From NCBI GenBank assembly GCA_030066905.1, contig JASJAR010000013.1:1-64000 (forward strand): a DNA stretch of 64,000 nt, given 5' to 3'. Positions 1-64,000 of this stretch are shown one piece after another. The position numbers and the translations under genes are program-made. Every line of letters starts with the position of its first letter. Position 1 is the stretch's first letter. The stretch comes from Paracoccaceae bacterium (GTDB taxonomy: Bacteria; Pseudomonadota; Alphaproteobacteria; Rhodobacterales; Rhodobacteraceae). The notes under the pieces were generated by a model that saw nothing but the letters and a program-made list of their open reading frames with translations, was not told where the DNA came from and did no database searches.

Positions 1-344
1 GCGGTCTGGCGGCCTTCGAGCCCGGCCCAGTGGATCAGCCGGTGGGCGTCGATCGTGTTGGGCGTCCGGGCAATGCCTTCGAGGTTGAGCATGAGCCCCG
101 CCGCCTCCGCGGCCTGGGCGATGCGGGCATAGACCCGCACGGCGTTCTCCTTGCCACCGAACTTGGTCTCGAGATAGCTCCGGCGATCCATCCCCTCTGG
201 GGGCATGTCGGGATTGAGCTGAAACGGGTGCCATTCAACCGTCAGCGGGTGATCGGGATGCGCCTCCAGCGCGCGGTCGAGCTGCGCCTTGCCGATGTAG
301 CACCAAGGGCAGATCGGGTCGGACAGAATGTCGAGCTTAACCAT
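1..344 (-). CDS. DsbA family (FrnE-like) thioredoxin-fold oxidoreductase, C-terminus outside window
   Basis: The reading frame begins MVKLDILSDPICPWCYIGK, the N-terminus of the FrnE/2-hydroxychromene-2-carboxylate isomerase branch of the DsbA superfamily. The thioredoxin-like CPWC active site lies at residues 12-15, and the later stretch NTIDAHRLIHWA is also typical of the family. There is no signal peptide, so a cytoplasmic dithiol oxidoreductase or isomerase is likely. About 114 residues are visible and the gene runs off the left edge, so roughly half of the usual ~215 aa is missing. The exact substrate cannot be inferred. Confidence 0.85.
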   Translation of the reverse strand, partial: MVKLDILSDPICPWCYIGKAQLDRALEAHPDHPLTVEWHPFQLNPDMPPEGMDRRSYLETKFGGKENAVRVYARIAQAAEAAGLMLNLEGIARTPNTIDAHRLIHWAGLEGRQT

Positions 345-413
345 CGGGGGACCTCGCTGTCCCCCTTCTACGCAGCTCTTTCAAAAGGACAAGGCTTGGG
401 ACTGGTCAGGAGG

Positions 414-632
414 TCAGGCCGCAGACCGGTGCTGGGGCAATGCAGGGGAAGCGAGCCCGAACTGCCATTCCTCGATGGCTTCGGCGGCCTCGGCCAGGGT
501 TAGGTCATGGCAGGCGGCAAGATGATCGACCAGCCGCTTGACGTCCCCGGCACTTGCGCAGAGCGCGTCGCGGTCGACCGCCGGAAATCTGTGGGCGAGA
601 TCGACGATCCACTGCGATTCTTGATGTGACAT
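414..632 (-). CDS. small conserved-looking hypothetical protein (72 aa)
   Basis: A 72-aa acidic helical protein beginning MSHQESQWIVDLAHRFP. The composition (many Ala, Asp and Leu, no membrane segment, no signal peptide) is protein-like rather than the Arg/Pro-rich composition of shadow frames here. The frame has a plausible start with GGGAGACCCCTC just upstream. It lies between the FrnE-like gene and an entericidin-like lipoprotein on the same strand. I do not recognise a family and assign no function. Confidence 0.5.
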   Translation of the reverse strand: MSHQESQWIVDLAHRFPAVDRDALCASAGDVKRLVDHLAACHDLTLAEAAEAIEEWQFGLASPALPQHRSAA

Positions 633-730
633 GAGGGGTCTCCCTGTTCGCCTTCCAAGCTAACTAGGACGAGCCTAACAATTTGCTAACTCACATCACC
701 TGTGCGCCAGCGCACCCGAGCCCCGGTCCG

Positions 731-847
731 TCAGATCGCCCTGTCGATGGCCCGGGCGCCGGCGGAGATGTCCTCTCCCATCCCCTCGACCGTGTTGCAG
801 GCCGCCAGCCCCAGCAGAAGGGCGAACAGAACGCCAAGTCTCTTCAT
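731..847 (-). CDS. entericidin A/B family small lipoprotein (38 aa)
   Basis: A 38-residue precursor starting MKRLGVLFALLLGLAAC. It has a Lys-Arg N-terminus, a hydrophobic core and a lipobox ending at Cys17, followed by NTVEGMGEDISAGARAIDRA. This CNT-x-x-G-x-G-x-D-I pattern is the hallmark of entericidin EcnA/EcnB lipoproteins. Such proteins are processed by signal peptidase II and anchored in the envelope; in enterobacteria EcnB promotes bacteriolysis and EcnA opposes it. Only one copy is present, as is common in alphaproteobacteria, so a toxin-antidote pair is not implied. It follows the YejA-like gene at 7 nt and may share its transcript. Confidence 0.85.
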   Translation of the reverse strand: MKRLGVLFALLLGLAACNTVEGMGEDISAGARAIDRAI

Positions 848-853
848 TGTCTT

Positions 854-2665
854 TCAGTCCTCATACCACCAGACATCCGGTTGGAAGCCGATCCAGTCGC
901 CGTAGATCGGCAAGGTCTCGGGGTACTTGAGTTGCCGCACATGGGCAAGGCGCGACACCGGGTTGTGCCAGATGGGGATCACATACCGCCCAGAGATCAA
1001 CACCCGGTCGAGGGCGCGAACAGCGGTTATGTAATCTTCCCGCGATGCGGCGTTCAGCATCGCGTCGATGAGAGCGTCGATGGCCGGGCTTTCGGCCCCC
1101 ATCATGTTGCGTCCGCCTTCGATGGCCGCGGCCTCGGAGCCCCAATACTGGTATTGCTCGTTGCCGGGGCTCAGAGATAGTCCCCAGACGTACCAGAGCA
1201 TGTCGAAGTCGTAAGTCGTCGTGCGTTCCTTGAGCTGGGCCGGCTCGACGGTTGTGATCGTGGGCGTGATGCCGAGGCGCGACAGGGCGGCGACATAGAT
1301 GTCGGCGATCTGCTGGGGCTCATTCGCGCCCTGGGAGAGCAGGATCTCAAAGGTAAGTGGCTGCCCGTCGGCATCGGCCATCACCCCGTCCTGCACCGTC
1401 CAGCCGGCTTCGGCGAGAAGATCGAGCGCCCGGGCGATACCGGCCCGATTGCGTTCGGACCCGTCGGAGACGGGCAGGGCGTAGCCGTCGAGCGCCCCGG
1501 GCGGGAGCATGTCGGCGAAGGGGGCGAGAAGCTCGGCAACCCGGCCCGATGCGGGGCCCGGCTCCATTCCGAGGACGGAGTTCGAGAAGTACGACGTGAT
1601 CCGCGGGGCCGGCTCGCCGTTGAGCGTCACGTTGATGAACTCGAAGTTGAACGCCGAGATCAGGGCCTCGCGCACCCGCCAATCCTGGAACACCGGTCGG
1701 CGGGTGTTCATCACCAGCCCCGTCATCCCCGTGGGCCGTTGGTGCGGGATGAGCGACTTCACCACCTCGCCGGATTGAAGCGCCGGGAAGTCGTACTGCG
1801 TGTCCCATTTCTGGATGTTGGTTTCGCGCATCGTTGTCAGCAGCCCACCCTTGAAAGCCTCGAACATCGCGGTGCCGTCGGCGAAGAACTCCATCCGGAT
1901 CTCGTCGAGATTGTTCGTCCCGCGCCGGAACGGGATGTCCGCGCCCCAGTAATCGGGGTTGCGGCGGAGCGAGACGAAGCGGCCCGCCTCGAAATCGTCG
2001 ATCACGTAAGGCGCAGAGGTGATCGGGATCACATCGAGGCCGGATTCGGCGAAATCGATCCCCTCCCACTGGGCCTTCTTCAGAATCGGACGGAGACCGA
2101 GTATGAGCGGCAGTTCGTCGTTCTCTTCTGAGAAGGTGAAGCGCACGGAGCCCGCGCCGGTCGCCTCGGCGCTGGCCACCTGCGCCCAGGCGCCGTGATA
2201 GCGGGGGTGACCGACCGTACCGAGGGTCTCGTAAGACCACAGGACGTCTTCCACCGTAACCGGACTTCCATCGGAAAACCGCGCCGCGGGGTTCAGGGTG
2301 AATTCGACCCAAGTCCGGCCGGGATCGGTCTCGACCGATTCGGCCAAGAGCCCGTAGAGGGTGAAGGGTTCGTCGTAGCTCCGCCCCAGCAGCGACTCCA
2401 CCGCGAGGAAGCGAAGTTGCCACGGTACCCGGCCTTTGAGGATGAAGGGATTGAGCGAATCGAAACTGCCGACCTCGCCCTGCACGATCCGCCCGCCTTC
2501 CGGCGCCTCCGGGTTGGCATAGGGGAGTGACACAAAATCGGGTGGAAGCTGGGGGTCGCCATACATAGCTATGCCATGTCTCGGCTCGGCGATTGCGGCG
2601 GTCGAAAGGGCCAACCCGACGATCACAGGCATCGCATATGTGACGACACGGCAGATATTTCTCAT
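854..2665 (-). CDS. YejA-like extracellular solute-binding protein, family 5 (peptide/oligopeptide ABC uptake)
   Basis: A 603-aa periplasmic binding protein for a peptide-type ABC importer. I chose the ATG at 2665 because it gives MRNICRVVTYAMPVIVGLALS, a Sec signal peptide ending near AIAEPRHG; the upstream in-frame extension is not signal-like. The stretch HGIAMYGDPQLPPDF followed by NPEAPEGGR is characteristic of the YejA/microcin C branch of solute-binding protein family 5. FSDGSPVTVEDVLWSYE is the family-wide SBP_bac_5 segment. No permease or ATPase genes lie next to it in the window, so it is either an orphan or its partners lie elsewhere. Confidence 0.85.
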   Translation of the reverse strand: MRNICRVVTYAMPVIVGLALSTAAIAEPRHGIAMYGDPQLPPDFVSLPYANPEAPEGGRIVQGEVGSFDSLNPFILKGRVPWQLRFLAVESLLGRSYDEPFTLYGLLAESVETDPGRTWVEFTLNPAARFSDGSPVTVEDVLWSYETLGTVGHPRYHGAWAQVASAEATGAGSVRFTFSEENDELPLILGLRPILKKAQWEGIDFAESGLDVIPITSAPYVIDDFEAGRFVSLRRNPDYWGADIPFRRGTNNLDEIRMEFFADGTAMFEAFKGGLLTTMRETNIQKWDTQYDFPALQSGEVVKSLIPHQRPTGMTGLVMNTRRPVFQDWRVREALISAFNFEFINVTLNGEPAPRITSYFSNSVLGMEPGPASGRVAELLAPFADMLPPGALDGYALPVSDGSERNRAGIARALDLLAEAGWTVQDGVMADADGQPLTFEILLSQGANEPQQIADIYVAALSRLGITPTITTVEPAQLKERTTTYDFDMLWYVWGLSLSPGNEQYQYWGSEAAAIEGGRNMMGAESPAIDALIDAMLNAASREDYITAVRALDRVLISGRYVIPIWHNPVSRLAHVRQLKYPETLPIYGDWIGFQPDVWWYED

Positions 2666-2742
2666 ATCGCTGACAATCCCCTGCTTCTTTATTGTTTGGC
2701 GACGACCGTAGCCATGAAGCGTAGCCTTTTCAAACTTTTGGC

Positions 2743-2771
2743 TTGGCCCCCGGCAGGTTGTTGCGTATAAA
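2743..2771 (+). promoter_or_regulatory. sigma70-type promoter for a candidate sRNA
   Basis: TTGGCC (2743-2748) and TATAAA (2766-2771) are separated by exactly 17 nt, a near-ideal housekeeping promoter in a GC-rich genome. The predicted start is near A2778. No open reading frame follows on this strand before a strong terminator at 2826-2853, so the promoter appears to serve a short non-coding transcript. It is divergent from the YejA-like gene. Confidence 0.6.
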
Positions 2772-2777
2772 GAGGTC

Positions 2778-2853
2778 ACTGCTCGATAGGTTTCTTGCCT
2801 GTATGAAACCTGCCTCAATAACTTAACGCCCGCTTCGTGCGGGCGTTTTTTTT
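2778..2853 (+). ncRNA. candidate two-hairpin small RNA (~75 nt)
   Basis: Between the predicted start and a strong terminator lies about 75 nt with two hairpins. The first pairs AGGTTTC (2788-2794) with GAAACCT (2805-2811) around a 10-nt loop TTGCCTGTAT. The second is an intrinsic terminator with eight U. A single-stranded linker TGCCTCAATAACTT lies between them. The unit sits in the 267-nt gap before bdhA. I do not recognise it as a named RNA family. An alternative is that only the terminator is functional, but no upstream gene on this strand exists for it to serve. Confidence 0.5.
2826..2853 (+). terminator. intrinsic terminator of the candidate sRNA
   Basis: ACGCCCGC (2826-2833) pairs perfectly with GCGGGCGT (2839-2846) around TTCGT, and the stem runs straight into eight consecutive T on the plus strand. 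This is a textbook rho-independent terminator. All annotated genes upstream in the window are on the minus strand. Confidence 0.85.
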
Positions 2854-2932
2854 CGACCAGTGCCGTCCCCGCCTCTGGCCTTCGCAAGCGCAGCATTTAT
2901 GGTGCCGGGCGAACCAGGCATGGGGGCATTAT

Positions 2933-3706
2933 ATGGGACTGAAGGGCAAGACGGCCGTCGTGACCGGCTCGAATTCCGGCATCGGGCTCGGCATCGCAAA
3001 GGCCATGGCGGGGGCTGGGGCGGACGTGGTCATCAACTCCTACACCGATTCGGAGGAGGACCATGCGCTGGCCGCCGAGATCGCCGCCCAAAACGGCGTC
3101 GGAGCGCGTTACATCAAGGCGGATCTGTCGAAAGGCGACGAGGCCCGGGCGCTGATCGAACAGGCCGGGACCTGCGACATCCTCATCAACAACGCCGGCA
3201 TCCAGCATGTCGCCCCCATTGAGGAGTTTCCGGCCGAGAAATGGGACGCGATCATCGCGATCATGCTCTCGAGCGCCTTTCACACCACCGCCATGGCTCT
3301 GCCGATGATGCGGCAAGCAGGGTGGGGCCGTATCATCAACATCGCCTCGGCCCACGGATTGACCGCGTCGCCCTACAAATCCGCCTATGTGTCGGCCAAG
3401 CACGGGGTCGTCGGGATCACGAAGGTGGTTGCCCTCGAGACGGCGAAGGAACCGATCACGGCCAACGCGATCTGCCCCGGCTACGTGCTTACGCCGCTCG
3501 TCGAGAGCCAGATCCCCGACACCGCAAAGAAATACGGGATGACCGAGGAGGAGGCTAAGGAGAAGGTGATCCTCGAGCGTCAGCCCTCAAAGGAATTCGC
3601 CACCACCGAACAACTCGGCGGGCTGGCGGTGTTCCTGTGTTCCGACCATGCCGCCCAGATCACCGGCACCACGCTCAGCATGGACGGCGGCTGGACGGCA
3701 CTCTGA
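2933..3706 (+). CDS. bdhA: 3-hydroxybutyrate dehydrogenase (short-chain dehydrogenase)
   Basis: A 257-aa classical SDR, starting at the ATG preceded by GGGGG. The Rossmann motif TGSNSGIG is at residues 11-18 and NNAG at 86-89. The catalytic triad is Ser139, Tyr152 and Lys156 (YVSAK). The C-terminal segments PGYVLTPLVESQIPD and GMTEEEA distinguish D-3-hydroxybutyrate dehydrogenases from other SDRs. The enzyme interconverts 3-hydroxybutyrate and acetoacetate with NAD, linking polyhydroxybutyrate and ketone-body metabolism to acetyl-CoA. It is cytosolic. No PHB synthase or depolymerase is adjacent; it is monocistronic, bounded by the sRNA terminator and its own terminator. Confidence 0.9.
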   Translation: MGLKGKTAVVTGSNSGIGLGIAKAMAGAGADVVINSYTDSEEDHALAAEIAAQNGVGARYIKADLSKGDEARALIEQAGTCDILINNAGIQHVAPIEEFPAEKWDAIIAIMLSSAFHTTAMALPMMRQAGWGRIINIASAHGLTASPYKSAYVSAKHGVVGITKVVALETAKEPITANAICPGYVLTPLVESQIPDTAKKYGMTEEEAKEKVILERQPSKEFATTEQLGGLAVFLCSDHAAQITGTTLSMDGGWTAL

Positions 3707-3711
3707 ATGGC

Positions 3712-3737
3712 AAAAGGCCCGCGCGGGCGGGCCTTTT
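3712..3737. terminator. bidirectional intrinsic terminator after bdhA
   Basis: AAAAGGCCCGC (3712-3722) pairs with GCGGGCCTTTT (3727-3737), an 11-bp perfect stem with a 4-nt loop. The A-run and T-run form U-tracts in both directions. It lies 5 nt past the bdhA stop and 22 nt past the stop of the convergent small membrane protein gene, so it can serve both. Confidence 0.85.
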
Positions 3738-3759
3738 CGGGTCGCTCGGGGAGGGCGCG

Positions 3760-4020
3760 TCAGCTAAAACCGCCGCCTCCGCCGCCGCTACCTCCACCGC
3801 CGCCGCCACCACCACCGCCGTCGCCGTCGATGATGAGCACCGCCGCGATGATCGCGAGCAGGATGAGCGGAATGATGAAGCCGGAGGTCCCGGCGGTCTC
3901 TTCCGCAATCACTTCGGGTTCAAGGATCGGTTCGGCCATACCGCCGGCTTGCGCGGCCCCCGCAACCGCCAGCGAGGCGCTCAGCACCGCCGCCGCCGCA
4001 AATTTCGCAAGTGTCATCAC
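3760..4020 (-). CDS. small exported membrane protein with poly-glycine tail (86 aa)
   Basis: Begins MMTLAKFAAAAVLSASLAVA with a signal peptide ending near AGAAQA. A short acidic stretch (EPILEPEVIAEETA) follows, then one transmembrane helix of about 18 residues (IIPLILLAIIAAVLIID, from ~48) and a C-terminal tail almost entirely of Gly (about 67-84) ending FS. Similar short exported proteins occur in Rhodobacteraceae, where I recall some being mislabelled; the function is unknown to me. Start could be either of two adjacent Met codons. Confidence 0.65.
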   Translation of the reverse strand: MMTLAKFAAAAVLSASLAVAGAAQAGGMAEPILEPEVIAEETAGTSGFIIPLILLAIIAAVLIIDGDGGGGGGGGGGSGGGGGGFS

Positions 4021-4098
4021 TGTCCCGTCTTTCGTGTTCGTTGTGCGGGGAGATTAAGGCCAAGCGGCTGCCGCTGCAATATCGCCCGGAACCCGGCA

Positions 4099-4824
4099 CT
4101 AACCGAGTTCTCTTGCCCGAACTGTCGCCGGTATCGCGGGGATATCGGTATTGGCGGGCTGTTCGTCCTGGCCGCCCGGATAGACGAGACCCGCCGAGAT
4201 GATGAGCTTCGCGGCGTCTTCCACCTTCATCTCCAGCGGAACGACATCCGACTTCGGCAGGAACAACAGAAACCCCGACGTAGGGTTGGGCGTGGTCGGC
4301 AGGAACACCGCGACCTTTTCTTCCTCGACCGGGATGCCGCGCTTGATTTCCCCCTTGGCCGAGGTGGAGATAAACGCGATGGCCCAGATCCCCTTGCGCG
4401 GGTATTCGACGAGACAGGCCTGGTCGAACGAGGTGTCCGACTGGCTGAAAACCGTCTCAGCGATCTGCTTCAACCCGTTGTAAATGCTGCGAACCACTGG
4501 CGTGCGGTCGACGAGGTGCTCGGCCCAGCGCAGAAGCGAACGCCCGATGAGACCCTTTGCCAGCCAGCCGACCACGACCGTGAAAATGAGGAAGATGAAG
4601 ACGCCGATGCCACGGACGTTGAAGCCGATATATTGTTCCGGACGCAGATAGCCCGGCACGAACGGAAGCACCCAGCCGTCGACCCAGCCGGCCACCGTCC
4701 AAATCAGCCAGCCGGTCAAGCCGATGGGCGCGATCACCACCAATCCGGTGAGGAACGACGCCCTGAGACCGCCGAGCATGGACCGGCGGCGCTTCAGCTC
4801 TTTTCTGTCTTCGGGTGACTTCAT
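4099..4824 (-). CDS. DUF502 family membrane protein
   Basis: A 241-aa inner-membrane protein. Residues ~20-45 (ASFLTGLVVIAPIGLTGWLI) and ~70-92 form two transmembrane helices. RTPVVRSIYNGLKQI and FLPTTPNPTSGFLLF are the diagnostic conserved blocks of DUF502. The family is widespread in bacteria and plants (COV family in plants), with no settled biochemical role in bacteria. The gene stands between a small exported protein and the psu genes, on the same strand, with 70 nt separating it from psuG. The start has AGGGGCGGGCG upstream. Confidence 0.88.
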   Translation of the reverse strand: MKSPEDRKELKRRRSMLGGLRASFLTGLVVIAPIGLTGWLIWTVAGWVDGWVLPFVPGYLRPEQYIGFNVRGIGVFIFLIFTVVVGWLAKGLIGRSLLRWAEHLVDRTPVVRSIYNGLKQIAETVFSQSDTSFDQACLVEYPRKGIWAIAFISTSAKGEIKRGIPVEEEKVAVFLPTTPNPTSGFLLFLPKSDVVPLEMKVEDAAKLIISAGLVYPGGQDEQPANTDIPAIPATVRARELG

Positions 4825-4894
4825 CGCCCGCCCCTGATCGGACCCAGCCCCTACTTAAGCGTGGCAATGATGTCGCACAACTCCCTTGCGATAC

Positions 4895-5821
4895 TCAGCC
4901 GCGAGGGCCGAGGAGGCCGCTCAGTTCCTGAGCAATCCGTGCTGCGAGCCGCGCATTGTTGCGCACCAGCGCAATGTTCGTGCGGAGCGATGCGCCGCCC
5001 GTCATCTCATAGATCCGGTCGAGCAGGAACGGGGTGACCGCCTTGGCCGCAACGCCCTCGGCCCGCGCCTCGGCGATGGCGCGGTCGATCATCGGCATCA
5101 GCGCCTCGGCGGGTATCTCCTTGGCGGCGGGCACCGGGTTGACGACAAGCTGACCGCCGGGAAGCCCAAGAGCGCTGCGCATCGCGTGGGCGGTGGCAAT
5201 CCGGGCCGGATCGTCGATGCGGAGGGGGGCGCGAAGGCCGGAGCTGCGGGACCAGAACGCCGGTACCTCGTCCTGACCGACGGCGATGACCGGGACGCCG
5301 AGGGTTTCGAGCCTTTCAAGGGTCTTGGGGATGTCGAGGATGGCCTTCGGGCCCGCCGCGACCACTGTGACCGGGGTGTGGGCGAGTTCGGTCAGATCGG
5401 CGGAGACATCGAAGCTCGTCTCCGCGCCGCGGTGGACGCCGCCGATCCCGCCGGTGGCAAAGACCCCGATCCCCGCCGCGCGGGCGGCGATCATCGTCGC
5501 TGCCACCGTCGTCGCACCAGAGGCTCCGGTGGCCATCGCCACCGCGATATCGGCCCGCGACAGCTTCGCGAGACCCGGCCGAGAGGCGAAGCCTCTGAGC
5601 TCGTCCGCTTCGAGACCGACGCGGAGCACCCCGTCGATCACCGCCACGGTGGCCGGAACCGCCGCCTCGGCGCGGATATCGGCTTCACAGGCCAGTGCGG
5701 TCTCGATGTTCTCCGGGGCGGGCATCCCATGGGTGATAATCGTCGATTCGAGTGCTACGACGGGTCGGCCCGCGGCGAGGGCGCTTGCGACCTCAGGGCT
5801 CGGTTGCAGCGGCAGCCTCAT
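4895..5821 (-). CDS. psuG: pseudouridine-5'-phosphate glycosidase
   Basis: A 308-aa protein that cleaves pseudouridine 5'-phosphate to uracil and ribose 5-phosphate, breaking the C-C glycosidic bond. The N-terminal block VALESTIITHGMPAPENIET (residues ~22-41) is the family signature. FATGGIGGVHRGAE and PKAILDIPKTLERLETLGV are also diagnostic. Length matches the family (~300-310 aa). It overlaps the kinase gene psuK by 4 nt (ATGA), so kinase and glycosidase are translationally coupled and together form the PsuK-PsuG salvage route for pseudouridine from RNA turnover. Confidence 0.95.
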   Translation of the reverse strand: MRLPLQPSPEVASALAAGRPVVALESTIITHGMPAPENIETALACEADIRAEAAVPATVAVIDGVLRVGLEADELRGFASRPGLAKLSRADIAVAMATGASGATTVAATMIAARAAGIGVFATGGIGGVHRGAETSFDVSADLTELAHTPVTVVAAGPKAILDIPKTLERLETLGVPVIAVGQDEVPAFWSRSSGLRAPLRIDDPARIATAHAMRSALGLPGGQLVVNPVPAAKEIPAEALMPMIDRAIAEARAEGVAAKAVTPFLLDRIYEMTGGASLRTNIALVRNNARLAARIAQELSGLLGPRG

Positions 5822-6723
5822 GACGGCACGTCGCCCGAGACGAAATCCGCCGCAGCTCGGAGCGCGTCGCGCAGGGCGTCGTCAGGTGCTGCGCCGGCCA
5901 GCTCGGCAGCGATATGGGCGGCCATGAAAGTGTCGCCGGCGCCGGTAACCCGGGTGACAAGCACTTCGGGCGGGGTGGCGGTACGGACACCGTCCGGGCC
6001 GGCCTCAGCCGCCATGCGGCCGCCGTCAGTGACGAGAATGCGGGCCGCCCCTCGCTGAAGCAACGCTGCGGCGGCCTCGGGCGCGGTGTCGAACCGCGCC
6101 CGGGCAAGGAGGCCCGCCTCTTCGAGGTTGAGATAGAGCGTGGCATGGGTCGCATCGAGAAACGGCAGGAGCCGTTCGGCCTTGCCCGGCGAGGCAGGCG
6201 CAACGCGAAGATCGGCCGCGCGAAAGAGGGGGCTTGCGGCGATCTCGGCCAGGAGTGTCTCGGTGAGGTTGCCGTCGAGCGCCACCGGCCCGGCCCAAGG
6301 GGCCTCCGCCGAAGCCAGGGCGCCATTCGACACGGCCCGCAAAATCTTGTCGCCGGCTTCCTCCAGCGAATGGGCATCGGCGATGGCGGCGATGAGCCCG
6401 TTGGCCCCCTCGACGGCCATGTAATTGTCGGTGGGCAGGTCGTCGGAGCGGTAGACATGGGCCGTCTCCATCCCGAGCCTTGCGGCATAGGCCAGAAGCG
6501 CGTCTCCGGCTTCGTCCCGACCAAGGGCGGTCAGCAGCACCGGATGCAGACCAAAGCGCCTGAGCGTCATCGCGATGTTCATCGCCACCCCGCCGGGGAG
6601 CCGGCTGATCCGCCCCGGCACGTCCGAGCCCAAGCGCATGGAGGCGCGCGATCGCCCGATCACGTCCCAAAGGACCGAGCCTATGCAGAGGATGGGCGTG
6701 CCCGTTGTCATGGCACCGCTCAT
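5818..6723 (-). CDS. psuK: pseudouridine kinase (PfkB family carbohydrate kinase)
   Basis: A ~301-aa PfkB/ribokinase-fold protein. ILCIGSVLWDVIGR opens the fold, RLPGGVAMNIAMTL is the first PfkB signature, and VTRVTGAGDTFMAAH near the C-terminus carries the catalytic Asp and anion hole (GAGD). Its 4-nt overlap with psuG identifies the substrate as pseudouridine, which it phosphorylates at the 5' position. The start is uncertain: ATG at 6723 (MSGAMTTG) or 6711 (MTTGTP); neither has a strong Shine-Dalgarno. It is transcribed divergently from the DUF2461 gene. Confidence 0.88.
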   Translation of the reverse strand: MSGAMTTGTPILCIGSVLWDVIGRSRASMRLGSDVPGRISRLPGGVAMNIAMTLRRFGLHPVLLTALGRDEAGDALLAYAARLGMETAHVYRSDDLPTDNYMAVEGANGLIAAIADAHSLEEAGDKILRAVSNGALASAEAPWAGPVALDGNLTETLLAEIAASPLFRAADLRVAPASPGKAERLLPFLDATHATLYLNLEEAGLLARARFDTAPEAAAALLQRGAARILVTDGGRMAAEAGPDGVRTATPPEVLVTRVTGAGDTFMAAHIAAELAGAAPDDALRDALRAAADFVSGDVPS

Positions 6724-6782
6724 GGGGGGTTTTCGGACAGGCCGCAAGCGTCCTATCCTGATGCCGCGCCGAGCCGAGCCGG

Positions 6783-7466
6783 ATGAGCCCCATGACCGCC
6801 CATTTCACGCCCCAGACCTTCGCCTTTCTCGCCGATCTCGAAGCGAACAATTCGAAGGACTGGTTCGAGGCCAACCGCGACCGTTACGAGGCCGATTGGA
6901 AAGCGCCGGCCCTGGCCTTCATCGAAGCGCTCGCGGGGGCGATGGCTGCGCTGGAGCCGGCCCTCAAGGCGGAGGCGAAGATCAACGGCTCCCTGCGACG
7001 GATCAACCGCGACGTGCGGTTTTCAAAGAACAAATCGCCCTACAGCCCGTCTTGCCACATCGTCTTCTGGTGCGGCGACCATCCCAACCGTAGCCCTGGC
7101 ATGCATTTCTCGCTCCACACCGGCGGGGTCGGCTATGGGGCAGGGATGTGGGGCCTTGCGCCGGCCCAGCTGCAGACATGGCGGGACATGGTGGTCGATG
7201 CCGTGGAAGGGCCGAAGGTGATCGCCGCCCTAGACCGCGCGGCGGAGGTGGGCTGCACCCTCGGGGAGCCCGACCTCGCCCGCCTGCCGAAGGGCTATGA
7301 CGCCGAGGGCAGGTCCGCACAGCTTCTGCGGCACAAGTCGCTTGTCGCCCGCACCCACGGCACAGCCGCGAAACCGGACGTGCTGACCGAGGACGGTGCG
7401 ATGGACTGGGCGATGGAGATGACGCACGCGCTGATGCCGGTGATCCGCATCGCGGCCTTTCTTTAA
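6783..7466 (+). CDS. DUF2461/TIGR02453 family protein
   Basis: A 227-aa cytoplasmic protein. FAFLADLEANNSKDWFEANR (~residues 13-32), INRDVRFSKNKSPY (~75-88) and FSLHTGGVGYGAGMW are the conserved blocks of the TIGR02453/DUF2461 family, whose molecular role is unknown. It is a single gene divergent from psuK. The first Met (6783) or the fourth residue (6792) could be the start. Confidence 0.85.
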   Translation: MSPMTAHFTPQTFAFLADLEANNSKDWFEANRDRYEADWKAPALAFIEALAGAMAALEPALKAEAKINGSLRRINRDVRFSKNKSPYSPSCHIVFWCGDHPNRSPGMHFSLHTGGVGYGAGMWGLAPAQLQTWRDMVVDAVEGPKVIAALDRAAEVGCTLGEPDLARLPKGYDAEGRSAQLLRHKSLVARTHGTAAKPDVLTEDGAMDWAMEMTHALMPVIRIAAFL

Positions 7467-7487
7467 GCCGACGAGGCCAGGTGTTCC

Positions 7488-7514
7488 CCGTCCCGGGCTC
7501 GACCCGGGACCTCG
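7488..7514 (+). repeat. REP-like palindrome (copy a, one arm)
   Basis: GTCCCGGG and CCCGGGAC flank CTCGA, forming an 8-bp perfect stem (7490-7510), followed by CTCG. It belongs to the dispersed family described at 55031-55110. It sits in the 246-nt gap before rpsB, 23 nt past the DUF2461 stop, where it could act as a transcript-end hairpin. The remainder of that gap shows no gene. Confidence 0.7.
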
Positions 7515-7712
7515 CGCGGCCGGGCGGCGCGGATCGGGTGGAGTTCCCACGAACCCCGGGGCTTGCAATCGACCTGAAGGGCGTCTAAACGCCAGCGCAC
7601 TTCACAGGCGGGGTCGGGCCGTCGGGGGGAGACATCCTCCGTCGGTCCACCGGTTGTTCCGAGACGGGATGATGCTCCGCCGAGGTTTGAAACCGGAAAG
7701 GACATACGCAGC

Positions 7713-8555
7713 ATGGCACTGCCTGAATTCTCTATGCGCCAGCTTCTCGAAGCCGGTGTGCACTTCGGCCACCAGACCCAGCGCTGGAATCCGAAGATGG
7801 GCGAATATATCTACGGCGACCGCAACGGCATCCACATCTTGGACCTGACCCAGACGGTCCCGATGCTCGACGCAGCGCTCAACGTCATTCGCGAGACCGT
7901 GGCCAAGAACGGCCGCATCCTCTTTGTCGGCACTAAGCGTCAGGCCCAGCGGCCTATCGCCGAGGCGGCCGAGAAATGCGCGCAATACTACATGAACCAC
8001 CGCTGGCTCGGTGGGACGCTTACGAACTGGAAGACGGTTTCGCAGTCCATCGGGCGGCTGAAGACCATCGACGAACAGATGGAAGTGGGCGCCGAGGGGC
8101 TGACCAAGAAAGAACGCCTCGGGATGGAGCGGGAACAGGCCAAGCTTCAGGCGAGCCTCGGCGGTATCCGCGAGATGGGCGGCGTGCCGGATCTGCTCTT
8201 CGTGATCGACGTGGGCAAGGAAGACCTCGCCATCGCTGAAGCGAAGAAGCTCGGGATTCCCGTCGTCGCCGTGGTCGATACCAATTGCTCCCCCGACGGG
8301 GTCGATTACGTGATCCCCGGGAATGACGACGCCGCGCGCGCCATCGCGCTTTACTGCGATCTTGTGGCCCGCGCGGCACTTGACGGGATGAGCGCCCAGC
8401 TCGGCGCGGCGGGCGTCGATGTCGGCGAGATGGTCGAAAGCCTCGAAGAGGAGCTTCCGGCCGAAGCCGAGGCCGCCCCGGCCGAGGAGGCGGCGGCAGA
8501 GACCGTCGCAGAGGCCCCGGCGGCAGACGCCGAAGAGACCAAGGCCGAGGCCTGA
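7713..8555 (+). CDS. rpsB: 30S ribosomal protein S2
   Basis: A 280-aa protein starting [20 protein letters not shown], the classic S2 N-terminus. [20 protein letters not shown] and [20 protein letters not shown] are invariant S2 segments. The family core is ~240 aa; here a ~40-residue Ala/Glu-rich acidic tail extends it, as is common in alphaproteobacteria. AAAGGA precedes the ATG. It is followed at 78 nt by tsf, the normal rpsB-tsf arrangement. Confidence 0.98.
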
Positions 8556-8633
8556 AGGCCCGTCACACCGATGTCACAAGGGTCGGGGTAAGCCCCGGCC
8601 CGAACGACCTGCTACCTCGAAGGAGAGCCGCAA

Positions 8634-9515
8634 ATGGCGATCACAGCCGCACTCGTGAAAGAGCTCCGCGACAAGACCGGCGCGGGCATGATGGATGCCA
8701 AGAAGGCGCTGACCGAAAGCGATGGCGATATGGAGGCCGCGGTCGACTGGCTGCGGACCAAAGGGCTGGCGAAGGCCGCGAAAAAGTCCGGCCGGACTGC
8801 GGCTGAGGGGCTGATCGGTGTGGCGACATCCGGTGGCCTCGGTGTGGCGGTCGAGGTGAACTCCGAGACCGATTTCGTTGCCCGGAATGCAGAATTCCAG
8901 GAGATGGTGCAGAAGATAACCGAGGCCGCCCTTCAGGTGAGCGACGTTGAGGCGCTGACTGCGGCCATGGTTGGCGACAAGACGGTGGCCGAATACGTCA
9001 CCGATAAGGTCGCGACCATCGGAGAGCACATGACGGTGCGCCGAATGGCGGTTTTGAACGGCGCCAAGATCACCACCTATATCCACAACCCAGCGGCCAC
9101 CGACATGGGCAGCATCGGTGTTCTGGTCGCGTATGACGGCGGCGATGACGACTTCGCTCGCGGTGTTGCGATGCATATCGCGGCGATCAACCCTGCCTCG
9201 CTGTCGGAGGCCGATCTCGACCCGGCAATCGTCGAAAAAGAAAAGGCGATCCAGATGGATATCGCCCGCGAGAGCGGCAAGCCTGAGGCTGTGATCGAAA
9301 AGATGATCGGCGGGCGGATGCAGAAATGGCTCTCGGAAGTGACGCTTCTGAACCAGGTTTATGTGAAGTCCGAAGACGGCAAGACCACGGTCGGCGACGC
9401 GGCTAAGGCTGCCGGGGTGGAAATCACCGGCTTCGTGCGCCTCGAAGTGGGCGAGGGGATCGAGGTCGAGAAGGAGGACTTTGCCGCCGAGGTCGCCAAG
9501 GCCGCCCAGGGTTAA
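8634..9515 (+). CDS. tsf: translation elongation factor Ts
   Basis: A 293-aa guanine-nucleotide exchange factor for EF-Tu. [19 protein letters not shown] (residues 8-26) is the N-terminal UBA-like domain signature, and [10 protein letters not shown] (~76-85) is the EF-Tu-contacting motif. An excellent Shine-Dalgarno (GAAGGAGAG) precedes the ATG. It is co-transcribed with rpsB and ends at an intrinsic terminator 22 nt downstream. Confidence 0.98.
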
Positions 9516-9537
9516 GGCCGCACAATTCTGCGCGACG

Positions 9538-9568
9538 AACGCCGTCCTTCCGGGCGGCGTTTTCGTTT
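9538..9568 (+). terminator. intrinsic terminator of rpsB-tsf
   Basis: AACGCCGTCC (9538-9547) pairs with GGGCGGCGTT (9552-9561) with one G-U pair around a TTCC loop, then TCGTTT. It is correctly placed just after tsf. Confidence 0.8.
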
Positions 9569-9860
9569 CGAGGACAGCAGAAAGCAAAGGCGACGCAGCC
9601 TCACCCGACTGCGCCGCCTTCCGCCCCGGTCTCGGGGATGAGGACATGGGCGATAGTGCCGACCTGTCACGCGGAACAATACGTGCGATCAGGTCGGCTT
9701 CCGGTTTCCCGGACACCTGCCGGCCGCCCCAAATACACTGGACGATCAGGCAGGTCCGTTCCCAGGCAAATGCCACCACTCACGGAACATGGTTAACCTG
9801 ACAGATCGAGCTTTTACCGAATAGTCAGGAATTCCTTACCTAACGTAAGTTTCTTGTGGA
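9569..9860. other. non-coding gap between tsf terminator and luxR
   Basis: About 290 nt with no credible gene. The long minus-strand frame across it is the antisense shadow of tsf. The right half (9770-9860) is AT-rich for this genome and contains GGTTAACC and the imperfect run TTACCTAACGTAAG. It lies at the 3' end of luxR, so these could be part of that transcript's terminator region, but no clear hairpin was found. Confidence 0.5.
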
Positions 9861-10604
9861 TTACGTCTCCACAACGAAAATTTGGTTTTGAAATGAGGCC
9901 TTTAGAACGGCCTGCGCCGTGGTTTCAGCCTCAAGCATCTCTCGGGCCAGCCGCAAATGCTTCTCCACGGTGGCCAAAGACACGCCGAGGATCGAGGCGA
10001 TGTCCTGGGTCGTCTTGCCGTCTCCGACCCATTCGAGCACCTCGCGCTGGCGGGGGGTCAGGGTCCTGCGGCCGATGAAGGGCAGGGTTGTGATCCGAAG
10101 ATGCGAAATCTGATTCATCAAAAGGATGTCGCGGCCGTGCTGGTCCCAGATATCGTCAACCTCCGCTTGGATCAGCCCCGGCCGCGCCACAAGCCCGATG
10201 GCGCCCTTTGAGCGGGGCGAGACGTCCTTGAAGGAAATGGAGTACCCCGCGGTGACGCCGTGGGTGCGGTTGAACTCCAGCACCCGCAATTCCTCGGGCG
10301 TCATCGCCCCGAGGTTCTCGCTCATCCAGCCCCATGAACAGGCACCCACGTTCTCGAACGACCAGCGCACCATTGGAGCGTGGAAATACATGCCGCGCTC
10401 GACGAAGGGGCCGAGATACTCGGGGTCGTGGTTCGACAGAATCAGAAAGTCGTCCTCGGTGATCTGGTGCGGCGTGGCCCGGAACCGCGTGAACCCGTAG
10501 AGCAGCCGGTCGAACCCGTATTGCGCCATCGCTGCGACGTGAAACGCCCAGAGGGCCTCGATCCGGTCGAGGCGCATGAGTTCCTCAAGATAGTCGCGGA
10601 TCAT
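9861..10604 (-). CDS. LuxR family transcriptional regulator with autoinducer-binding domain (solo)
   Basis: A 247-aa regulator. Residues ~15-165 resemble the acyl-homoserine-lactone-binding domain (YGFDRLLYGFTRF, CSWGWMSENL). Residues ~180-240 are the LuxR helix-turn-helix: LTPRQREVLEWVGDGKTTQD, IASILGVSLATVEKHLRLAR. No luxI synthase is in the window, so it is a LuxR solo here. Its start overlaps the aroQ stop by 4 nt, making it translationally coupled to a shikimate-pathway gene. Confidence 0.88.
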   Translation of the reverse strand: MIRDYLEELMRLDRIEALWAFHVAAMAQYGFDRLLYGFTRFRATPHQITEDDFLILSNHDPEYLGPFVERGMYFHAPMVRWSFENVGACSWGWMSENLGAMTPEELRVLEFNRTHGVTAGYSISFKDVSPRSKGAIGLVARPGLIQAEVDDIWDQHGRDILLMNQISHLRITTLPFIGRRTLTPRQREVLEWVGDGKTTQDIASILGVSLATVEKHLRLAREMLEAETTAQAVLKASFQNQIFVVET

Positions 10605-11041
10605 AGGCGTCCGGTCAGATGCGTCGCGATGGCCCGAAGCCCAAGCGCGTAACTCGCCGGACCGAAGCCGACGATCTGGCCAATTGCTGCCGGAGCCAGG
10701 AGCGAGACGTGGCGAAATTCCTCGCGCGCATGGATGTTTGACATGTGAACTTCAACCACCGGTGTCCCGACCGCAGCCACCGCATCGCGCAACGCGACCG
10801 AGGTATGCGTATAGGCGCCGGCATTCATCACGATCCCGCCGGTCCCGTCGCGCGTGGCGTGGATCAAGTCCACCAGTTCACCTTCATGGTTCGACTGGCG
10901 CCATTCGGTCTCCAAAGCTAACGCTCTGGCCACCTCGGCGGTCGATGCCTCGATCTCGGCAAGCGTGGTGGCTCCGTAGATGTCCGGCTGCCGGCTCCCG
11001 AGGAGGTTCAGGTTCGGTCCGTTCAGAACGAGAATCTTCAT
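10601..11041 (-). CDS. aroQ: type II 3-dehydroquinate dehydratase
   Basis: A 146-aa enzyme that dehydrates 3-dehydroquinate to 3-dehydroshikimate in the shikimate pathway, active as a dodecamer in the cytosol. ILVLNGPNLNLLGSRQPDIYG (residues ~3-23) is the signature and holds the catalytic Tyr. NHEGELVD, NAGAYTHTSVALRDA and EVHMSNIHAREEFRH (catalytic His) are the other conserved blocks. Length is exactly typical. Its stop overlaps the start of the LuxR gene. Confidence 0.96.
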   Translation of the reverse strand: MKILVLNGPNLNLLGSRQPDIYGATTLAEIEASTAEVARALALETEWRQSNHEGELVDLIHATRDGTGGIVMNAGAYTHTSVALRDAVAAVGTPVVEVHMSNIHAREEFRHVSLLAPAAIGQIVGFGPASYALGLRAIATHLTGRL

Positions 11042-11202
11042 GCTTCGCTCTCCATGGACGGCTCATAGCCAGATTGGAGGGCCCGAGTCGAGCGGTTCGC
11101 GCGGCTATCGCGGTCCAACTCGGGGGCGCAACGCATTGGACGAGCGGGAAAACCCCACATCTTAATCTTAACATAATATCGATTACACGAAAACCGGACG
11201 GC

Positions 11203-11892
11203 TCAGCCGAGTGCGTAACCGGCCCCCCTGACCGTGCGCACCGGGTCCTCGCCGCCGTACTGGCAGAGCGACTTCCTGAGCCGGCCGATGTGAACGTCCA
11301 CCGTCCGCGTGTCGACATAGATGTCCCGGCCCCAGACCCGGTCGAGGAGCTGTTCGCGCGACCAGACACGGCCGGGCTTTTCCATGAAGGTCGACAGCAG
11401 CCGGAACTCCGTCGGTCCCAGCCGGATTGCCCGTTCGCTGCGGGTGACCTTGTGGGTCTCGGCGTCGAGGACGATGTCTTCGAATTCGAGCCGCTGACCC
11501 ACTGTCGCGGGCCGGGTTCGCCGGAGCTGGCTGCGGACCCGTGCCATCAGCTCCACCACTGAGTACGGCTTGACGACGTAGTCGTCGGCGCCGGTTTCGA
11601 GCCCCCTCACGCGGTCGACTTCCTCGGTGCGCGCCGAGATCATGATGATGGGCACCTCGCGCATCGCGTTACGCGATTTCAGGCGCCGGCAGATTTCGAT
11701 GCCGGAGACGCCGGGCAGCATCCAGTCGAGGAGGATAAGGTCCGGGCCCACTTCATCGACCATCATCAGCGCCTCGTCGCCGGTCGCCGCGCGGGTCACG
11801 TCGAAGCCCTCGGCCTCGAGATTGTAGGCCAGAATCTCGCGCTGCGCCGGTTCGTCTTCGACGAGCAGGACCCTCGGTTGCGCGGCCGTCAT
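11203..11892 (-). CDS. phoB: phosphate regulon response regulator PhoB
   Basis: A 229-aa OmpR-type regulator. The receiver domain (1-~120) has the acidic pocket VEDE and phospho-Asp56 in LLDWMLPG. The winged-helix domain (~130-229) has GPTEFRLLSTFMEKPGRVWS and VDVHIGRLRKSL. It is the last gene of the minus-strand phoR-pstSCAB-phoU-phoB cluster and starts 4 nt inside phoU. On phosphate limitation PhoR phosphorylates it and it binds Pho boxes such as the one at 17429-17456. Confidence 0.96.
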   Translation of the reverse strand: MTAAQPRVLLVEDEPAQREILAYNLEAEGFDVTRAATGDEALMMVDEVGPDLILLDWMLPGVSGIEICRRLKSRNAMREVPIIMISARTEEVDRVRGLETGADDYVVKPYSVVELMARVRSQLRRTRPATVGQRLEFEDIVLDAETHKVTRSERAIRLGPTEFRLLSTFMEKPGRVWSREQLLDRVWGRDIYVDTRTVDVHIGRLRKSLCQYGGEDPVRTVRGAGYALG

Positions 11893-12605
11893 CCATCGCG
11901 CTCCATGCTGACGAAGGCCGTCCGGTCCTCTTTGACGCGCGAATCCTCGGGCATCTCGCCGGTGACGAGGTAGATCACCTGCTCGCAGATCGACGTCACA
12001 TGGTCGCCCATCCGCTCGATGTTCTTGGCGATGAAGTGGAGATGCATGCAGGCGGTGATGTTGCGCGGGTCCTCCATCATATGCGTGAGGAACTCGCGGA
12101 ACAGCGCATTGTACATCTGGTCGACCTCGACGTCGCGCTGACGCACTTCCTGGGCGAGACCGGCATCGCGCTGGAAATAGCTGTCGAGCGCTTCCTTGAG
12201 CATGCTCTCGACCTCCTGACCCATCCGGCGGATCGACTTTGCGGAACCCTCGATGGGCGACATCTGGACGAGCACGGAGGTGCGCTTGGCCATGTTCTTG
12301 GCGTAGTCCCCGACCCTTTCGAGGTTGGCCGAAATCTTCATCACCGTAAGCACGGTCCGGAGGTCCGACGCGGTCGGTGCCCGGAGCGCGATGATCCGGG
12401 CGGCCTCCTCGTTGATCTCTTCTTCGAGCGCGTCGATCTTGCGGTCGTTCTCGCGCACCTGGGCGGCGAGTTCCTCGTCGCGGGTCGCCAGCGACTTGAC
12501 CGCGTCGAGGATCGACATCTCCACAAGCCCGCCCATCTTCATGATGAGCGCCTGAATGCGCTCGAGATCGCGGTCGAAGACCGACTGAATATGATTGTCT
12601 TCCAT
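11889..12605 (-). CDS. phoU: phosphate signalling complex protein PhoU
   Basis: A 238-aa protein of two repeated three-helix PhoU bundles. ANLERVGDYAKNMAKRT and AKNIERMGDHVTSICEQ are the two metal-binding repeats. I chose the ATG at 12605 (MEDNHIQSVFDRDL), since the upstream extension reads into pstB and is Arg/Ser-rich. It lies 4 nt after pstB and overlaps phoB by 4 nt. PhoU couples Pst transporter state to PhoR and prevents excess phosphate uptake. Confidence 0.96.
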   Translation of the reverse strand: MEDNHIQSVFDRDLERIQALIMKMGGLVEMSILDAVKSLATRDEELAAQVRENDRKIDALEEEINEEAARIIALRAPTASDLRTVLTVMKISANLERVGDYAKNMAKRTSVLVQMSPIEGSAKSIRRMGQEVESMLKEALDSYFQRDAGLAQEVRQRDVEVDQMYNALFREFLTHMMEDPRNITACMHLHFIAKNIERMGDHVTSICEQVIYLVTGEMPEDSRVKEDRTAFVSMERDG

Positions 12606-12609
12606 GGGC

Positions 12610-13377
12610 TTATCCGATCCGCCCCGTGATGTAGCTCTCGGTGCGCTTGTCATTTGGGTTGGTGAAGATCTGGCCCGTTTCGCCGTATTCGACAAGGTTG
12701 CCGAGGTGGAAGAACGCCGTCTTCTGGCTCACCCGGGCGGCCTGCTGCATCGAGTGGGTTACGATCACCACCGAGTAATTCTGCTTGAGCTCGTCGATGA
12801 GCTCCTCGACCTGGGCCGTTGCGATCGGGTCGAGCGCCGAACAGGGTTCGTCCATGAGGAGAACTTCGGGCTCCGTGGCCACAGCGCGCGCGATGCAGAG
12901 CCGTTGCTGCTGGCCGCCCGACAGCCCCGTGCCGGGGGCCTGGAGGCGGTCTTTCGCCTCGTCCCAAAGCGCGGCACGTTTCAGCGCATTCTCGACGATC
13001 TGGTCGAGTTCGGCCTTGTTCTTGGCAAGCCCGTGGATTTTCGGCCCGTAGGCGACATTGTCGTAGATCGACTTCGGGAACGGGTTGGGCTTTTGAAACA
13101 CCATCCCCACCTTGGCGCGAAGCTGCACCGGGTCGACGTCCTTGTCGTAGATGTCCTCATCGTCGAGCTTGATCTCGCCCTCGACGCGCGCAACATCAAT
13201 TGTGTCGTTCATCCGGTTGATGCAGCGAAGAAATGTTGATTTCCCGCAGCCCGAGGGGCCGATGAAGGCCGTCACGGTCTTGTCCTCGATGTCGACGCTC
13301 ACGTCCTTTATGGCATGGGTCTCGCCGTAATAGACCTGCACGTCCTTGGCGGAAATCTTGATCTCGTTGGTGCTCAC
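12610..13377 (-). CDS. pstB: phosphate ABC transporter ATP-binding protein
   Basis: A 255-aa ABC ATPase of the Pst phosphate importer. Walker A is GPSGCGKST (~residues 40-48), the signature is [14 protein letters not shown], and Walker B is [27 protein letters not shown] and [19 protein letters not shown] are PstB-specific. It is cytoplasmic and pairs with PstA and PstC. Confidence 0.97.
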
Positions 13378-13401
13378 GTCGGAGGCTCCGTCGTCTTGGG
13401 G

Positions 13402-14745
13402 TTACCAGCGCCGCTCGAACCGGCGGCGGAGGAGGATCGCGATGAGGTTCATCGACACAAGGAAGATAAGAAGGATAATGATACCGCCCCAGGCTTTCTC
13501 CGTGAAGACGACGTCCGAGCGCGAGGCCCAGTTGTAGATCTGCGCCGGCATCGCCGAATTGGGGCCTTCGAAGCCGCCGAGGAAACTGTCGGGATAGCGG
13601 GCGATGAAGCCGACCATACCGATCAGGAGAAGCGGGGCGGTTTCCCCGAGCGCCTGGGCGAGCCCGATGATCGTGCCGGTCAGGATGCCGGGGGCGGCCA
13701 GCGGCAGGACATGGTGGAACACCGCCTGCATCTTCGAGGCGCCGACCCCGAGGGCGGCGTCGCGGATCGAGGGCGGTACGGATTTCAGCGAGGCCCGAGT
13801 GGAGATGATGATCGTCGGGAGCGTCATGAGCGTCAGCACCAGCCCGCCCACGAGCGGAGCCGATTGCGGCATGCCGGCGAACTGGATGAAGACCGCCAGC
13901 CCCAGGATGCCGAACACAATCGACGGCACCGCGGCGAGGTTCGAGATGTTGACCTCGATGAAGTCTGTAAACCAGTTTTTCGGCGCGAATTCCTCAAGGT
14001 AGATCGAGGCGGCCACACCGATGGGCAGCGCCAGAAGCAGCACCACGATCATCATCAAAAACGAGCCCAGCACCGAGGCGCCGATCCCTGCCCCGCCGGC
14101 ATTGTCGACGCCCGAGTCGACACCGGTGATGAAGTTCCAGTTGAAGACCTGGGCGATGAAGCCGGCCTCCTGAAGCGTGTCGACAAGGTCGAAATCGGAG
14201 GGTACGAAGAACCGGTTGCCCTCGCCGGACACGTCGCCGCGGTCGAAGGTGCCCTTGAGGTACCGGTCGACGCGGCTGGCCGCGGAGAGCTCGAACGCCA
14301 CAGGCTGGCCGATATGGTCCGGGTTCTCGCGGTAGAAGGCGCGGATCGTGCCGCCGACTTTGCCCAGGAGACGTTCGATCGTGTCGGCGTCGAACTCCGC
14401 CTCAATGCCCTGCTCGCGAACGCGGTCGGAGAAGTAGGCGACAAACTGGTCGGTATAAACGGCGGTCTTCAGAACGGCAGCTTCCGCCTCGTCGAACTGT
14501 TCCTGGGTCATCGTGTAGTCGAGCTTCACGACCGCCTGCTGAAACGCCGGCAGCCCGTTCGACAGGATCGCCCAGACCAGACCGACGAGAAAGCACAAGC
14601 CGGCCGTGATCGCGATGATGCCATAGGCCTTGAACCGGGCCTCGGCGGCGTTGCGCCGCTTTGTGCGGGCATCGAGTTCGAGAAGCGAACTGCGTTTCTT
14701 CTTTCCGGGGGCGGCGGCAAGGCCGTCGGTCGCGGCGTCGGTCAT
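13402..14745 (-). CDS. pstA: phosphate ABC transporter permease PstA
   Basis: A 447-aa inner-membrane permease, longer than the ~290 aa E. coli PstA. The first ~200 residues hold one transmembrane helix (IIAITAGLCFLVGLVWAIL) and a large periplasmic segment resembling the N-terminal extension (DUF3333) usual in alphaproteobacterial PstA. The C-terminal ~250 residues are the BPD permease domain; the EAA loop region ALGVGASKMQAVFHHVLPLA lies near residue 330. It overlaps pstC by 4 nt. Confidence 0.95.
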   Translation of the reverse strand: MTDAATDGLAAAPGKKKRSSLLELDARTKRRNAAEARFKAYGIIAITAGLCFLVGLVWAILSNGLPAFQQAVVKLDYTMTQEQFDEAEAAVLKTAVYTDQFVAYFSDRVREQGIEAEFDADTIERLLGKVGGTIRAFYRENPDHIGQPVAFELSAASRVDRYLKGTFDRGDVSGEGNRFFVPSDFDLVDTLQEAGFIAQVFNWNFITGVDSGVDNAGGAGIGASVLGSFLMMIVVLLLALPIGVAASIYLEEFAPKNWFTDFIEVNISNLAAVPSIVFGILGLAVFIQFAGMPQSAPLVGGLVLTLMTLPTIIISTRASLKSVPPSIRDAALGVGASKMQAVFHHVLPLAAPGILTGTIIGLAQALGETAPLLLIGMVGFIARYPDSFLGGFEGPNSAMPAQIYNWASRSDVVFTEKAWGGIIILLIFLVSMNLIAILLRRRFERRW

Positions 14746-16223
14746 TCGTACTGCTCCCGGTATTTGCGCACGATGTAGAGGGCGAGAACGTTGAGCCCGA
14801 GCGTCACGACGAAGAGCGTCGTGCCGAGGGCGAAAGCGACAAGGGCGACGGCGGAGGAGAAATCCGCATCGCCCGTGAGCTGGCTGACGATCTTCGCGGT
14901 GACGGTGGTCATCGCCTCGAACGGGTTGAGGTCGAGCCGGGCGGCGGCCCCTGCCCCGAGCACCACGATCATCGTCTCGCCGATGGCGCGGGACGCAGCA
15001 AGAAGGATCGCGCCCACGATCCCCGGCAGCGCCGCCGGCAGCACGACCTTGCGGATGGTTTCGGAATGGGTTGCGCCGAGGCCGAGCGAGCCGTCCCGCA
15101 TCGCCTGGGGCACCGCGTTGATGATATCGTCCGACAGCGAGGAGACGAACGGGATGAGCATGATCCCCATCACAAGGCCCGCCGTCATCACCGCCGTGCC
15201 GCCCGACATCCAGTCAACCCCAAGCGCGCCGTCCCGGCCGAAGACGCCGACAAGGAGCGGGCCGACCGTGAGAAGGGCGAAAAGCCCGTAGACGATGGTC
15301 GGAATGCCCGCGAGCACCTCAATGAGCGGCTTGGCCACGGAGCGCACTGTGGGGCTGGCATATTCGGAGAGATAGATCGCGGCGAAAAGCCCGATGGGCA
15401 CGGCCACAAGGAGGGCCACGAGCGAGATGTAGAACGTCCCCCATAGAAGCGGCAACACGCCGAGCTCGCTGTCCCCGCCCCGGCCGGAGAAACTCGGCGC
15501 CCAGGTGGTGCCGAAGAAGAAATCCGCCGCCGGGTAGATGCGGAAGAACTCTATCGTGTTGAAGAGCAGCGAGAAGAGAATTCCGATGGTCGTCAGGATC
15601 GCGATGGAGGCGGCGAGAATGAGAAGCGCCAGCATACCCGTTTCCACCGCGTTTCGCGCCCGGAAGCCGACGCCGATGCGCGCGAGCGACCAGCCGAGGC
15701 CGGCGACGGCGAGCGACAGGCCCGCGGCAGCCATAAGCAACGCTCCGGTGGCCGATTGTGCGCGGTAGGCCTGTGCGGCGGTCAGCACCTCCGCTTCGAC
15801 GTTAGAGCCAAGGACAACGCCCACTTCCGCGAGCCGCTCGCGGATGTTGGTGAACTCGGCGCGGATGTTGGTCGCCTGGTCGGCGGTCAGCGCCCCTTCG
15901 GCCACCGCCACGTCGAGCCCGTCCGCGAGGCGCCGGACGTCGGACATCACCAATCCCTTGGAGCCCCCCTCGGGCACGATCCGGTCAGGGATCATCTGGC
16001 TGACATTGGCTTCGATCAGAACCGGCTGGAACACCATCCAAAGCGCCACGACGATGAGCGAGGGCACCGCCGTCAGCATGAACACGTTGGCGCCGTAGTA
16101 ATTCGGTCTGGAGTGAAGGACCCGGGCGTCGCCCTCAGCGCTTTGCAGAGCGCGCATCCGGCCGAGGAGGAAGCCGCCGAGGGCCAGAACGACGATGATG
16201 GTGACCAGCCAGAAAGGTTGCAT
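14742..16223 (-). CDS. pstC: phosphate ABC transporter permease PstC
   Basis: A 493-aa permease, extended at its N-terminus by ~200 residues with two or three extra transmembrane helices flanking a soluble segment (LVMSDVRRLADGLDVAVAEG). The C-terminal half has the canonical fold with PIGLFAAIYLSEYASP, EVLAGIPTIVYGLFAL and LGLGATHSETIRKVVLPAAL (the EAA loop). It forms the membrane pore with PstA. It follows pstS after 93 nt containing a strong hairpin. Confidence 0.95.
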   Translation of the reverse strand: MQPFWLVTIIVVLALGGFLLGRMRALQSAEGDARVLHSRPNYYGANVFMLTAVPSLIVVALWMVFQPVLIEANVSQMIPDRIVPEGGSKGLVMSDVRRLADGLDVAVAEGALTADQATNIRAEFTNIRERLAEVGVVLGSNVEAEVLTAAQAYRAQSATGALLMAAAGLSLAVAGLGWSLARIGVGFRARNAVETGMLALLILAASIAILTTIGILFSLLFNTIEFFRIYPAADFFFGTTWAPSFSGRGGDSELGVLPLLWGTFYISLVALLVAVPIGLFAAIYLSEYASPTVRSVAKPLIEVLAGIPTIVYGLFALLTVGPLLVGVFGRDGALGVDWMSGGTAVMTAGLVMGIMLIPFVSSLSDDIINAVPQAMRDGSLGLGATHSETIRKVVLPAALPGIVGAILLAASRAIGETMIVVLGAGAAARLDLNPFEAMTTVTAKIVSQLTGDADFSSAVALVAFALGTTLFVVTLGLNVLALYIVRKYREQYE

Positions 16224-16268
16224 CGCGACCCAAAGCCCCCAGGGTGAGAAAGCGGCGGTAAGAAAGCT

Positions 16269-16294
16269 GCGGCGCCCGAAACCCCGGGCGCCGC
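16269..16294 (-). promoter_or_regulatory. strong hairpin between pstS and pstC
   Basis: GCGGCGCCCG (16269-16278) pairs perfectly with CGGGCGCCGC (16285-16294) around a 6-nt loop, giving a 10-bp GC stem 23 nt past the pstS stop. On the transcribed strand it is followed by a short T-rich run. Hairpins in this position usually act as partial terminators or 3'-stabilisers that raise binding-protein mRNA over permease mRNA. Confidence 0.65.
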
Positions 16295-16316
16295 GTTGTC
16301 TTGGAAAGCCGGAGGC

Positions 16317-17348
16317 TTACTGCATGGTCTCTTCGGCGGCGACCATAGCTTGCGTGGAGCCGAGCTCGGGGTCGGAGACGAGGCCGTAGTTCGACAGCGG
16401 GCCGTCGGGGCCGGCAATCGCGTCAGAGACGAAGAACTCGGCGTACTCCTTGAGGCCGGGGATCACGTCGAGATGGGCGCCCTTGATATAGAAAAAGAGC
16501 GGCCGCGAGACGGGGTACTCACCCGAGGCGATGGTCTCGGTGTTCGGAGCCACGCCCGACATGGTGGCGACTTTGAGCTTGTCGGTGTTGTTCTCGTAGA
16601 ACGCCAGACCGAACACGCCGATGCCGTTGGGGTTGGCGTCGATGCGCGCCAGAGTTTCGGTGTAGTCGCCGTCGATGTCGACCGAGCGGCCGTCGGTGCG
16701 GACCGCGAGGCAGGCATCCTCGGCGTCGTCTTCGGACATGCCGGACGCCATCATCGCCTCGAAGGCGCCGGTGGCTTCACAGCCGGCCGCGACGACTTGC
16801 TCTTCGAAGACTTCACGGGTGCCGTGCTTGGTGCCCGGGATGAAGGCGAGGATCTCGGCTTCGGGAAGTTCGGGGTTGAAATCCGACCACATGGTGTAGG
16901 GGTTGTCGACGAGCTCGCCGTCGACCAGCACGGTCGGGGCGAGGGCGTTGAAGATGTCGGCTGGCTCGAAGGCGGTGAAGGCCGGACCGTCGATCTGGCT
17001 TGCGAAGACGATGCCGTCATAGCCGAAGCGCACTTCGATGATGTCGGTCACGCCGTTTGCGGCGCATTCCTCGACTTCGCCGGGGCGGATCGCCCGCGAG
17101 GCGTTGGCGATGTCGATGGTGTTCTCGCCGACGCCTTCGCAGAACCGGGCAAGACCGGCCGAAGAGCCGCCCGATTCGACCACGGGGGTGGGGAAATCGA
17201 AGTTCTCGCCGAAGGCTTCGGCGACGATGGAGGCATAGGGCAGCACGGTCGACGAGCCGGCAACCTGAACGTTGTCACGGGCGAGCGCCGAACCGGCGGA
17301 AACTGCGGTGATCGCCAGAGCAGAGGCGCTCAGTTTCACGAAAGACAT
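16317..17348 (-). CDS. pstS: phosphate ABC transporter substrate-binding protein PstS
   Basis: A 343-aa periplasmic phosphate-binding protein. The ATG at 17348 follows AGGAGAAAATCCCAC and gives a signal peptide ending at SALARD. VAGSSTVLPYA (phosphate contacts), PVVESGGSSAG and the IDIANASRAI block are diagnostic. It is the first gene after a Pho box, with phoR 143 nt further upstream on the same strand. Confidence 0.96.
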   Translation of the reverse strand: MSFVKLSASALAITAVSAGSALARDNVQVAGSSTVLPYASIVAEAFGENFDFPTPVVESGGSSAGLARFCEGVGENTIDIANASRAIRPGEVEECAANGVTDIIEVRFGYDGIVFASQIDGPAFTAFEPADIFNALAPTVLVDGELVDNPYTMWSDFNPELPEAEILAFIPGTKHGTREVFEEQVVAAGCEATGAFEAMMASGMSEDDAEDACLAVRTDGRSVDIDGDYTETLARIDANPNGIGVFGLAFYENNTDKLKVATMSGVAPNTETIASGEYPVSRPLFFYIKGAHLDVIPGLKEYAEFFVSDAIAGPDGPLSNYGLVSDPELGSTQAMVAAEETMQ

Positions 17349-17428
17349 GTGGGATTTTCTCCTGATTCTGTCACGACCGCAGGACGCGGCCTCGGGGGCC
17401 GTGCCTAGGGTCCGGGCGCTATCCTTTT

Positions 17429-17456
17429 GTGACAACAAGGTAACGGTTTTATGACG
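17429..17456 (-). promoter_or_regulatory. Pho box upstream of pstS (three 11-nt repeats)
   Basis: On the minus strand the half-sites GTCAT, GTTAC and GTCAC recur with exactly 11-nt spacing (CGTCATAAAAC, CGTTACCTTGT, TGTCAC), about 80-108 nt before the pstS start. This matches the PhoB direct-repeat operator (TGTCA-type repeats every 11 nt). It separates pstS control from phoR. Confidence 0.75.
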
Positions 17457-17491
17457 ACCGCCGCAGCGGTTCGCGCGTCCTGATGGGACCG

Positions 17492-18526
17492 TTAGCGAAG
17501 TGCCGGAAGAAGCACGGTAAACCGGCTCCCCTCGCCCGGTGTGGCCTCGATCTTGAGCCGTCCCCGGTGCCGGTTTACAATGTGTTTGACGATCGCGAGC
17601 CCGAGCCCCGTCCCGCCCATTTCCCGCGAGCGGTGGCTGTCGACGCGGTAGAATCGCTCTGTCAGGCGGGGAATGTGCGCAGCATCGATCCCGTCGCCGT
17701 CGTCTTCGACGGAGACCTCCAAGCCCGGGCCCCGGAATCCGGTAACCTCGTCGTGCCGGCTGAGGCGCACAGTCACCGTCTCGGCGCCGTACTTGACCGC
17801 GTTTTCCACCAGATTAGTAAAGACTTGGGAAAGCTGGTCGGGATCGGCGGTGAGAACGGCCTCGCCCCCTGCCCCCTCGAGCCGGAGCTCAGCCCCTTGC
17901 TCCTCAGCAAGCGGCTGGAGCGCGAGCACCACCGACGCCAGGATGGCCGAAAGATCGACCGTTTCGGTGGGCCGCATGCGTTCGACCGATTCGACCCGGC
18001 TGAGGGAGAGCAGATCGGCCACGAGCCGGTTCATCCGCGTCGCTTCCCGGCCCATCGTGTCGAGAAACCTGTCGCGCGCTTCCGCGTCGTCGCGCGCTGC
18101 ACCCTTCAGCGTTTCGATAAACCCGATGAGGGCGGTCAGCGGCGTCCGCAACTCGTGGCTGACATTGGCCACGAAGTCCTGTCGCATCTGCCTTGCCTCC
18201 TGGGTCGCGGTCTGGTCCTCGAAGGTGACAAGTACGAGCGGCCCGCCGTCCGACGTCGCCAGCGGCGCGGCTGTCACCCGCCAGAGCACCTCGCGGGTGG
18301 CGACCGTCGTGACGACGCTGGCCGTTCCGGGCTGGCGCAACCGGAACACCGCCTCGACGCAGTCCAGAAGCACCGGCTGTCGCAGCGCGGCAACATAGGT
18401 GCGGCCCACCACCGTGCCACCGAGGATCGCCTTGGCCTCGGCATTCGCATGGGCGAGCCGTTCGTTCCCGTCGATGAGAAGCGCCGGGATCGGCAGGGCG
18501 TCGAGAACCGCGTTGGCAAGCTGCAA
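17492..18526 (-). CDS. phoR: phosphate regulon sensor histidine kinase PhoR, no membrane anchor
   Basis: A 344-aa kinase. A PAS-like domain spans ~5-105. The HisKA box FVANVSHELRTPLT holds His124, and the ATPase domain has the N-box (FTNLVENAVKYG), G1 (DDGDGI) and G2 (GGTGLGLAIVKHI). The start is TTG at 18526, immediately after an in-frame stop, with GGAAG upstream. Unlike E. coli PhoR there is no N-terminal transmembrane segment, so this is probably a soluble kinase recruited to Pst/PhoU. It heads the pst-pho cluster. Confidence 0.92.
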   Translation of the reverse strand: MQLANAVLDALPIPALLIDGNERLAHANAEAKAILGGTVVGRTYVAALRQPVLLDCVEAVFRLRQPGTASVVTTVATREVLWRVTAAPLATSDGGPLVLVTFEDQTATQEARQMRQDFVANVSHELRTPLTALIGFIETLKGAARDDAEARDRFLDTMGREATRMNRLVADLLSLSRVESVERMRPTETVDLSAILASVVLALQPLAEEQGAELRLEGAGGEAVLTADPDQLSQVFTNLVENAVKYGAETVTVRLSRHDEVTGFRGPGLEVSVEDDGDGIDAAHIPRLTERFYRVDSHRSREMGGTGLGLAIVKHIVNRHRGRLKIEATPGEGSRFTVLLPALR

Positions 18527-18752
18527 GAATCAGGTCTTCCGGTAAGCTGATTGACGTTCTGTCATCTGGCGCCGTCCCCCCGGACGCAACCGCAAAAACC
18601 CATGTTGCAGCGCAGAAATACCCGTAAAAGGGGAGTTGAAACGGTAAACACTCGCCCTATTATGAAGAAAATTCGAACGTTCGCCAGGCTGCATTACGGC
18701 GGCGAACCTTTGCTGGAGCGACGCCGATGCCTGTATATTGCATAGGACGGTC

Positions 18753-19145
18753 ATGCGACGATTAGCCGACGACAGCCCGATGCATGCCGCACCGTCGGGC
18801 GAAAGCTACACCGGAAAAGCAGCGGTGCTTGCGGTGGGCGACACCGCTGAGTGGCTGCGGCGCAGGCAGCCCGTTCCGCCGGGAGGCCGGATCATCCTGG
18901 CATCGTTTTCCGACCTCTCCCGGCCGCTGCTCGACCGTGTGAGCCCCAAACTCGTGCTGTCTCCGCTCCTGGCGCGCGACTTCGACTGTATCGATCTGGC
19001 CCAGATGCTCTTCACTTTGGGCTATACCGGACAGTACCGGGTCATTTCCAACGACCTGCCCGATCCAAGGGTCGTTTTGGCCGAAATCCGGGCACTTTGC
19101 CCAGGGCTCGATTTCGCGATCCTGCAACTCTCCGCCGACGACTAG
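18753..19145 (+). CDS. hypothetical protein (130 aa), possibly receiver-like fold
   Basis: The ATG at 18753 has TAGGA eight nt upstream. The predicted protein alternates hydrophobic strands and helices (GKAAVLAVGDTAEWL, RIILASFSDL, PKLVLSPLLARDFDCIDLAQ, YRVISNDLPDP) and ends LDFAILQLSADD. The pattern is reminiscent of a degenerate receiver-type alpha/beta fold, but no phospho-acceptor motif is convincing. It is divergent from phoR. No function assigned. Confidence 0.55.
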   Translation: MRRLADDSPMHAAPSGESYTGKAAVLAVGDTAEWLRRRQPVPPGGRIILASFSDLSRPLLDRVSPKLVLSPLLARDFDCIDLAQMLFTLGYTGQYRVISNDLPDPRVVLAEIRALCPGLDFAILQLSADD

Positions 19146-19172
19146 GGCGAACCGCGGCGATCGGAAGCCCTC

Positions 19173-19240
19173 CCGTCGCGGGCCTGACCCGAGACCTCGA
19201 CGAACGATGCGCGACGCGGTCCGGCGATCCCGGACCGGGG
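19173..19240 (+). repeat. REP-like palindrome (copy b, degenerate)
   Basis: GTCGCGGGCCTGACCCGAGAC (19175-19195), then CTCGACG and a second arm around TCCCGGACCGGGG, match the two-arm organisation of the family at 55031-55110 but with several mismatches. It lies between the convergent hypothetical gene and the transsulfuration gene. Confidence 0.55.
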
Positions 19241-19277
19241 AATGGAACATTCGCAAAACATCGCCTGCCGCTCACCG

Positions 19278-20450
19278 TCAGCCGGCCGCAGCCGCCACGC
19301 CCTTGCGAAACGCCTCGATGAGCGCGCCGGCCTCCTCGCAGCCCGCCGACACCCGGAAGAACCCGTCCGAGATGCCGATCGCCGCGCGGGCCGCCGGCGA
19401 CAATCCGCGATGGGACGACGAAGGCGGGTGGCTGAGGGTGGTGGAGATATCGCCCAGCGTCGGCGCAAAGGCGATCTCGCCGGCCAACGCGCCCACGAGC
19501 CGTTCTGCGGCCGGCCGCCCGCCCTCGATCTCGAAACTCACCATGTGGGACCCGCGGTTGCCCAGAAGCGGCCGGGCAAGCGCCGCGTCGGGGTGGCCGG
19601 GGTCAGTGGGATAGAACACCCGGGCGACGCCATGCATCTGCCGCAGCGCCCCCGCAAGGGCGGCGGCATTTGCCTCCGCGCGGTCATAGCGCAGCTCGAA
19701 GGACAAGAGCCCCCGCTCGGCCAGCCAGCAATCGAACGGGCTTGGCGTGAGGCCCATCGTCACCGCGAAGGGCTCGATCCGCGCCATGAGGTCGGCGTCG
19801 TTCGTGCCGACCCAGCCCAGCGTTGCGTCGGAATGGCCCGCCAGGAGCTTTGTTACCGAGTGGATGACGATATCGGCCCCCCGGGCGAGCGGTTGCACCG
19901 CACGCGGCGTCGTGAACGTGTTATCGACCGCCAACGGCGCGCCTGCCGCCCGGGCGACTTCGGCGATCCCGGCCAGATCGGCGATCCGGATCGTCGGGTT
20001 CGACACGGTTTCTATCAGGATAAGCCGCGTTTCCGGCCGGAGAGCCGCCTTGACGGCGGAGGCGTCCGAAGCATCGACAAGGCTCGTCGCGATGCCGAGC
20101 CGGGGCAGGTCTTCGCCCATCATCCGCAGCGAACGGCCATAAAGCTGGTTGCCGCCGATCACATGGTCGCCCGCCCGACACAGGCCCAATAGCACAGCCC
20201 CGACCGCCGCCATGCCGGAGCCCGTCACGAGCCCCTGTCCCGCCCCCTCCATCGTCGCGATGCGCCGGGCCAGGACGGTCGCGTTCGGGTGGCCTTCCCG
20301 GGCATAGGTGAAGCCCGTCGCTTCACCCTCATAGACCCGGTCGAGCGCGGCCGGGCCATCGGCGGTGTAGACGACCGAAGGCTGGATCGGTGAGGTCAGT
20401 GGCTGGGTCACGGAGCCCGGCCATGCGCTCCGCCGAGAGGAGCCGCTCAT
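19278..20450 (-). CDS. transsulfuration-family PLP enzyme (Cys/Met metabolism)
   Basis: A 390-aa member of the cystathionine gamma-synthase/beta-lyase family. YAREGHPNATVLARRIATME and SGMAAVGAVLLGLCRAGDHV are N-terminal family blocks. Lys201 in HSVTKLLAGHSD is the PLP Schiff-base lysine, and AVDNTFTTP and FFRVSAGCEE complete the signature. It probably acts on cystathionine or an O-acyl-homoserine; the exact reaction cannot be told from sequence alone. It overlaps the gamma carbonic anhydrase gene by 4 nt. Confidence 0.88.
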   Translation of the reverse strand: MSGSSRRSAWPGSVTQPLTSPIQPSVVYTADGPAALDRVYEGEATGFTYAREGHPNATVLARRIATMEGAGQGLVTGSGMAAVGAVLLGLCRAGDHVIGGNQLYGRSLRMMGEDLPRLGIATSLVDASDASAVKAALRPETRLILIETVSNPTIRIADLAGIAEVARAAGAPLAVDNTFTTPRAVQPLARGADIVIHSVTKLLAGHSDATLGWVGTNDADLMARIEPFAVTMGLTPSPFDCWLAERGLLSFELRYDRAEANAAALAGALRQMHGVARVFYPTDPGHPDAALARPLLGNRGSHMVSFEIEGGRPAAERLVGALAGEIAFAPTLGDISTTLSHPPSSSHRGLSPAARAAIGISDGFFRVSAGCEEAGALIEAFRKGVAAAAG

Positions 20451-20980
20451 CGGCCCACCGGTACAAGCCCCGCCCGGAACCGGCGCATCTTGGCGCGGTA
20501 ACGCTCGGCGGAGACCAGAAGTTCGGCGACAGCATCGTCGTCGAGTTCGCGGACGACCTTGCCTGGCACCCCCATCACCAAAGCACGCGGGGGGATCGTC
20601 TTGCCCTCCGCGACCAGAGCGCCCGCGCCGATGAGCGCCCCCGCCCCGATCACCGCATCGTTGAGCACGGTCGCCCCCATCCCGATGAGCGCCCCGTTCC
20701 CGATCCGGCAGCCATGGAGCATCGCCTTATGCCCGACCGTGCAATTCTCGCCGATCACGAGCGGACAGCCCGGGTCGGTGTGGCAGACCGTGTTCTCCTG
20801 AACGTTACTGCCGGCGCCGACCGTGATCGGCTCGTTGTCGCCCCTCAGCGTCGCCCCGAACCAGACCGACGCGCCGGACCCGAGAACCACCTCGCCGATG
20901 AGATTGGCATCGGGCGCGACCCATACGTCGTCATCATCGGGCAATGTCGGGGCCACCCCCTCGAAGGAATAAAGCGGCAT
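20447..20980 (-). CDS. gamma carbonic anhydrase-like hexapeptide-repeat protein
   Basis: A ~177-aa left-handed beta-helix protein. DANLIGEVVLGSGASVWFGA, LRGDNEPITVGAGSNVQENT and IGENCTVGHKAMLHGCRIG contain hexapeptide repeats and the His ligands (CHTD, GHKAMLHG) of the trimeric zinc site, as in CaiE/PaaY/YrdA-type proteins. ATG at 20980 is preferred because GAGGAG precedes it; it shares a base with the gmk stop (TGATG). Catalytic activity varies in this family. Confidence 0.88.
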   Translation of the reverse strand: MPLYSFEGVAPTLPDDDDVWVAPDANLIGEVVLGSGASVWFGATLRGDNEPITVGAGSNVQENTVCHTDPGCPLVIGENCTVGHKAMLHGCRIGNGALIGMGATVLNDAVIGAGALIGAGALVAEGKTIPPRALVMGVPGKVVRELDDDAVAELLVSAERYRAKMRRFRAGLVPVGR

Positions 20981-21621
20981 CAATGCTCCTCGAACTCCGA
21001 TTGCAGCCGCCGGACATGGGCCACGAGCCCCGGCTGGCGGGCCCGCCGAAGCCGCTCCGCAGCAACGATGCCCTTCAGCCGCGCCTCTGTGGCGTCGAGA
21101 TCGTCATTGATCAGGACGTAGTCATAGGCATCCCAATGGCTGATCTCGTCCCAGCTCTTCTGCATCCGCTTGGCGATGGTCTCGTCGTTGTCCTGACCGC
21201 GCGACTGGAGCCGCTCCCTGAGCGCCGTGATCGAGGGCGGCAGCAGGAAGACCGAGAGCACCGCGTCCGCGAGAGCCGAACCGGCGATTTGCTGCGCCCC
21301 CTGCCAGTCGATATCGAAGAGAACGTCCCGGCCCTGCGAGATCGCCGCTTCCACAGGGGCCCGGGGGCTGCCGTAGAAATTGCCGAAGACATGGGCATGT
21401 TCGAGCATGTCCCCATCGGCGACCATGCGGCGGAACTCGGCCTCGTCGGTAAACCGGTAATGCTGCCCGTCGACCTCCCCGGGCCTTGGCGGCCGGGTCG
21501 TGGCGGAGACCGAAAACGTGATGTCGGGGTCCCAGTCACGCAGCCGGCCCGCCAGCGTGGACTTTCCCGCCCCCGAGGGCGACGACAGGATGATGAGAAG
21601 ACCGCGCCGCGCGTCAGGCAA
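20980..21621 (-). CDS. gmk: guanylate kinase
   Basis: A 213-aa enzyme that phosphorylates GMP to GDP with ATP. The P-loop [15 protein letters not shown] is at ~residues 13-27. The GMP-binding segment includes [19 protein letters not shown] and FLEHA-type [29 protein letters not shown] is also invariant. It lies 3 nt after yicC, the usual yicC-gmk pairing. Confidence 0.97.
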
Positions 21622-21624
21622 GCT

Positions 21625-22515
21625 CTATTCCACGTTCTGGATCTGCTCTCGCATCTGATCGATGACCGCCTTGAGGTCAAGACCGACGGCCGTCAGCGCT
21701 CTCGAGCCCGACTTCGAGCAGAGCGTATTGGCCTCGCGGTTGAACTCCTGAACCAGAAAATCGAGCTTGCGGCCTTTCGGGCCGTCCGCGGCGACGAGGT
21801 CGCGGGCGGCGTCGATATGGGCCGAGAGCCGGTCGAGCTCTTCGGTCACGTCGGCCTTTACCGCCAGAAGCGCCAGTTCCTGGGCCAGCCGGTCGGCGTC
21901 GACGGCATCGGTGGCCTCGACGATCCGGGCGAGTTGCGTTTTCAGCACATCCTCCGCCCGCGCACCCCGTTCGTCCGCGGCTGCGACAGCGGCACCGTGC
22001 AACCGCTCGATTTCGTCGATCTGCCCGGCAACGGTCGCGGCAAGCGCCGCCCCCTCGGAGGCGCGCATCGCCGTGAAATCCGCCAGGAGCAGGTCGAGAT
22101 CGGCTTCGAGCGCCTTTCGGAGCGGTGCGGTATCCTCCTCCCGGGACGGCGCGTCGAGCACCCCGCGCAATGTGAGGATTTCAGCAGCCGACGACGGTCT
22201 GAGCCCGATATCGGCCGCCGCAGCGGCGGTTTCGGTCTCGGCGATCATCTTCAGCGCGCGAGCCAGCCTTTCGGGGTCGAGTGCGGCTTCGGCGGCTTCG
22301 GCATTCGTCTGCACCCGCAGCGTCATCTGCACGCTGCCGCGATGCAACGCCCCCTGGAGCCTGGCCCTGACCGCCTGTTCGAGCCCGTCGATCCAGTCGG
22401 GGAGGCGCAGGCGCAGGTCGAGACCCCGCCCGTTCACCGACCTGAGGTCCCATGTCCAGCTGTAGCGTCCCGCCGCTCCTTGGCGCGCGGCAAACCCCGT
22501 CATGGAAACAGTCAC
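21625..22515 (-). CDS. yicC: YicC family protein (endoribonuclease-type)
   Basis: A 296-aa protein. MTVSMTGFAARQG and WDLRSVNGRGLDLRLRLP at the N-terminus and LDFLVQEFNREANTLCSKS at the C-terminus are the YicC N- and DUF1732-domain signatures. YicC in E. coli acts as an RNase affecting small-RNA turnover. It is coupled to gmk and is the first gene of the yicC-gmk-gammaCA-transsulfuration operon. Confidence 0.95.
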   Translation of the reverse strand: MTVSMTGFAARQGAAGRYSWTWDLRSVNGRGLDLRLRLPDWIDGLEQAVRARLQGALHRGSVQMTLRVQTNAEAAEAALDPERLARALKMIAETETAAAAADIGLRPSSAAEILTLRGVLDAPSREEDTAPLRKALEADLDLLLADFTAMRASEGAALAATVAGQIDEIERLHGAAVAAADERGARAEDVLKTQLARIVEATDAVDADRLAQELALLAVKADVTEELDRLSAHIDAARDLVAADGPKGRKLDFLVQEFNREANTLCSKSGSRALTAVGLDLKAVIDQMREQIQNVE

Positions 22516-22668
22516 GGCCGCCCCCGGGCCAGCGTTAACCGTTCCTGTCGATTTTTAGGGAAATTCATTGCGGTTGGTGCCATATTGGGGTCGTGAGCAG
22601 TGTGTTGGTAAGAGTTAGCAGACGCCCCCGAAGCTCACAATCGGGGTCGCCTGCGGGGGAGAGAGATC

Positions 22669-23352
22669 GTGGATCGCATCATTGATCGCGGCGGGTCCGA
22701 ACCGTCGGGCCTTGTATCGCTGCAAGAACGCCGTCTTGCCCGTCGCCATACGGCGCTGGTGCAGGTCGAAGCCTACTGGACCAGCCTCAGGGGCAGCCGT
22801 CTCGTCCCCGACCGGGCGGAGGTGGACCCAAGGGGGCTGTCCGGCGCGCTCGAACACGCTTTCGTACTGGAGCGCATTGCGCCCGGCCTCGCTCGTTTCC
22901 GCGTCGCCGGAATGCACCTGTCCGACCTTATCGGCCTCGAAGTGCGCGGCATGCCGATCTCGGCGACCTTTGCCCCCGATGCAAGGGCGGAGTTGGCGCG
23001 CGCCCTCGACGCGACCTTCAACGAACCCGCCCGGATCCGGATGTCGGTCACCGGCGAGACCGGGATCGGTCGCCCGGTGCTCCAGGGCGAAATGGTCCTT
23101 CTGCCGCTGCGGTCGGATGGGGGCGAGGTGAGCCGCGCGTTGGGCTGTTTGGTGATGGACGGCAAGATCGGCCGCCAGCCGCGGCGCCTCTCGATCACCG
23201 CGATGGAGCACCAGACGCTGACGGGCTACGCCGATGGCGGAACAGGCACGATGCCCCCGCCACTGCCCGGCGCCGAGCCCCGCCGGACCCCCGCGCGCGA
23301 CGCGGCCCTCGAAAAGGCACCGTTCCTGCGCCTCGTTCACAGCCGCGATTGA
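22669..23352 (+). CDS. PAS_5-type PAS domain protein
   Basis: A 227-aa cytoplasmic protein. The core (~30-170), with ALVQVEAYWTSLRGSRLVPD, RAEVDPRGLSGALEHAFVLE, RFRVAGMHLSDLIGLEVRGM and a final strand of LPLRSDGG, corresponds to the alphaproteobacterial PAS_5 family. No output domain is attached; the last ~55 residues are Pro/Arg-rich. GGGGGAGAGA precedes the ATG. The sensory ligand is unknown. Confidence 0.8.
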   Translation: MDRIIDRGGSEPSGLVSLQERRLARRHTALVQVEAYWTSLRGSRLVPDRAEVDPRGLSGALEHAFVLERIAPGLARFRVAGMHLSDLIGLEVRGMPISATFAPDARAELARALDATFNEPARIRMSVTGETGIGRPVLQGEMVLLPLRSDGGEVSRALGCLVMDGKIGRQPRRLSITAMEHQTLTGYADGGTGTMPPPLPGAEPRRTPARDAALEKAPFLRLVHSRD

Positions 23353-23554
23353 AGTCCTCGCATTGCCCGGCACCGGTTCCGGGGCGGCGTCTGATCCCAC
23401 CATGCGGCGAGGCGGTCCCCACGTAGGGCGGGCATTCCACCCACCATCCTGCGGATCGCAACCATGTCCCAAAAGTCCGATTGCCGCCCCCCGGGGCCGC
23501 TCCAGACGCACTCAGGACGAGGCTGGCCCCGCCCCAATCGAGCGCCGTACCGCC

Positions 23555-24925
23555 CTAAACCGCCGCCGCCTGACTGCGCGCCTGACGACGGGCGGTGAGT
23601 TCCTCGGCCACGAGAAACGCAAGTTCCAGCGACTGAGAGGCGTTGAGCCTCGGGTCGCAGGCGGTATGGTAGCGGTCCGAAAGGTCCTCTTCCGTGACCG
23701 CCCGGACCCCGCCGGTACATTCGGTGACATCCGCCCCCGTCATCTCGAAATGCACGCCGCCGGGGATTGTCCCTTCCGCGCCGTGGACCTCGAAGAATTC
23801 CCGCACCTCGCGGAGCACGCTGTCGAAGGGCCGGGTCTTGTAGCCGGTTGCCGACTTGATGGTATTGCCGTGCATCGGGTCGCAGGACCAGACCACCTCG
23901 GCACCTTCTTCGCGCACCGCCCGGATGAGCCGCGGCAGATGCTCGCCCACCGTCCCCGCCCCGAAGCGCGCAATCAGCGTCAGCCGCCCCGCCTCGTTCT
24001 CGGGATTGAGCTTCTCCATCAGCACCTTGAGGTCGTCGGCCGTCGTGGTCGGCCCGCATTTCAGGCCGATCGGGTTTTGCACCCCGCGGGCGAACTCGAC
24101 ATGGGCGCCGTCCGGCTGGCGCGTGCGGTCGCCGATCCAGATCATATGACCGGACCCTGCGAGCCATTGACCCGAGGTCGAATCGAGCCGGCAGAGGGCT
24201 TCTTCGTACTCCAACAGGAGCGCCTCGTGGGAGGTGTAGAACTCCACGCTCGAGAATTCATGCGTCGTCGCCCCGTCGATACCGGCCGCCGCCATGAAGT
24301 CGATTGAATCCTGGATGCGGTTGGCGATGTCGCGGTAGCGCGCGGCATCCTCGGCATCGGTGAACCCAAGCGTCCACGAATGCACCCTATGCATGTCTGC
24401 AAAGCCACCCGTGGAAAAGGCCCGGATGAGGTTCAGTGTGCCGGCGGCCTGGGTGTAGGCCTGGAGCATCTTTGCCGGGTCGGGGTTTCGCGCTGCGGCG
24501 GTAAAGTCGAGCTCGTTGACGATGTCGCCCCGGTAGGACGGAAGTTCCACCCCGTCTTTCACTTCGGTCGGTGCCGAGCGCGGCTTGGCGAACTGCCCCG
24601 CCATCCGGCCGACCTTTACCACCGGAACCTTGGCGCCGTAGGTCAGAACCATCGCCATCTGGAGCATGACCTTGAAGGTGTCGCGGATCTGGTCGGCGTT
24701 GAAGGCGGCAAAGCTCTCGGCGCAATCGCCCCCCTGTAGGAGGAACGCCTCGCCGCGCGCGGCGGCCGCAAGCTCGTGGCGCAGCCGGCGCGCCTCACCC
24801 GCGAACACCAGCGGCGGATAGCTCGAAAGGCGAGCCTCGACGCCCTCGAGGGCCGCAGCGTCGGCATAATCGGGCATCTGCACCCGCGGCTTGTTGCGCC
24901 AGTCGCTCTTCGTCCAGTCGCCCAT
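23555..24925 (-). CDS. class II 3-deoxy-7-phosphoheptulonate (DAHP) synthase
   Basis: A 456-aa enzyme condensing phosphoenolpyruvate with erythrose 4-phosphate, first step of the shikimate pathway. The ATG at 24925 ([20 protein letters not shown]) follows [22 protein letters not shown] (metal Cys), [21 protein letters not shown]-type [10 protein letters not shown], and [10 protein letters not shown] are class II (plant/AroH-type) motifs. It is divergent from the GlxA-type regulator. Confidence 0.95.
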
Positions 24926-25020
24926 GGGTCTTTCCCTTTCGCGCGGCATCGCGGATCACGTCTATAGGGGAGGGCCGGGGCCTTGAAAACCGCCAATTGC
25001 GCGCGATCCGCGGTCATCTG

Positions 25021-25034
25021 GGTTTGCGCAAACC
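25021..25034. promoter_or_regulatory. 14-bp perfect palindrome between DAHP synthase and GlxA-type regulator
   Basis: GGTTTGCGCAAACC is a perfect 14-bp inverted repeat in the 153-nt divergent intergenic region. Its symmetry and position suggest an operator for a dimeric regulator, possibly controlling the regulator gene at 25079 or the DAHP synthase gene. Which protein binds is unknown. Confidence 0.45.
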
Positions 25035-25078
25035 GGAAATTCCTGTAACCGTCCCGTCGGCTCAGCGCGAGAGGCCCG

Positions 25079-26086
25079 ATGCAGAAGATCGTTGGACCCG
25101 TGAGAATGCGTCCCGGGGACGGCGCCCGCCCCCGGCGCTTCGTCTTCGTGCTGCTCGACAACTTCACCATGCTCTGCTTCGCCTGCGCGGTCGAAAGCCT
25201 CAGGATCGCCAACCGCCAGTCGGGCCGGACGCTTTACGAGTGGATCACGGTCGGCGAAGGGGGCGACACGGTCTCCTGTTCGGCCGGTATCACCTACAAG
25301 CTCGACGCGGGGCTCGGCGAGCTGTCCCGCGACGACACCATCGTCGTCTGCGGCGGGATCGACGTCGCCTCGGCCTCGACGAGAACGATGCTCGGCTGGC
25401 TGCGTCGGGAAGCCCGCAAAGGCGCGGCCGTCGGCGGGCTCTGCACCGCGGGCTGGACGCTGGCGCGGGCGGGTCTTCTCGACGGCAAGCGCGCCACGAT
25501 CCACTGGGAAAACCATGACAGCTTTCTTGAGGAGTTCCCGGATGTGGACCTGACCAAATCGGTCTTCGTGATGGACGGCAACCGCTTCACCACCGCCGGG
25601 GGGACCTCCTCGATCGACCTGATGCTGAAGGTGATCTCGGACGATCACGGCGAGGAACTCGCCTCCGAGGTCGCCGACCAGCTCATCTACACGACCATCC
25701 GGACCGACCAGGACACCCAGCGGCTTTCGGTACCCACCCGGATCGGCGTGCGGCACCCCAAGCTCGCCCAGGTCATCCAGATGATGGAGGCGGCCATCGA
25801 GGAGCCGATCTCCCCGGCGATACTGGCCCGCGATGTCGGCCTCTCGACGCGCCAGCTCGAACGGCTGTTCCGGCGCTATCTCAACCGGTCCCCGAAACGC
25901 TACTACATGGAGTTGCGGCTCCAGAAGGCGCGCAACCTCCTGATGCAGACCGACATGAGCGTGATCAACGTCGCCCTGGCCTGCGGCTTCACGAGCCCGT
26001 CGCATTTCTCGAAATGCTACCGGGCCCATTACAACACCACCCCGTACCGCGAACGCGGCGCCCCGCCCCAGCGGCTTTCGGTGTGA
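25079..26086 (+). CDS. GlxA family AraC-type transcriptional regulator
   Basis: A 335-aa regulator. Residues ~20-190 form a DJ-1/PfpI-like domain (FVFVLLDNFTMLCFACAVES, VGGLCTAGWTLARAGLLDGK, FTTAGGTSSIDLML). Residues ~230-325 form the AraC double helix-turn-helix (LARDVGLSTRQLERLFRRYL, VALACGFTSPSHFSKCYRAH). The close GlxA-family relatives I know are GbdR-like regulators of choline/glycine betaine or arginine catabolism; no target genes adjoin, so the inducer is open. Confidence 0.9.
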   Translation: MQKIVGPVRMRPGDGARPRRFVFVLLDNFTMLCFACAVESLRIANRQSGRTLYEWITVGEGGDTVSCSAGITYKLDAGLGELSRDDTIVVCGGIDVASASTRTMLGWLRREARKGAAVGGLCTAGWTLARAGLLDGKRATIHWENHDSFLEEFPDVDLTKSVFVMDGNRFTTAGGTSSIDLMLKVISDDHGEELASEVADQLIYTTIRTDQDTQRLSVPTRIGVRHPKLAQVIQMMEAAIEEPISPAILARDVGLSTRQLERLFRRYLNRSPKRYYMELRLQKARNLLMQTDMSVINVALACGFTSPSHFSKCYRAHYNTTPYRERGAPPQRLSV

Positions 26087-26096
26087 GGCGGGCGGC

Positions 26097-26162
26097 AAGG
26101 GGGGGCTCTGCCCCCGGCCCGTTCGGGCCTCCCCCGCGGTATTTCTCGCCAAGATGAAGGAG
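26097..26162 (+). repeat. Rhodobacteraceae-type intergenic hairpin element
   Basis: GGGGG-CTCTG-CCCCC (26101-26115) and GGCCC-GTTC-GGGCC (26116-26129) form tandem hairpins, followed by TCCCCCGCGGTATTTCTCGC and a conserved-looking AAGATGAAGGAG tail. I recall near-identical elements scattered between genes in Rhodobacter, Ruegeria and relatives. It lies between convergent genes and could double as their terminator. Confidence 0.6.
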
Positions 26163-26182
26163 CAGCGGTCCGGACCCGGGGT

Positions 26183-27283
26183 CTACCCCGCGCCCCCCGG
26201 TGTCACCCGGTAGAGCGCTCCGTTGCCCACCGACAGAAACCAGATCGCCCCGTCGGGGCCCTCGCGGATGTCGCGGACACGCTCGGTTTCTGGGCCTTCT
26301 ATGCGCTCCACCTCGCGGATGCCTCCCTCGGTGTCGAGCCGCGAGATGAGACCGAACTTCAGCGAGCCGACAAAGATATCGCCTTCCCATTCCGGCCAGA
26401 GCCGGCCCGAATAGACCATCAGCCCCGAAGGCGCGATCGAGGGGTCCCAGTAGAACTCGGGCTGGGCCATGCCGGCCGCCTCGGTGCCCTCGCCGATCCG
26501 GGCCCCGGAATAATGGGTGCCGTAGGAAATCACCGGCCAGCCGTAATTCACGCCCCGTTCGATCCGGTTCACCTCATCGCCGCCGCGCGCACCGTGTTCG
26601 GCGGTGTAGATCGTCCCGTCCGGCGCCACGCCCATGCCCTGGGGGTTGCGGTGCCCGTAGGACCAGATCTCGGGCTGCACCCCCGCCTCGCCGACGAAGG
26701 GGTTGTCGTCGGGCACCGACCCGTCCCGTGCGATCCGGATGATCGAGCCGTTGTGGCGTCTGAGATCCTGGGCCGAGGGCCGGTCGCCCCGGTCGCCGAT
26801 CGAGATGTAGAGATAGCCGTCGGCCCCTTCCACGACCCGCGAGCCGAAATGGCGTCCGCCCTCTGAGCCCGGGCTCATCTCGAAGATGACCTCGACGTTT
26901 TCGAGCCGGTTGCCGGCCTCCGACAGCCGGCCCTTCGCAAGGGCCGTGCCCTCGCCCGCACCCTGCGGCATCGCGAAGGTCACAAACACCTCCCGCGAGG
27001 CGGCGAAATCGCGCGGTACCATCACGTCGAGAAGCCCACCCTGCCCGGCGTCGCGGACCCGCGGCACGCCGCGGATGTTGGTGACCGACTGGCCGTCCAC
27101 ATGCAAAAGCCGCCCGCCTCGTTCGGTCACGAGCAACCCGCCCTCGGGCAGGAACGCCAGCCCCCAGGGTTCGTCGAGGCCCGTGATCACCGGCTGGGCG
27201 CGGAGCGGACCGGCCGAACTGTCGAGACCGACGGCGGGGCTGGCAAGGACAAGGGCGACAAGGCTGACGATAATGCGATGCAT
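26183..27283 (-). CDS. PQQ-dependent aldose sugar dehydrogenase family protein
   Basis: A 366-aa periplasmic beta-propeller. A signal peptide covers ~1-19 (LVALVLASPAVGL). GLDEPWGLAFLPEGGLLVTE, GQGGLLDV, GRHFGSRVV, SIGDRGDRPSAQDL, YGHRNPQGM and EHGARGGDEVN are the signatures of YliI/Asd-type soluble glucose-dehydrogenase relatives that use PQQ and calcium. It oxidises aldoses in the periplasm; the physiological sugar is unknown. Monocistronic. Confidence 0.92.
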   Translation of the reverse strand: MHRIIVSLVALVLASPAVGLDSSAGPLRAQPVITGLDEPWGLAFLPEGGLLVTERGGRLLHVDGQSVTNIRGVPRVRDAGQGGLLDVMVPRDFAASREVFVTFAMPQGAGEGTALAKGRLSEAGNRLENVEVIFEMSPGSEGGRHFGSRVVEGADGYLYISIGDRGDRPSAQDLRRHNGSIIRIARDGSVPDDNPFVGEAGVQPEIWSYGHRNPQGMGVAPDGTIYTAEHGARGGDEVNRIERGVNYGWPVISYGTHYSGARIGEGTEAAGMAQPEFYWDPSIAPSGLMVYSGRLWPEWEGDIFVGSLKFGLISRLDTEGGIREVERIEGPETERVRDIREGPDGAIWFLSVGNGALYRVTPGGAG

Positions 27284-27437
27284 CTTAGGGCTCCTGAAAC
27301 GGTGCTTTGCCCATCAGATAAGCCCGGATCGACCCTGCGCCAGCCCGCCGGCGGCCGGCCGCCCAAACCGGCTTTCCTTTTTTCTGCGGCCTTACTAGGT
27401 TGTCCGGCAGTTTTTGAGAACCATCAGGGAGTGAAGG

Positions 27438-28634
27438 ATGAAACGGTTCTTGTTGGCAACGACCGCCGCTGTGCTGGCCGGGGGCGGCGCACAGGCGGGC
27501 GGACACGCAAGCGACATAACGATGGGGGTCCTTCTGGGCTTCACCGGCCCGGCGGAATCGCTGGCGCCCGACATGGCCGCCGGCGCGGAAGCCGCGATGG
27601 CCGAGGTCACCGAAAGCGGGCTCCTGCTCGGGGGTATCAGCGTCACTCCGACCCGGGGCGACTCGACCTGCATCGACGCCGCCGCGGCAACTGCGGCCGC
27701 CGAACGGATGATTACCTCCGAAGGGGTCGCCGGGATCGTCGGCGCGCTCTGTTCGGGGGCGACGGGTGCTGCGTTCCAGAACGTCGCGCTCGCCAACGGA
27801 ATGGTGATGATCTCGCCCTCGGCAACCTCGCCGGGCCTCTCCACCATCGAGGACAACGATCTATTCTTCCGCACGGCCCCGTCGGACGCGCGCCAGGGCG
27901 TTGTGATGGCCGAGATCCTTCTCGAGCAGGACATCACCGAGGTCGCGGTCACCTACACCAACAACGACTACGGCAAGGGTCTGGCCGACAGTTTCGAGGC
28001 CGCCTATGCCGAGCGCGGCGGGACGGTGACGATCAACGCCGCCCATGAGGACGGCAAGGCCGACTACTCGGCCGAAGTCGGCGCGCTCGCCTCCGCCGGC
28101 GGCCAGCGGCTCGTGGTCGCGGGGTATCTCGATCAGGGCGGCCCCGGTATCATCCAGGCCGCGCTCGATGCGGGCGCCTTCGACACGTTCCACCTGCCCG
28201 ACGGGATGATCGGCGATTCGATGCAGGAGCGGTTCGGCACCGACATCGAAGGATCGACCGGTCAGGTTCCGGGCACCGACAGCCCCGGGGCCGCGCTGAT
28301 GGGCGAACTCGGCGAAGCGCGCGGCTTCAACGGCACCGGCCCCTTCGCGCCGGAAAGCTACGATGCCGCCGCGCTGATCATGCTGGCGATGCAGGCCGCC
28401 GATTCGACCGACCCCAACGTCTACAAGGGCAGCGTGATGGATGTCGCGAACGCGCCGGGCGTCAAGATCTATCCCGGTCAGCTTGCCGCAGGGCTCGCCC
28501 TTCTCGCCGCCGGCCAGGAGATCGACTATGTCGGCGCCTCGGCCGTCGAACTGATCGGCCCGGGCGAGAGCGCCGGCGCCTACCGTCAGATCGAAGTGAT
28601 CGACGGGGTCATCACCACCGTCGGCTTCCGCTGA
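27438..28634 (+). CDS. branched-chain amino acid-type ABC transporter substrate-binding protein
   Basis: A 398-aa periplasmic protein. The signal peptide MKRFLLATTAAVLAGGGAQA is followed by ITMGVLLGFTGPAESLAPDM, the LivJ/Leu-binding family start. ITSEGVAGIVGALCSGATGA, VTYTNNDYGKGLADSF and FAPESYDAAALIML are further family blocks. It supplies the transporter encoded downstream (28710-35194). A 12-bp hairpin follows its stop. The ligand is probably an amino acid or related small molecule but cannot be read from the sequence. Confidence 0.92.
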   Translation: MKRFLLATTAAVLAGGGAQAGGHASDITMGVLLGFTGPAESLAPDMAAGAEAAMAEVTESGLLLGGISVTPTRGDSTCIDAAAATAAAERMITSEGVAGIVGALCSGATGAAFQNVALANGMVMISPSATSPGLSTIEDNDLFFRTAPSDARQGVVMAEILLEQDITEVAVTYTNNDYGKGLADSFEAAYAERGGTVTINAAHEDGKADYSAEVGALASAGGQRLVVAGYLDQGGPGIIQAALDAGAFDTFHLPDGMIGDSMQERFGTDIEGSTGQVPGTDSPGAALMGELGEARGFNGTGPFAPESYDAAALIMLAMQAADSTDPNVYKGSVMDVANAPGVKIYPGQLAAGLALLAAGQEIDYVGASAVELIGPGESAGAYRQIEVIDGVITTVGFR

Positions 28635-28649
28635 TCGGCGCGAAAGACA

Positions 28650-28677
28650 GGAAGGGGGCCCCGCCGGGCCCTCTTCC
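28650..28677 (+). promoter_or_regulatory. strong hairpin between binding protein and ATPase genes
   Basis: GGAAGGGGGCCC (28650-28661) pairs with GGGCCCTCTTCC (28666-28677), a 12-bp stem with one G-U pair and a CGCC loop, starting 15 nt after the stop. There is no T-run, so it more likely stabilises the upstream binding-protein mRNA than fully terminates. Confidence 0.65.
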
Positions 28678-28709
28678 CCGCCACAAAAGACCATCCGGGG
28701 ACAGCCGCA

Positions 28710-29489
28710 TTGATCGTCGTCGAAGACGTGCACAAACACTTCGGGGGTTTTCATGCCGTCGACGGTGCGAGCCTCGAGATCGCCGAAGGGTCGATCACCG
28801 GGCTCATCGGCCCGAACGGTGCGGGAAAAACAACCCTTTTCAATGTGATCGCGGGCAATCTTAAGCCGACATCGGGACGGGTGACGATGGCGGGCGAGGA
28901 CATCACCGGCCTGCCGCCGCATGCGCTTTTCCACAAAGGGCTTTTGCGCACCTTTCAGATCGCCCACGAATTTTCCTCGATGAGTGTCCGCGAGAATCTG
29001 ATGATGGTGCCGGGGCAGCAATCGGGCGAGACGATCTGGAACGCCTGGGTTGGGCGTCGCCGGATCGCCGAGGAAGAACGGGCGCTGTCGCAGAAAGCCG
29101 ACGAAGTTCTTGAATTCCTGACGATAGATCACCTTGCAGGCGAACGCGCAGGCAATCTTTCGGGCGGCCAGAAGAAGCTTCTGGAGCTCGGGCGCACGAT
29201 GATGGTCGATGCCCGCATCGTCTTTCTCGACGAGGTCGGCGCCGGGGTGAACCGCACGCTTCTCAACACCATCGCCGACGCCATCGTCCGGCTCAACCGC
29301 GAGCGCGGTTATACCTTCTGCGTCATCGAGCACGACATGGACTTCATCGGCCGGCTCTGCGACCCGGTGATCGTTATGGCCGAGGGCAAGGTGCTCGCCG
29401 AGGGCACAATCGACGAGATCAAGGCCGACGAACAGGTGATCGAGGCCTATCTCGGGACGGGTCTGAAGAACAAGGCAACGGCCTCGTGA
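28710..29489 (+). CDS. branched-chain-type ABC transporter ATP-binding protein (LivG-like)
   Basis: A 259-aa ABC ATPase. The start is TTG with GGGGA upstream (MIVVEDVHKHFGGFHAV). Walker A is GPNGAGKTT, the signature LSGGQKKLLELGRTM, and Walker B VFLDEVGAGVN, where the usual LDEP is LDEV, a LivG-subfamily variation. CVIEHDMDFIGRLCDPVIVM holds the H-loop. It overlaps the next gene by 4 nt (GTGA). Confidence 0.93.
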   Translation: MIVVEDVHKHFGGFHAVDGASLEIAEGSITGLIGPNGAGKTTLFNVIAGNLKPTSGRVTMAGEDITGLPPHALFHKGLLRTFQIAHEFSSMSVRENLMMVPGQQSGETIWNAWVGRRRIAEEERALSQKADEVLEFLTIDHLAGERAGNLSGGQKKLLELGRTMMVDARIVFLDEVGAGVNRTLLNTIADAIVRLNRERGYTFCVIEHDMDFIGRLCDPVIVMAEGKVLAEGTIDEIKADEQVIEAYLGTGLKNKATAS

Positions 29490-30172
29490 GGGCGAAAATC
29501 GCCTGTCTGCACCCTGTCGGCTATCTGTCGGCTATTTGTATGGCACTTGTGCTGGCACCGCCCGCGGCGCGCGCCGAGACGCCTCCCCCGCCCGCTGCGA
29601 AGTTCGTCGGCGTCGGCGATCGCAGCGACCGCAATTTCCGCGAGGTGTTCCAGCCGAGCGGCTGCCGCAAACTGTCGGAGAACCTCGGCATCTGCCTTGA
29701 GGGGTCCGGCCTGACGGTCGAGGAGAGTCGCGCGATGGGTCGCGACCGGCTTGAGACCTACCGTCTCGACGACACCCGCACCGCCGCCCTGCGAAGCGTC
29801 TTTCTCGACTTCGGGACGGCGGTGAAGCTGTCGGCCGAGGAAACCGAAACCTATATCGAGCACCACATCTTCGACGCTGCCCCCCACGGGGTCCGGGTGC
29901 GCGAGGAGATCCTCGACGAGGTCCGGTCGCCCGTGAGGGGGATCCTCGTGCGACAGGCCGTCATCGCGCGGCGGACGGACGGCCAGCGGAGCCTTCTGAA
30001 ATTCTCGGTTTTCCGGATGCAATACGGACTCGGCCTCGTCGAAACCTCGATTGCCCTGCCGGAGGTAGATGACGGCACTTCCCATGGACCGGGCCTTGCG
30101 GAACTCGAGGCTTATCACGCGGAGTTTCTCGAGATCGTGCGCCACTCCATCAACGTCGGGCCGGGATATTGA
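29486..30172 (+). CDS. exported hypothetical protein inside the ABC transporter operon (228 aa)
   Basis: Starts at GTG overlapping the previous stop. Residues 1-~31 form a signal peptide (YLSAICMALVLAPPAARAE). The mature part includes FQPSGCRKLSENLGICLEGS with two Cys, then FLDFGTAVKLSAEETETYIE and LVRQAVIARRTDGQRSLLKF. It ends one base inside the next ATPase gene start (TGATG). I do not recognise the family. Tight coupling on both sides argues for a role with the transporter, in the periplasm. Confidence 0.75.
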   Translation: MRAKIACLHPVGYLSAICMALVLAPPAARAETPPPPAAKFVGVGDRSDRNFREVFQPSGCRKLSENLGICLEGSGLTVEESRAMGRDRLETYRLDDTRTAALRSVFLDFGTAVKLSAEETETYIEHHIFDAAPHGVRVREEILDEVRSPVRGILVRQAVIARRTDGQRSLLKFSVFRMQYGLGLVETSIALPEVDDGTSHGPGLAELEAYHAEFLEIVRHSINVGPGY

Positions 30173-30885
30173 TGGCCGAACCCTACCTCATCGGTGACGC
30201 CATGACCGGCGGCTACGGCACGGGCGCCGACATTCTCCACGATTGCACCATCGCGGTGAACGAAGGCGAGATCGCGGTGATCGTCGGGCCTAACGGGGCC
30301 GGCAAATCGACCGCCATGAAAGCGGTCTTCGGGATGCTGAACCTGCGCCAGGGCGCCGTGCGCATCGGGGGCAAAGACATCACCCGTCTCTCGCCCCAGG
30401 CCCGGGTCGCCGAGGGCATGGCTTTCGTGCCGCAAACATCGAACATCTTCACCTCGATGAGCGTCGAGGAAAATCTCGAGATGGGCGCGTTCCTGCGCCG
30501 CGACGACATCCGCGGAACGATGGAACAGGTTTACGACCTTTTTCCGATCCTCCGCGAGAAGCGCCGCCAGAAGGCCGGCGAGCTCTCCGGCGGCCAGCGC
30601 CAGCAGGTCGCCGTCGGCCGGGCGCTGATGACCCAGCCCAAGGTCCTGATGCTCGACGAGCCCACCGCCGGGGTCAGCCCAATCGTAATGGACGAGCTCT
30701 TCGACCGGATCATCGAGGTCGCCCGCACCGGCATCTCGATCCTGATGGTTGAGCAGAACGCCCGCCAGGCGCTCGAGATCGCCGACAAGGGCTATGTGCT
30801 CGTCCAGGGCCGCAACGCCTTCACCGATACCGGCGCTGCGCTTCTTGCCGACCCCGAAGTGCGGCGGAGTTTTCTCGGCGGATAG
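30172..30885 (+). CDS. branched-chain-type ABC transporter ATP-binding protein (LivF-like)
   Basis: A 237-aa second ATPase. Walker A is GPNGAGKSTAMKA, the signature is LSGGQRQQVAVGRALM, Walker B is VLMLDEPTAGVSP, and the LivF-typical H-loop segment is ISILMVEQNARQALEIAD. The ATG at 30172 overlaps the upstream stop. It pairs with the LivG-like protein to drive the LivH/LivM-like permeases encoded 2 kb downstream. Confidence 0.93.
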   Translation: MAEPYLIGDAMTGGYGTGADILHDCTIAVNEGEIAVIVGPNGAGKSTAMKAVFGMLNLRQGAVRIGGKDITRLSPQARVAEGMAFVPQTSNIFTSMSVEENLEMGAFLRRDDIRGTMEQVYDLFPILREKRRQKAGELSGGQRQQVAVGRALMTQPKVLMLDEPTAGVSPIVMDELFDRIIEVARTGISILMVEQNARQALEIADKGYVLVQGRNAFTDTGAALLADPEVRRSFLGG

Positions 30886-30949
30886 CCCCCCGGCGCATGC
30901 CCGCCGGAAGGCGGAGGTTCACACCGCGGCCGCTGCCCCGGCCCCGGCG

Positions 30950-31279
30950 TCATTCGTACCGGCTGTCGATCGCAATCACCGTGCCGTCCTCCATGACGAT
31001 CTCGCGGGCGTAGATCTCGCGCCCGATAAGGTCGCCTTCGAGAAACCCGGTGACTTCGACCTTCTGGCCGAGATCCAGCGCGACGGGCTGGGGTCCGAGA
31101 TAGACGCGGACCGATCCGGTCTCGTCGGTGAGGCGGATCTCGTCCTCATCGTGGAAACGCTCGACCGTTCCGGCGACGGTGACCGGCTGGTTGCGCGGAA
31201 GATCTGCGATGGCGGTGACGTCGGCAAAGGCCGGCGTGGCGAGCGCGGTAAGGGCAACGAAGGTCAGAGTCGAACGCAT
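30950..31279 (-). CDS. YgiW/YdeI-type OB-fold (BOF) periplasmic protein
   Basis: A 109-aa exported protein. The ATG at 31279 follows AAGGAGAAACTTC and gives a signal peptide MRSTLTFVALTALATPAFA. The mature part (DLPRNQPVTVAGTVERFHDE, DEIRLTDETGSVRVYLGP, QKVEVTGFLEG) is the bacterial OB-fold family linked in enterobacteria to stress tolerance. It is oppositely oriented and splits the transporter locus. Confidence 0.85.
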   Translation of the reverse strand: MRSTLTFVALTALATPAFADVTAIADLPRNQPVTVAGTVERFHDEDEIRLTDETGSVRVYLGPQPVALDLGQKVEVTGFLEGDLIGREIYAREIVMEDGTVIAIDSRYE

Positions 31280-31687
31280 GAAGTTTCTCCTTGGAGCGTG
31301 ATGGTGGAAGTGACCCCGAGATGGGGACCTGCGGACGGCGTTCAACGGCATGTGAGCCTCGATCCGCCCCCGGAGTGGTTTTGCTGACGCAAATGTTATC
31401 AAGATTGGCTCGCACCGGCCCACGACCGCCGCCCGACCATGCGTCCGACACGCCTCCTGCCCGCCGAATGCTCAGAAAACGCCCTTCGAAGGCGCGATGC
31501 TGGCATTCTCGCCACAGGCCCCGCAGTCAAATCGCCGCGCCTGAGTAACTCCTTCTTTACCGACGCGCGTCGGCTCCCGTTCAATTGCCGAAACGCGCGC
31601 GGATTCGCGTGTCGATCACAGCGCCCCGCCGAGGGCTGCCGCACCAGAAAGGGGCATGGGACCAAGACGCTGACAGAGGAGTAATCG
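31280..31687. other. 408-nt gap within the transporter locus
   Basis: No convincing gene. Near 31385-31410 an AT-richer stretch reads, on the minus strand, TTGATAACATTTGCG and could be promoter DNA for the YgiW-like gene. On the plus strand the last 20 nt carry a good Shine-Dalgarno (AGAGGAG) for the gene at 31688. The short frames here are Arg/Pro-rich and not protein-like. Confidence 0.5.
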
Positions 31688-32083
31688 TTGGCCCTATTCG
31701 CATTGCTGACCTCCTTCGCCATGGCTGGCGGGGACGGTATCGCTTGTACGTTCTCCGGCGACGACCGCGCGGATCCGGTGCTCACCGTCACCCTCGAACC
31801 CGTACCAAGCCTGAAGGACCGCCCCGGTCTCTACCGGGTCATGATGGTCGTCGAGGGGGCCAAGGTCCGCGCCAATGCCCAGCCAATCGCCGCCACGGTG
31901 GAGCCTGACGTGATGATCCGCGCGAAGGCGGGCGCCGAGACATACTACACAATCGGGTTGCGTGAAGACGGCGCGGCCGCGCTCCATGTCGCCCATTCGG
32001 GGGCCGGGCGCACGCTCACCGGCCGGTGCCAGCGCCATGAACCCTGGTTTCCGGGCTGGCTCCACGAGCGCGGGCCCCGTTGA
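31688..32083 (+). CDS. small exported hypothetical protein 1 (131 aa)
   Basis: Start TTG eight nt after AGAGGAG. The N-terminus MALFALLTSFAMAGG is a short signal peptide. The mature domain is beta-rich (DPVLTVTLEPVPSLKDRPGL, YRVMMVVEGAKVRANAQPIA, EPDVMIRAKAGAETYYTIGL) with two Cys (residues ~20 and ~113), compatible with one disulfide. Its stop overlaps the next start (TTGA). First of three small periplasmic proteins translated in relay before livH. Family not recognised. Confidence 0.7.
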   Translation: MALFALLTSFAMAGGDGIACTFSGDDRADPVLTVTLEPVPSLKDRPGLYRVMMVVEGAKVRANAQPIAATVEPDVMIRAKAGAETYYTIGLREDGAAALHVAHSGAGRTLTGRCQRHEPWFPGWLHERGPR

Positions 32084-32463
32084 GACCGGTCGCCCGGTTC
32101 ATCGCCGCCGCCCTTCCGGCCCTTGCGGCGACGCCAGCCACAGCCGACCTCGCCTGCCGCTTTGACACCGAATGCCTCGAAGGCGAGGCCTGCATCGAGA
32201 GTGGCTTCCGCCTCACCGTGGAGACCGGGATTGCCCCCGGCACGCTGTTTGCCGAAGGCGGCTATCCCATCGGCGACAGGATCGTGACCGACGCAGAGAC
32301 CGTCGAAGTGGTCTGGCGCGCGCGCGAACCCTGGCTTGCAGCCTTCGGTGCCTCCGCCTCGGGCTTTCATTTGCTCACGTTTGACGCCACCGGGGCGGCG
32401 CGCTACACGGCCCATCTGCCGGGAGCGGGGTTGTCGATGCTCTATGTGGGGGCCTGTGAATGA
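32080..32463 (+). CDS. small exported Cys-rich hypothetical protein 2 (127 aa)
   Basis: TTG start overlapping the previous stop. Signal peptide to about residue 22 (ALAATPATA). The mature start DLACRFDTECLEGEACIESG has three Cys (C-x5-C-x5-C), with a fourth near the C-terminus (VGACE). Beta-rich middle (EVVWRAREPWLAAFGASASG). Ends by overlapping the next ATG. The N-terminal Cys pattern resembles that of the following protein, suggesting distant paralogy. Family not recognised. Confidence 0.7.
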   Translation: MRPVARFIAAALPALAATPATADLACRFDTECLEGEACIESGFRLTVETGIAPGTLFAEGGYPIGDRIVTDAETVEVVWRAREPWLAAFGASASGFHLLTFDATGAARYTAHLPGAGLSMLYVGACE

Positions 32464-32876
32464 AGTGGATCGGACTGCTGTTTCTGTCCGCCCTGCCCGC
32501 CAGTACAGCGGTTCTGCCCGGATCGCCGCCATGGCTTTGCAGCCCCGCCGCCGCCTGCTCGCCTGACGATTGTCTCGCCCTGCCGACGAACCTCGCGCGG
32601 TTCCGGGTCGATCCGAGCCCCGAACACCCGCATCTCTACGTCACGTCCACGCTCGGCGAGGGTCAGACGCATCTGGCACCCCAACCCTCCCTCGCCGCTG
32701 CCGCGACCTGGCTCAGGGAGACAGAGGACAAGATCGCCGCCATCCTCGTCGCCACCGATTTCGCCACCCATGTCGACGACTACGCCCTCTACTCGGTGGT
32801 CAAACACGCCGACGGCGTATGGCGGATGAACGGGGACCACCTCATCCTCCTTTGCGGCCCCGAAGGCGACGGCTGA
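32460..32876 (+). CDS. small exported Cys-rich hypothetical protein 3 (138 aa)
   Basis: ATG overlapping the previous stop (ATGA). Signal peptide MKWIGLLFLSALPASTA. The mature start PWLCSPAAACSPDDCLALPT has C-x5-C-x4-C, like protein 2, followed by NLARFRVDPSPEHPHLYVTS. The middle has a helix with ATWLRETEDKIAAILVATDF. Its stop is directly followed by the livH ATG (TGAATG), so all three small proteins and the permeases are translationally linked. Confidence 0.7.
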   Translation: MKWIGLLFLSALPASTAVLPGSPPWLCSPAAACSPDDCLALPTNLARFRVDPSPEHPHLYVTSTLGEGQTHLAPQPSLAAAATWLRETEDKIAAILVATDFATHVDDYALYSVVKHADGVWRMNGDHLILLCGPEGDG

Positions 32877-33887
32877 ATGGACCTTCTCAACGCCCTCGTC
32901 GCGCTTGCGAACTTCGTCCTCGTCCCGGCGATTTCCTACGGCGCCCAGCTTGCCCTCGGTGCGCTTGGGGTCACGCTGGTCTACGGCATCCTGCGGTTCT
33001 CGAACTTCGCCCATGGCGACACGATGGCCTTCGGCACCATGGTCACCATCCTCGTCACCTGGGCGCTTCAGGGGTGGGGTGTGAGCCTCGGACCGCTGCC
33101 GACCGCGCTCCTTGCCCTGCCCGTCGGCATCGCGGCCACCGCGCTTCTCGTCCTCGGCACCGACCGGTTCGTCTACCGGTTCTACCGCGTGCAGAAGGCG
33201 GTCCCGGTGATCCTTCTGATCGTCTCCATCGGGGTGATGTTCGTGCTCAACGGTCTCGTGCGGATGATCATCGGCGTCGATGACCAGCGTTTCGCCGATG
33301 GCGAGCGCTTCGTGATCTCGGCGCGTACCTTCCGGGACATGACCGGGCTTCAGGAAGGCCTGGCGATCCGCACGACGACGGTTCTGACCGTGGTCGTGGC
33401 GATCATCGTCGTCGCCGCCCTGTTCTGGTTTCTCGAAAGGACCCGCACCGGCAAATCGATGCGCGCCTTTTCCGACAACGAAGACCTCGCCCTTCTGTCG
33501 GGCATCAACCCCGAGCGCGTCGTCGTCATCACCTGGCTCATCGTCGCAGGGCTCGCAACGGTCGCCGGGGTCCTTTACGGGCTCGACAAGTCGTTCCGCC
33601 CCTTCACTTATTTCCAGCTCCTCCTGCCGATCTTCGCCGCCGCCATCGTCGGGGGCTTGGGAAACCCCGTCGGCGCGATCGCAGGCGGCTTCGTCATCGC
33701 GTTTTCGGAAGTCGGCATCACCTATGCCTGGAAGAAGGTCGCCGATTACATCCTGCCCGAGGCGTTGCAACCCGACGGGCTCGCCCAGCTTCTCTCGACG
33801 GACTACAAGTTCGCGGTCTCCTTCATGATCCTCGTCGTGGTGCTGCTCATCAAGCCCACAGGGCTTTTCGCGGGGAAGGCGGTATGA
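32877..33887 (+). CDS. branched-chain-type ABC transporter permease (LivH-like)
   Basis: A 336-aa inner-membrane permease with about eight transmembrane helices. ALGALGVTLVYGILRFSNFA near the N-terminus and the loop RTRTGKSMRAFSDNEDLALL, followed by SGINPERVVVITWLIV, are family signatures. PIFAAAIVGGLGNPVGAIAG is the conserved C-terminal block. Overlaps LivM by 4 nt. Confidence 0.93.
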   Translation: MDLLNALVALANFVLVPAISYGAQLALGALGVTLVYGILRFSNFAHGDTMAFGTMVTILVTWALQGWGVSLGPLPTALLALPVGIAATALLVLGTDRFVYRFYRVQKAVPVILLIVSIGVMFVLNGLVRMIIGVDDQRFADGERFVISARTFRDMTGLQEGLAIRTTTVLTVVVAIIVVAALFWFLERTRTGKSMRAFSDNEDLALLSGINPERVVVITWLIVAGLATVAGVLYGLDKSFRPFTYFQLLLPIFAAAIVGGLGNPVGAIAGGFVIAFSEVGITYAWKKVADYILPEALQPDGLAQLLSTDYKFAVSFMILVVVLLIKPTGLFAGKAV

Positions 33888-35194
33888 ACCCGGTCCTCCG
33901 CAACACGCTGCTCTTTGGCGCCATGGCGGCCCTCCTTCTGGCCACCGGCTTTCTGCAATCGTGGAATGTCGCGCTGACGGTTCTCCAGATGGGGCTCATT
34001 TCGGCGATCATGGCCCTCGGCGTGAACATCCAGTGGGGCTATGCGGGGCTTCTGAACGTCGGCGTGATGGGTTTTGTGGCCATCGGCGGTCTGGCGGCCG
34101 TGCTCGTCGCGGCCCCGGTGGACCGCGAGGCGCTTTCGGCCGGCGGGCTCGGCCTCGTCGTGGCGCTCCTGGCGGGGGCGGCGACCATCTTCGCGGCGAT
34201 CTGGGCCTGGCGGCGGCTCCCGAAAGGCTCGGTCCGGGGCCTCGCCGTGATCGCGATCCTCGCGATCGGCTATTCCATCTACCGCTCGCTCTTCGATCCT
34301 GCCCGGGACGCCGTCGAGGCCATCGAACCCGCGCTTAGGGGCAATATCGGGGGGCTCGGCGCGCCGATCATGCTTGCCTGGCCCCTTGGCGGCGTCCTCG
34401 CCGCCGGCGCGGCCTGGGTTGTCGGCAAGACCGCCCTTGGCCTCCGCTCGGATTATCTCGCCATCGCTACCCTGGGGATCTCCGAGATCATCATCGCGAT
34501 CCTGAAGAACGAGGACTGGCTTGCCCGCGGGGTGAAGAACGTCATCGGCCTTCCCCGCCCCTATCCCGTTCCCTACGAGATCGACCTCCAGCAGGACCCG
34601 GCCTTCGTCGAGCGCGCCGCCGGGCTCGGCCTCGACCCGGTCTCCGCCTCCACCCTTTGGGTCGACGTGCTCTACACGGCGATCTTTCTTGCGGTCCTCC
34701 TTGTCCTCCTCTGGCTCTCCCAGGCCGCGCTCGCCTCCCCCTGGGGGCGGATGATGCGGGCGATCCGCGACAACGAGACGGCCGCCGAAGCCATGGGCAA
34801 GGACGTCACGGGGCGGCACTTGCAGGTTTTCATTCTGGGCTCGGCCGTCCTCGGCATCGCCGGCGCGATGATGGTCACCCTCGACAGCCAGATCACGCCG
34901 GCCAGCTACCAGCCCCTGCGGTTCACGTTCCTGATCTGGGTGATGGTCATCATCGGCGGGTCGGGGAACAATTTCGGTGCCGTGCTCGGCGGCATGCTGG
35001 TCTGGTTCCTGTGGGTCCAGGTCGAGGCGCTGGGGCCCCTCGTCATCGACTGGGCCACGTTCTGGATGGGCGAGGGCTCGGCCCTCCGGGCCCATCTCAT
35101 CGACAACGCCGCCCAGATGCGGCTTCTGGTGATGGGGGTGATCCTTCTTGTGGTGCTGAGGTTCTTCCCGCGCGGGCTGATCCCCGAGCGGTGA
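33884..35194 (+). CDS. branched-chain-type ABC transporter permease (LivM-like)
   Basis: A 436-aa permease, longer than LivH, with ~10 helices. MALGVNIQWGYAGLLNVGVM, RSDYLAIATLGISEIIIAIL, and MRAIRDNETAAEAMGKDVTG are the LivM signatures; WVMVIIGGSGNNFGAVLGGM is the final conserved block. It forms the translocation channel with the LivH-like protein. Its stop overlaps the next gene (GTGA). Confidence 0.93.
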   Translation: MNPVLRNTLLFGAMAALLLATGFLQSWNVALTVLQMGLISAIMALGVNIQWGYAGLLNVGVMGFVAIGGLAAVLVAAPVDREALSAGGLGLVVALLAGAATIFAAIWAWRRLPKGSVRGLAVIAILAIGYSIYRSLFDPARDAVEAIEPALRGNIGGLGAPIMLAWPLGGVLAAGAAWVVGKTALGLRSDYLAIATLGISEIIIAILKNEDWLARGVKNVIGLPRPYPVPYEIDLQQDPAFVERAAGLGLDPVSASTLWVDVLYTAIFLAVLLVLLWLSQAALASPWGRMMRAIRDNETAAEAMGKDVTGRHLQVFILGSAVLGIAGAMMVTLDSQITPASYQPLRFTFLIWVMVIIGGSGNNFGAVLGGMLVWFLWVQVEALGPLVIDWATFWMGEGSALRAHLIDNAAQMRLLVMGVILLVVLRFFPRGLIPER

Positions 35195-35790
35195 AGGCGC
35201 CGGCGATCCTCATCCCCGCGGCCGGTGGATCGCGGCGCATGGGCGGGCCGGACAAGCTTTTGGAAGAGGCCGGCGGGGAACCGCTCCTGGCGCGGGTCGT
35301 GGCCCGTGCGGCGGCCGCCGGCGCGCGGGTGATCGTCGCCCTGCCTCAGGCGGATATCGCCCGCCGCGGCGCCCTGGCCGGGATCGGTATCGGCGGCGCG
35401 GTCGAAATCGTTCCCGTCGCCGACCCCGGCGAAGGCATGGCCGCGAGCCTCCGGGCCGGTGCCCGGCGCGCGGGCCCCGGACCCCTGATGATCGCACTGG
35501 CAGACATGCCGGATCTCGACACTTCGGACTATGCCCGCCTGCTCGCCGCCTTCCGCGAGGACCCGGCCACGCCCCTCCGGGCGGCCGCCGAAGACGGCAC
35601 CCCGGGTCATCCCGTCATCCTGCCCACCGCCCTCGCCGCCGGTCTTGCGGCGCTCAAAGGGGATCGGGGCGCGCGCGGCCTTATCGGTCCGGGCCCGGTC
35701 CGCATTATGCCGCTGCCCGGCCGCCGGGCGCTCACCGACCTCGACACCCCCGAGGACTGGGACGCCTGGCGCGCCTCGGCCGGAACCTGA
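35191..35790 (+). CDS. MobA-like NTP transferase (MocA/molybdopterin cytidylyltransferase type)
   Basis: A 199-aa nucleotidyltransferase. GTG start overlapping LivM. ILIPAAGGSRRMGGPDKLLE is the nucleotide-binding signature of MobA-like NTP transferases, with Lys in PDKLL. MIALADMPDLDTSDYARLLA holds the metal-binding Asp, and GTPGHPVILP is also typical of MocA-type cytidylyltransferases that mature molybdenum cofactor for xanthine-dehydrogenase-family enzymes. No such enzyme is adjacent. Coupling to a transporter operon is unusual. Confidence 0.8.
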   Translation: MKAPAILIPAAGGSRRMGGPDKLLEEAGGEPLLARVVARAAAAGARVIVALPQADIARRGALAGIGIGGAVEIVPVADPGEGMAASLRAGARRAGPGPLMIALADMPDLDTSDYARLLAAFREDPATPLRAAAEDGTPGHPVILPTALAAGLAALKGDRGARGLIGPGPVRIMPLPGRRALTDLDTPEDWDAWRASAGT

Positions 35791-35835
35791 GGGCGGCGGG
35801 CCGGGGCGGGTTTCCGGCCCCTTGAAGCCGTCCGC

Positions 35836-35892
35836 GCCCCGGGCTCGACCCGGGGCCCGGAGGCCTGGCGCGCGCCGTCGATCGAGGTCCCG
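35836..35892 (+). repeat. REP-like palindrome (copy c)
   Basis: GCCCCGGG-CTCGA-CCCGGGGC forms an 8-bp stem (35836-35856), followed by CCGGAGGCCTGG and a further GTCGATCGAGGTCCCG inversion. It sits between the convergent nucleotidyltransferase and Hint-domain genes and belongs to the family at 55031-55110. Confidence 0.6.
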
Positions 35893-35905
35893 CCTCACCC
35901 CCGCC

Positions 35906-36520
35906 TCACCCCCGCTCCGGCCGCGCCTCCATGCGCCGTTTCCACAAGGGCCCGTCGTCGAGTTCGCGGGCCGGCCGCGCCAGCCGGTCGAGCCCCCGGG
36001 TGCGGATCTCGGGAAAGAGCGCCTCGATTTCCAGGCGCTGGGCGTTGGCGAGCCCGACCCAGCTCGCCCCGTCGGGCCGGAAGCTCTCCGTCCAGACCCC
36101 GTCGGCGAGGATCACCTGATGGCGCGCGAACATCAGATGAAGATAGCTGACCCCCAGCACCGCAACCGGCCGAATGCCCCGCCCATCGACAAGCCGCGAC
36201 GCCGGCGTGAGCACCTCCTCCCGGCCCTCTCGCAGGAGCAGAAAGCGGTGGCGCGGCGAAACCAGCATGTCGCGCACCGGCTGGCCGCCGCCGAGTGCGC
36301 CTTGCGCGATGAGGATCGGCCGGAACTCGTCGCTGCGCCGCAACTCGGCAAACGACAGCACACGGCGCCCGACCCAGAACACCTCCCGCAGCCCGTCGTC
36401 GCGGGTCACGACCCGGTCCCCGGGACGGATCGTCTCGACAGGTCGCAAGCCGCGGGCGGTCGCGATCAGCGTGCCGGGGGTGAAACAGGGGGTTGTCGGC
36501 GGGGGGCTCTGCCGGGGCAT
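35906..36520 (-). CDS. Hint (Hedgehog/intein) domain protein
   Basis: A 204-aa protein. CFTPGTLIATARGLRPVETI (Cys12 nucleophile position), GDRVVTRDDGLREVFWVG, RDMLVSPRHRFLL and SYLHLMFARHQVILADGVWT ESF-type segments match the Hint_2 domain common in Rhodobacteraceae. In the family the domain is usually C-terminal to a secreted or repeat region; here it stands almost alone with no clear signal peptide. Function unknown; self-processing has not been shown for most members. Confidence 0.85.
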   Translation of the reverse strand: MPRQSPPPTTPCFTPGTLIATARGLRPVETIRPGDRVVTRDDGLREVFWVGRRVLSFAELRRSDEFRPILIAQGALGGGQPVRDMLVSPRHRFLLLREGREEVLTPASRLVDGRGIRPVAVLGVSYLHLMFARHQVILADGVWTESFRPDGASWVGLANAQRLEIEALFPEIRTRGLDRLARPARELDDGPLWKRRMEARPERG

Positions 36521-37080
36521 CGGGCTGCTTCCTCGGGGCCGAGCGCGTCGACGGCGGGGGAGCGATGTTACGGCTTAAGAGTGCGGGGACGAGCGGGACC
36601 CCTCGCCCCTCTCGCCCCCGCGACCTGCTGGCAGCACTTACAAACACACCGGTTGCCCGGTGCCGCGGGCCCGCCCCCACGAGGCCGCGTACACACCCAG
36701 TCCAAGCAGGTGGGGAGAACCTACCGTTTTGGACCGCGCGGTCAAAACCGATCGCGGCGGAAATGTGGCCACCGAATGGCCGAGACATGGCCGATAACCC
36801 TAGGTTAACGCATCAGTTGCCGGACCATTGTTTCTTTCTCGGCAACAATCGGGATTTCGATAAGCCCTTACGCTTCCACTGTTTCCCGATCGCGCTCAAG
36901 TCCCGGAAACAATGCGTTCGGCCCCCGGCTCCGATCCGTCCTCGCCGGTCTGGGCTCCGGGGCGGCGATAAGAACCAATCGCGCAGGACCCCGCCCATCG
37001 CCCACGAAGCCGGGACAAACGGCGCCCAAAGGAGCGATTCGACCGCTTCCGCCACGGCGGTCGGGCCACCTTGCCGGTCT
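36521..37080. other. 560-nt gap upstream of the island; inverted-repeat-rich
   Basis: No credible gene. It contains the 12-bp palindrome GACCGCGCGGTC (36732-36743) flanked by TTTT and AAAA runs, and repeated TGTTTC motifs: CATTGTTTC (36826-36834) faces GAAACAATG (36906-36914), ATTGTT (36827-36832) also faces AACAAT (36844-36849), and a further TGTTTCC lies near 36878. These look regulatory. A 93-aa minus-strand frame (36813-37094) begins TTG without a ribosome site and was not accepted. Confidence 0.5.
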
Positions 37081-37122
37081 TTGCGCCACGTCAAAACGGG
37101 CGGTCCGTCGCCCGCCTAGGGT
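37081..37122 (+). promoter_or_regulatory. FixK/FNR-type promoter of the P-type ATPase gene
   Basis: TTGCG-CCAC-GTCAA (37081-37094) has a perfect right half-site and a degenerate left half. Exactly 22 nt later is the -10-like TAGGGT (37117-37122), placing the box centre near -41.5, as in class II FNR/CRP promoters. The predicted start coincides with the ATG at 37129, so the mRNA may be leaderless. Confidence 0.55.
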
Positions 37123-37128
37123 CGCGGG

Positions 37129-39792
37129 ATGACAGGCGCGGACGAAAAGCCAGGCGTTGGCCACCGGGCGTTGGCCGGCGGGGCCCAACCGCGCGCCCCT
37201 GCGCGCGGGCTCACGAGCGCCGAGGTCGCCGAGGCCAGGTCGCGCCACGGCTGGAACGAGTTGCCCCGCGGCAAGCGGACACCCGCTGTGATCGTGCTCC
37301 TGCGCCAGTTCACCGCGCCGCTGGTTTTGATCCTCATCGCCGCCGCCGGCATCGCCCTGGCCCTTGGCGAGGCAATCGATGCGGCGGCCATCGGCATGGT
37401 GGTGCTCCTCAACGGCGTCCTCGGCTTCGTCCAGGAATGGCGCGCCGAGACCGCCCTCGAAGCCCTCCGCTCGATGCTCACACCCTCCGCGCTCGTCGTG
37501 CGCGACGGCGAGGAACGCATCGTCGCGGCCCGGGAGCTCGTTCCCGGCGACCTCGCCATCGTCACCGCCGGCGACAGCGTTCCGGCCGATCTCGACCTCG
37601 TGTCTGCGGTGGAACTGAGGGTCGACGAAAGCGTCGTCACCGGCGAATCGGTGCCCGTGGAGAAGGCGGTCGGCGGCCCCGAGGGGGCGGGCCGTCTCCT
37701 GATGGGCACCGGCGTCGCCTCGGGCCGCGCCGAGGCGCTCGTCACCGCCATCGGCCCGGCGACGATGTTCGGCCAGATCGCCGAACTGACCGAGACCGAA
37801 GGCCCCAAGGAAACCCATCTCCAGCGCCAGCTCGCCCGTCTCGCCCGGCAGCTCGGGATCGCGTCGATCCTCATTGCGGCGGCGATCGTGGCCCTTGGCA
37901 CCGGCGTCGGCCGGCCGCTTTTTGACATGTTCATGACCGGCCTCTCGCTGGCTGTGGCCATCGTGCCCGAAGGACTGCCCGCCGTCGTCACCATCACCCT
38001 GGCTCTCGGAGCCTCGGCGATGGTGCGAAAAAACGCGCTGGCCCGTCGGCTCCAGGCCGTCGAAACCCTCGGCGCGGCTTCGGTGATCTGCACCGACAAG
38101 ACCGGCACGCTGACCGAAAACAAGATGACCGCCACCGAGGTCTGGACCGAGCCTGCCCGCTACACCGTCACCGGCACCGGCTACGACCCCACCGGCCATG
38201 TCGCCCGCGACGACGCGCGCATCCGCGCCGCCGACGACCCCGTCCTCGCCGACCTTCTCGAAACCGGGCTTGTCTGCAACCACGCCAAGGTCCGCCGCGG
38301 CGGCGCGGGCTGGACGCTGATCGGCGCGCCCACCGAAGGGGCTCTCGTCACCCTGGCCCTCAAGGGCTGGGCCCCGTCCGTCTCCCCCGACGCGGTGGTC
38401 GCCGAGCGCCCGTTTTCGAGCGAACGCAAACGCATGAGCGTCATCGCCCATCACGGCGACGGGTACCGGCTGCATCTGAAAGGCGCACCCGAGCCGGTCC
38501 TTGCCGCATCGACGACCCTGCGCACCGCCGACGGCACCCGCCCGCTGACGCCGGAGCTTCGCGCCGAGATCGGTCGCGCCCAGGAAGACATGGCGCGCCG
38601 GGGGCTGAGGGTCATCGCGCTCGCGACGAGGCCCACCGACGTCCGCGACCTCGAAGACAGCGACATGACCTATCTCGGCCATGTCGGGCTCATCGACCCG
38701 CCACGGCCGGAAGTGCGCGACGCCATCGCCGCGGCCACCGGTGCGGGCATCCGGGTCATCATGATTACCGGCGACAACCCCGTCACGGCACGCGCCATCG
38801 CCACCGCCCTCGGTCTCGGCGATCCGCGGTGCATCCTCGGCGCGGAACTCGACGCGATGTCGGACGAGGCGTTGCGCGACGCGGTCGCCGGCGACGTCCT
38901 CTTCGCGCGCACCCTGCCCGCCCACAAGATGCGGGTCGTCTCCGCATTGCAGACCCTCAGCCTGATCGTCGCCATGACCGGCGACGGGGTGAACGACGCG
39001 CCGGCACTCAAGCGGGCCGATATCGGCGTAGCGATGGGCATCCGCGGCACCGATGCGTCGAAGGACGCCGCCGACCTCGTCCTTCTTGACGACAACTTCG
39101 CCACCATCGTCGCCGCCATCGCCGAAGGCCGGCGACAATTCGACAACGTCCGGAAGTTCGTTCGCTACCTGTTGTCGTCCAATGCCGGCGAGGTGATCGC
39201 CATCGCCGCCAACCTCGCCCTCGGCGGCCCGCTGATCTTTCTGGCAACCCAGATCCTCTGGATGAACCTCGTCACCGACGGGGTCACGGCGGTCGCCCTC
39301 GGGGTGGAGAAATCCGAAGGCCAGCAGATGGAAAGCCCGCCGAGAAAGAAGTCCGCCCCCATCGTGGGCCGGAGCGGGCTGATGCTGATCCTGATGTTCG
39401 GCACCTACACCGCCACCGCCAGCCTGTGGATTTTCTACACGCTCCTGCCCCTTGGCGTCGATGTCGCCCGCACGGCGGCTTTCTCGGGGATGGTGGTGTT
39501 CGAAAAGCTCAGCGTCTTCGCCTTCCGCTCGCTCACCCAATCCTGCTTCCGGATCGGCTGGTTTTCGAACCCGTTCCTTCTGATCGCCCTGACCGTCACC
39601 CTGGCTCTTCAATTCATCGCCACCACCTGGGGGCCGCTCCAGACGCTTCTGAAAACCGTCGCGCTCTCCCCGTCGCAATGGGGCATGATCCTCGCCTTCG
39701 GCGCGCCGCTGGTGATCGTGCCTGAGGCGGTGAAGCTGATCCGGAGCTGGCGGTCTTCGGGTGCTGGGCGCGATTTTCCCGAACCCGTCTGA
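37129..39792 (+). CDS. P-type cation-transporting ATPase (P2-type, calcium ATPase-like)
   Basis: An 887-aa membrane pump. The N-terminal cation-ATPase domain includes HGWNELPRGKRTP. The actuator motif is VTGES (in DESVVTGESVPVEKA). The M4 motif is PEGLPAVVTITLALGASAM, and the phosphorylation site is CTDKTGTLTENKM with Asp323. MTGDGVNDAPALKRADIGVA is the hinge, and the C-terminal cation ATPase domain has ~4 further helices. PEGLP in M4 fits calcium or H+/Na+ type P2 pumps rather than heavy-metal P1 pumps. First gene of the FixK-box island. Confidence 0.92.
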   Translation: MTGADEKPGVGHRALAGGAQPRAPARGLTSAEVAEARSRHGWNELPRGKRTPAVIVLLRQFTAPLVLILIAAAGIALALGEAIDAAAIGMVVLLNGVLGFVQEWRAETALEALRSMLTPSALVVRDGEERIVAARELVPGDLAIVTAGDSVPADLDLVSAVELRVDESVVTGESVPVEKAVGGPEGAGRLLMGTGVASGRAEALVTAIGPATMFGQIAELTETEGPKETHLQRQLARLARQLGIASILIAAAIVALGTGVGRPLFDMFMTGLSLAVAIVPEGLPAVVTITLALGASAMVRKNALARRLQAVETLGAASVICTDKTGTLTENKMTATEVWTEPARYTVTGTGYDPTGHVARDDARIRAADDPVLADLLETGLVCNHAKVRRGGAGWTLIGAPTEGALVTLALKGWAPSVSPDAVVAERPFSSERKRMSVIAHHGDGYRLHLKGAPEPVLAASTTLRTADGTRPLTPELRAEIGRAQEDMARRGLRVIALATRPTDVRDLEDSDMTYLGHVGLIDPPRPEVRDAIAAATGAGIRVIMITGDNPVTARAIATALGLGDPRCILGAELDAMSDEALRDAVAGDVLFARTLPAHKMRVVSALQTLSLIVAMTGDGVNDAPALKRADIGVAMGIRGTDASKDAADLVLLDDNFATIVAAIAEGRRQFDNVRKFVRYLLSSNAGEVIAIAANLALGGPLIFLATQILWMNLVTDGVTAVALGVEKSEGQQMESPPRKKSAPIVGRSGLMLILMFGTYTATASLWIFYTLLPLGVDVARTAAFSGMVVFEKLSVFAFRSLTQSCFRIGWFSNPFLLIALTVTLALQFIATTWGPLQTLLKTVALSPSQWGMILAFGAPLVIVPEAVKLIRSWRSSGAGRDFPEPV

Positions 39793-39830
39793 CCGCCGTC
39801 AGGCCGGCCCCGCCTCGACGGGGTTAGGCT
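39789..39830 (+). promoter_or_regulatory. FixK/FNR-type promoter of the hsp20 operon
   Basis: CTGAC-CGCC-GTCAG (39789-39802) is a perfect dyad; 22 nt later is TAGGCT (39825-39830). Predicted transcription start ~39837, leaving a ~31-nt leader with AAAGGAG. The TGA of the left half is also the stop codon of the ATPase gene. A second weaker dyad, CTGAT-CCAA-GTCAT (39834-39847), lies at the predicted start. Confidence 0.65.
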
Positions 39831-39867
39831 CCGCTGATCCAAGTCATTCGAACAAAGGAGTTACGTC

Positions 39868-40347
39868 ATGGTGCGCCGCGATCTGCCGTCCCTTTTCTCG
39901 GCCGAAATTGAAGCCAACCCGTTCTTGCACTCGCTGCACAAGGAGATCGACCGCGTCTTCGACCGGTTCCGCGACCCCGAGGCGACGAGTGCCAGCGATC
40001 TGGCCGGTAAGCGCGTCCTGCCGGCTCTCGATATCGCCGAAACGGACGATGCCATCGAGATCACCGCCGAACTGCCCGGTGTGGCGGTGGAGGATCTCGA
40101 CGTCTCGATCACCGACGGCGTCCTGACGCTCAAGGGCGAAAAGTCGGTGTCGCGCGAGGAGAAGGAGAAGGACTACCACCTCGTCGAACGCCAATACGGC
40201 GCGTTCCGCCGCTCCGTGCCGCTCGGCTTCACGCCGGACGAGGGCAAGGTCGAGACCCGGTTCTCCGACGGCGTACTGAAGCTCAAGATCGCCAAGCCCG
40301 ACACGCCCGAAACCAAGACCCAGAAAATCGCAATAGACAAAGCCTGA
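39868..40347 (+). CDS. Hsp20/alpha-crystallin family small heat shock protein
   Basis: A 159-aa ATP-independent chaperone. The alpha-crystallin domain (~50-150) contains LDIAETDDAIEITAELPGVA, VEDLDVSITDGVLTLKGEK and the terminal GVLKLKI motif. AAAGGAG precedes the ATG. Sits first in an operon with a GerW-type protein, downstream of a FixK-type box rather than an evident heat-shock promoter. Confidence 0.95.
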   Translation: MVRRDLPSLFSAEIEANPFLHSLHKEIDRVFDRFRDPEATSASDLAGKRVLPALDIAETDDAIEITAELPGVAVEDLDVSITDGVLTLKGEKSVSREEKEKDYHLVERQYGAFRRSVPLGFTPDEGKVETRFSDGVLKLKIAKPDTPETKTQKIAIDKA

Positions 40348-40384
40348 CGGCGCCGCCGTCTGCCGCAACCGAAGTGGAAACGAT

Positions 40385-40735
40385 ATGGCCGATGTAGAAC
40401 AACTCCTGAAGGGAACCGTGGAAGAGCTCGACCGGTTGCTCAACGCCAAGAACGTTCTCGGCGACCCGATCGAGAAGGGCGGCGCGACCGTCATTCCCAT
40501 CGTCAGCTACGGCTTCGGCTTCGGCGCCGGCGGCTCGACGGGCGGGAAGTCCGGCGACGGTGCGGGCACCGGCGGTGGTGGCGGGATCAAGCCCCTCGGC
40601 GCGATCATCATCGACGACGAGGGGGCCCGGGTGGAGGCCGTCCAGGGTCCGATGACGACGCTCGCCGAAGTCATCGGCCAGACCGCCGGCCGCGCCATCG
40701 ACGCCCAGGCCCGGCGCGAGACCGGCTCGAAGTGA
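40385..40735 (+). CDS. GerW/YtfJ family protein
   Basis: A 116-aa protein. VEELDRLLNAKNVLGDPIEK, GATVIPIVSYGFGFGAGG, and GGGGGIKPLGAIIIDDEGAR match the YtfJ/GerW family, known from Bacillus where YtfJ (GerW) is needed for spore germination. This organism is not expected to sporulate, so a different role is implied. It has no signal peptide or membrane helix. Lies 37 nt after hsp20 and 10 nt before the DUF2953 gene. Confidence 0.88.
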   Translation: MADVEQLLKGTVEELDRLLNAKNVLGDPIEKGGATVIPIVSYGFGFGAGGSTGGKSGDGAGTGGGGGIKPLGAIIIDDEGARVEAVQGPMTTLAEVIGQTAGRAIDAQARRETGSK

Positions 40736-40745
40736 CGCGGGCGCC

Positions 40746-41291
40746 ATGCTGGCCGCGCTTCTCTGGCTTCTCGGGGCGCTCGTCGTCCTGATCGTCGTGC
40801 TGGCGGCAACACCTGTAACGTGCGAGTTTGGCCTCGCTCGGGACCCTGAGCTTCGCTTCAGGGTCCTGTTGCGTTTTCTCGGCGGTCGTACTCCGGCGAT
40901 CCCGCTCCGGCGCGGCAGCGCAAGGAAGCGGCCCCAAAAGCCTCCCAGGAGGCCGGAGGACGGCAAATCGAAGCGCCGCCGGGGCCGCGACCGTGTTTCC
41001 GTCCGGAGCATCGTCGAGCTCGTATCGGAGGTTCTCGCCCGGATCCGCGTCCGAAGGCTCAGCGTTGATGGCACGTTCGGCACCGGCGACCCCGCCGAGA
41101 CCGGGCAGATCTACGGTGCGCTGACGCCGGCGATCTATGCCGCCGGTGCCTTTCCCCGCGCCGAGATCGCGCTCCGGCCGGACTTCGAACGCGCCTGCCT
41201 GAGGGGCGCGGTAGCCGCCGAGCTTGACGTCGTTCCCTTCGCACTCGTGCCGCCGCTCGCCCGGTTCGGCTGGCGCATGGTGCGCGCGTGA
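40746..41291 (+). CDS. DUF2953-type membrane-anchored protein
   Basis: A 181-aa protein with a single N-terminal transmembrane helix (LAALLWLLGALVVLIVVLAA). A basic linker follows (RRGSARKRPQKPPRR), then a C-terminal domain with RRLSVDGTFGTGDPAETGQI and YGALTPAIYAAGAFPRAEIA, the conserved part of DUF2953, which in Firmicutes is often next to YtfJ. Same neighbourhood here supports joint function. Overlaps the next gene by 4 nt. Confidence 0.75.
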   Translation: MLAALLWLLGALVVLIVVLAATPVTCEFGLARDPELRFRVLLRFLGGRTPAIPLRRGSARKRPQKPPRRPEDGKSKRRRGRDRVSVRSIVELVSEVLARIRVRRLSVDGTFGTGDPAETGQIYGALTPAIYAAGAFPRAEIALRPDFERACLRGAVAAELDVVPFALVPPLARFGWRMVRA

Positions 41292-41548
41292 CCCGGCTCG
41301 TCCTCGAAACGGGCCCTGTCCGCGGCGCCATCCGGACCGCGGCGATCTCGGAGGTCGAAACCCGGCTTGTGAGCCACCGCCGCCTCACCGCCGGCTCCGG
41401 CCGCAAGGTGCCGACGCTCATTTTGGTTGAACGCGGGCCCGAGCTTGCGATGATGGACCCCGGCGGCGCGCCGGTCCGGGCCGCTGCCCTGTCCGCGCCC
41501 GTTGCAGAGCTCGTCGCGCAATTCCGCGCAGGCCGGCCGGAGGACTGA
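41288..41548 (+). CDS. small hypothetical protein at end of hsp20-gerW operon (86 aa)
   Basis: GTG start overlapping the DUF2953 stop. An 86-aa soluble beta-rich protein (MTRLVLETGPVRGAIRTAAI, RKVPTLILVERGPELAMMDP). No signal peptide or membrane helix. I do not recognise a family. Its stop codon TGA is embedded in the FixK-type box of the next operon. Confidence 0.65.
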   Translation: MTRLVLETGPVRGAIRTAAISEVETRLVSHRRLTAGSGRKVPTLILVERGPELAMMDPGGAPVRAAALSAPVAELVAQFRAGRPED

Positions 41549-41586
41549 CGTGCATCAAGGTGCCGGGCGCAGCGGGCGGCTAGGCA
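41545..41586 (+). promoter_or_regulatory. FixK/FNR-type promoter of the macAB-kinase operon
   Basis: CTGAC-GTGC-ATCAA (41545-41558) keeps the TGA/TCA core; 22 nt later is TAGGCA (41581-41586). Predicted start ~41593, giving a ~34-nt leader with GGAAGGA before the ATG at 41627. The box overlaps the stop codon of the preceding gene. Confidence 0.6.
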
Positions 41587-41626
41587 ACGGGCGACTTCCG
41601 GACCCAAGCCAGGGAAGGATGACGCG

Positions 41627-42859
41627 ATGTCCGAACCGAGTATCGAGGAAACCCTGAGGCTCGGGCGGCACGGCCGCTCCTGGATGGGGTATCTCGGCTA
41701 CGGCGCGGCGGCCGCAGCTGTGCTGCTCGGCGGCTGGTACCTGTTTTTGAGGCCCGATGCCGCCGCCGCGGTGCAATACGCGACTGCCGAGGCCGGGATA
41801 CGCGATTTCAGCGTCGTCGTCACCGCAACCGGGACCGTCGAGCCCACGAACCTCGTCGAAATCTCGTCCGAACTCTCCGGCACGCTCGAAACCGTCAATG
41901 TCGACTTCAACGACACCGTCGAGGAAGGCACGATCCTCGCCGAACTCGACACGACCAAGCTCGAGGCGCAGCTTGCCGTGCAACAGGCCGCCCTTGAGGC
42001 CGCGATCGCCCGCGTGGCCATGGCCAAGGCCACCCTCGAAGACGCGCGGTACCGCTATGTCACGGGCCTCGAGCTCGGCGCGCGGGGGATCACCGCCGAA
42101 CAGGCCCTCGTCACCCAGGAAACCACGCTGGCGCGCGCCGAGGCCGAGATGCAATCGGCCCTTGCCGACCAGAAACTCGCCGAAGCCAATCTCCGGCTCC
42201 AGGAGGCCGAACTGGCCCAGGCCTGCATCTGTTCGCCGATCAAGGGCGTGATCCTCGACCGCGCCGCCGACAAGGGGCAGATCGTGGCCTCCTCGCTCTC
42301 GGCCCCGGTGCTCTTCACGGTGGCCGAGGACCTCACCGAGATGGAGCTCCGCGTCGACATCGACGAGGCCGATATCGGGCTCGTCGCCGTCGGCAACGCG
42401 GCCGAATTCACGGTCGATGCCTATGACGACCGGGTCTTTCCCGCCGAGATCGCCGAAATCCGCTTCGCGCCCGAGACGGTCGACGGGGTGGTGACCTACA
42501 AGGCGATCCTGACGATCGACAATGCCGACCTGCTGTTGCGCCCGGGGATGACGGCGACGGCCGACATCACGGTGGCCGAGGTCACCGGCGCGCTCACGGT
42601 GCCCAACGCCGCCCTGCGCTACGCCCCGCCCGCAGCGGCCGAAGAGGCGGAGGACCGGGCGGGGCTTCTGGGCATGCTGATCCCCGAAGGCGGCCCCGAC
42701 GCCGCCATCGGCGATGCCCGCACGGTCTGGGTGCTGCGCGACGGGGCGGCGGAGGAACTTCCCCTCGAAACCGGGCTCACCAACGGGACCTTGACGGAAA
42801 TCCTCGGCGGCGACCTCGCCCCAGGCGACGTCCTGATTACCGAGCGGCTCGATGGCTGA
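41627..42859 (+). CDS. MacA-like periplasmic adaptor (HlyD/RND-type membrane fusion protein)
   Basis: A 410-aa adaptor. One N-terminal transmembrane helix (~22-45), then a barrel-sandwich domain (VEPTNLVEISSELSGTLETV), an alpha-hairpin coiled coil (~100-195), and the lipoyl/beta-barrel return (CICSPIKGVILDRAADKGQI). The C-terminal region has TADITVAEVTGALTVPNAAL. It links the MacB-type ABC exporter to an outer-membrane channel; no TolC gene is in the window. Confidence 0.92.
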   Translation: MSEPSIEETLRLGRHGRSWMGYLGYGAAAAAVLLGGWYLFLRPDAAAAVQYATAEAGIRDFSVVVTATGTVEPTNLVEISSELSGTLETVNVDFNDTVEEGTILAELDTTKLEAQLAVQQAALEAAIARVAMAKATLEDARYRYVTGLELGARGITAEQALVTQETTLARAEAEMQSALADQKLAEANLRLQEAELAQACICSPIKGVILDRAADKGQIVASSLSAPVLFTVAEDLTEMELRVDIDEADIGLVAVGNAAEFTVDAYDDRVFPAEIAEIRFAPETVDGVVTYKAILTIDNADLLLRPGMTATADITVAEVTGALTVPNAALRYAPPAAAEEAEDRAGLLGMLIPEGGPDAAIGDARTVWVLRDGAAEELPLETGLTNGTLTEILGGDLAPGDVLITERLDG

Positions 42860-43571
42860 CCGGTCCGCCACCCCCGGACCGCTGATCGCACTGCGCGGCA
42901 TCAGCCGCATCTACGGCGCCGGCGAGACGGAGGTGCGCGCCCTCGACGATGTCGATCTGAGCATCGACGACGGCGAATTCGTCGCCATCATGGGCCCGAG
43001 CGGCTCGGGCAAATCCACCGCGATGAACGTGATCGGCTGCCTCGATGCGCCGACCCGGGGCGACTACCTCTTCGACGGGGTCAACGTCGCCCGCCTCTCC
43101 CGCGACCAGCGGGCACTTCTGCGGCGCCATTATCTCGGCTTCATCTTCCAGGGCTACAACCTCCTGCCCCGGACCTCCGCGCTCCACAATGTAGAGCTCC
43201 CCCTGATCTACAAAGGCCTCGGCCGGGCCGCGCGCCGCGACGCCGCGCTCAGGGCCCTTGCCAAGGTCGGCCTCGCCGAGCGCTCCCATCACGACCCTTC
43301 GGAGCTTTCGGGCGGCCAGCAGCAGCGCGTCGCCATCGCCCGTGCGCTCGCCGGCAACCCCCGCGTCGTGCTCGCCGACGAACCGACCGGCAACCTCGAC
43401 AGCCACATGTCGGTCGAGATCATGGAGGTGCTGCGCGACCTCAACCACCGCGAGGGGCTCACAATCGTCATGGTCACCCATGAAGAGGACATGGCCGCCT
43501 ATGCCGACCGCCTGATCTGGATGGTCGACGGACGCATCGAGCGCGACGCCCCGACGAAGAGGGCCGCCTGA
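42852..43571 (+). CDS. MacB-like ABC transporter ATP-binding protein
   Basis: A 239-aa LolD/MacB-type ATPase. Walker A is GPSGSGKSTAMNVIG, the signature is [17 protein letters not shown], Walker B is VVLADEPTGNLDS, and the H-loop is MVTHEEDMAAYADR. Overlaps the adaptor gene by 8 nt and is 1 nt from the permease. The ATPase and permease are separate polypeptides, unlike fused E. coli MacB. Confidence 0.95.
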   Translation: MADRSATPGPLIALRGISRIYGAGETEVRALDDVDLSIDDGEFVAIMGPSGSGKSTAMNVIGCLDAPTRGDYLFDGVNVARLSRDQRALLRRHYLGFIFQGYNLLPRTSALHNVELPLIYKGLGRAARRDAALRALAKVGLAERSHHDPSELSGGQQQRVAIARALAGNPRVVLADEPTGNLDSHMSVEIMEVLRDLNHREGLTIVMVTHEEDMAAYADRLIWMVDGRIERDAPTKRAA

Positions 43572-43572
43572 G

Positions 43573-44781
43573 ATGCTCTGGGAAACGATCAAGCTCGCGG
43601 TCCAGGCGATCTTCCGAAATGCGCTGCGCTCGTTCCTCACCGTCCTCGGGATCGTCATTGGCGTCGCGGCGGTGATCGCGATGGTCATCGTCGGCCAGGG
43701 CTCGGCTCAGCAGGTGACATCGGATGTCGAGAAACTCGGCAGCAACGTTCTGATGGTGATGCCCGGCCAGGACGCCTTCGAGGGTGGGCCCGGCACCACC
43801 GACCCGCCATTCTCGCTGGCCGACAACAATGCCGTCGAGCGCGAGTTGAGCTTCGTCGACATTGCCGCCCCCATCGCGGCGAGCCGCGCCCGGGTCGTCT
43901 TCGGCAACGAGAACCGGCGCACCGACATCGTCGGCACCGACAACCGCTACTTTGCCGCCGCCGATTGGGAGATCGAGCGGGGCCGCGTCTTCGAACCCTC
44001 AGAAATCCAGTCGGGCCGCCCGGTCTGCGTGCTCGGCGAAACCGTGCGCGACAGCCTTTTCGGCAACGCCAACCCCATCGGCGAGACCGTCCGGATCAAG
44101 GCCTTGTCCTGCACCGTCATCGGCCATGTGAAGTCGAAGGGGGCATCGACCTTCGGCAGCGATCAGGACGATTTCGTGCTGATGCCCCTCAAGACCTTCC
44201 AGCGCCGTATCGCCGGCAACCCCGACGTCACCATGATGTATCTGTCGATCAGCGACCGGATCGAGGCCGCCCGCGCCCAGGAGGGCCTCGAACGCTTCCT
44301 GCGCGATCTCAGACGGATCGGCCCCCGGGAGGACGACGATTTCACCGTTATGGACATGAAGCAGATCGCCACCATGCTCACCGGCATCACCGACGTTCTG
44401 ACCGGGCTTCTCTCGGCGGTGGCCGCCGTCAGCCTGATCGTCGGCGGGATCGGGATCATGAACATCATGCTGGTCTCGGTCACCGAGCGCACCCGGGAGA
44501 TCGGCATTCGCCTCGCCATCGGCGCCCAGGCCCGCCAGGTGATGACCCAGTTTCTGATCGAGGCCATCGTTCTGTCGCTCATCGGCGGGCTGATCGGCGT
44601 GGTGCTGGGCCTCGCCCTCGCCGTGCTGGGGTCGAACGCGCTCAACGTCCCCTTCACGCCGGATATCGGCATCGTGCTGCTGGCGTTTGCCTTCTCGGCC
44701 GCAGTCGGCGTCGTGTTCGGTTTCTTTCCGGCCCGCCGTGCGGCAAGAATGGACCCGATTGAGGCGTTGCGCCGGGAATAA
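43573..44781 (+). CDS. MacB-like ABC transporter permease
   Basis: A 402-aa membrane protein with the MacB layout: one N-terminal helix (LRSFLTVLGIVIGVAAVIAM), a ~220-aa periplasmic MacB_PCD domain, and three C-terminal helices (SLIVGGIGIMNIMLVSVTER, FLIEAIVLSLIGGLIGVVLG, and the last ~360-385). TEIGIR-type TREIGIRLAIGAQARQVM is conserved. Mechanotransmission exporter component; substrate unknown. Confidence 0.93.
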   Translation: MLWETIKLAVQAIFRNALRSFLTVLGIVIGVAAVIAMVIVGQGSAQQVTSDVEKLGSNVLMVMPGQDAFEGGPGTTDPPFSLADNNAVERELSFVDIAAPIAASRARVVFGNENRRTDIVGTDNRYFAAADWEIERGRVFEPSEIQSGRPVCVLGETVRDSLFGNANPIGETVRIKALSCTVIGHVKSKGASTFGSDQDDFVLMPLKTFQRRIAGNPDVTMMYLSISDRIEAARAQEGLERFLRDLRRIGPREDDDFTVMDMKQIATMLTGITDVLTGLLSAVAAVSLIVGGIGIMNIMLVSVTERTREIGIRLAIGAQARQVMTQFLIEAIVLSLIGGLIGVVLGLALAVLGSNALNVPFTPDIGIVLLAFAFSAAVGVVFGFFPARRAARMDPIEALRRE

Positions 44782-44796
44782 CGTATCAGGCCGAAC

Positions 44797-46347
44797 ATGT
44801 CCGAGGTCACCGACACCCCCCAGGTCTTCGAGGCGCTGCTCGAGGCGGCCACCGACGCCATCGTCATTTCCGACGCCGACGGCACGATCCTCGAAGCCAA
44901 CCGGTCGGCCCACGAAGTCTTCGGCTACGAGCCGGGCATACTGATCGGCCGTTCGGTGAACACCCTGATGCCGGACGAGGTCGGCGACCGCCATGGCGGG
45001 TTCATGTCGGCCTATCTCGAAACCGGAGAGACCGAGATTATCGGCGTCGGCCGCGATCTCGACGGCGTCCGCGCGGACGGCAGCCGGTTCCCGCTGCACC
45101 TTGCCATCGGCCACGCGCGGATCGACGGGCGCGACATGTTCGTCGGCATTCTGCACGACCTCTCCATCCGCCGCCGGGTCGAGGCCGCCCTCGAACAATC
45201 CCGCAGGATGGAGGCCCTCGGCCGACTGACCGGCGGGGTCGCGCATGATTTCAACAACCTTCTGACAATCATCACCGGCAATCTCGAACTTCTCGACACC
45301 GCCGCCGGGGAGGCCGACACCCGCGACATCGTCGCCGACGCGCTCGAAGCGGCGCAACTCGGTTCGGCGCTCACCGCCCAGCTTCTCGCCTTCGCCCGGC
45401 GCGGGGTGCTGATGCCCGAAGTGTTCGACGTCAGCGACAATATCGACGCGATGCTCGGCATGTTGCGGCGCACCCTCGGCGACGACGTCGACCTCGTCAC
45501 CGACCTTGCCACCGAGATCTGGCCCATCGAAGCCGATCCCACCCATTTCCAGACCTCGATCCTCAACCTCGTCGTCAACGCCAAAAGTGCCATGCCCGAG
45601 GGCGGACAGATGCGCATCGAGACCCGCAATGTCAGCGTGGACGACGCCTATATCGCCCAGGAGATCGACATTCTCCCCGGCGATTACGTGCGTATCTCGA
45701 TCTCCGACAACGGCAGCGGCATGTCCGAAGAAACCCGCAAACGGGCCTTCGAGCCGTTCTTCTCCACCAAGCCCGAGGCGCAGGGCACGGGGCTTGGCCT
45801 GTCGCTGGTCTACGGCTTCGTGCGCCAGTCCCACGGCCATGTGACGCTTTACAGCGAGGAGGGTCAGGGCACGACCTTCAGCCTCTACTTCCCCCGCCAC
45901 CTGCCCGAGGACGAGACCGCTCCCGAAGACGACGCGCCACCCGTCGATGCGCCGTCTTCGGGCAATGGCGAGTTGATCCTCGTCGTCGAGGACAATCCGG
46001 CCGTCCGCGACCTTTCGGTCAAGCGGCTCGCTTCCCTTGGCTACAAGGTCGTTGCCGCCAACGACGCCGACGCCGCCCTCGCGCTCCTGAAGGAGAACCG
46101 CGATATCCGCGCGCTCTTCACCGATATCGTCATGCCCGGGTCGATCACCGGATACGAACTCGCCCAGAAGACCCGCGCGGCCTACCCCCATGTCGGCATT
46201 CTCCTGACGACGGCTTACGCGGGCGAACTGATCGATCAGGCCGGGGCGCTCCAGGCCGGGTTCCGCCTCCTCCGCAAACCTTACCGCCAGCGCGACCTCC
46301 AGCGTCAGTTGTCCCAAGTGATCCGCACCGGTCCGTCGCGGCGCTGA
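44797..46347 (+). CDS. FixL-like PAS hybrid histidine kinase with C-terminal receiver
   Basis: A 516-aa soluble sensor. The PAS domain (~10-125) has IVISDADGTILEANRSAHEV, FGYEPGILIGRSVNTLMPDE and ETGETEIIGVGRDLDG, very like FixL. In FixL the heme-ligating His sits just before IIG; here that position is Glu80, so heme binding in the FixL manner is unlikely. His150 (GGVAHDFNNLL) is the phosphorylation site, the ATPase domain is ~250-365, and the receiver (~390-510) has Asp443. Translated 15 nt after the MacB permease. Confidence 0.9.
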   Translation: MSEVTDTPQVFEALLEAATDAIVISDADGTILEANRSAHEVFGYEPGILIGRSVNTLMPDEVGDRHGGFMSAYLETGETEIIGVGRDLDGVRADGSRFPLHLAIGHARIDGRDMFVGILHDLSIRRRVEAALEQSRRMEALGRLTGGVAHDFNNLLTIITGNLELLDTAAGEADTRDIVADALEAAQLGSALTAQLLAFARRGVLMPEVFDVSDNIDAMLGMLRRTLGDDVDLVTDLATEIWPIEADPTHFQTSILNLVVNAKSAMPEGGQMRIETRNVSVDDAYIAQEIDILPGDYVRISISDNGSGMSEETRKRAFEPFFSTKPEAQGTGLGLSLVYGFVRQSHGHVTLYSEEGQGTTFSLYFPRHLPEDETAPEDDAPPVDAPSSGNGELILVVEDNPAVRDLSVKRLASLGYKVVAANDADAALALLKENRDIRALFTDIVMPGSITGYELAQKTRAAYPHVGILLTTAYAGELIDQAGALQAGFRLLRKPYRQRDLQRQLSQVIRTGPSRR

Positions 46348-46360
46348 CCGCTCCCTCAGC

Positions 46361-46440
46361 CCGTCCCGAACCTGATCCGGGGGGGCCTCGACGAACGGCG
46401 CGCCCGGGCGGCTCGGGGCCCCGGATCAAGTCCGGCGCGG
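46361..46440 (-). repeat. REP-like palindrome (copy d, degenerate)
   Basis: Read on the minus strand, GCCGGACTTGATCCGGGGCC (around 46421-46440) and GCCCCCCCGGATCAGGTTCG (around 46368-46388) give two facing arms separated by a GC-rich centre, as in the family at 55031-55110 but degenerate. It lies between the convergent kinase and response regulator genes. Confidence 0.5.
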
Positions 46441-46500
46441 TCGTCCATAGTGCCCCGGCGTCGCTCCTCGCGTCAGCCCGGAGCCCGTCGGCCCGGCACC

Positions 46501-47256
46501 TTACCCGGCCTTGGCCGACAGCCCCGCCTCCGACACGGGCGCGGTGAACATATACCCGACCCCCCGCACCGTCTTGATGAGTTGCGGCGCCTCGGGGTCG
46601 CGCTCGATCTTCTTTCGGAGCCGCGCCACCTTGTTGTCGATGGTCCGGTCGAGCGGAGACCATTCCGCCCCGCCCAGAAGCGTCATGATCCGGTCGCGGG
46701 TCAGTGCGCGTTTGGGATGGCGCAGAAACACCATCAGAAGCTCGGTATCCCCGGTCGTCAGCGGCACCGGAACGCCGTCCCGGTCCCAGGTTTCAAGCGT
46801 GCCGGGTTCGACGACCATTCCGTCGAACTCGAGCCTTTCCTCGGTCGTCCCCGCCGCGCAGGCCGGGCGCGGCCCCGCCGCCGCCTGGGCCTCGGCCCGG
46901 CGCAATTGGGCCCGAACCCGGGCGGCGAGTTCGCGCACGTGAAAGGGCTTGGTGATGTAATCGTCGGCCCCGAGCTCGAGCCCCACCACCCGGTCGATGA
47001 CATCCGACCGTGCGCTTACCATGATAATCGGGATGCCCGAACGCTGCCGGAGGTTGCGCGCGATCACGAGCCCGCTTTCGCCGCCGAGCGATACATCGAG
47101 CGTCACAAGGCTGATCTCCCCGCCTGCCAGAGCGGCGCTGACCTCCGCTTCGGTCTCGGCCTCGACCACGCCAAAGCCCTCCGCTTCCAGGCAACGGCGC
47201 AACAGACGCCGCATCTTGGAATCGTCGTCGACAATCAGAATGCGCTTCTGCGTCAT
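46501..47256 (-). CDS. OmpR-type response regulator
   Basis: A 251-aa regulator; ATG at 47256 (MTQKRILIVDDDSKMRRLLR) chosen over an Ala-rich upstream extension. The receiver has phospho-Asp54 (TLDVSLGGESG) and ends GADDYITKPFHVRELAARVR. The winged-helix domain (~150-240) has LTTGDTELLMVFLRHPKRAL and VDNK-type IDNKVARLRKKIE. It is divergent from the FixK-like gene and convergent with the hybrid kinase, its plausible partner. Confidence 0.92.
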   Translation of the reverse strand: MTQKRILIVDDDSKMRRLLRRCLEAEGFGVVEAETEAEVSAALAGGEISLVTLDVSLGGESGLVIARNLRQRSGIPIIMVSARSDVIDRVVGLELGADDYITKPFHVRELAARVRAQLRRAEAQAAAGPRPACAAGTTEERLEFDGMVVEPGTLETWDRDGVPVPLTTGDTELLMVFLRHPKRALTRDRIMTLLGGAEWSPLDRTIDNKVARLRKKIERDPEAPQLIKTVRGVGYMFTAPVSEAGLSAKAG

Positions 47257-47396
47257 GGCGCCAGCCTCCGCGTCAGCCGCGCGCGGGCTCACCCGCCCGT
47301 CCGACGTTACAATCGGTTACATAACTATACAGAAACGCCGATACGGGGGATACCGATATCGGCCAAGTCTACGCTCTCAATCTGGGAGGGCGAAAG

Positions 47397-48080
47397 ATGT
47401 ACGTGACGTTGCCAGACAATTTCACGGCGGATGCGAGCATTTCGGTCGAGGCGCCGAAGATCAGACCGGACGCCAGTTTGCGCGCCATGCGCAAGATCGC
47501 CGACGGGGAGGCGCTGTTCTTCGAAGGCGACGACGCGGCACAGATTTACGAAGTCGTCACCGGTGTCGTGCGCCTCAGCCGGGTCACCCGCGGCGGGCGG
47601 CGCCAGGTCATCGCCTTCGGCTTTCCCGGTGACGTGCTCGGATTTCCGGTCGGCGGCCGCTACCACACCGATTGCGACGTGCTTCAGGCCGGAACGGTCG
47701 TGACCTATCCGGTCCGCGTGCTCGACGCCTGCACCGATGCCCCCGAACTCCACCGCTACCTCGTCCGCGCGGCAATGTCGGAACTCGGCGGGATGCAGGA
47801 CCATTTCATGGTGCTGGGCCGGAAATGCGCCAGCGAGCGGATCGCGGCCTTCCTCAGCGTCCTGGCCGCGCGCACCGGCACGCCCTGCCCCGAAGGCACC
47901 CGGGTCCGGCTGCCGATGTTCCGCTCGGACATCGCCGATTTTCTTGGCCTCAGCAGCGAAACCATCAGCCGGACCTTCACCCGGCTCCGCGAGGACGGGG
48001 TCATCGATCTCATCACGACGAAGGACATCCTCGTGCGCGACGCGGCCGCGCTTCGGGCGCTGTCGGAAACCGAGGGATAG
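47397..48080 (+). CDS. FixK-like Crp/Fnr family transcriptional regulator
   Basis: A 227-aa regulator. The cNMP-type sensor domain is ~25-145 (IYEVVTGVVRLSRVTRGGRR), followed by the helix-turn-helix FRSDIADFLGLSSETISRTF. Glu188, Ser191 and Arg192 (ETISR) are the FNR/FixK residues that read TTGA half-sites. The N-terminus lacks the FNR Cys cluster (Cys only at 93, 112, 144 and 164), so it is FixK-like rather than an oxygen-sensing FNR. It sits centrally in the island and is the best candidate to bind the six dyads found there. Confidence 0.9.
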   Translation: MYVTLPDNFTADASISVEAPKIRPDASLRAMRKIADGEALFFEGDDAAQIYEVVTGVVRLSRVTRGGRRQVIAFGFPGDVLGFPVGGRYHTDCDVLQAGTVVTYPVRVLDACTDAPELHRYLVRAAMSELGGMQDHFMVLGRKCASERIAAFLSVLAARTGTPCPEGTRVRLPMFRSDIADFLGLSSETISRTFTRLREDGVIDLITTKDILVRDAAALRALSETEG

Positions 48081-48309
48081 GCCGGGACGAGCGCACTGGG
48101 CCGCGCCATCGGCAGGCCGCGCGGCGGCGATCCGGACTCATGTCGGCGCGCTTTACGGTGGCAGAGCTGAAAACAGATCGGAGAGATGCGCCTATGTCAG
48201 CCCAATCGCCGGAGCGGTGGGGCGGCCCGGCGAAAGCGCGGCGGCCTGGCGGCCGTGGCCCGCGCCAATGCACAGTACCGACGTCCCCAAACGGCCATCA
48301 GCGACCCAC
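48081..48309. other. non-coding stretch after the FixK-like gene
   Basis: About 230 nt without a credible gene, continuing into REP copy e. A 60-codon frame from ATG 48140 (MSARFTVAELKTDRRDAPMS) has GGAG internally but ends in the repeat and turns Arg/Pro-rich, so it was not accepted. No clear terminator was found. Confidence 0.4.
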
Positions 48310-48385
48310 GCCCCGGACCTGATCCGGCGCCCCGATCCACCGGAGTACCGGGCCTATCGAGGTCCCGGGTCAAGCCCGGGACGGG
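48310..48385 (-). repeat. REP-like composite palindrome (copy e, full length, inverted)
   Basis: Reads on the minus strand as GTCCCGGGCTTGACCCGGGA, CCTCGATAGGCC, ACTCCGGTGGATCGGGGC, then an arm with GGATCAGGTCCGGGG. By hand it differs from copy f (55031-55110) at only about five of ~70 positions, in the opposite orientation. The two copies bracket 48.4-55.0 kb. Confidence 0.75.
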
Positions 48386-48415
48386 CGCGTCTTCAGATCG
48401 GTCCGAGATTGCCCC

Positions 48416-48847
48416 TCAGGGCACCGGCCAGAGCCCGCGGATCGCCTCGGGCATGCAGGCCCGCACATCCTCGACCTCGCCCCGCGATATCCGGCTGTTG
48501 AGAAGCTGAAACACCGCCGTGATGTCCCGCGGGCCGCGGTATTCGACGACATCGGCAACGTCAGTCTCGATCTTGAGGATGAACCGGGCCAGATCGCGGT
48601 CGCGGCTGGGGGTGCGCGCCGGCTGCCAGCCTTCGAAAAACATCCCCCGGATCAAAAGCGGCATCTGCGCGGCAAGCTGGGCCGCTTCGGCCGGGTTCAG
48701 ATGGTCGCGCACCGAGGCCAGCGTCGTGCGCATCAGCCGCAAAGCGTCCCGCGAACTCGTCCAGCCGAGCCGATCCTTCAGCTCGTTGATCCATTCGTGG
48801 GTCAGTTGCACCGTGTGATCGAGAACCTCCAAACCCTGGGCTGACAT
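48416..48847 (-). CDS. DUF2267 domain protein
   Basis: A 143-aa soluble helical protein. LDHTVQLTHEWINELKDRLG, DALRLMRTTLASVRDHLNPA, EAAQLAAQMPLLIRGMFFEG and W are the DUF2267 signature blocks. The family is often found with small heat-shock, universal-stress or anaerobiosis genes; its biochemistry is unknown. Single gene, with its own FixK-type promoter 43 nt upstream. Confidence 0.88.
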   Translation of the reverse strand: MSAQGLEVLDHTVQLTHEWINELKDRLGWTSSRDALRLMRTTLASVRDHLNPAEAAQLAAQMPLLIRGMFFEGWQPARTPSRDRDLARFILKIETDVADVVEYRGPRDITAVFQLLNSRISRGEVEDVRACMPEAIRGLWPVP

Positions 48848-48889
48848 CGAACCCTCCCCTCGCCGTTATTGGTCGCACGCCCCGCGTTC

Positions 48890-48931
48890 AGCTTAGTCCA
48901 CCCCGCCAGACGGCAGGCTGACCGATGTCAG
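48890..48931 (-). promoter_or_regulatory. FixK/FNR-type promoter of the DUF2267 gene
   Basis: Minus-strand CTGAC-ATCG-GTCAG (48931-48918) is a perfect dyad, followed 22 nt later by TAAGCT (48895-48890). Predicted start ~48883, leaving a ~36-nt leader. The TGA in the left half is the stop codon of the upstream acyl carrier protein gene. Confidence 0.65.
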
Positions 48932-49173
48932 GCCAGCGCGCGGGAGAGATAGGCCACCGCCTTGTCGGCGGTCTCGATCTGCGGGTAGTCCGGCTCGGGG
49001 ATATCGATGCCGGTGCGGGCGTGAAGCGCGGTCACGAGGTTCAGCACATCCATCGAATCGAGCTCGAGATCGTCCTGGATATGGTCCCCGCCGCCCACGG
49101 TTCCAGGGTCGATATCCGGGGCGATGCGCGCCAGTTCTTCGAGAAACAGCGCGCGAATGTCATCGTCGGTCAT
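48928..49173 (-). CDS. acyl carrier protein in dehydrogenase operon
   Basis: An 81-aa acidic four-helix carrier. DDLELDSMDVLNLVTALHAR contains Ser40 in the DSM motif, the 4'-phosphopantetheine attachment site; IDIPEPDYPQIETADKAVAY is the typical helix III region. It overlaps the E2 gene by 4 nt and is the last gene of the acsA-like/E1/E2 operon. An ACP tied to an E1-E2 complex is unusual and suggests an acyl group passed from lipoate to ACP, but this is inference. Confidence 0.9.
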   Translation of the reverse strand: MTDDDIRALFLEELARIAPDIDPGTVGGGDHIQDDLELDSMDVLNLVTALHARTGIDIPEPDYPQIETADKAVAYLSRALA

Positions 49174-50387
49174 AGGGTCTCCGGGCGTTGCAGAAGGTCG
49201 TCGAATTCGGTGAGGAAGCGCGCCGCCTGGCGGCCGTCGCTGACCCGGTGGTCGGCGGCGATGGTGATCGTGACGACCCGGCGCGGCACGACCGCGCCGC
49301 CGGCGACCCAGGGCCGCACCTGTGGCGCGCCGATGCCGACGAGGGCGACCTGGGGCGGAAAGATCACCCCGGTCATCGCCTCGGCCCCGCTCTCCCCGAG
49401 GCTCGAAATCGTGATCGTACCCTCGGTCATCTCCGAGCCCTTGAGCCGCCCTGCCCGGGCCCGGGTGACGAGATCGCGCATCGCCGCCATCGTGGCGTCG
49501 AGATCGAGCGCCAGCGCATCGATGATCGCCGGGGCCACGAGCCCTCCGCCCCTCAGCGCCACCGCGACCCCGGGATTGACCACGGGCGAGGCGTGAAACG
49601 CCCCGCCATCGAAATGGCCGTTCACGCTCGGCACGGCCTGCGCCGCCCGCGCCGCTGCCCGGACGAAAAGCGCGCCCATCAACAGGCGCTCTGCCGGCGG
49701 CCGGTCGGCATTGAGGGTGTCGAGATAGCCGGTTGCGGCTTCGAGATCGACGGTCTGCGCCAGATAGAAATGCGGAATGGTCTGTTTTGCACGGGTCATC
49801 GCCGCAGCGATGGCCTTGCGCATCTCTTCGAGCGGCGAGCCACGCGCCGGATCGGGCGCCAGCGCCTTGGCGGGCCGTGGCGCCGCCCCGGCCCCGTGGC
49901 GCTCGACATCGCCCAGAACGATCACACCGCCCGGGCCCGTACCCGCGATTTCGCCAAGGTCGAGCCCCAGCTCCTGCGCCCGCATCCGTGCCGCCGGCGA
50001 GGCCTGCCCGGCCTTCGATGGAGCGGCCCCAGGCGGCGCAGGCGCAGGCGCAGGCGCAGGCGCGGGCGCCGGTTCGGCCGCGACGGTTTCCGCAACCGCA
50101 GCGGTTGCTTCAATCCGTACGGCCGGCGGCGCTGTCGAAGGCGCCTCCTCCCCTTGCGACAGGATCACGGCAAGCGGCGCGCCCACCGGCAGTTCGGTGC
50201 CGATCTCGGCGGTGAGTTCCTCCACCACCCCGTCCTGAAAGACCTCGATCTCTATAGCGCCCTTCTGGGTCTCGACCACCGCCACGGTGTCTCCGCGCGC
50301 CACGTGGTCGCCCGGTGCCACCAGCCATTCGACGAGCGTGCCCGCCTCCATGTCCGAGCCGAGCGAGGGCATCGCGAAGACCCCCAT
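49170..50387 (-). CDS. 2-oxoacid dehydrogenase E2 component (dihydrolipoamide acyltransferase)
   Basis: A 405-aa E2. The lipoyl domain is residues 1-~78, with the lipoylated Lys42 in VETQKGAIEIE. Then comes an (AP)n flexible linker (~104-118), a peripheral-subunit-binding domain (~128-165, SPAARMRAQELGLDLGEIAG), and the catalytic domain (~190-405) ending ADHRVSDG, with the active-site His. One nt separates it from the fused E1. Together they decarboxylate a 2-oxoacid (pyruvate-like or acetoin-type) and transfer the acyl group. Confidence 0.93.
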   Translation of the reverse strand: MGVFAMPSLGSDMEAGTLVEWLVAPGDHVARGDTVAVVETQKGAIEIEVFQDGVVEELTAEIGTELPVGAPLAVILSQGEEAPSTAPPAVRIEATAAVAETVAAEPAPAPAPAPAPAPPGAAPSKAGQASPAARMRAQELGLDLGEIAGTGPGGVIVLGDVERHGAGAAPRPAKALAPDPARGSPLEEMRKAIAAAMTRAKQTIPHFYLAQTVDLEAATGYLDTLNADRPPAERLLMGALFVRAAARAAQAVPSVNGHFDGGAFHASPVVNPGVAVALRGGGLVAPAIIDALALDLDATMAAMRDLVTRARAGRLKGSEMTEGTITISSLGESGAEAMTGVIFPPQVALVGIGAPQVRPWVAGGAVVPRRVVTITIAADHRVSDGRQAARFLTEFDDLLQRPETL

Positions 50388-50388
50388 C

Positions 50389-52379
50389 TCAGGCCCCCAT
50401 CAGCGCCCGGGCGGCGGCGACGATGCTGTCGACCTGCGGGATCGCGGCGGCTTCGAGATGTTTGGGGTACGGGATCGGCACCTCGGCCGAACAGACCCGC
50501 CCCACCGGCGCATCGAGCGACCAGAGCGCCCCTTCCATGATCCGCGCCGAGATCTCAGCCGAGATCGACCCCGTCCGCCAGCCCTCGTCGACAATGAGCG
50601 CCCGCCGGGTCTTTTCCACCGAGGCGAGGATCGTCGCCTCGTCGAGCGGGCGCAGAACGCGCAGGTCCACGACCTCTGCCTTGATCCCATCGCCGCAGAG
50701 AATGTCGGCGGCCTCCATGCACTTATGAAGCGACCCGCCATAGGTGATGAGCGAAAGGTTCAGCCCCTCGCGCCGCACCGCTGCTTTCGAGATGTCCACC
50801 GGCCCCGCCGCCTCGTCGATCTCGCCGGCGCGGTTGTAGAGCATGACATTTTCGAAGATCAGCACCGGGTCGGGGTCCTGAAGGGCGGACCAGAGCATCC
50901 CGCGCGCATCTTCGAGGGTCGCCGGTGTGAGCACCTTCAGCCCCGGGATATGCGCATACCAGCCTTCGAGCGAATGGGAATGCTGGGCGGCGAGCTGTTT
51001 GCCCGCCCCCGTCGCCATCCGGATCACCAGCGGCACCCCGAACTGGCCCCCCGACATATGCCGGATCGTCGCGGCGGTGTTCATGATCTGATCGAGGGCG
51101 AGAAGCGAGAAGTTCACCGTCATCACCTCGACGATGGGGCGCATTCCGGCCGCCGCCGCCCCGATCCCGGCCCCGGTGAACCCGCTTTCCGAAAGCGGCG
51201 TGTCGCGGATGCGCGCCTCGCCGAACTCCTCCATGAGCCCCATCGAGACCGCGTAACACCCGCCATAGGCACCCACGTCCTCGCCCATCAGAAAAACCCG
51301 GTCATCGCGGAGCATCGCGTCCCGGAGCCCTTGCCGGATCGCCTCACGGTAGGTGGTCTTGACCGTACTGCCCGATGGCGTCGGCGCCGGCGGGTCCTCG
51401 GGCTGGGGGCCGAGCACATGTTTGGCAAGGTCCGCCACCGGCTCCCAGCTTCCGGCTTCAGCGAAGGCCACCGCCTCGGCGATCTCGGCGGCCGCCTCGG
51501 CCTCGATGGCCGCCACTTCGTCGTCATGGACTAGTCCGTTCTCCAGAAGCCAGCCCTGGAACCGCACGATCGGCCCCTTTTCGCGCCATTGGGCCACCTC
51601 CGCCTTGTCGCGGTAGAGCTGGGCGTCGAACATCGAATGGGCGCGGAACCGGTAGGTCCGGCATTCGAGGAACTCGGGCTTGCCGGTCTCACGGATGCGC
51701 TTGATCGCCTGACGGGCCGCGACTTCGACGTCGACGACGTTCATCCCGTCGACGACGCTCGCCTCGATCCCGTATGCGGCGGCCTTGGCGTGGATATCGG
51801 TCACCGCCTCGGTGCGCGCAAGCGCCGAGCCCATCGCGTAGCCGTTGTTTTCGCAGACGAAAAGCACCGGCAGGCCCCAGAGCGCGGCGAGGTTCAGCGT
51901 TTCGTGGAACTCGCCTTCGGCCACCGCGCCTTCGCCGAAGAAACAGGCGGTGACATGGGGCTTGCCCGCCATCCGGTCGGCGAGCGCCAGCCCGCCCGCA
52001 AGCGGCAGCCCGCCCCCGACGATGGCATTGCCGCCGTAGAAATTCGTCGCAGCGTCGAAAAGATGCATCGACCCGCCGCGCCCGCCCGAACACCCCTCCG
52101 CCTTGCCGAACATCTCGGCCATCACGCTCGTCATCGGCACCCCGCGCACCAGCGCATGGCCGTGCTCGCGATAGGTCGCCACCACCCGGTCATCGGCTCC
52201 CAGCACCGGAATCACCCCTGCGGCAATCGCCTCCTCGCCGTCGTAGAGATGCAGAAACCCCCGGATTTTCTCCTGGGTATAGGCCTCCGCGCAAGCCTCC
52301 TCGAAGGCGCGGATGCGGATCATCTGCCGCAACAGCCCCAGCACATGCGCCCGGTCGAGACGCGGTTTGTCGCTGACAT

Positions 52380-52383
<4 letters not shown>
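50389..52383 (-). CDS. fused 2-oxoacid dehydrogenase E1 alpha-beta protein
   Basis: A 664-aa single chain. E1-alpha spans ~1-325: [28 protein letters not shown], and the thiamine diphosphate motif [17 protein letters not shown] ending CENN (GEG instead of the common GDG). A Pro-rich linker (~326-342, [12 protein letters not shown]) leads to E1-beta ~343-664: [49 protein letters not shown] and [14 protein letters not shown]. The subunits are usually separate genes. ATG at 52383 chosen; the longer upstream frame is a shadow of the ligase gene. Confidence 0.93.
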
Positions 52384-54083
<1,700 letters not shown>

Positions 54084-54104
54084 GTCGCTCCTCCCTGGAA
54101 GGCC

Positions 54105-54145
54105 AGTATGAGGCCGGCCCCGGGGCTTCGGCTGACGGTCGTCAA
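54105..54145 (-). promoter_or_regulatory. FixK/FNR-type promoter of the ligase-E1-E2-ACP operon
   Basis: Minus-strand TTGAC-GACC-GTCAG (54145-54132) is the closest match in the window to the FixK consensus TTGAC-N4-GTCAA. The -10-like CATACT (54110-54105) follows after 21 nt. Predicted start ~54097 gives a 14-nt leader containing AGGGAGGAG. Confidence 0.65.
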
Positions 54146-54176
54146 GTCGCCGCCGATTTGGGCGTCTGCCCCCGCG

Positions 54177-54218
54177 TTGCGCATCGTCAGGCGCCGCGGC
54201 CACGGCCGGCGTTAGGAT
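54177..54218 (+). promoter_or_regulatory. FixK/FNR-type promoter of the divergent membrane protein gene
   Basis: TTGCG-CATC-GTCAG (54177-54190) followed 22 nt later by TAGGAT (54213-54218). Its left half has the same TTGCG form as the ATPase promoter box. Predicted start ~54225, leader ~38 nt with GGAAGG before the ATG. The divergent ligase operon has its own box 31 bp away. Confidence 0.6.
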
Positions 54219-54262
54219 CGCACGGGGCCCCACAAAGGGGGGCGCGGAAGGGACGACCCGCC

Positions 54263-54967
54263 ATGGATGACAGTTCCGAACGCCGCGCGATCCGCTGGAG
54301 CGGGGTCGCAGGGATGGCCGGTAGCCTTTCGCTCCTCGCCGTCTTCGCCTTTCTCGCCGCTTTCGTGGGGCTCGAAACGGTCGCAGGCGAAGCCGAACTC
54401 CGGCGCTTCCCCGAGGTCTTGCCCTACCGGATCGTGGAGAACGCCTTCTATCTGCTCGCCCTCGCGCTCTGGACGTTCCATACCGCCGGGCTCTTTCTCG
54501 TCCTCCGCCGCACCCGTTTCGCGGCCGCGCTGGCGGGTGGCGTCTTTATGGGGCTTGGGCTGGCGATCCTTGCGGCCGGCGCGGTCCCCCACACCGCCAC
54601 CGCCCCGATCTCAGCGCTTTATCACGCGCCCGGTGCCACGCCGGAAACCCGGGCCGCGTTGCTGGCGGTCTGGACCGCGCTCCAAGGGCTGACGGATATG
54701 TTCTTCGTCACCGGCCTCGCGCTGACCCCGCTCGGGATGGGGTGTTTCGGCCTTTCGATGATGCGCGCCCCGGGCTACGGCCCGGTGGCGGGGTGGCTCG
54801 CCCTCGCCTTCGCACTGGCCGGCACCGTCGCCGCGCTGCGCATCCTCGTCGTCCCAGACGACGTCGCCGCGCTCGGCATCTTCGCGCTGGTGTTCTTCCA
54901 TGCCGTGGTGGGCTGGCGCTCGAGCCGTCCAGCTGTGCGTTCGACAAGGATCTTTGGTAACAGCTAG
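54263..54967 (+). CDS. multi-span membrane protein of unknown function
   Basis: A 234-aa protein with about six hydrophobic helices (e.g. [80 protein letters not shown]). ATG at 54263 has GGAAGG upstream. I do not recognise a precise family (DUF4386-like topology is possible). It is the last island gene, with its own FixK-type box, divergent from the ligase operon. Confidence 0.8.
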
Positions 54968-55030
54968 ACCCAACGGTCGGTTTTTGCCTTGAGTGGACGT
55001 TCATGCTGCACGCTCCGCACCAAGGCCCCC

Positions 55031-55110
55031 CACGTCCCGGGCTTGACCCGGGACCTCGATAGGCCTGGCACTCCGGTGGATCGGGGCCCCGGACTAGGTC
55101 CGGGGCGCGT
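55031..55110 (+). repeat. REP-like composite palindrome (copy f, full length)
   Basis: First arm GTCCCGGG-CTTGA-CCCGGGAC, spacer CTCGATAGGCCTGGCACTCC and GGTGGATCGGGG, second arm CCCCGGACTAGGTCCGGGG. This is the best-preserved member of a family with copies at 7488, 19173, 35836, 46361, 48310 and 62011. All lie between genes. Copy e at 48310 is nearly identical in inverse orientation. Confidence 0.8.
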
Positions 55111-55410
55111 TTCGCGAAGGTCTGCCGGAGCAAGACCCGGACGCCCGCAACAGGCCAGAACCCACCTCCACCGGCCCGACGGCGACAGGGCGATCGTGGG
55201 CAAATTGCCCACCCCGCCCCTGCACGATTGCGGCACGATGCCGCCGCGCGCCGAACGATCAGGAAGCGCGAAAGCGGGCAACCGCGTGGGAAACCGGCTG
55301 ATCCGCGAGGTGCGAGCGATTCGCCAAGTGAGTGGTGCGGGTGATAGGATCACCCTTGAACCCGTACCCCGCGCTCAAGTCAGCCGAAGGCCGGTCGCGC
55401 GATACAGGTG
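55111..55410. other. 300-nt gap between repeat f and tRNA-Leu
   Basis: No credible gene, integrase fragment or clear promoter was seen. It is GC-rich with short Arg-rich frames. The tRNA 3' end faces this gap; I looked for a second copy of the tRNA 3' end near 36.5-37.1 kb and found none. Confidence 0.4.
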
Positions 55411-55494
55411 TGGTGCCCGAGGAGAGATTCGAACTCTCACGCCTTGCGGCGGGGGATTTTGAATCCCCTGCGTCTACCATTCCGCCACTCGGGC
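55411..55494 (-). tRNA. tRNA-Leu (CAA)
   Basis: On the minus strand the gene starts GCCCGAGTGGCGGAATGGTA and ends CTCGGGCACCA, so the 7-bp acceptor stem is perfect and CCA is encoded. The anticodon stem GGGGA/TCCCC holds the loop TTCAAAA with anticodon CAA. A class II variable arm (CGCCGCAAGGCG) follows, and the T-arm is GAGAGTTCGAATCTCTC. It decodes UUG. Confidence 0.96.
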
Positions 55495-55541
55495 GCACCG
55501 CGCGGGACATTAGCGACAAGTCCGCCGCGCCGGAAGAGCGA

Positions 55542-56354
55542 TTATGCCGGCTCCCGGGGCCCCGAGGGGTAGCCGCTGTAGCGCGCGATGAGATCGGCCA
55601 GAAGCGAGCCCGCCGGCACCTCGCCCCCGTATTTCCGCTTGAGCCCGCGCTTGAGATGGAACGACCACAGATGCAGGCAGTAGGAGGCCATCGGCAGGTC
55701 GTCGAGCGTCATCGCGCCGGGCTTCAGCAGTCGGTCGGTGGCAGACCAGTGGAGCGGGTAGAACGCCTCCACCGGCAGCGCCTTGTCGAACTCGCCGGTC
55801 CGTTTCAGCGCATGGGTCAACCCCACCGGCCCCGTCGTCCCGTGCGGCCAGGCATTGATCGGCACGCCGCGCCCCATCGAGCGCAGCCACATCTCCGCGC
55901 GGGCCGGAAACGGCACCCATGAAGGGATGCCATGGGTGTCGAGGGTGAGCCGCGAGAGCCAGGCAAGGGCCGGGCTGTCCTCTGCCAACCGCAACACCGC
56001 CCCGTTGACCTTCGTCGCCGTCTCCAGCCCGAAGATATCCGCGGTGTCGAGATCGAGCGGCCGCAGCGGCACCACGTCGAGGTCGACCCAGACCGCATCG
56101 GTCCGGCGCAACAGGGCATAGCGGAAAAGGTTCGAATGAAGGCTCGCCCCCACCGTTGTCTTCGAGGTCACCACCCGGTCGTCGGGAAAGATCTCGCGCG
56201 CATCGCGCACCTCGACGGGCTCGGGCACGTTGTCGAGGGGCCCGTAGGCATAGATCGTGAGCCGATGTCCCGTCGCAGCCATCGACTGTGCCGAGAGGTT
56301 CTCGACGAGCCCCAGGCGCGGGCCGATCCAGAGCGTGGCGAGGTCGAGCGGCAT
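55542..56354 (-). CDS. glycosyltransferase with DXD-type motif (GT32-like)
   Basis: A 270-aa protein; ATG at 56354 (MPLDLATLWIGPRLGLVENL) follows the GT2 stop by 5 nt. HSNLFRYALLRRTDAVWVDL followed by DVVPLRPLD carries a D-x-D metal/nucleotide-sugar site like that of GT32/capsular-type transferases. PINAWPHGTTGPVGLTHALK and YCLHLWSFHLKRG are further blocks. No signal peptide. Acceptor unknown. Confidence 0.8.
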   Translation of the reverse strand: MPLDLATLWIGPRLGLVENLSAQSMAATGHRLTIYAYGPLDNVPEPVEVRDAREIFPDDRVVTSKTTVGASLHSNLFRYALLRRTDAVWVDLDVVPLRPLDLDTADIFGLETATKVNGAVLRLAEDSPALAWLSRLTLDTHGIPSWVPFPARAEMWLRSMGRGVPINAWPHGTTGPVGLTHALKRTGEFDKALPVEAFYPLHWSATDRLLKPGAMTLDDLPMASYCLHLWSFHLKRGLKRKYGGEVPAGSLLADLIARYSGYPSGPREPA

Positions 56355-56359
56355 CGGGC

Positions 56360-57262
56360 TCACCCAGGCGTGATGAGGTGGAGAAGCTCGCGACCCCGCA
56401 CCTCGGCATGTTCCTTCAGGAGGAACCGGACCAGCGCAGAGGCCGGCACCTCGCCGGTCTGAAGGGTGTGGCGCAGCCGCCTGTCGAGACCGAGCGCGGC
56501 GTCGAGTGCGGCGTCGAGCGCACGGATCGGCCCCCATTGCTTGGTTTGCACCGCCACCGAGAGCTTTGGATACTTATCGAGAAACAGCGCCCCCATGGTG
56601 CCGCGCATGATCTCCTGGCGGAGCCGGCCCGGAAAGGCCGAGACGGGACGGGGCGGTTTGAAATGGAGAACCCCGGCGGCGGGCGCATAGCGCCGGAGCG
56701 CCCCGGCGGCCCGAAACCGCTCCCAGAGTTCGAGGTCCTCCCAGCCATACATCGTGAAGTCGGTGTCATAGAGCCCCGCGCGCTCCATGAAGGCCTTCGT
56801 GACCGAACCGTTGCAGCCCGGGAAGGGGTTGGTATGCCGCCCGCCGCCCTGGGCCAGCCGACCGGGGACATCCGCCACCCGCGCGCCGATCTCGATGATC
56901 GGCCCGGTCACCACCCGCCTCTCGCTCGTCCCGTGGGCGGCGAGATGGGCCGCGAGATAATCCCGGGCGACGAAGCAATCGTCGTCGGTGGAGACCAGAA
57001 GCCGCCCCCGCGCCGCCTCGATGGCCTCGTTGCGGGCGTGAACGAGCGCGGTCGCCCCCTCCCGTTTGCGGGTCCACCAGGTGAGCCGGGGATGGGAGAT
57101 CGCCTTCAACACCTCAGCGGTGTCGTCGTCCGAGTCGTCGTCGACGACGATCACCTCGAACTCTTCGCTCCCGAGGTCCTGATCGAGGATGGTCTCCAGA
57201 GCGGCACCGATCACGTGGCCGCGGTTGCGGGTCGGGATGAAGACGGAGACGGCAGGGGACAT
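56360..57262 (-). CDS. family 2 glycosyltransferase
   Basis: A 300-aa GT-A fold enzyme. SVFIPTRNRGHVIGAALETI (~5-24) and VIVVDDDSDDDTAEVLKAIS are the N-terminal signatures; LLVSTDDDCFVARDYLAAHL holds the DXD metal site. TMYGWEDLELWERFRAAG is the acceptor-side ED motif. Forms a two-gene cell-surface glycan operon with the downstream transferase. Confidence 0.9.
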   Translation of the reverse strand: MSPAVSVFIPTRNRGHVIGAALETILDQDLGSEEFEVIVVDDDSDDDTAEVLKAISHPRLTWWTRKREGATALVHARNEAIEAARGRLLVSTDDDCFVARDYLAAHLAAHGTSERRVVTGPIIEIGARVADVPGRLAQGGGRHTNPFPGCNGSVTKAFMERAGLYDTDFTMYGWEDLELWERFRAAGALRRYAPAAGVLHFKPPRPVSAFPGRLRQEIMRGTMGALFLDKYPKLSVAVQTKQWGPIRALDAALDAALGLDRRLRHTLQTGEVPASALVRFLLKEHAEVRGRELLHLITPG

Positions 57263-57557
57263 CGGCGGTCGGCGGGCCTCATGGGTTCGGCGGCGTGGCT
57301 AGCGGGTCGCCCGGGCACTGTCCAGACCGGCAGCGGCCCCATCCTGTGACCTGGGGGCCCGTCCCCCTGCCGCCATGCCCCTGACCGCCTCTGGCCCGCC
57401 GGGGGGCGTTTCGCGCTTGACGCCAACGCCTGCACCGTGCCCTTTGCGGCCCCGAAGGCAAGCGAGGTGGCGCCGAGAGCCGCCCCCGCAACCCGGGCGA
57501 TGCAGCCCAATGCGGCGGGCCCGGCGGATCGGGGCGATGCGCTCAGGAGACATGCGG

Positions 57558-58178
57558 ATGACCGGCCACACGGCGCACGACCTGGCAATATCCCAGCGGC
57601 TCGACGCTCTGGTGGCCTCGGCCGAGGGCAAGGGCGACACCGTCACCCTCCACTGGATTCTCGCAGATCTCCACGAGCGCGCCTTCGGGCTCTTCCTTCT
57701 GATCCTCGCCCTGCCCTGCTGCATCCCGTTTCTCTACGGCATCCCCCAGATCGTCGCGCTGCCGCTGATGTTTGTCGCGGTGCAGTTGCTCATCGGCCGC
57801 CGCGTTCCCTGGCTGCCCCACGGTCTGGGTGCACGGCAGGTGTCGACGGAGGGGCTTGCGAACCTCGCGCGGCGGGCCGGCCCCTGGCTGCGCCGGGTCG
57901 AGGCCGTGAGCCGGCCGCGCCTGGCCGGGCTGACCCGGGCCCCGCTGGACCAGGCTGTGGGACTGGCGCTCGTGGTCTTCAGCGCGTCCATTCTGGTGCC
58001 TCTGCCGGGAACGAACACGGTTCCGGGCTTTGCTGTCGTGATCGTCTCCATGGGGCTCCTCCAGCGGGACGGGGTTCTCGTCCTCCTCGGGTCGATCCTC
58101 GGTGCGGCATGGATCGCGACGCTGGTCATCGCCGGCGCGACACTCGCCAGCCTTGTCCGGACGTGGCTCGGCATCTGA
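57558..58178 (+). CDS. ExoD family exopolysaccharide-related membrane protein
   Basis: A ~206-aa inner-membrane protein. HWILADLHERAFGLFLLILA, LPCCIPFLYGIPQIVALPLM and PLPGTNTVPGFAVVIVSMGL are the ExoD signature blocks, with ~5 helices. In Sinorhizobium ExoD affects exopolysaccharide and alkaline tolerance. Start chosen at 57558 because AGGAG lies 8 nt upstream; ATG at 57552 is too close. About 295 nt upstream shows no credible gene. Confidence 0.88.
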   Translation: MTGHTAHDLAISQRLDALVASAEGKGDTVTLHWILADLHERAFGLFLLILALPCCIPFLYGIPQIVALPLMFVAVQLLIGRRVPWLPHGLGARQVSTEGLANLARRAGPWLRRVEAVSRPRLAGLTRAPLDQAVGLALVVFSASILVPLPGTNTVPGFAVVIVSMGLLQRDGVLVLLGSILGAAWIATLVIAGATLASLVRTWLGI

Positions 58179-58256
58179 CCCCGCCCGATCCCCCGGGCTT
58201 GCCCGCAGCCCGTCAGCGGGTATGAACGACGCCGACCGCTGGGATGTGAGCACGCC

Positions 58257-58727
58257 ATGACACCGAAAGGTCTGACCCTACTGGCCGCGGGCGGATCGGC
58301 CGCCCTCCTTCTGGGGGCCTTTGCCTTCCAGGCGGCCGGTTTCGCACCCTGCCAGCTTTGCCTCTGGCAGCGCTGGCCCCACGGGGTCGCGATTGCGGCC
58401 GGTCTGATGGCGCTGAGCGGTGTGGCGGTCGCGCTCTGGGCACTGGCCGGGGCGCTCGCTGCGCTGACCACGGCCGGGATCGGGCTCTATCACACCGGCG
58501 TCGAGCGGGGCGTCTGGGAGGGTCCGCAGGCCTGTTCGGGCGGCGGCTCGCTCGCGGGGCTTTCGGGGGCTGACCTTCTCTCCACCGAAGGCGCCTCCGA
58601 CGTCGTGCGCTGCGACGAGGTCGTCTGGGCGCTCGCGGGGCTCTCGATGGCAAGCTGGAACGCGCTTCTGTCGCTCGCGCTGGCGGCGTTGTGGGCGGTG
58701 GCGCTCGTCAGAGCCCGCACCGGGTAA
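58257..58727 (+). CDS. dsbB: disulfide bond formation protein B (DsbB)
   Basis: A 156-aa four-helix membrane quinone reductase that reoxidises DsbA. The first Cys pair is Cys32-Cys35 in FAPCQLCLWQRW; the second pair is in the periplasmic loop (QACSGG and VVRCDEVV). HTGVERGVWEGPQACSGGGS is a typical DsbB loop. Single gene downstream of exoD. Confidence 0.9.
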   Translation: MTPKGLTLLAAGGSAALLLGAFAFQAAGFAPCQLCLWQRWPHGVAIAAGLMALSGVAVALWALAGALAALTTAGIGLYHTGVERGVWEGPQACSGGGSLAGLSGADLLSTEGASDVVRCDEVVWALAGLSMASWNALLSLALAALWAVALVRARTG

Positions 58728-58776
58728 CGGCCGCTTCGAAGCGGCGGGCGACGGGGTTTCGAAACCGCGTCCGCGC

Positions 58777-59046
58777 TCAGTGGAGGGTGAACTCGCCCGT
58801 CACGTTCCGCCACTCCCCCGGGCTGATCATCTTGCGGTGGGTGAACCGCACGCTGTGCAAAGGCCCTTCGATCTGGTCCTGCCAGAACTCGATGAAGCCG
58901 AAAAGTTTGGGATGATCGGGGGCAAGATCGTACTCCTGCCAAATGAACGTGTTCAGCACGTTCTGAAAATCGGGCATGCGATAGAAGATTTCCGCTGTGG
59001 TCAGCCCGTAGCCCTTCAGCATCAACTCGGTCTCGGATGGCGCCAT
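58777..59046 (-). CDS. usg: Usg family protein
   Basis: An 89-aa protein; ATG at 59046 follows GAAAGGAGCGAGA. LMLKGYGLTTAEIFYRMPDF, LNTFIWQEYDLAPDHPKLFG and FIEFWQDQIEGPLHSVRFTH are the Usg blocks typical of alphaproteobacteria, named from a gene near trp genes. Function unknown. Divergent from gyrA. Confidence 0.9.
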   Translation of the reverse strand: MAPSETELMLKGYGLTTAEIFYRMPDFQNVLNTFIWQEYDLAPDHPKLFGFIEFWQDQIEGPLHSVRFTHRKMISPGEWRNVTGEFTLH

Positions 59047-59236
59047 TCTCGCTCCTTTCCAAACCCTCCACGCCTTGAGCGAAGCGCGAAACCGTTTCGA
59101 AATCAACAACGATGCGTCCGACCGCGGCAACGCGCGCCGGAGTGTGATCAAACGTGAGGCGGCCTTGCACAGCATCTCCGCATTGGGGTAAAAGGACCCC
59201 ACAAGATATAGAAGGCGCGAGACAGGCCCGAACGAC

Positions 59237-61966
59237 GTGAACGACACTCCAGAACCTCCTGAAAACACAGACGATATACCGCCAGAGCGGCCTCCCTACG
59301 AGGGCCCGACGATCAGCATCGAAGACGAGATGCGCACGAGCTATCTCGACTATGCGATGTCGGTGATCGTTTCGAGGGCGATTCCGGACCTGCGCGACGG
59401 GCTGAAACCGGTGCACCGCCGCATCCTGTTTCATATGAACGACAAGGGCTACACCCACGACAAGTCCTACAACAAGTCGGCCACCCCCGTGGGCGAGGTG
59501 ATGGGCTATTATCACCCCCACGGCGACAGCGCGATCTACGACGCGCTGGTGCGGATGGCGCAGGATTTTTCCATGTCGCTGCCGCTCATCGATGGGCAGG
59601 GCAATTTCGGCTCGATGGACGGCGACCCGCCGGCAGCCTTCCGCTACACCGAAGCCAGGCTCGAAAAGGCCGCCCAGTCGCTTTTGACCGATATCGAGAA
59701 GGACACGGTCGACTACGAGGACAGTTTCGACGGCAAGCGACAGGAGCCCACCGTCCTTCCCGCCCGCTACCCCAATGCGCTCGTCAACGGCGCGGAAGGC
59801 ATCGCGGTCGGCATGGCCACCCGCATCCCGCCCCACAACTTAGGCGAAGTGGTCGACGCGACCCTCGCGCTCATCGACGACCCCGACCTTTCCACCGAGC
59901 GCCTTATGGAGTACGTCCCCGGCCCCGATTTCCCGACCGGTGGGATCATCCTCGGCCGTTCGGGCGCCCGCAAAGCCTATCTCGAAGGCCGCGGCTCGAT
60001 CATCCTGCGCGCCAAGACGCGCGTCGAGGAAATCCGCAAGGACCGCTACGCCATTGTCGTCGACGAGATTCCCTACCAGGTGAACAAGGCCACGATGATC
60101 GAGAAGATCGCCGATCTTGTGAACGACAAGAAGCTCGAAGGCATCGCCTCCATCGAGGACCAGTCCGACCGGGTTGGCGTCCGGGTGGTGATCGAGCTCA
60201 AACGCGACGCCACGCCCGAGGTGGTGCTCAACCAGCTTTGGCGCTTCACTCCGCTTCAGACCTCTTTCGGCGCGAACATGCTGGCACTCAACGGCGGCCG
60301 GCCCGAGCAACTGACGCTGAGGGATTTCCTGAGCTATTTCGTCGCCTTCCGCGAGGAAGTTGTGGCCCGTCGCACGGCTTTCGATCTCAGGAAAGCCCGC
60401 GAACGCTCCCACGTCCTCTGCGGCCTCGCCGTCGCGGTCTCCAATGTCGACGAGGTGGTCGCCACGATCCGCGCTTCGGCCGATGCCGCCGAGGCCCGCG
60501 AGAAGCTGATGTCGCGCCGCTGGCCCGCGGGCGACATCGCCCCCTACATCAAACTCATCGACGACCCCTCCCACACGGTCAACGAAGACGGCACCTACAA
60601 CCTCTCCGAAATCCAGGCCCGGGCGATCCTCGACCTGAGGCTCCAGCGCCTCACCCAGATCGGCGTGAAGGAGGTCACCGACGAGCTTGAAGAGCTCGCC
60701 GCGAAGATCCGTGATTATCTCGACATCCTCGCCTCCCGCGACCGGATCATGGCGATCATCGCCGCCGAACTCACTGAGGTGAAAGACCAATTCGCCGTCC
60801 CCCGCCGCTCGGAAATCGTCGACTGGGCGGGCGATCTCGAAGACGAGGACCTCATCGAGCGCGAGGACATGGTCGTCACCGTCACCCAGGGCGGCTACAT
60901 CAAGCGCACCCCGCTCGAAGACTTCCGCTCGCAAAAGCGCGGCGGCAAGGGGCTCTCGGGGGGATCGCTCAAGGAAGACGACGTCGTCACCACGCTTTTT
61001 GTGGCCAACACCCACACCCAGCTTCTTTTCTTCACCACCGAAGGCATGGTCTACAAGCTCAAGACCTGGCGTCTGCCCCTCGGCGGGCGCACCTCGAAGG
61101 GCAAGGCGATCGTCAACATCCTGCCGATCCCCACCGGTGTCTCCATCGCCGCGATCATGCCCGTCGACCGTGCCGAGAAGGACTGGGACCAGCTTCAGAT
61201 CGTCTTTGCGACCTCGGAAGGCGACACCCGCCGCAACCAGCTTTCGGACTTCACCAATGTCAAAGCCAACGGCAAGATCGCAATGAAGCTCCCCGAGGGG
61301 GTCTCCCTCGTGAACGCTCGCATTGCCACCGAAGCCGACGACGTGATGCTCGTCACCGCGCTCGGCCGCGCCATTCGTTTCCCCACGACAGAGGTCCGCG
61401 TCTTCAAGGGCCGCGATTCGACCGGGGTGCGCGGCATCCGGCTCGCGACAGGCGACCATGTCGTTTCGATGAGTGTCATCAGACACTTCGAGGCCGACCC
61501 TCAAGAACGCGCCGCCTATCTCAAGCAGCGCCGCCTGATGGCGGGGAACACCGACGACGTCGAGGCCGATGAGGATGAAGAGGCCGTCGAAGAGGGCCAG
61601 CTTTCACCCGAACGCTATGCGGAAATGTCGGCGGCCGAGGACCTGATCCTGACGATCACGTCGGCAGGCTCCGGCAAGCTCTCCTCGTCCCACGACTACC
61701 CCGTCCGCGGCCGCGGCGGCCAGGGCGTGATGGCGATGGACAAGGCGATGCGCGGCGGGCCTCTGGTGGCCTCCTTCCCGGTGGAACTCGACGACCAGAT
61801 CATGCTGGCCACCTCGACGGGACAATCGATCCGCGTGCCGGTCGAGGGTATCTCGTTCCGCTCGCGCTCCGCCGGCGGGGTGAAGGTGTTCAACACGGCG
61901 GCCGGCGAAGAGGTGGTCTCGGTGGCCTGGATCGCCGATCAGGGTGAGGAAGACGAGACCGGGTAA
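59237..61966 (+). CDS. gyrA: DNA gyrase subunit A
   Basis: A 909-aa type II topoisomerase subunit. GTG start. The N-terminal region [20 protein letters not shown] and [10 protein letters not shown] are invariant. The catalytic Tyr137 lies in [10 protein letters not shown]. The quinolone-resistance region [20 protein letters not shown] has Ser98 and Asp102, matching E. coli Ser83 and Asp87, so no classic resistance substitution there. [11 protein letters not shown] precedes. The C-terminal beta-pinwheel has [10 protein letters not shown] (GyrA-box). Acidic tail at the C-terminus. Confidence 0.98.
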
Positions 61967-62010
61967 CCGCGTCCCGGCCCCCGACAGTCCAGCCGCCTTG
62001 TCGCCCTCTG

Positions 62011-62053
62011 CCGTCCCGGGCTCGACCGGGACCTCGATGGGCCAGGCACTCCG
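62011..62053 (+). repeat. REP-like palindrome (copy g, first arm only)
   Basis: GTCCCGGG-CTCGA-CCGGGAC then CTCGATGGGCCAGGCACTCC matches the first arm and spacer of copy f, but the second arm is missing. Located 45 nt past the gyrA stop. Confidence 0.65.
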
Positions 62054-62118
62054 CTACCCCCCCATTCCAATCGGCCCAGACGACGCGACCCGCCCAATCG
62101 ACGCCTAAATTATGCCCG

Positions 62119-62154
62119 TTAACCGTCTGATTTCTTTTCCCTTTTATTAACCAT
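62119..62154 (+). promoter_or_regulatory. TTAACC-motif region upstream of outer-membrane protein gene
   Basis: TTAACCGT (62119-62126) and TTAACCAT (62147-62154) lie 28 nt apart in an unusually AT-rich stretch ~90-120 nt before the ATG. TTAACCAT resembles a CtrA half-site of alphaproteobacteria, but the spacing is not the classic TTAA-N7-TTAA, so the assignment is tentative. Confidence 0.35.
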
Positions 62155-62239
62155 AAGTTTTTCCTAACTCTGATCCGACCGCCACCGGGGGGCTGGCGGT
62201 TGGGCCCTCGGGCTCGTAACGCGTATCGGAGTGTGTAAG

Positions 62240-62995
62240 ATGTCCCGCCTGTCCTTGATTGCCGCCCTGGCTGTTTGTGTTGCAAGTCCCGCGAGCGCTC
62301 AGTCGAGCCTCGGTGTGACCGGTATCGAGTTGGGCCTCGGCGGATTCTCCCAATCGGACGGCGGGGCATCGTTTCATGGCGACATCGTCCTCGACGTGGC
62401 CGTTACCGAGTTCCACCGGCTGCAAGGCGACCTCGCCTGGGTCGAAAGCGGTCGCGGCGCGGTTGGCCGGCTCGGGGGCCATGTCTACATGACCCCGCAG
62501 GACGGCCAGAAATACGGCCTCTTCGCGATGTTGGGCGACGCCAACGGGCGCGACCTCACCTATGCCGCAGGGGGCATCGAGGGAATGTTTGAGGTGACCG
62601 ACCGCACGGCACTCGGCGGCTATGCCGGCCTCGGCATCGGCTCCGACGAGGGGCTCGACGTGATCTTCGGCGGGGTCGAAGGCACGTTTCAGGCCTCCGA
62701 CTTCGTTCGCATCGACGGCGGCGTGCAGGTTTCGGAATACGACGAGGCGGGGTTCCAGGCCATCGGCACCGAGGCGCGGCTGAACCTGCGCTACGCCCCG
62801 GCCGGCCAACCCTTCGCGGTCACCGCCGGGCTCGTCCACGACATGCTTACCGGGGAAGACGGCGAACCGGGGGAAACCCGCGCCGAGCTCACCCTGTCCT
62901 GGCGGTTCGGCTCCACCGCGAGCACGGCCCCGACCGACCGGCCGTTCCGCACCGCCGACCCGTTTCTGCCGCTCATCCGCCGGGGCCTCTACTGA
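62240..62995 (+). CDS. probable outer-membrane beta-barrel protein
   Basis: A 251-aa exported protein. Signal peptide MSRLSLIAALAVCVASPASA. The mature part is a run of amphipathic Gly-rich strands (GFSQSDGGASFHGDIVLDVA, GLFAMLGDANGRDLTYAAGG, FVRIDGGVQVSEYDEAGFQA) ending RAELTLSWRFG, typical of small OM barrels. The last ~25 residues are a Pro-rich tail. ATG at 62240 has CGGAG upstream. No specific ligand can be inferred. Confidence 0.75.
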   Translation: MSRLSLIAALAVCVASPASAQSSLGVTGIELGLGGFSQSDGGASFHGDIVLDVAVTEFHRLQGDLAWVESGRGAVGRLGGHVYMTPQDGQKYGLFAMLGDANGRDLTYAAGGIEGMFEVTDRTALGGYAGLGIGSDEGLDVIFGGVEGTFQASDFVRIDGGVQVSEYDEAGFQAIGTEARLNLRYAPAGQPFAVTAGLVHDMLTGEDGEPGETRAELTLSWRFGSTASTAPTDRPFRTADPFLPLIRRGLY

Positions 62996-63109
62996 GCGGT
63001 GCGGGCCCGGGCCGGACGGCGGCCAGGGCCCCGGGGCGACCAGACGGCCCGCCGCACCTCCGCCATCATTTGGTCATCCACCGGCCATGCTTTGGGGGAC
63101 AATAGACCC

Positions 63110-63433
63110 ATGACCCATGGGACCGGCACAATGGACACGATCGACAGACCTCACCGCACCGGCCCGGAGCCCGGGCTGACCGGGCTCGTCGGCTGGTTGA
63201 TTGCGCGCATGTGCCCCGCCGCGCCCGCCGCATCCGTCGCAGCCCGCCGGGTCACCCTCGAACGGCCGGACGCCCCCCGCAAGATGCGCCCCGAACCACC
63301 CCGGCGGTACCGAAAGCCGCTGGCCATCGGCCCCTACGCGCCCCGCTACGCCGCCCAGGGCAACGTCGTCGTCGAACTCGCCCGCCCGTCCCTCCAGGCC
63401 GACAATCTCTTCCGCGACGACTTCGTCGGCTGA
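63110..63433 (+). CDS. hypothetical protein (107 aa) upstream of trmFO
   Basis: ATG at 63110 preceded by GGGGGA. Basic, Pro/Arg-rich soluble protein ([20 protein letters not shown]) with a more ordered C-terminus [20 protein letters not shown]. An internal ATG at 63131 is an alternative. It ends 56 nt before trmFO. Family not recognised; coding status moderately supported by position and length. Confidence 0.5.
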
Positions 63434-63489
63434 GCCCGTCCCCCCCCGGGGGCTTCCCTCCCGCGCGGCGAGCCGCTATCCCCCGCCCC

Positions 63490-64000
63490 ATGAGCGAACG
63501 ACTTCACATCGTCGGCGGTGGCATGGCGGGTTCCGAAGCCGCCTGGCAGGCGGCCGAAGCAGGGGTGAAGGTCGTGATCCACGAAATGCGCCCCGATGTC
63601 GGCACCTTCGCGCACAAGACCGGCGATCTGGCCGAGATGGTCTGCTCGAACTCGTTCCGCTCCGACGATGACGAGCAAAACGCCGTGGGCCTTCTCCATT
63701 GGGAAATGCGCGCCGCCGGCGGGCTCATCATGGAGATGGGCGACGCCCACCGCCTCCCCGCCGGCGGCGCACTCGCCGTCGACCGCGCGGCCTTCTCCGC
63801 CGCCGTCACCGCACGGCTCCGCGCCCATCCGCGCATCTCCGTGACCGGCGAGGAAGTCACCGCCCTGCCTGAGACCGGCCAGTGGATCATCGCCACCGGC
63901 CCTCTGACCTCCTCGGCCCTCGCCGACGCCATCCGCGCCGAGACCGGCGAGGACGCGCTCGCCTTCTTCGACGCCATCGCCCCCATCGTCTATGCCGACA
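63490..64000 (+). CDS. trmFO: tRNA (m5U54) methyltransferase TrmFO, C-terminus outside window
   Basis: The N-terminal 170 residues of the folate/FAD-dependent tRNA uracil-54 methyltransferase. [20 protein letters not shown] holds the FAD dinucleotide fold. [31 protein letters not shown] and [11 protein letters not shown] are TrmFO signatures. It uses methylenetetrahydrofolate rather than S-adenosylmethionine. The gene runs off the right edge (usual length ~450 aa). Confidence 0.95.

Follow-up and report, generated by a model that had tools for sequence, protein, structure and literature searches.

Small exported protein families occupy and turn over at two junctions of a Liv-type importer operon

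Small exported proteins of undescribed, lineage-restricted families, with fast turnover and diversification, sit at two junctions, LivG-LivF and LivF-LivH, of a family-wide importer operon. We analyzed this operon in a 64,000-nucleotide stretch of a Paracoccaceae bacterium contig (JASJAR010000013.1; the window) and in 198 genomes of the family, sampled at one per genus. The result adds undescribed exported families found mainly with a single widespread type of nutrient importer, and turns vague 'hypothetical proteins' into a testable pattern of fixed junctions, quick turnover, and related genera with and without inserts. A literature search found no description of such inserts, which is weak evidence given incomplete journal coverage.

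The window encodes the complete HAAT/Liv-type importer set in one locus, that is, a substrate-binding protein (SBP), two ABC ATPases and two permeases, all above Pfam gathering scores (Table 1). NCBIfam equivalog models of the Liv and Urt types also matched the importer genes, but under their curated cut-offs. The solved structures nearest to the SBP were Leu/Ile/Val-binding proteins, which suggests an amino-acid-type substrate; branched-chain transport itself is only a candidate. A LivH orthologue (E ≤ 1e-60) was detected in 178 of the 198 family genomes. Of 137 importer stretches, at least 84 had a DAHP synthase match upstream of the importer genes and 90 had a match to the GlxA-type regulator.

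Table 1 Features of the importer locus in the window
Feature	Position	Strand	Evidence or remark
Class II DAHP synthase (context; marker of the conserved locus)	23555..24949	-	DAHP_synth_2 E 6e-209
GlxA-type transcriptional regulator, candidate regulator (context)	25079..26086	+	HTH_18, HTH_AraC, DJ-1_PfpI
Substrate-binding protein (SBP), LivJ/LivK type	27438..28634	+	Peripla_BP_6 E 4.5e-27
LivG-type ATPase	28710..29489	+	ABC_tran, BCA_ABC_TP_C
A228, exported orphan, LivG-LivF slot	29486..30172	+	228 aa; without Pfam/NCBIfam match
LivF-type ATPase	30169..30885	+	ABC_tran; alternative ATG at 30172
Small exported OB-fold (BOF-like) protein	30950..31279	-	Sub-threshold BOF and stress_OB_fold matches
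B131, exported 'PSLKD' subfamily protein, LivF-LivH slot	31688..32083	+	131 aa; subfamily matches
C127, four-cysteine exported family (family 1) member, LivF-LivH slot	32080..32463	+	127 aa; held-out HMM
D138, exported orphan with family-1 cysteine scaffold, LivF-LivH slot	32460..32876	+	138 aa; cysteine pattern
LivH-type permease	32877..33887	+	BPD_transp_2 E 3.7e-39
LivM-type permease	33884..35194	+	BPD_transp_2 E 6e-31

An earlier note, made from the nucleotide sequence, had described four small exported proteins (one of 228 and three of 127 to 138 amino acids) in this operon, and the four open reading frames (ORFs) were confirmed, each with a hydrophobic, signal-like N-terminus by scripted hydropathy. 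The junctions it listed are also present, namely GTGA (LivG/A228), TGATG (A228/LivF), TTGA (B131/C127), ATGA (C127/D138) and TGA-ATG (D138/LivH), and the set is indeed unrecognised, with no Pfam and no meaningful NCBIfam match for any of the four. This lack of a database family, together with the finding of no clear homologue of A228 or D138, is what spurious frames in a G+C-rich genome would give; that explanation is scarcely credible against a conserved cysteine scaffold, purifying selection in relatives, end-to-end overlaps and gene-like codon-position composition (third-codon G+C of 0.78-0.81 in the four ORFs and 0.78-0.90 in the importer genes vs 0.69-0.71 in three antisense rival frames). 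The four ORFs are genes.

The coupling extends less far than the note had it, with all four proteins woven into the operon. A minus-strand gene lies between LivF and B131, so that the four ORFs do not form a single coupled run and B131 is uncoupled from LivF; B131-C127-D138-LivH-LivM is probably a transcription unit of its own. The product of the minus-strand gene scored under the cut-offs of both BOF (PF04076; E 0.0013, 19.2 bits against 25.8) and stress_OB_fold (E 1.1e-5, 25.6 bits against 35), and tblastn of 60 relative loci with this gene returned zero matches.

Profile comparisons revealed that C127 belongs firmly to a four-cysteine family (family 1). With C127 held out, it matched the mature-region profile of the 113 other family-1 proteins at E 2.4e-17 and the family by hhalign at a probability of 98.1, and the four cysteines are invariant in the alignment that includes it (A1). 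The N-terminal motif C-x5-C-x3-8-C occurred in 119 of 129 family-1 proteins, 9 of 27 other LivF-LivH ORFs and 0 of 35 LivG-LivF ORFs. Two window proteins carry it, as the note had observed: C127 (C-x5-C-x5-C) and D138 (C-x5-C-x4-C). The latter has exactly four cysteines (27, 33, 38 and 132), the last being C-terminal, and thus shows the family-1 scaffold, a pattern found in 74 of 20,000 shuffles of its mature part. D138 was absent from the matches to the held-out family-1 profile up to E 10, had an hhalign probability of 0.4, and retrieved only its own copy in a single-sequence search of the 198 family genomes; its match to a further family-1 profile (A3) at 1.4e-6 arises by construction, D138 being a row of that alignment. 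Its membership in either insert family is, at the sequence level, unproven.

B131 has two cysteines in its mature part and lacks the four-cysteine scaffold. All six matches to its subfamily profile (A2) in the 198 genomes, three of them the profile's own rows, lay directly upstream of LivH. An iterated profile had placed B131 within family 1, and this placement weakened in a profile built without B131 and without signal peptides. With B131 left out of the family-1 profile, its match (E 0.017) fell inside the range of shuffled controls, and the six-member subfamily compared with family 1 by hhalign gave P 0.0014 and a probability of 17 (15 column shuffles, ≤0.6). A distant link between the subfamily and the four-cysteine family is suggestive.

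The LivG-LivF slot is filled by a second family (family 2), with 17 of 18 matches to its profile (A4) at the importer, 12 of the 18 being profile rows. Kinship of A228 to family 2 is only suggestive: the hhalign comparison gave P 0.013 and a probability of 3.3 (15 shuffles, ≤0.3), its mature part matched a family-2 profile built without A228 at E 0.13, inside shuffled controls, and A4 searched against the window's genome (E ≤ 0.001) gave no match to A228. An apparent membership at E 3.5e-5 had faded to that E 0.13 once signal peptides were removed. One of 24 family-2 proteins matched DUF3157 (PF11355; E 0.0049), the other 23 giving no match to it at E ≤ 0.01. Families 1 and 2 had no detectable mutual relation by profile-profile comparison. 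The window therefore holds one firm four-cysteine member (C127), one PSLKD member (B131) and two orphans (D138 and A228), and on these comparisons the four are not demonstrable as a single family.

Structural leads were limited to C127. Its single-sequence model was mostly beta (mean pLDDT 52, pTM 0.47), and in a VIA comparison with known folds its top-ranked alignments, to barrels of various kinds, had Z scores of 7 to 9.4; the best Foldseek E was 0.044. On this model a calycin-like (avidin/lipocalin-type) barrel is only a candidate fold. The resemblance of this low-confidence model to small beta-barrels (avidins, phenolic acid decarboxylases and others) is a lead, not a relation. A1 searched against solved structures gave two matches only (E 0.4 and 0.47). 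The model of A228 (mean pLDDT 36.6) was set aside.

Genome-wide, 51 of 57 A1 matches in the 198 family genomes lay at this importer (30 of 36 once the 21 rows of the profile itself were set aside), as did 73 of 84 A3 matches by hand tally (33 of 38 without profile rows). The earlier note had held that its proposal would fall if homologues were mostly away from transporters; for both families and the B131 subfamily they are mostly beside the importer. Within the window's own genome A1 retrieved C127 only (E ≤ 10), and C127 and D138 as single sequences retrieved nothing from the genome_contigs database. No match was obtained in the 239 other genomes of a class sample, in plasmid searches with B131, the family-1 proteins of loci L080 and L108 or the family-2 protein of L158, or in a phage search with the L113 protein.

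Beyond the window, many relatives also carry genes in these slots, and extra genes were regular only at these two junctions. The family-1 HMM (E ≤ 0.01) gave 140 matches, spread over 71 of the 137 importer loci, with 135 at LivF-LivH, 3 at LivG-LivF and 2 at LivH-LivM, all on the operon strand and with zero elsewhere in the 137 stretches. A further search of 51 loci silent to this profile added 25 matches in 19 loci, all at LivF-LivH. When 20 regions were picked by family-1 matches and not by LivH, all 20 held the importer with a match in one of the slots. In 32 of 52 loci with exported-type LivF-LivH ORFs, the last of these ORFs runs into LivH or ends no more than 20 nt away from it. Part of this fidelity to the operon can come from plain descent and tandem duplication.

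Occupancy of the slots is labile. Neither junction was enlarged in 54 of 113 importers, inserts reached up to seven copies, and the LivF-LivH state required at least 34 changes on a tree of 112 importers (shuffled mean, 37.4), so that at genus level presence and absence are scattered almost randomly over this tree. Inserts at the two junctions showed an association in raw counts (Fisher p 0.004) that did not hold over independent pairs (median p 0.22). The median dN/dS of inserts was 0.28 (104 within-genus pairs) vs 0.05-0.17 for importer proteins; the inserts are under purifying selection yet evolve faster than the importer. Insert-bearing lineages showed no acceleration of SBP, LivH or LivM (p 0.24, 0.55 and 0.59, respectively). 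In two genomes with no close LivH (G122 and G144), family-1 genes persist next to the GlxA-type regulator; a third (G084) has a tandem family-1 pair within a TRAP-transporter operon, and a fourth (G196) a stray copy; the importers of the last two (L052 and L053) have small gaps.

Because inserts come, go, multiply and change fast between genera, they look like optional add-ons and not essential parts. Nor are they required partners, since many importers have neither junction enlarged and a few copies outlive the importer or sit in a TRAP-transporter operon. We tentatively read them as dispensable, diversifying periplasmic accessory proteins tied to the importer by expression, and as candidate optional modulators. 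Translational coupling to the ATPase and permease genes would have them made together with the importer, and Sec would export them. Once in the periplasm their cysteines would form pairs, which in family 1 may join the first strand to the last. The small, presumably beta-rich domain could then serve as an optional modulator by acting on the importer's outer face, the ligand or the binding protein, and uptake would not depend on it.

It is less likely, though a serious alternative, that the inserts are passengers with a periplasmic function of their own (e.g., binding or inhibiting something), parked in the operon for its expression and making no contact with the importer. Their persistence in G122 and G144, the pair behind the TRAP transporter, the many unenlarged importers and the lack of co-acceleration in importer proteins would all fit, as would solitary relatives that in G104 adjoin a resolvase-type recombinase and on a Bradyrhizobium plasmid lie ~2.4 kb away from such a gene. 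Passengers would not readily explain why one operon was settled by two families with no detectable kinship, each of them keeping largely to a junction of its own, and why most copies stay there.

Inserts might instead be shields or decoys that keep toxins or phages from hijacking the permeases, on their periplasmic side, or the SBP as an entry receptor; such an arms race would account for the rapid change, the copies in tandem and how often inserts are lost. The near-random distribution, the copy numbers and a dN/dS severalfold above that of most importer proteins are in keeping with this, and ABC permeases have a precedent as toxin entry proteins in Burkholderia GltJK, reported for CDI (PMC9291907). 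We nevertheless consider such protection improbable, since the median dN/dS lies far under 1 and LivH and LivM are not faster-evolving in insert-bearing lineages. It also counts against it that no toxin or phage is known to use this importer. Quite improbable, too, is the broader proposal that the junctions serve as a site of diversification. In that view the importer operon stays conserved, and two or more periplasmic families with no detectable kinship are repeatedly duplicated, rewritten and lost because they guard the importer's outer face against toxins, phages or antimetabolites that would use it as a way in. Should the inserts tune or guard the importer, ABC importers would gain an optional periplasmic layer absent from current models.

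Comparison with known systems bears on the proposal of the earlier note that the proteins are required subunits or a substrate-delivery complex. Like LivJ/K-LivHMGF (HAAT), the system has one Peripla_BP_6 SBP, two ABC ATPases and two BPD_transp_2 permeases; unlike it, the window has the order SBP-G-F-H-M and two junctions hosting exported-protein genes. Location and translational coupling favor required subunits. The unenlarged importers and insert-free operons contradict this as a general rule, and with the repeated LivF-LivH changes, inserts outliving the importer and the unaccelerated SBP, LivH and LivM they leave that proposal very unlikely. The same five genes in the same order occur in Paracoccus ferrooxidans (CP038202), Rhizobium etli (pRetNXC12d) and Shinella sp. 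PSBB067, the first with a DAHP synthase and a GlxA family regulator annotated upstream, as in the window; unlike the window, all three operons have zero annotated genes among the five, and their gaps leave no room for any.

The four small exported-type ORFs that the earlier note described among the genes of the Liv-type ABC importer (substrate-binding protein SBP, LivG, LivF, LivH and LivM) were found, with their junctions, exactly as described when the window sequence was re-read. What that description had overlooked is a minus-strand gene that interrupts the operon, giving SBP-LivG-A228-LivF and B131-C127-D138-LivH-LivM, and for which tblastn against 60 relative loci gave no match. Codon-position G+C of the four ORFs resembles that of the importer genes, unlike that of three antisense frames. 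None of the four proteins matched Pfam up to E 1, and an NCBIfam scan returned a single row, a chance match of C127 to flagellin (0.062). The genome from which the window comes comprises 3.69 Mb in 55 contigs.

Coordinates of the window ORFs and of family 1-type genes found away from the close importer
Feature	Coordinates	Strand	Remark
A228	29486-30172		
B131	31688-32083		
C127	32080-32463		
D138	32460-32876		
Small exported OB-fold-like protein gene	30950-31279	minus	between LivF and B131, inserted convergently
Family 1-type tandem genes	L109:6111-8314		behind GlxA-type regulator, genus without close importer
Family 1-type tandem genes	L148:5467-7353		behind GlxA-type regulator, genus without close importer
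Solitary subfamily	L111:262-636		
Solitary subfamily	L144:5551-6054		resolvase gene adjoining
Solitary subfamily	L207:5001-5369		

The finding is a pattern in which undescribed families of exported proteins recur at two junctions. A LivH orthologue (E ≤ 1e-60) was present in 178 of 198 genomes sampled from the window's family, one per genus. We fetched 137 importer stretches bearing LivH; 136 contained all five genes, always in the order SBP-LivG-LivF-LivH-LivM (136/136). Gaps of at least 250 nt numbered 0 at SBP-LivG, 33 at LivG-LivF, 77 at LivF-LivH, and 2 at LivH-LivM, in a set that includes 24 stretches chosen for having matches to family 1, the four-Cys family of C127. The other 113 loci (60 loci, 52 later relatives, and the window) were hand-picked down a ranked LivH list, not at random, the 52 after the genome-wide results of both family 1 profiles had been seen; the enlarged junction was LivF-LivH in 54 loci and LivG-LivF in 22, these counts including 17 loci with both enlarged, and 54 loci had neither. 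By script, an exported-type ORF was present in 52/54 enlarged LivF-LivH and 17/22 enlarged LivG-LivF junctions, and a few therefore contain something else. One LivG-LivF gap (L058, one genome) is filled by an ORF of 204 aa that has no clear signal peptide. Another LivF-LivH insert type, unlike families 1 and 2, encodes proteins of 76-82 aa with two hydrophobic stretches by eye (L094:7269-7499 and L175:7250-7498, with LivH on the plus strand). A GlxA match occurred in 90/137 stretches, some of which end too early to reveal one. The importer substrate is likely of amino-acid type, since the SBP is closest to Leu/Ile/Val-binding proteins.

Family 1 was gathered by iteration from C127 over the gap ORFs of 60 loci, which collected 40 ORFs. 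In an alignment of 21 rows, four cysteines are invariant (C26, C32, C38, and C126 in C127 numbering), and Y and G just ahead of the last Cys are nearly so. Against the 198 whole genomes, the profile of this alignment gave 57 matches in 50 genomes (E ≤ 0.01), placed by comparing positions with LivH matches by hand and checking unclear cases; 51/57 were at the importer (30/36 once the 21 own rows were excluded), and the six others were in G084 (2), G122, G132, G196, and G057. A broader 47-row profile gave 84 matches in 66 genomes (E ≤ 0.001), of which 73 were counted at the importer, including one (G158) whose contig ends before LivH (33/38 once the 46 own rows were excluded); those away were in G084 (2), G122 (2), G144, G196, G104, and G132, plus weak ones in G023, G174, and G057 (E 2e-4 to 6e-4).

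Within the importer stretches, 71/137 loci held 140 family 1 matches (E ≤ 0.01), all on the operon strand and at most seven per locus: 135 in LivF-LivH, 3 in LivG-LivF, and 2 in LivH-LivM. The last two (L131:8126-8506 and L133:8367-8747) are the sole copies found in that junction. Because the profile was built partly from the same loci, 51 later loci provide the fair test; 19 of them held 25 matches, every one in LivF-LivH. An order-level sample had matches in 58/196 genomes (35/88 genera); 20 of the matching regions were selected, and each of them contains the importer, the match lying in one of its slots. Among 240 genomes of a class-level sample, the window's own was the only match. Scanned singly against Pfam and NCBIfam, 47 members showed no recurrent match, each family listed being hit by one member. 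A single-sequence model of C127 (pLDDT 52, pTM 0.47) consists largely of beta structure (about eight strands) and aligns loosely to small beta-barrels; because this weak model places Cys26 in an early strand and Cys126 in the final one, the two may form a closing disulfide.

The other window proteins are less firmly placed. A B131 subfamily with a PSLKD-like stretch had six matches in the 198 genomes, all directly upstream of LivH and three of them outside the profile rows; the link of B131 to family 1 is suggestive only. D138, held out of the profiles, gave no sequence match; it has the family 1 Cys scaffold, a pattern present in 74 of 20,000 shuffles of D138, in 119/129 family 1 proteins, in 9/27 other LivF-LivH ORFs, and in 0/35 LivG-LivF ORFs. 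A228 lies between LivG and LivF, a junction that in relatives contains family 2, undescribed proteins roughly 155-235 aa long that share two invariant Cys. The family 2 profile had 18 matches in 15/198 genomes, 17 of them by position in that junction (5/6 without the twelve profile rows; G037 and G154 checked, G022 and G064 placed from coordinates alone) and one, weak, elsewhere (G018:C1, E 1.8e-4). It matched nothing in the window's genome at E ≤ 0.001, A228 included, and membership of A228 is unproven.

That the inserts are passenger genes is a doubtful reading, for which the copies in G122, G144, G084, G196, G104, and G132 speak. In G122 and G144, no LivH was found at E ≤ 1e-60, and the best SBP (only 42% and 38%) belongs to a distant Liv-type operon of different order, LivG-LivF-LivH-LivM-SBP (L211:644-5380, L212:2832-7517); three and two small exported-type ORFs, respectively, lie directly behind a GlxA-type regulator, two and one of them matching the family 1 profile. 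G084 has a tandem pair directly behind TRAP transporter DctQ and DctM (L108:3411-6434), and its importer (L052) has small gaps only. One of this pair resembles, by eye, a copy in L059. In G196 a copy is flanked by DAHP synthase on one side and a MobA-like gene on the other, and the small-gapped importer is elsewhere (L053). G104, where a resolvase adjoins, and G132 hold a solitary subfamily of related exported proteins; a 42% relative lies on a Bradyrhizobium plasmid (L207), about 2.4 kb from a recombinase, and this subfamily may be mobile. Fixed junctions and descent could by themselves keep genes where they are, and their position is thus no proof of a functional link. Three further points nevertheless lead us to favour, tentatively, optional periplasmic accessory proteins. 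Families 1 and 2, which have no detectable relation to each other, have both settled in one operon; copies elsewhere are scarce; and translation is apparently tied to the permease gene, since in 32/52 loci the last insert lies within 20 nt of that gene or overlaps it, and such stop/start overlaps would couple the two. A required substrate-delivery complex of the kind proposed in the earlier note is unsupported, and the exceptions to location count against obligate partnership. That the inserts are shields seems improbable.

Evolutionary rates suggest that the inserts are real, constrained proteins evolving faster than the importer proteins. Their median dN/dS was 0.28 over 104 reciprocal-best pairs (single pairs up to 0.90; more than 45% identity and usable dS; four close-relative groups, three yielding usable pairs), versus 0.05 for SBP, 0.06 for LivG, 0.07 for LivF, 0.08 for LivH, and 0.17 for LivM over 36 locus pairs; these values are only rough, because pairs are non-independent, many dS exceed 1, and the identity filter drops the fastest pairs. 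Gene-wide dN/dS of the 104 pairs gave no sign of positive selection. Insert state at LivF-LivH is nearly random relative to the importer tree, with at least 34 changes among 112 importers, of which supported branches force 23; shuffled labels gave 37.4, and values as low as observed came up in 62 to 75 of 500 shuffles. In raw counts the states of the two junctions are associated (p 0.004), 16 loci having inserts at both, 5 at LivG-LivF alone, 37 at LivF-LivH alone, and 54 at neither; on independent pairs there was no association (median p 0.22). With the ATPases as the scale, loci with and without inserts showed no difference in the terminal branches of SBP, LivH, or LivM. The named operons of the same type in Paracoccus, Rhizobium, and Shinella are without inserts (3/3); upstream of the Paracoccus operon lie DAHP synthase and a regulator of the GlxA type, as they do in the window.
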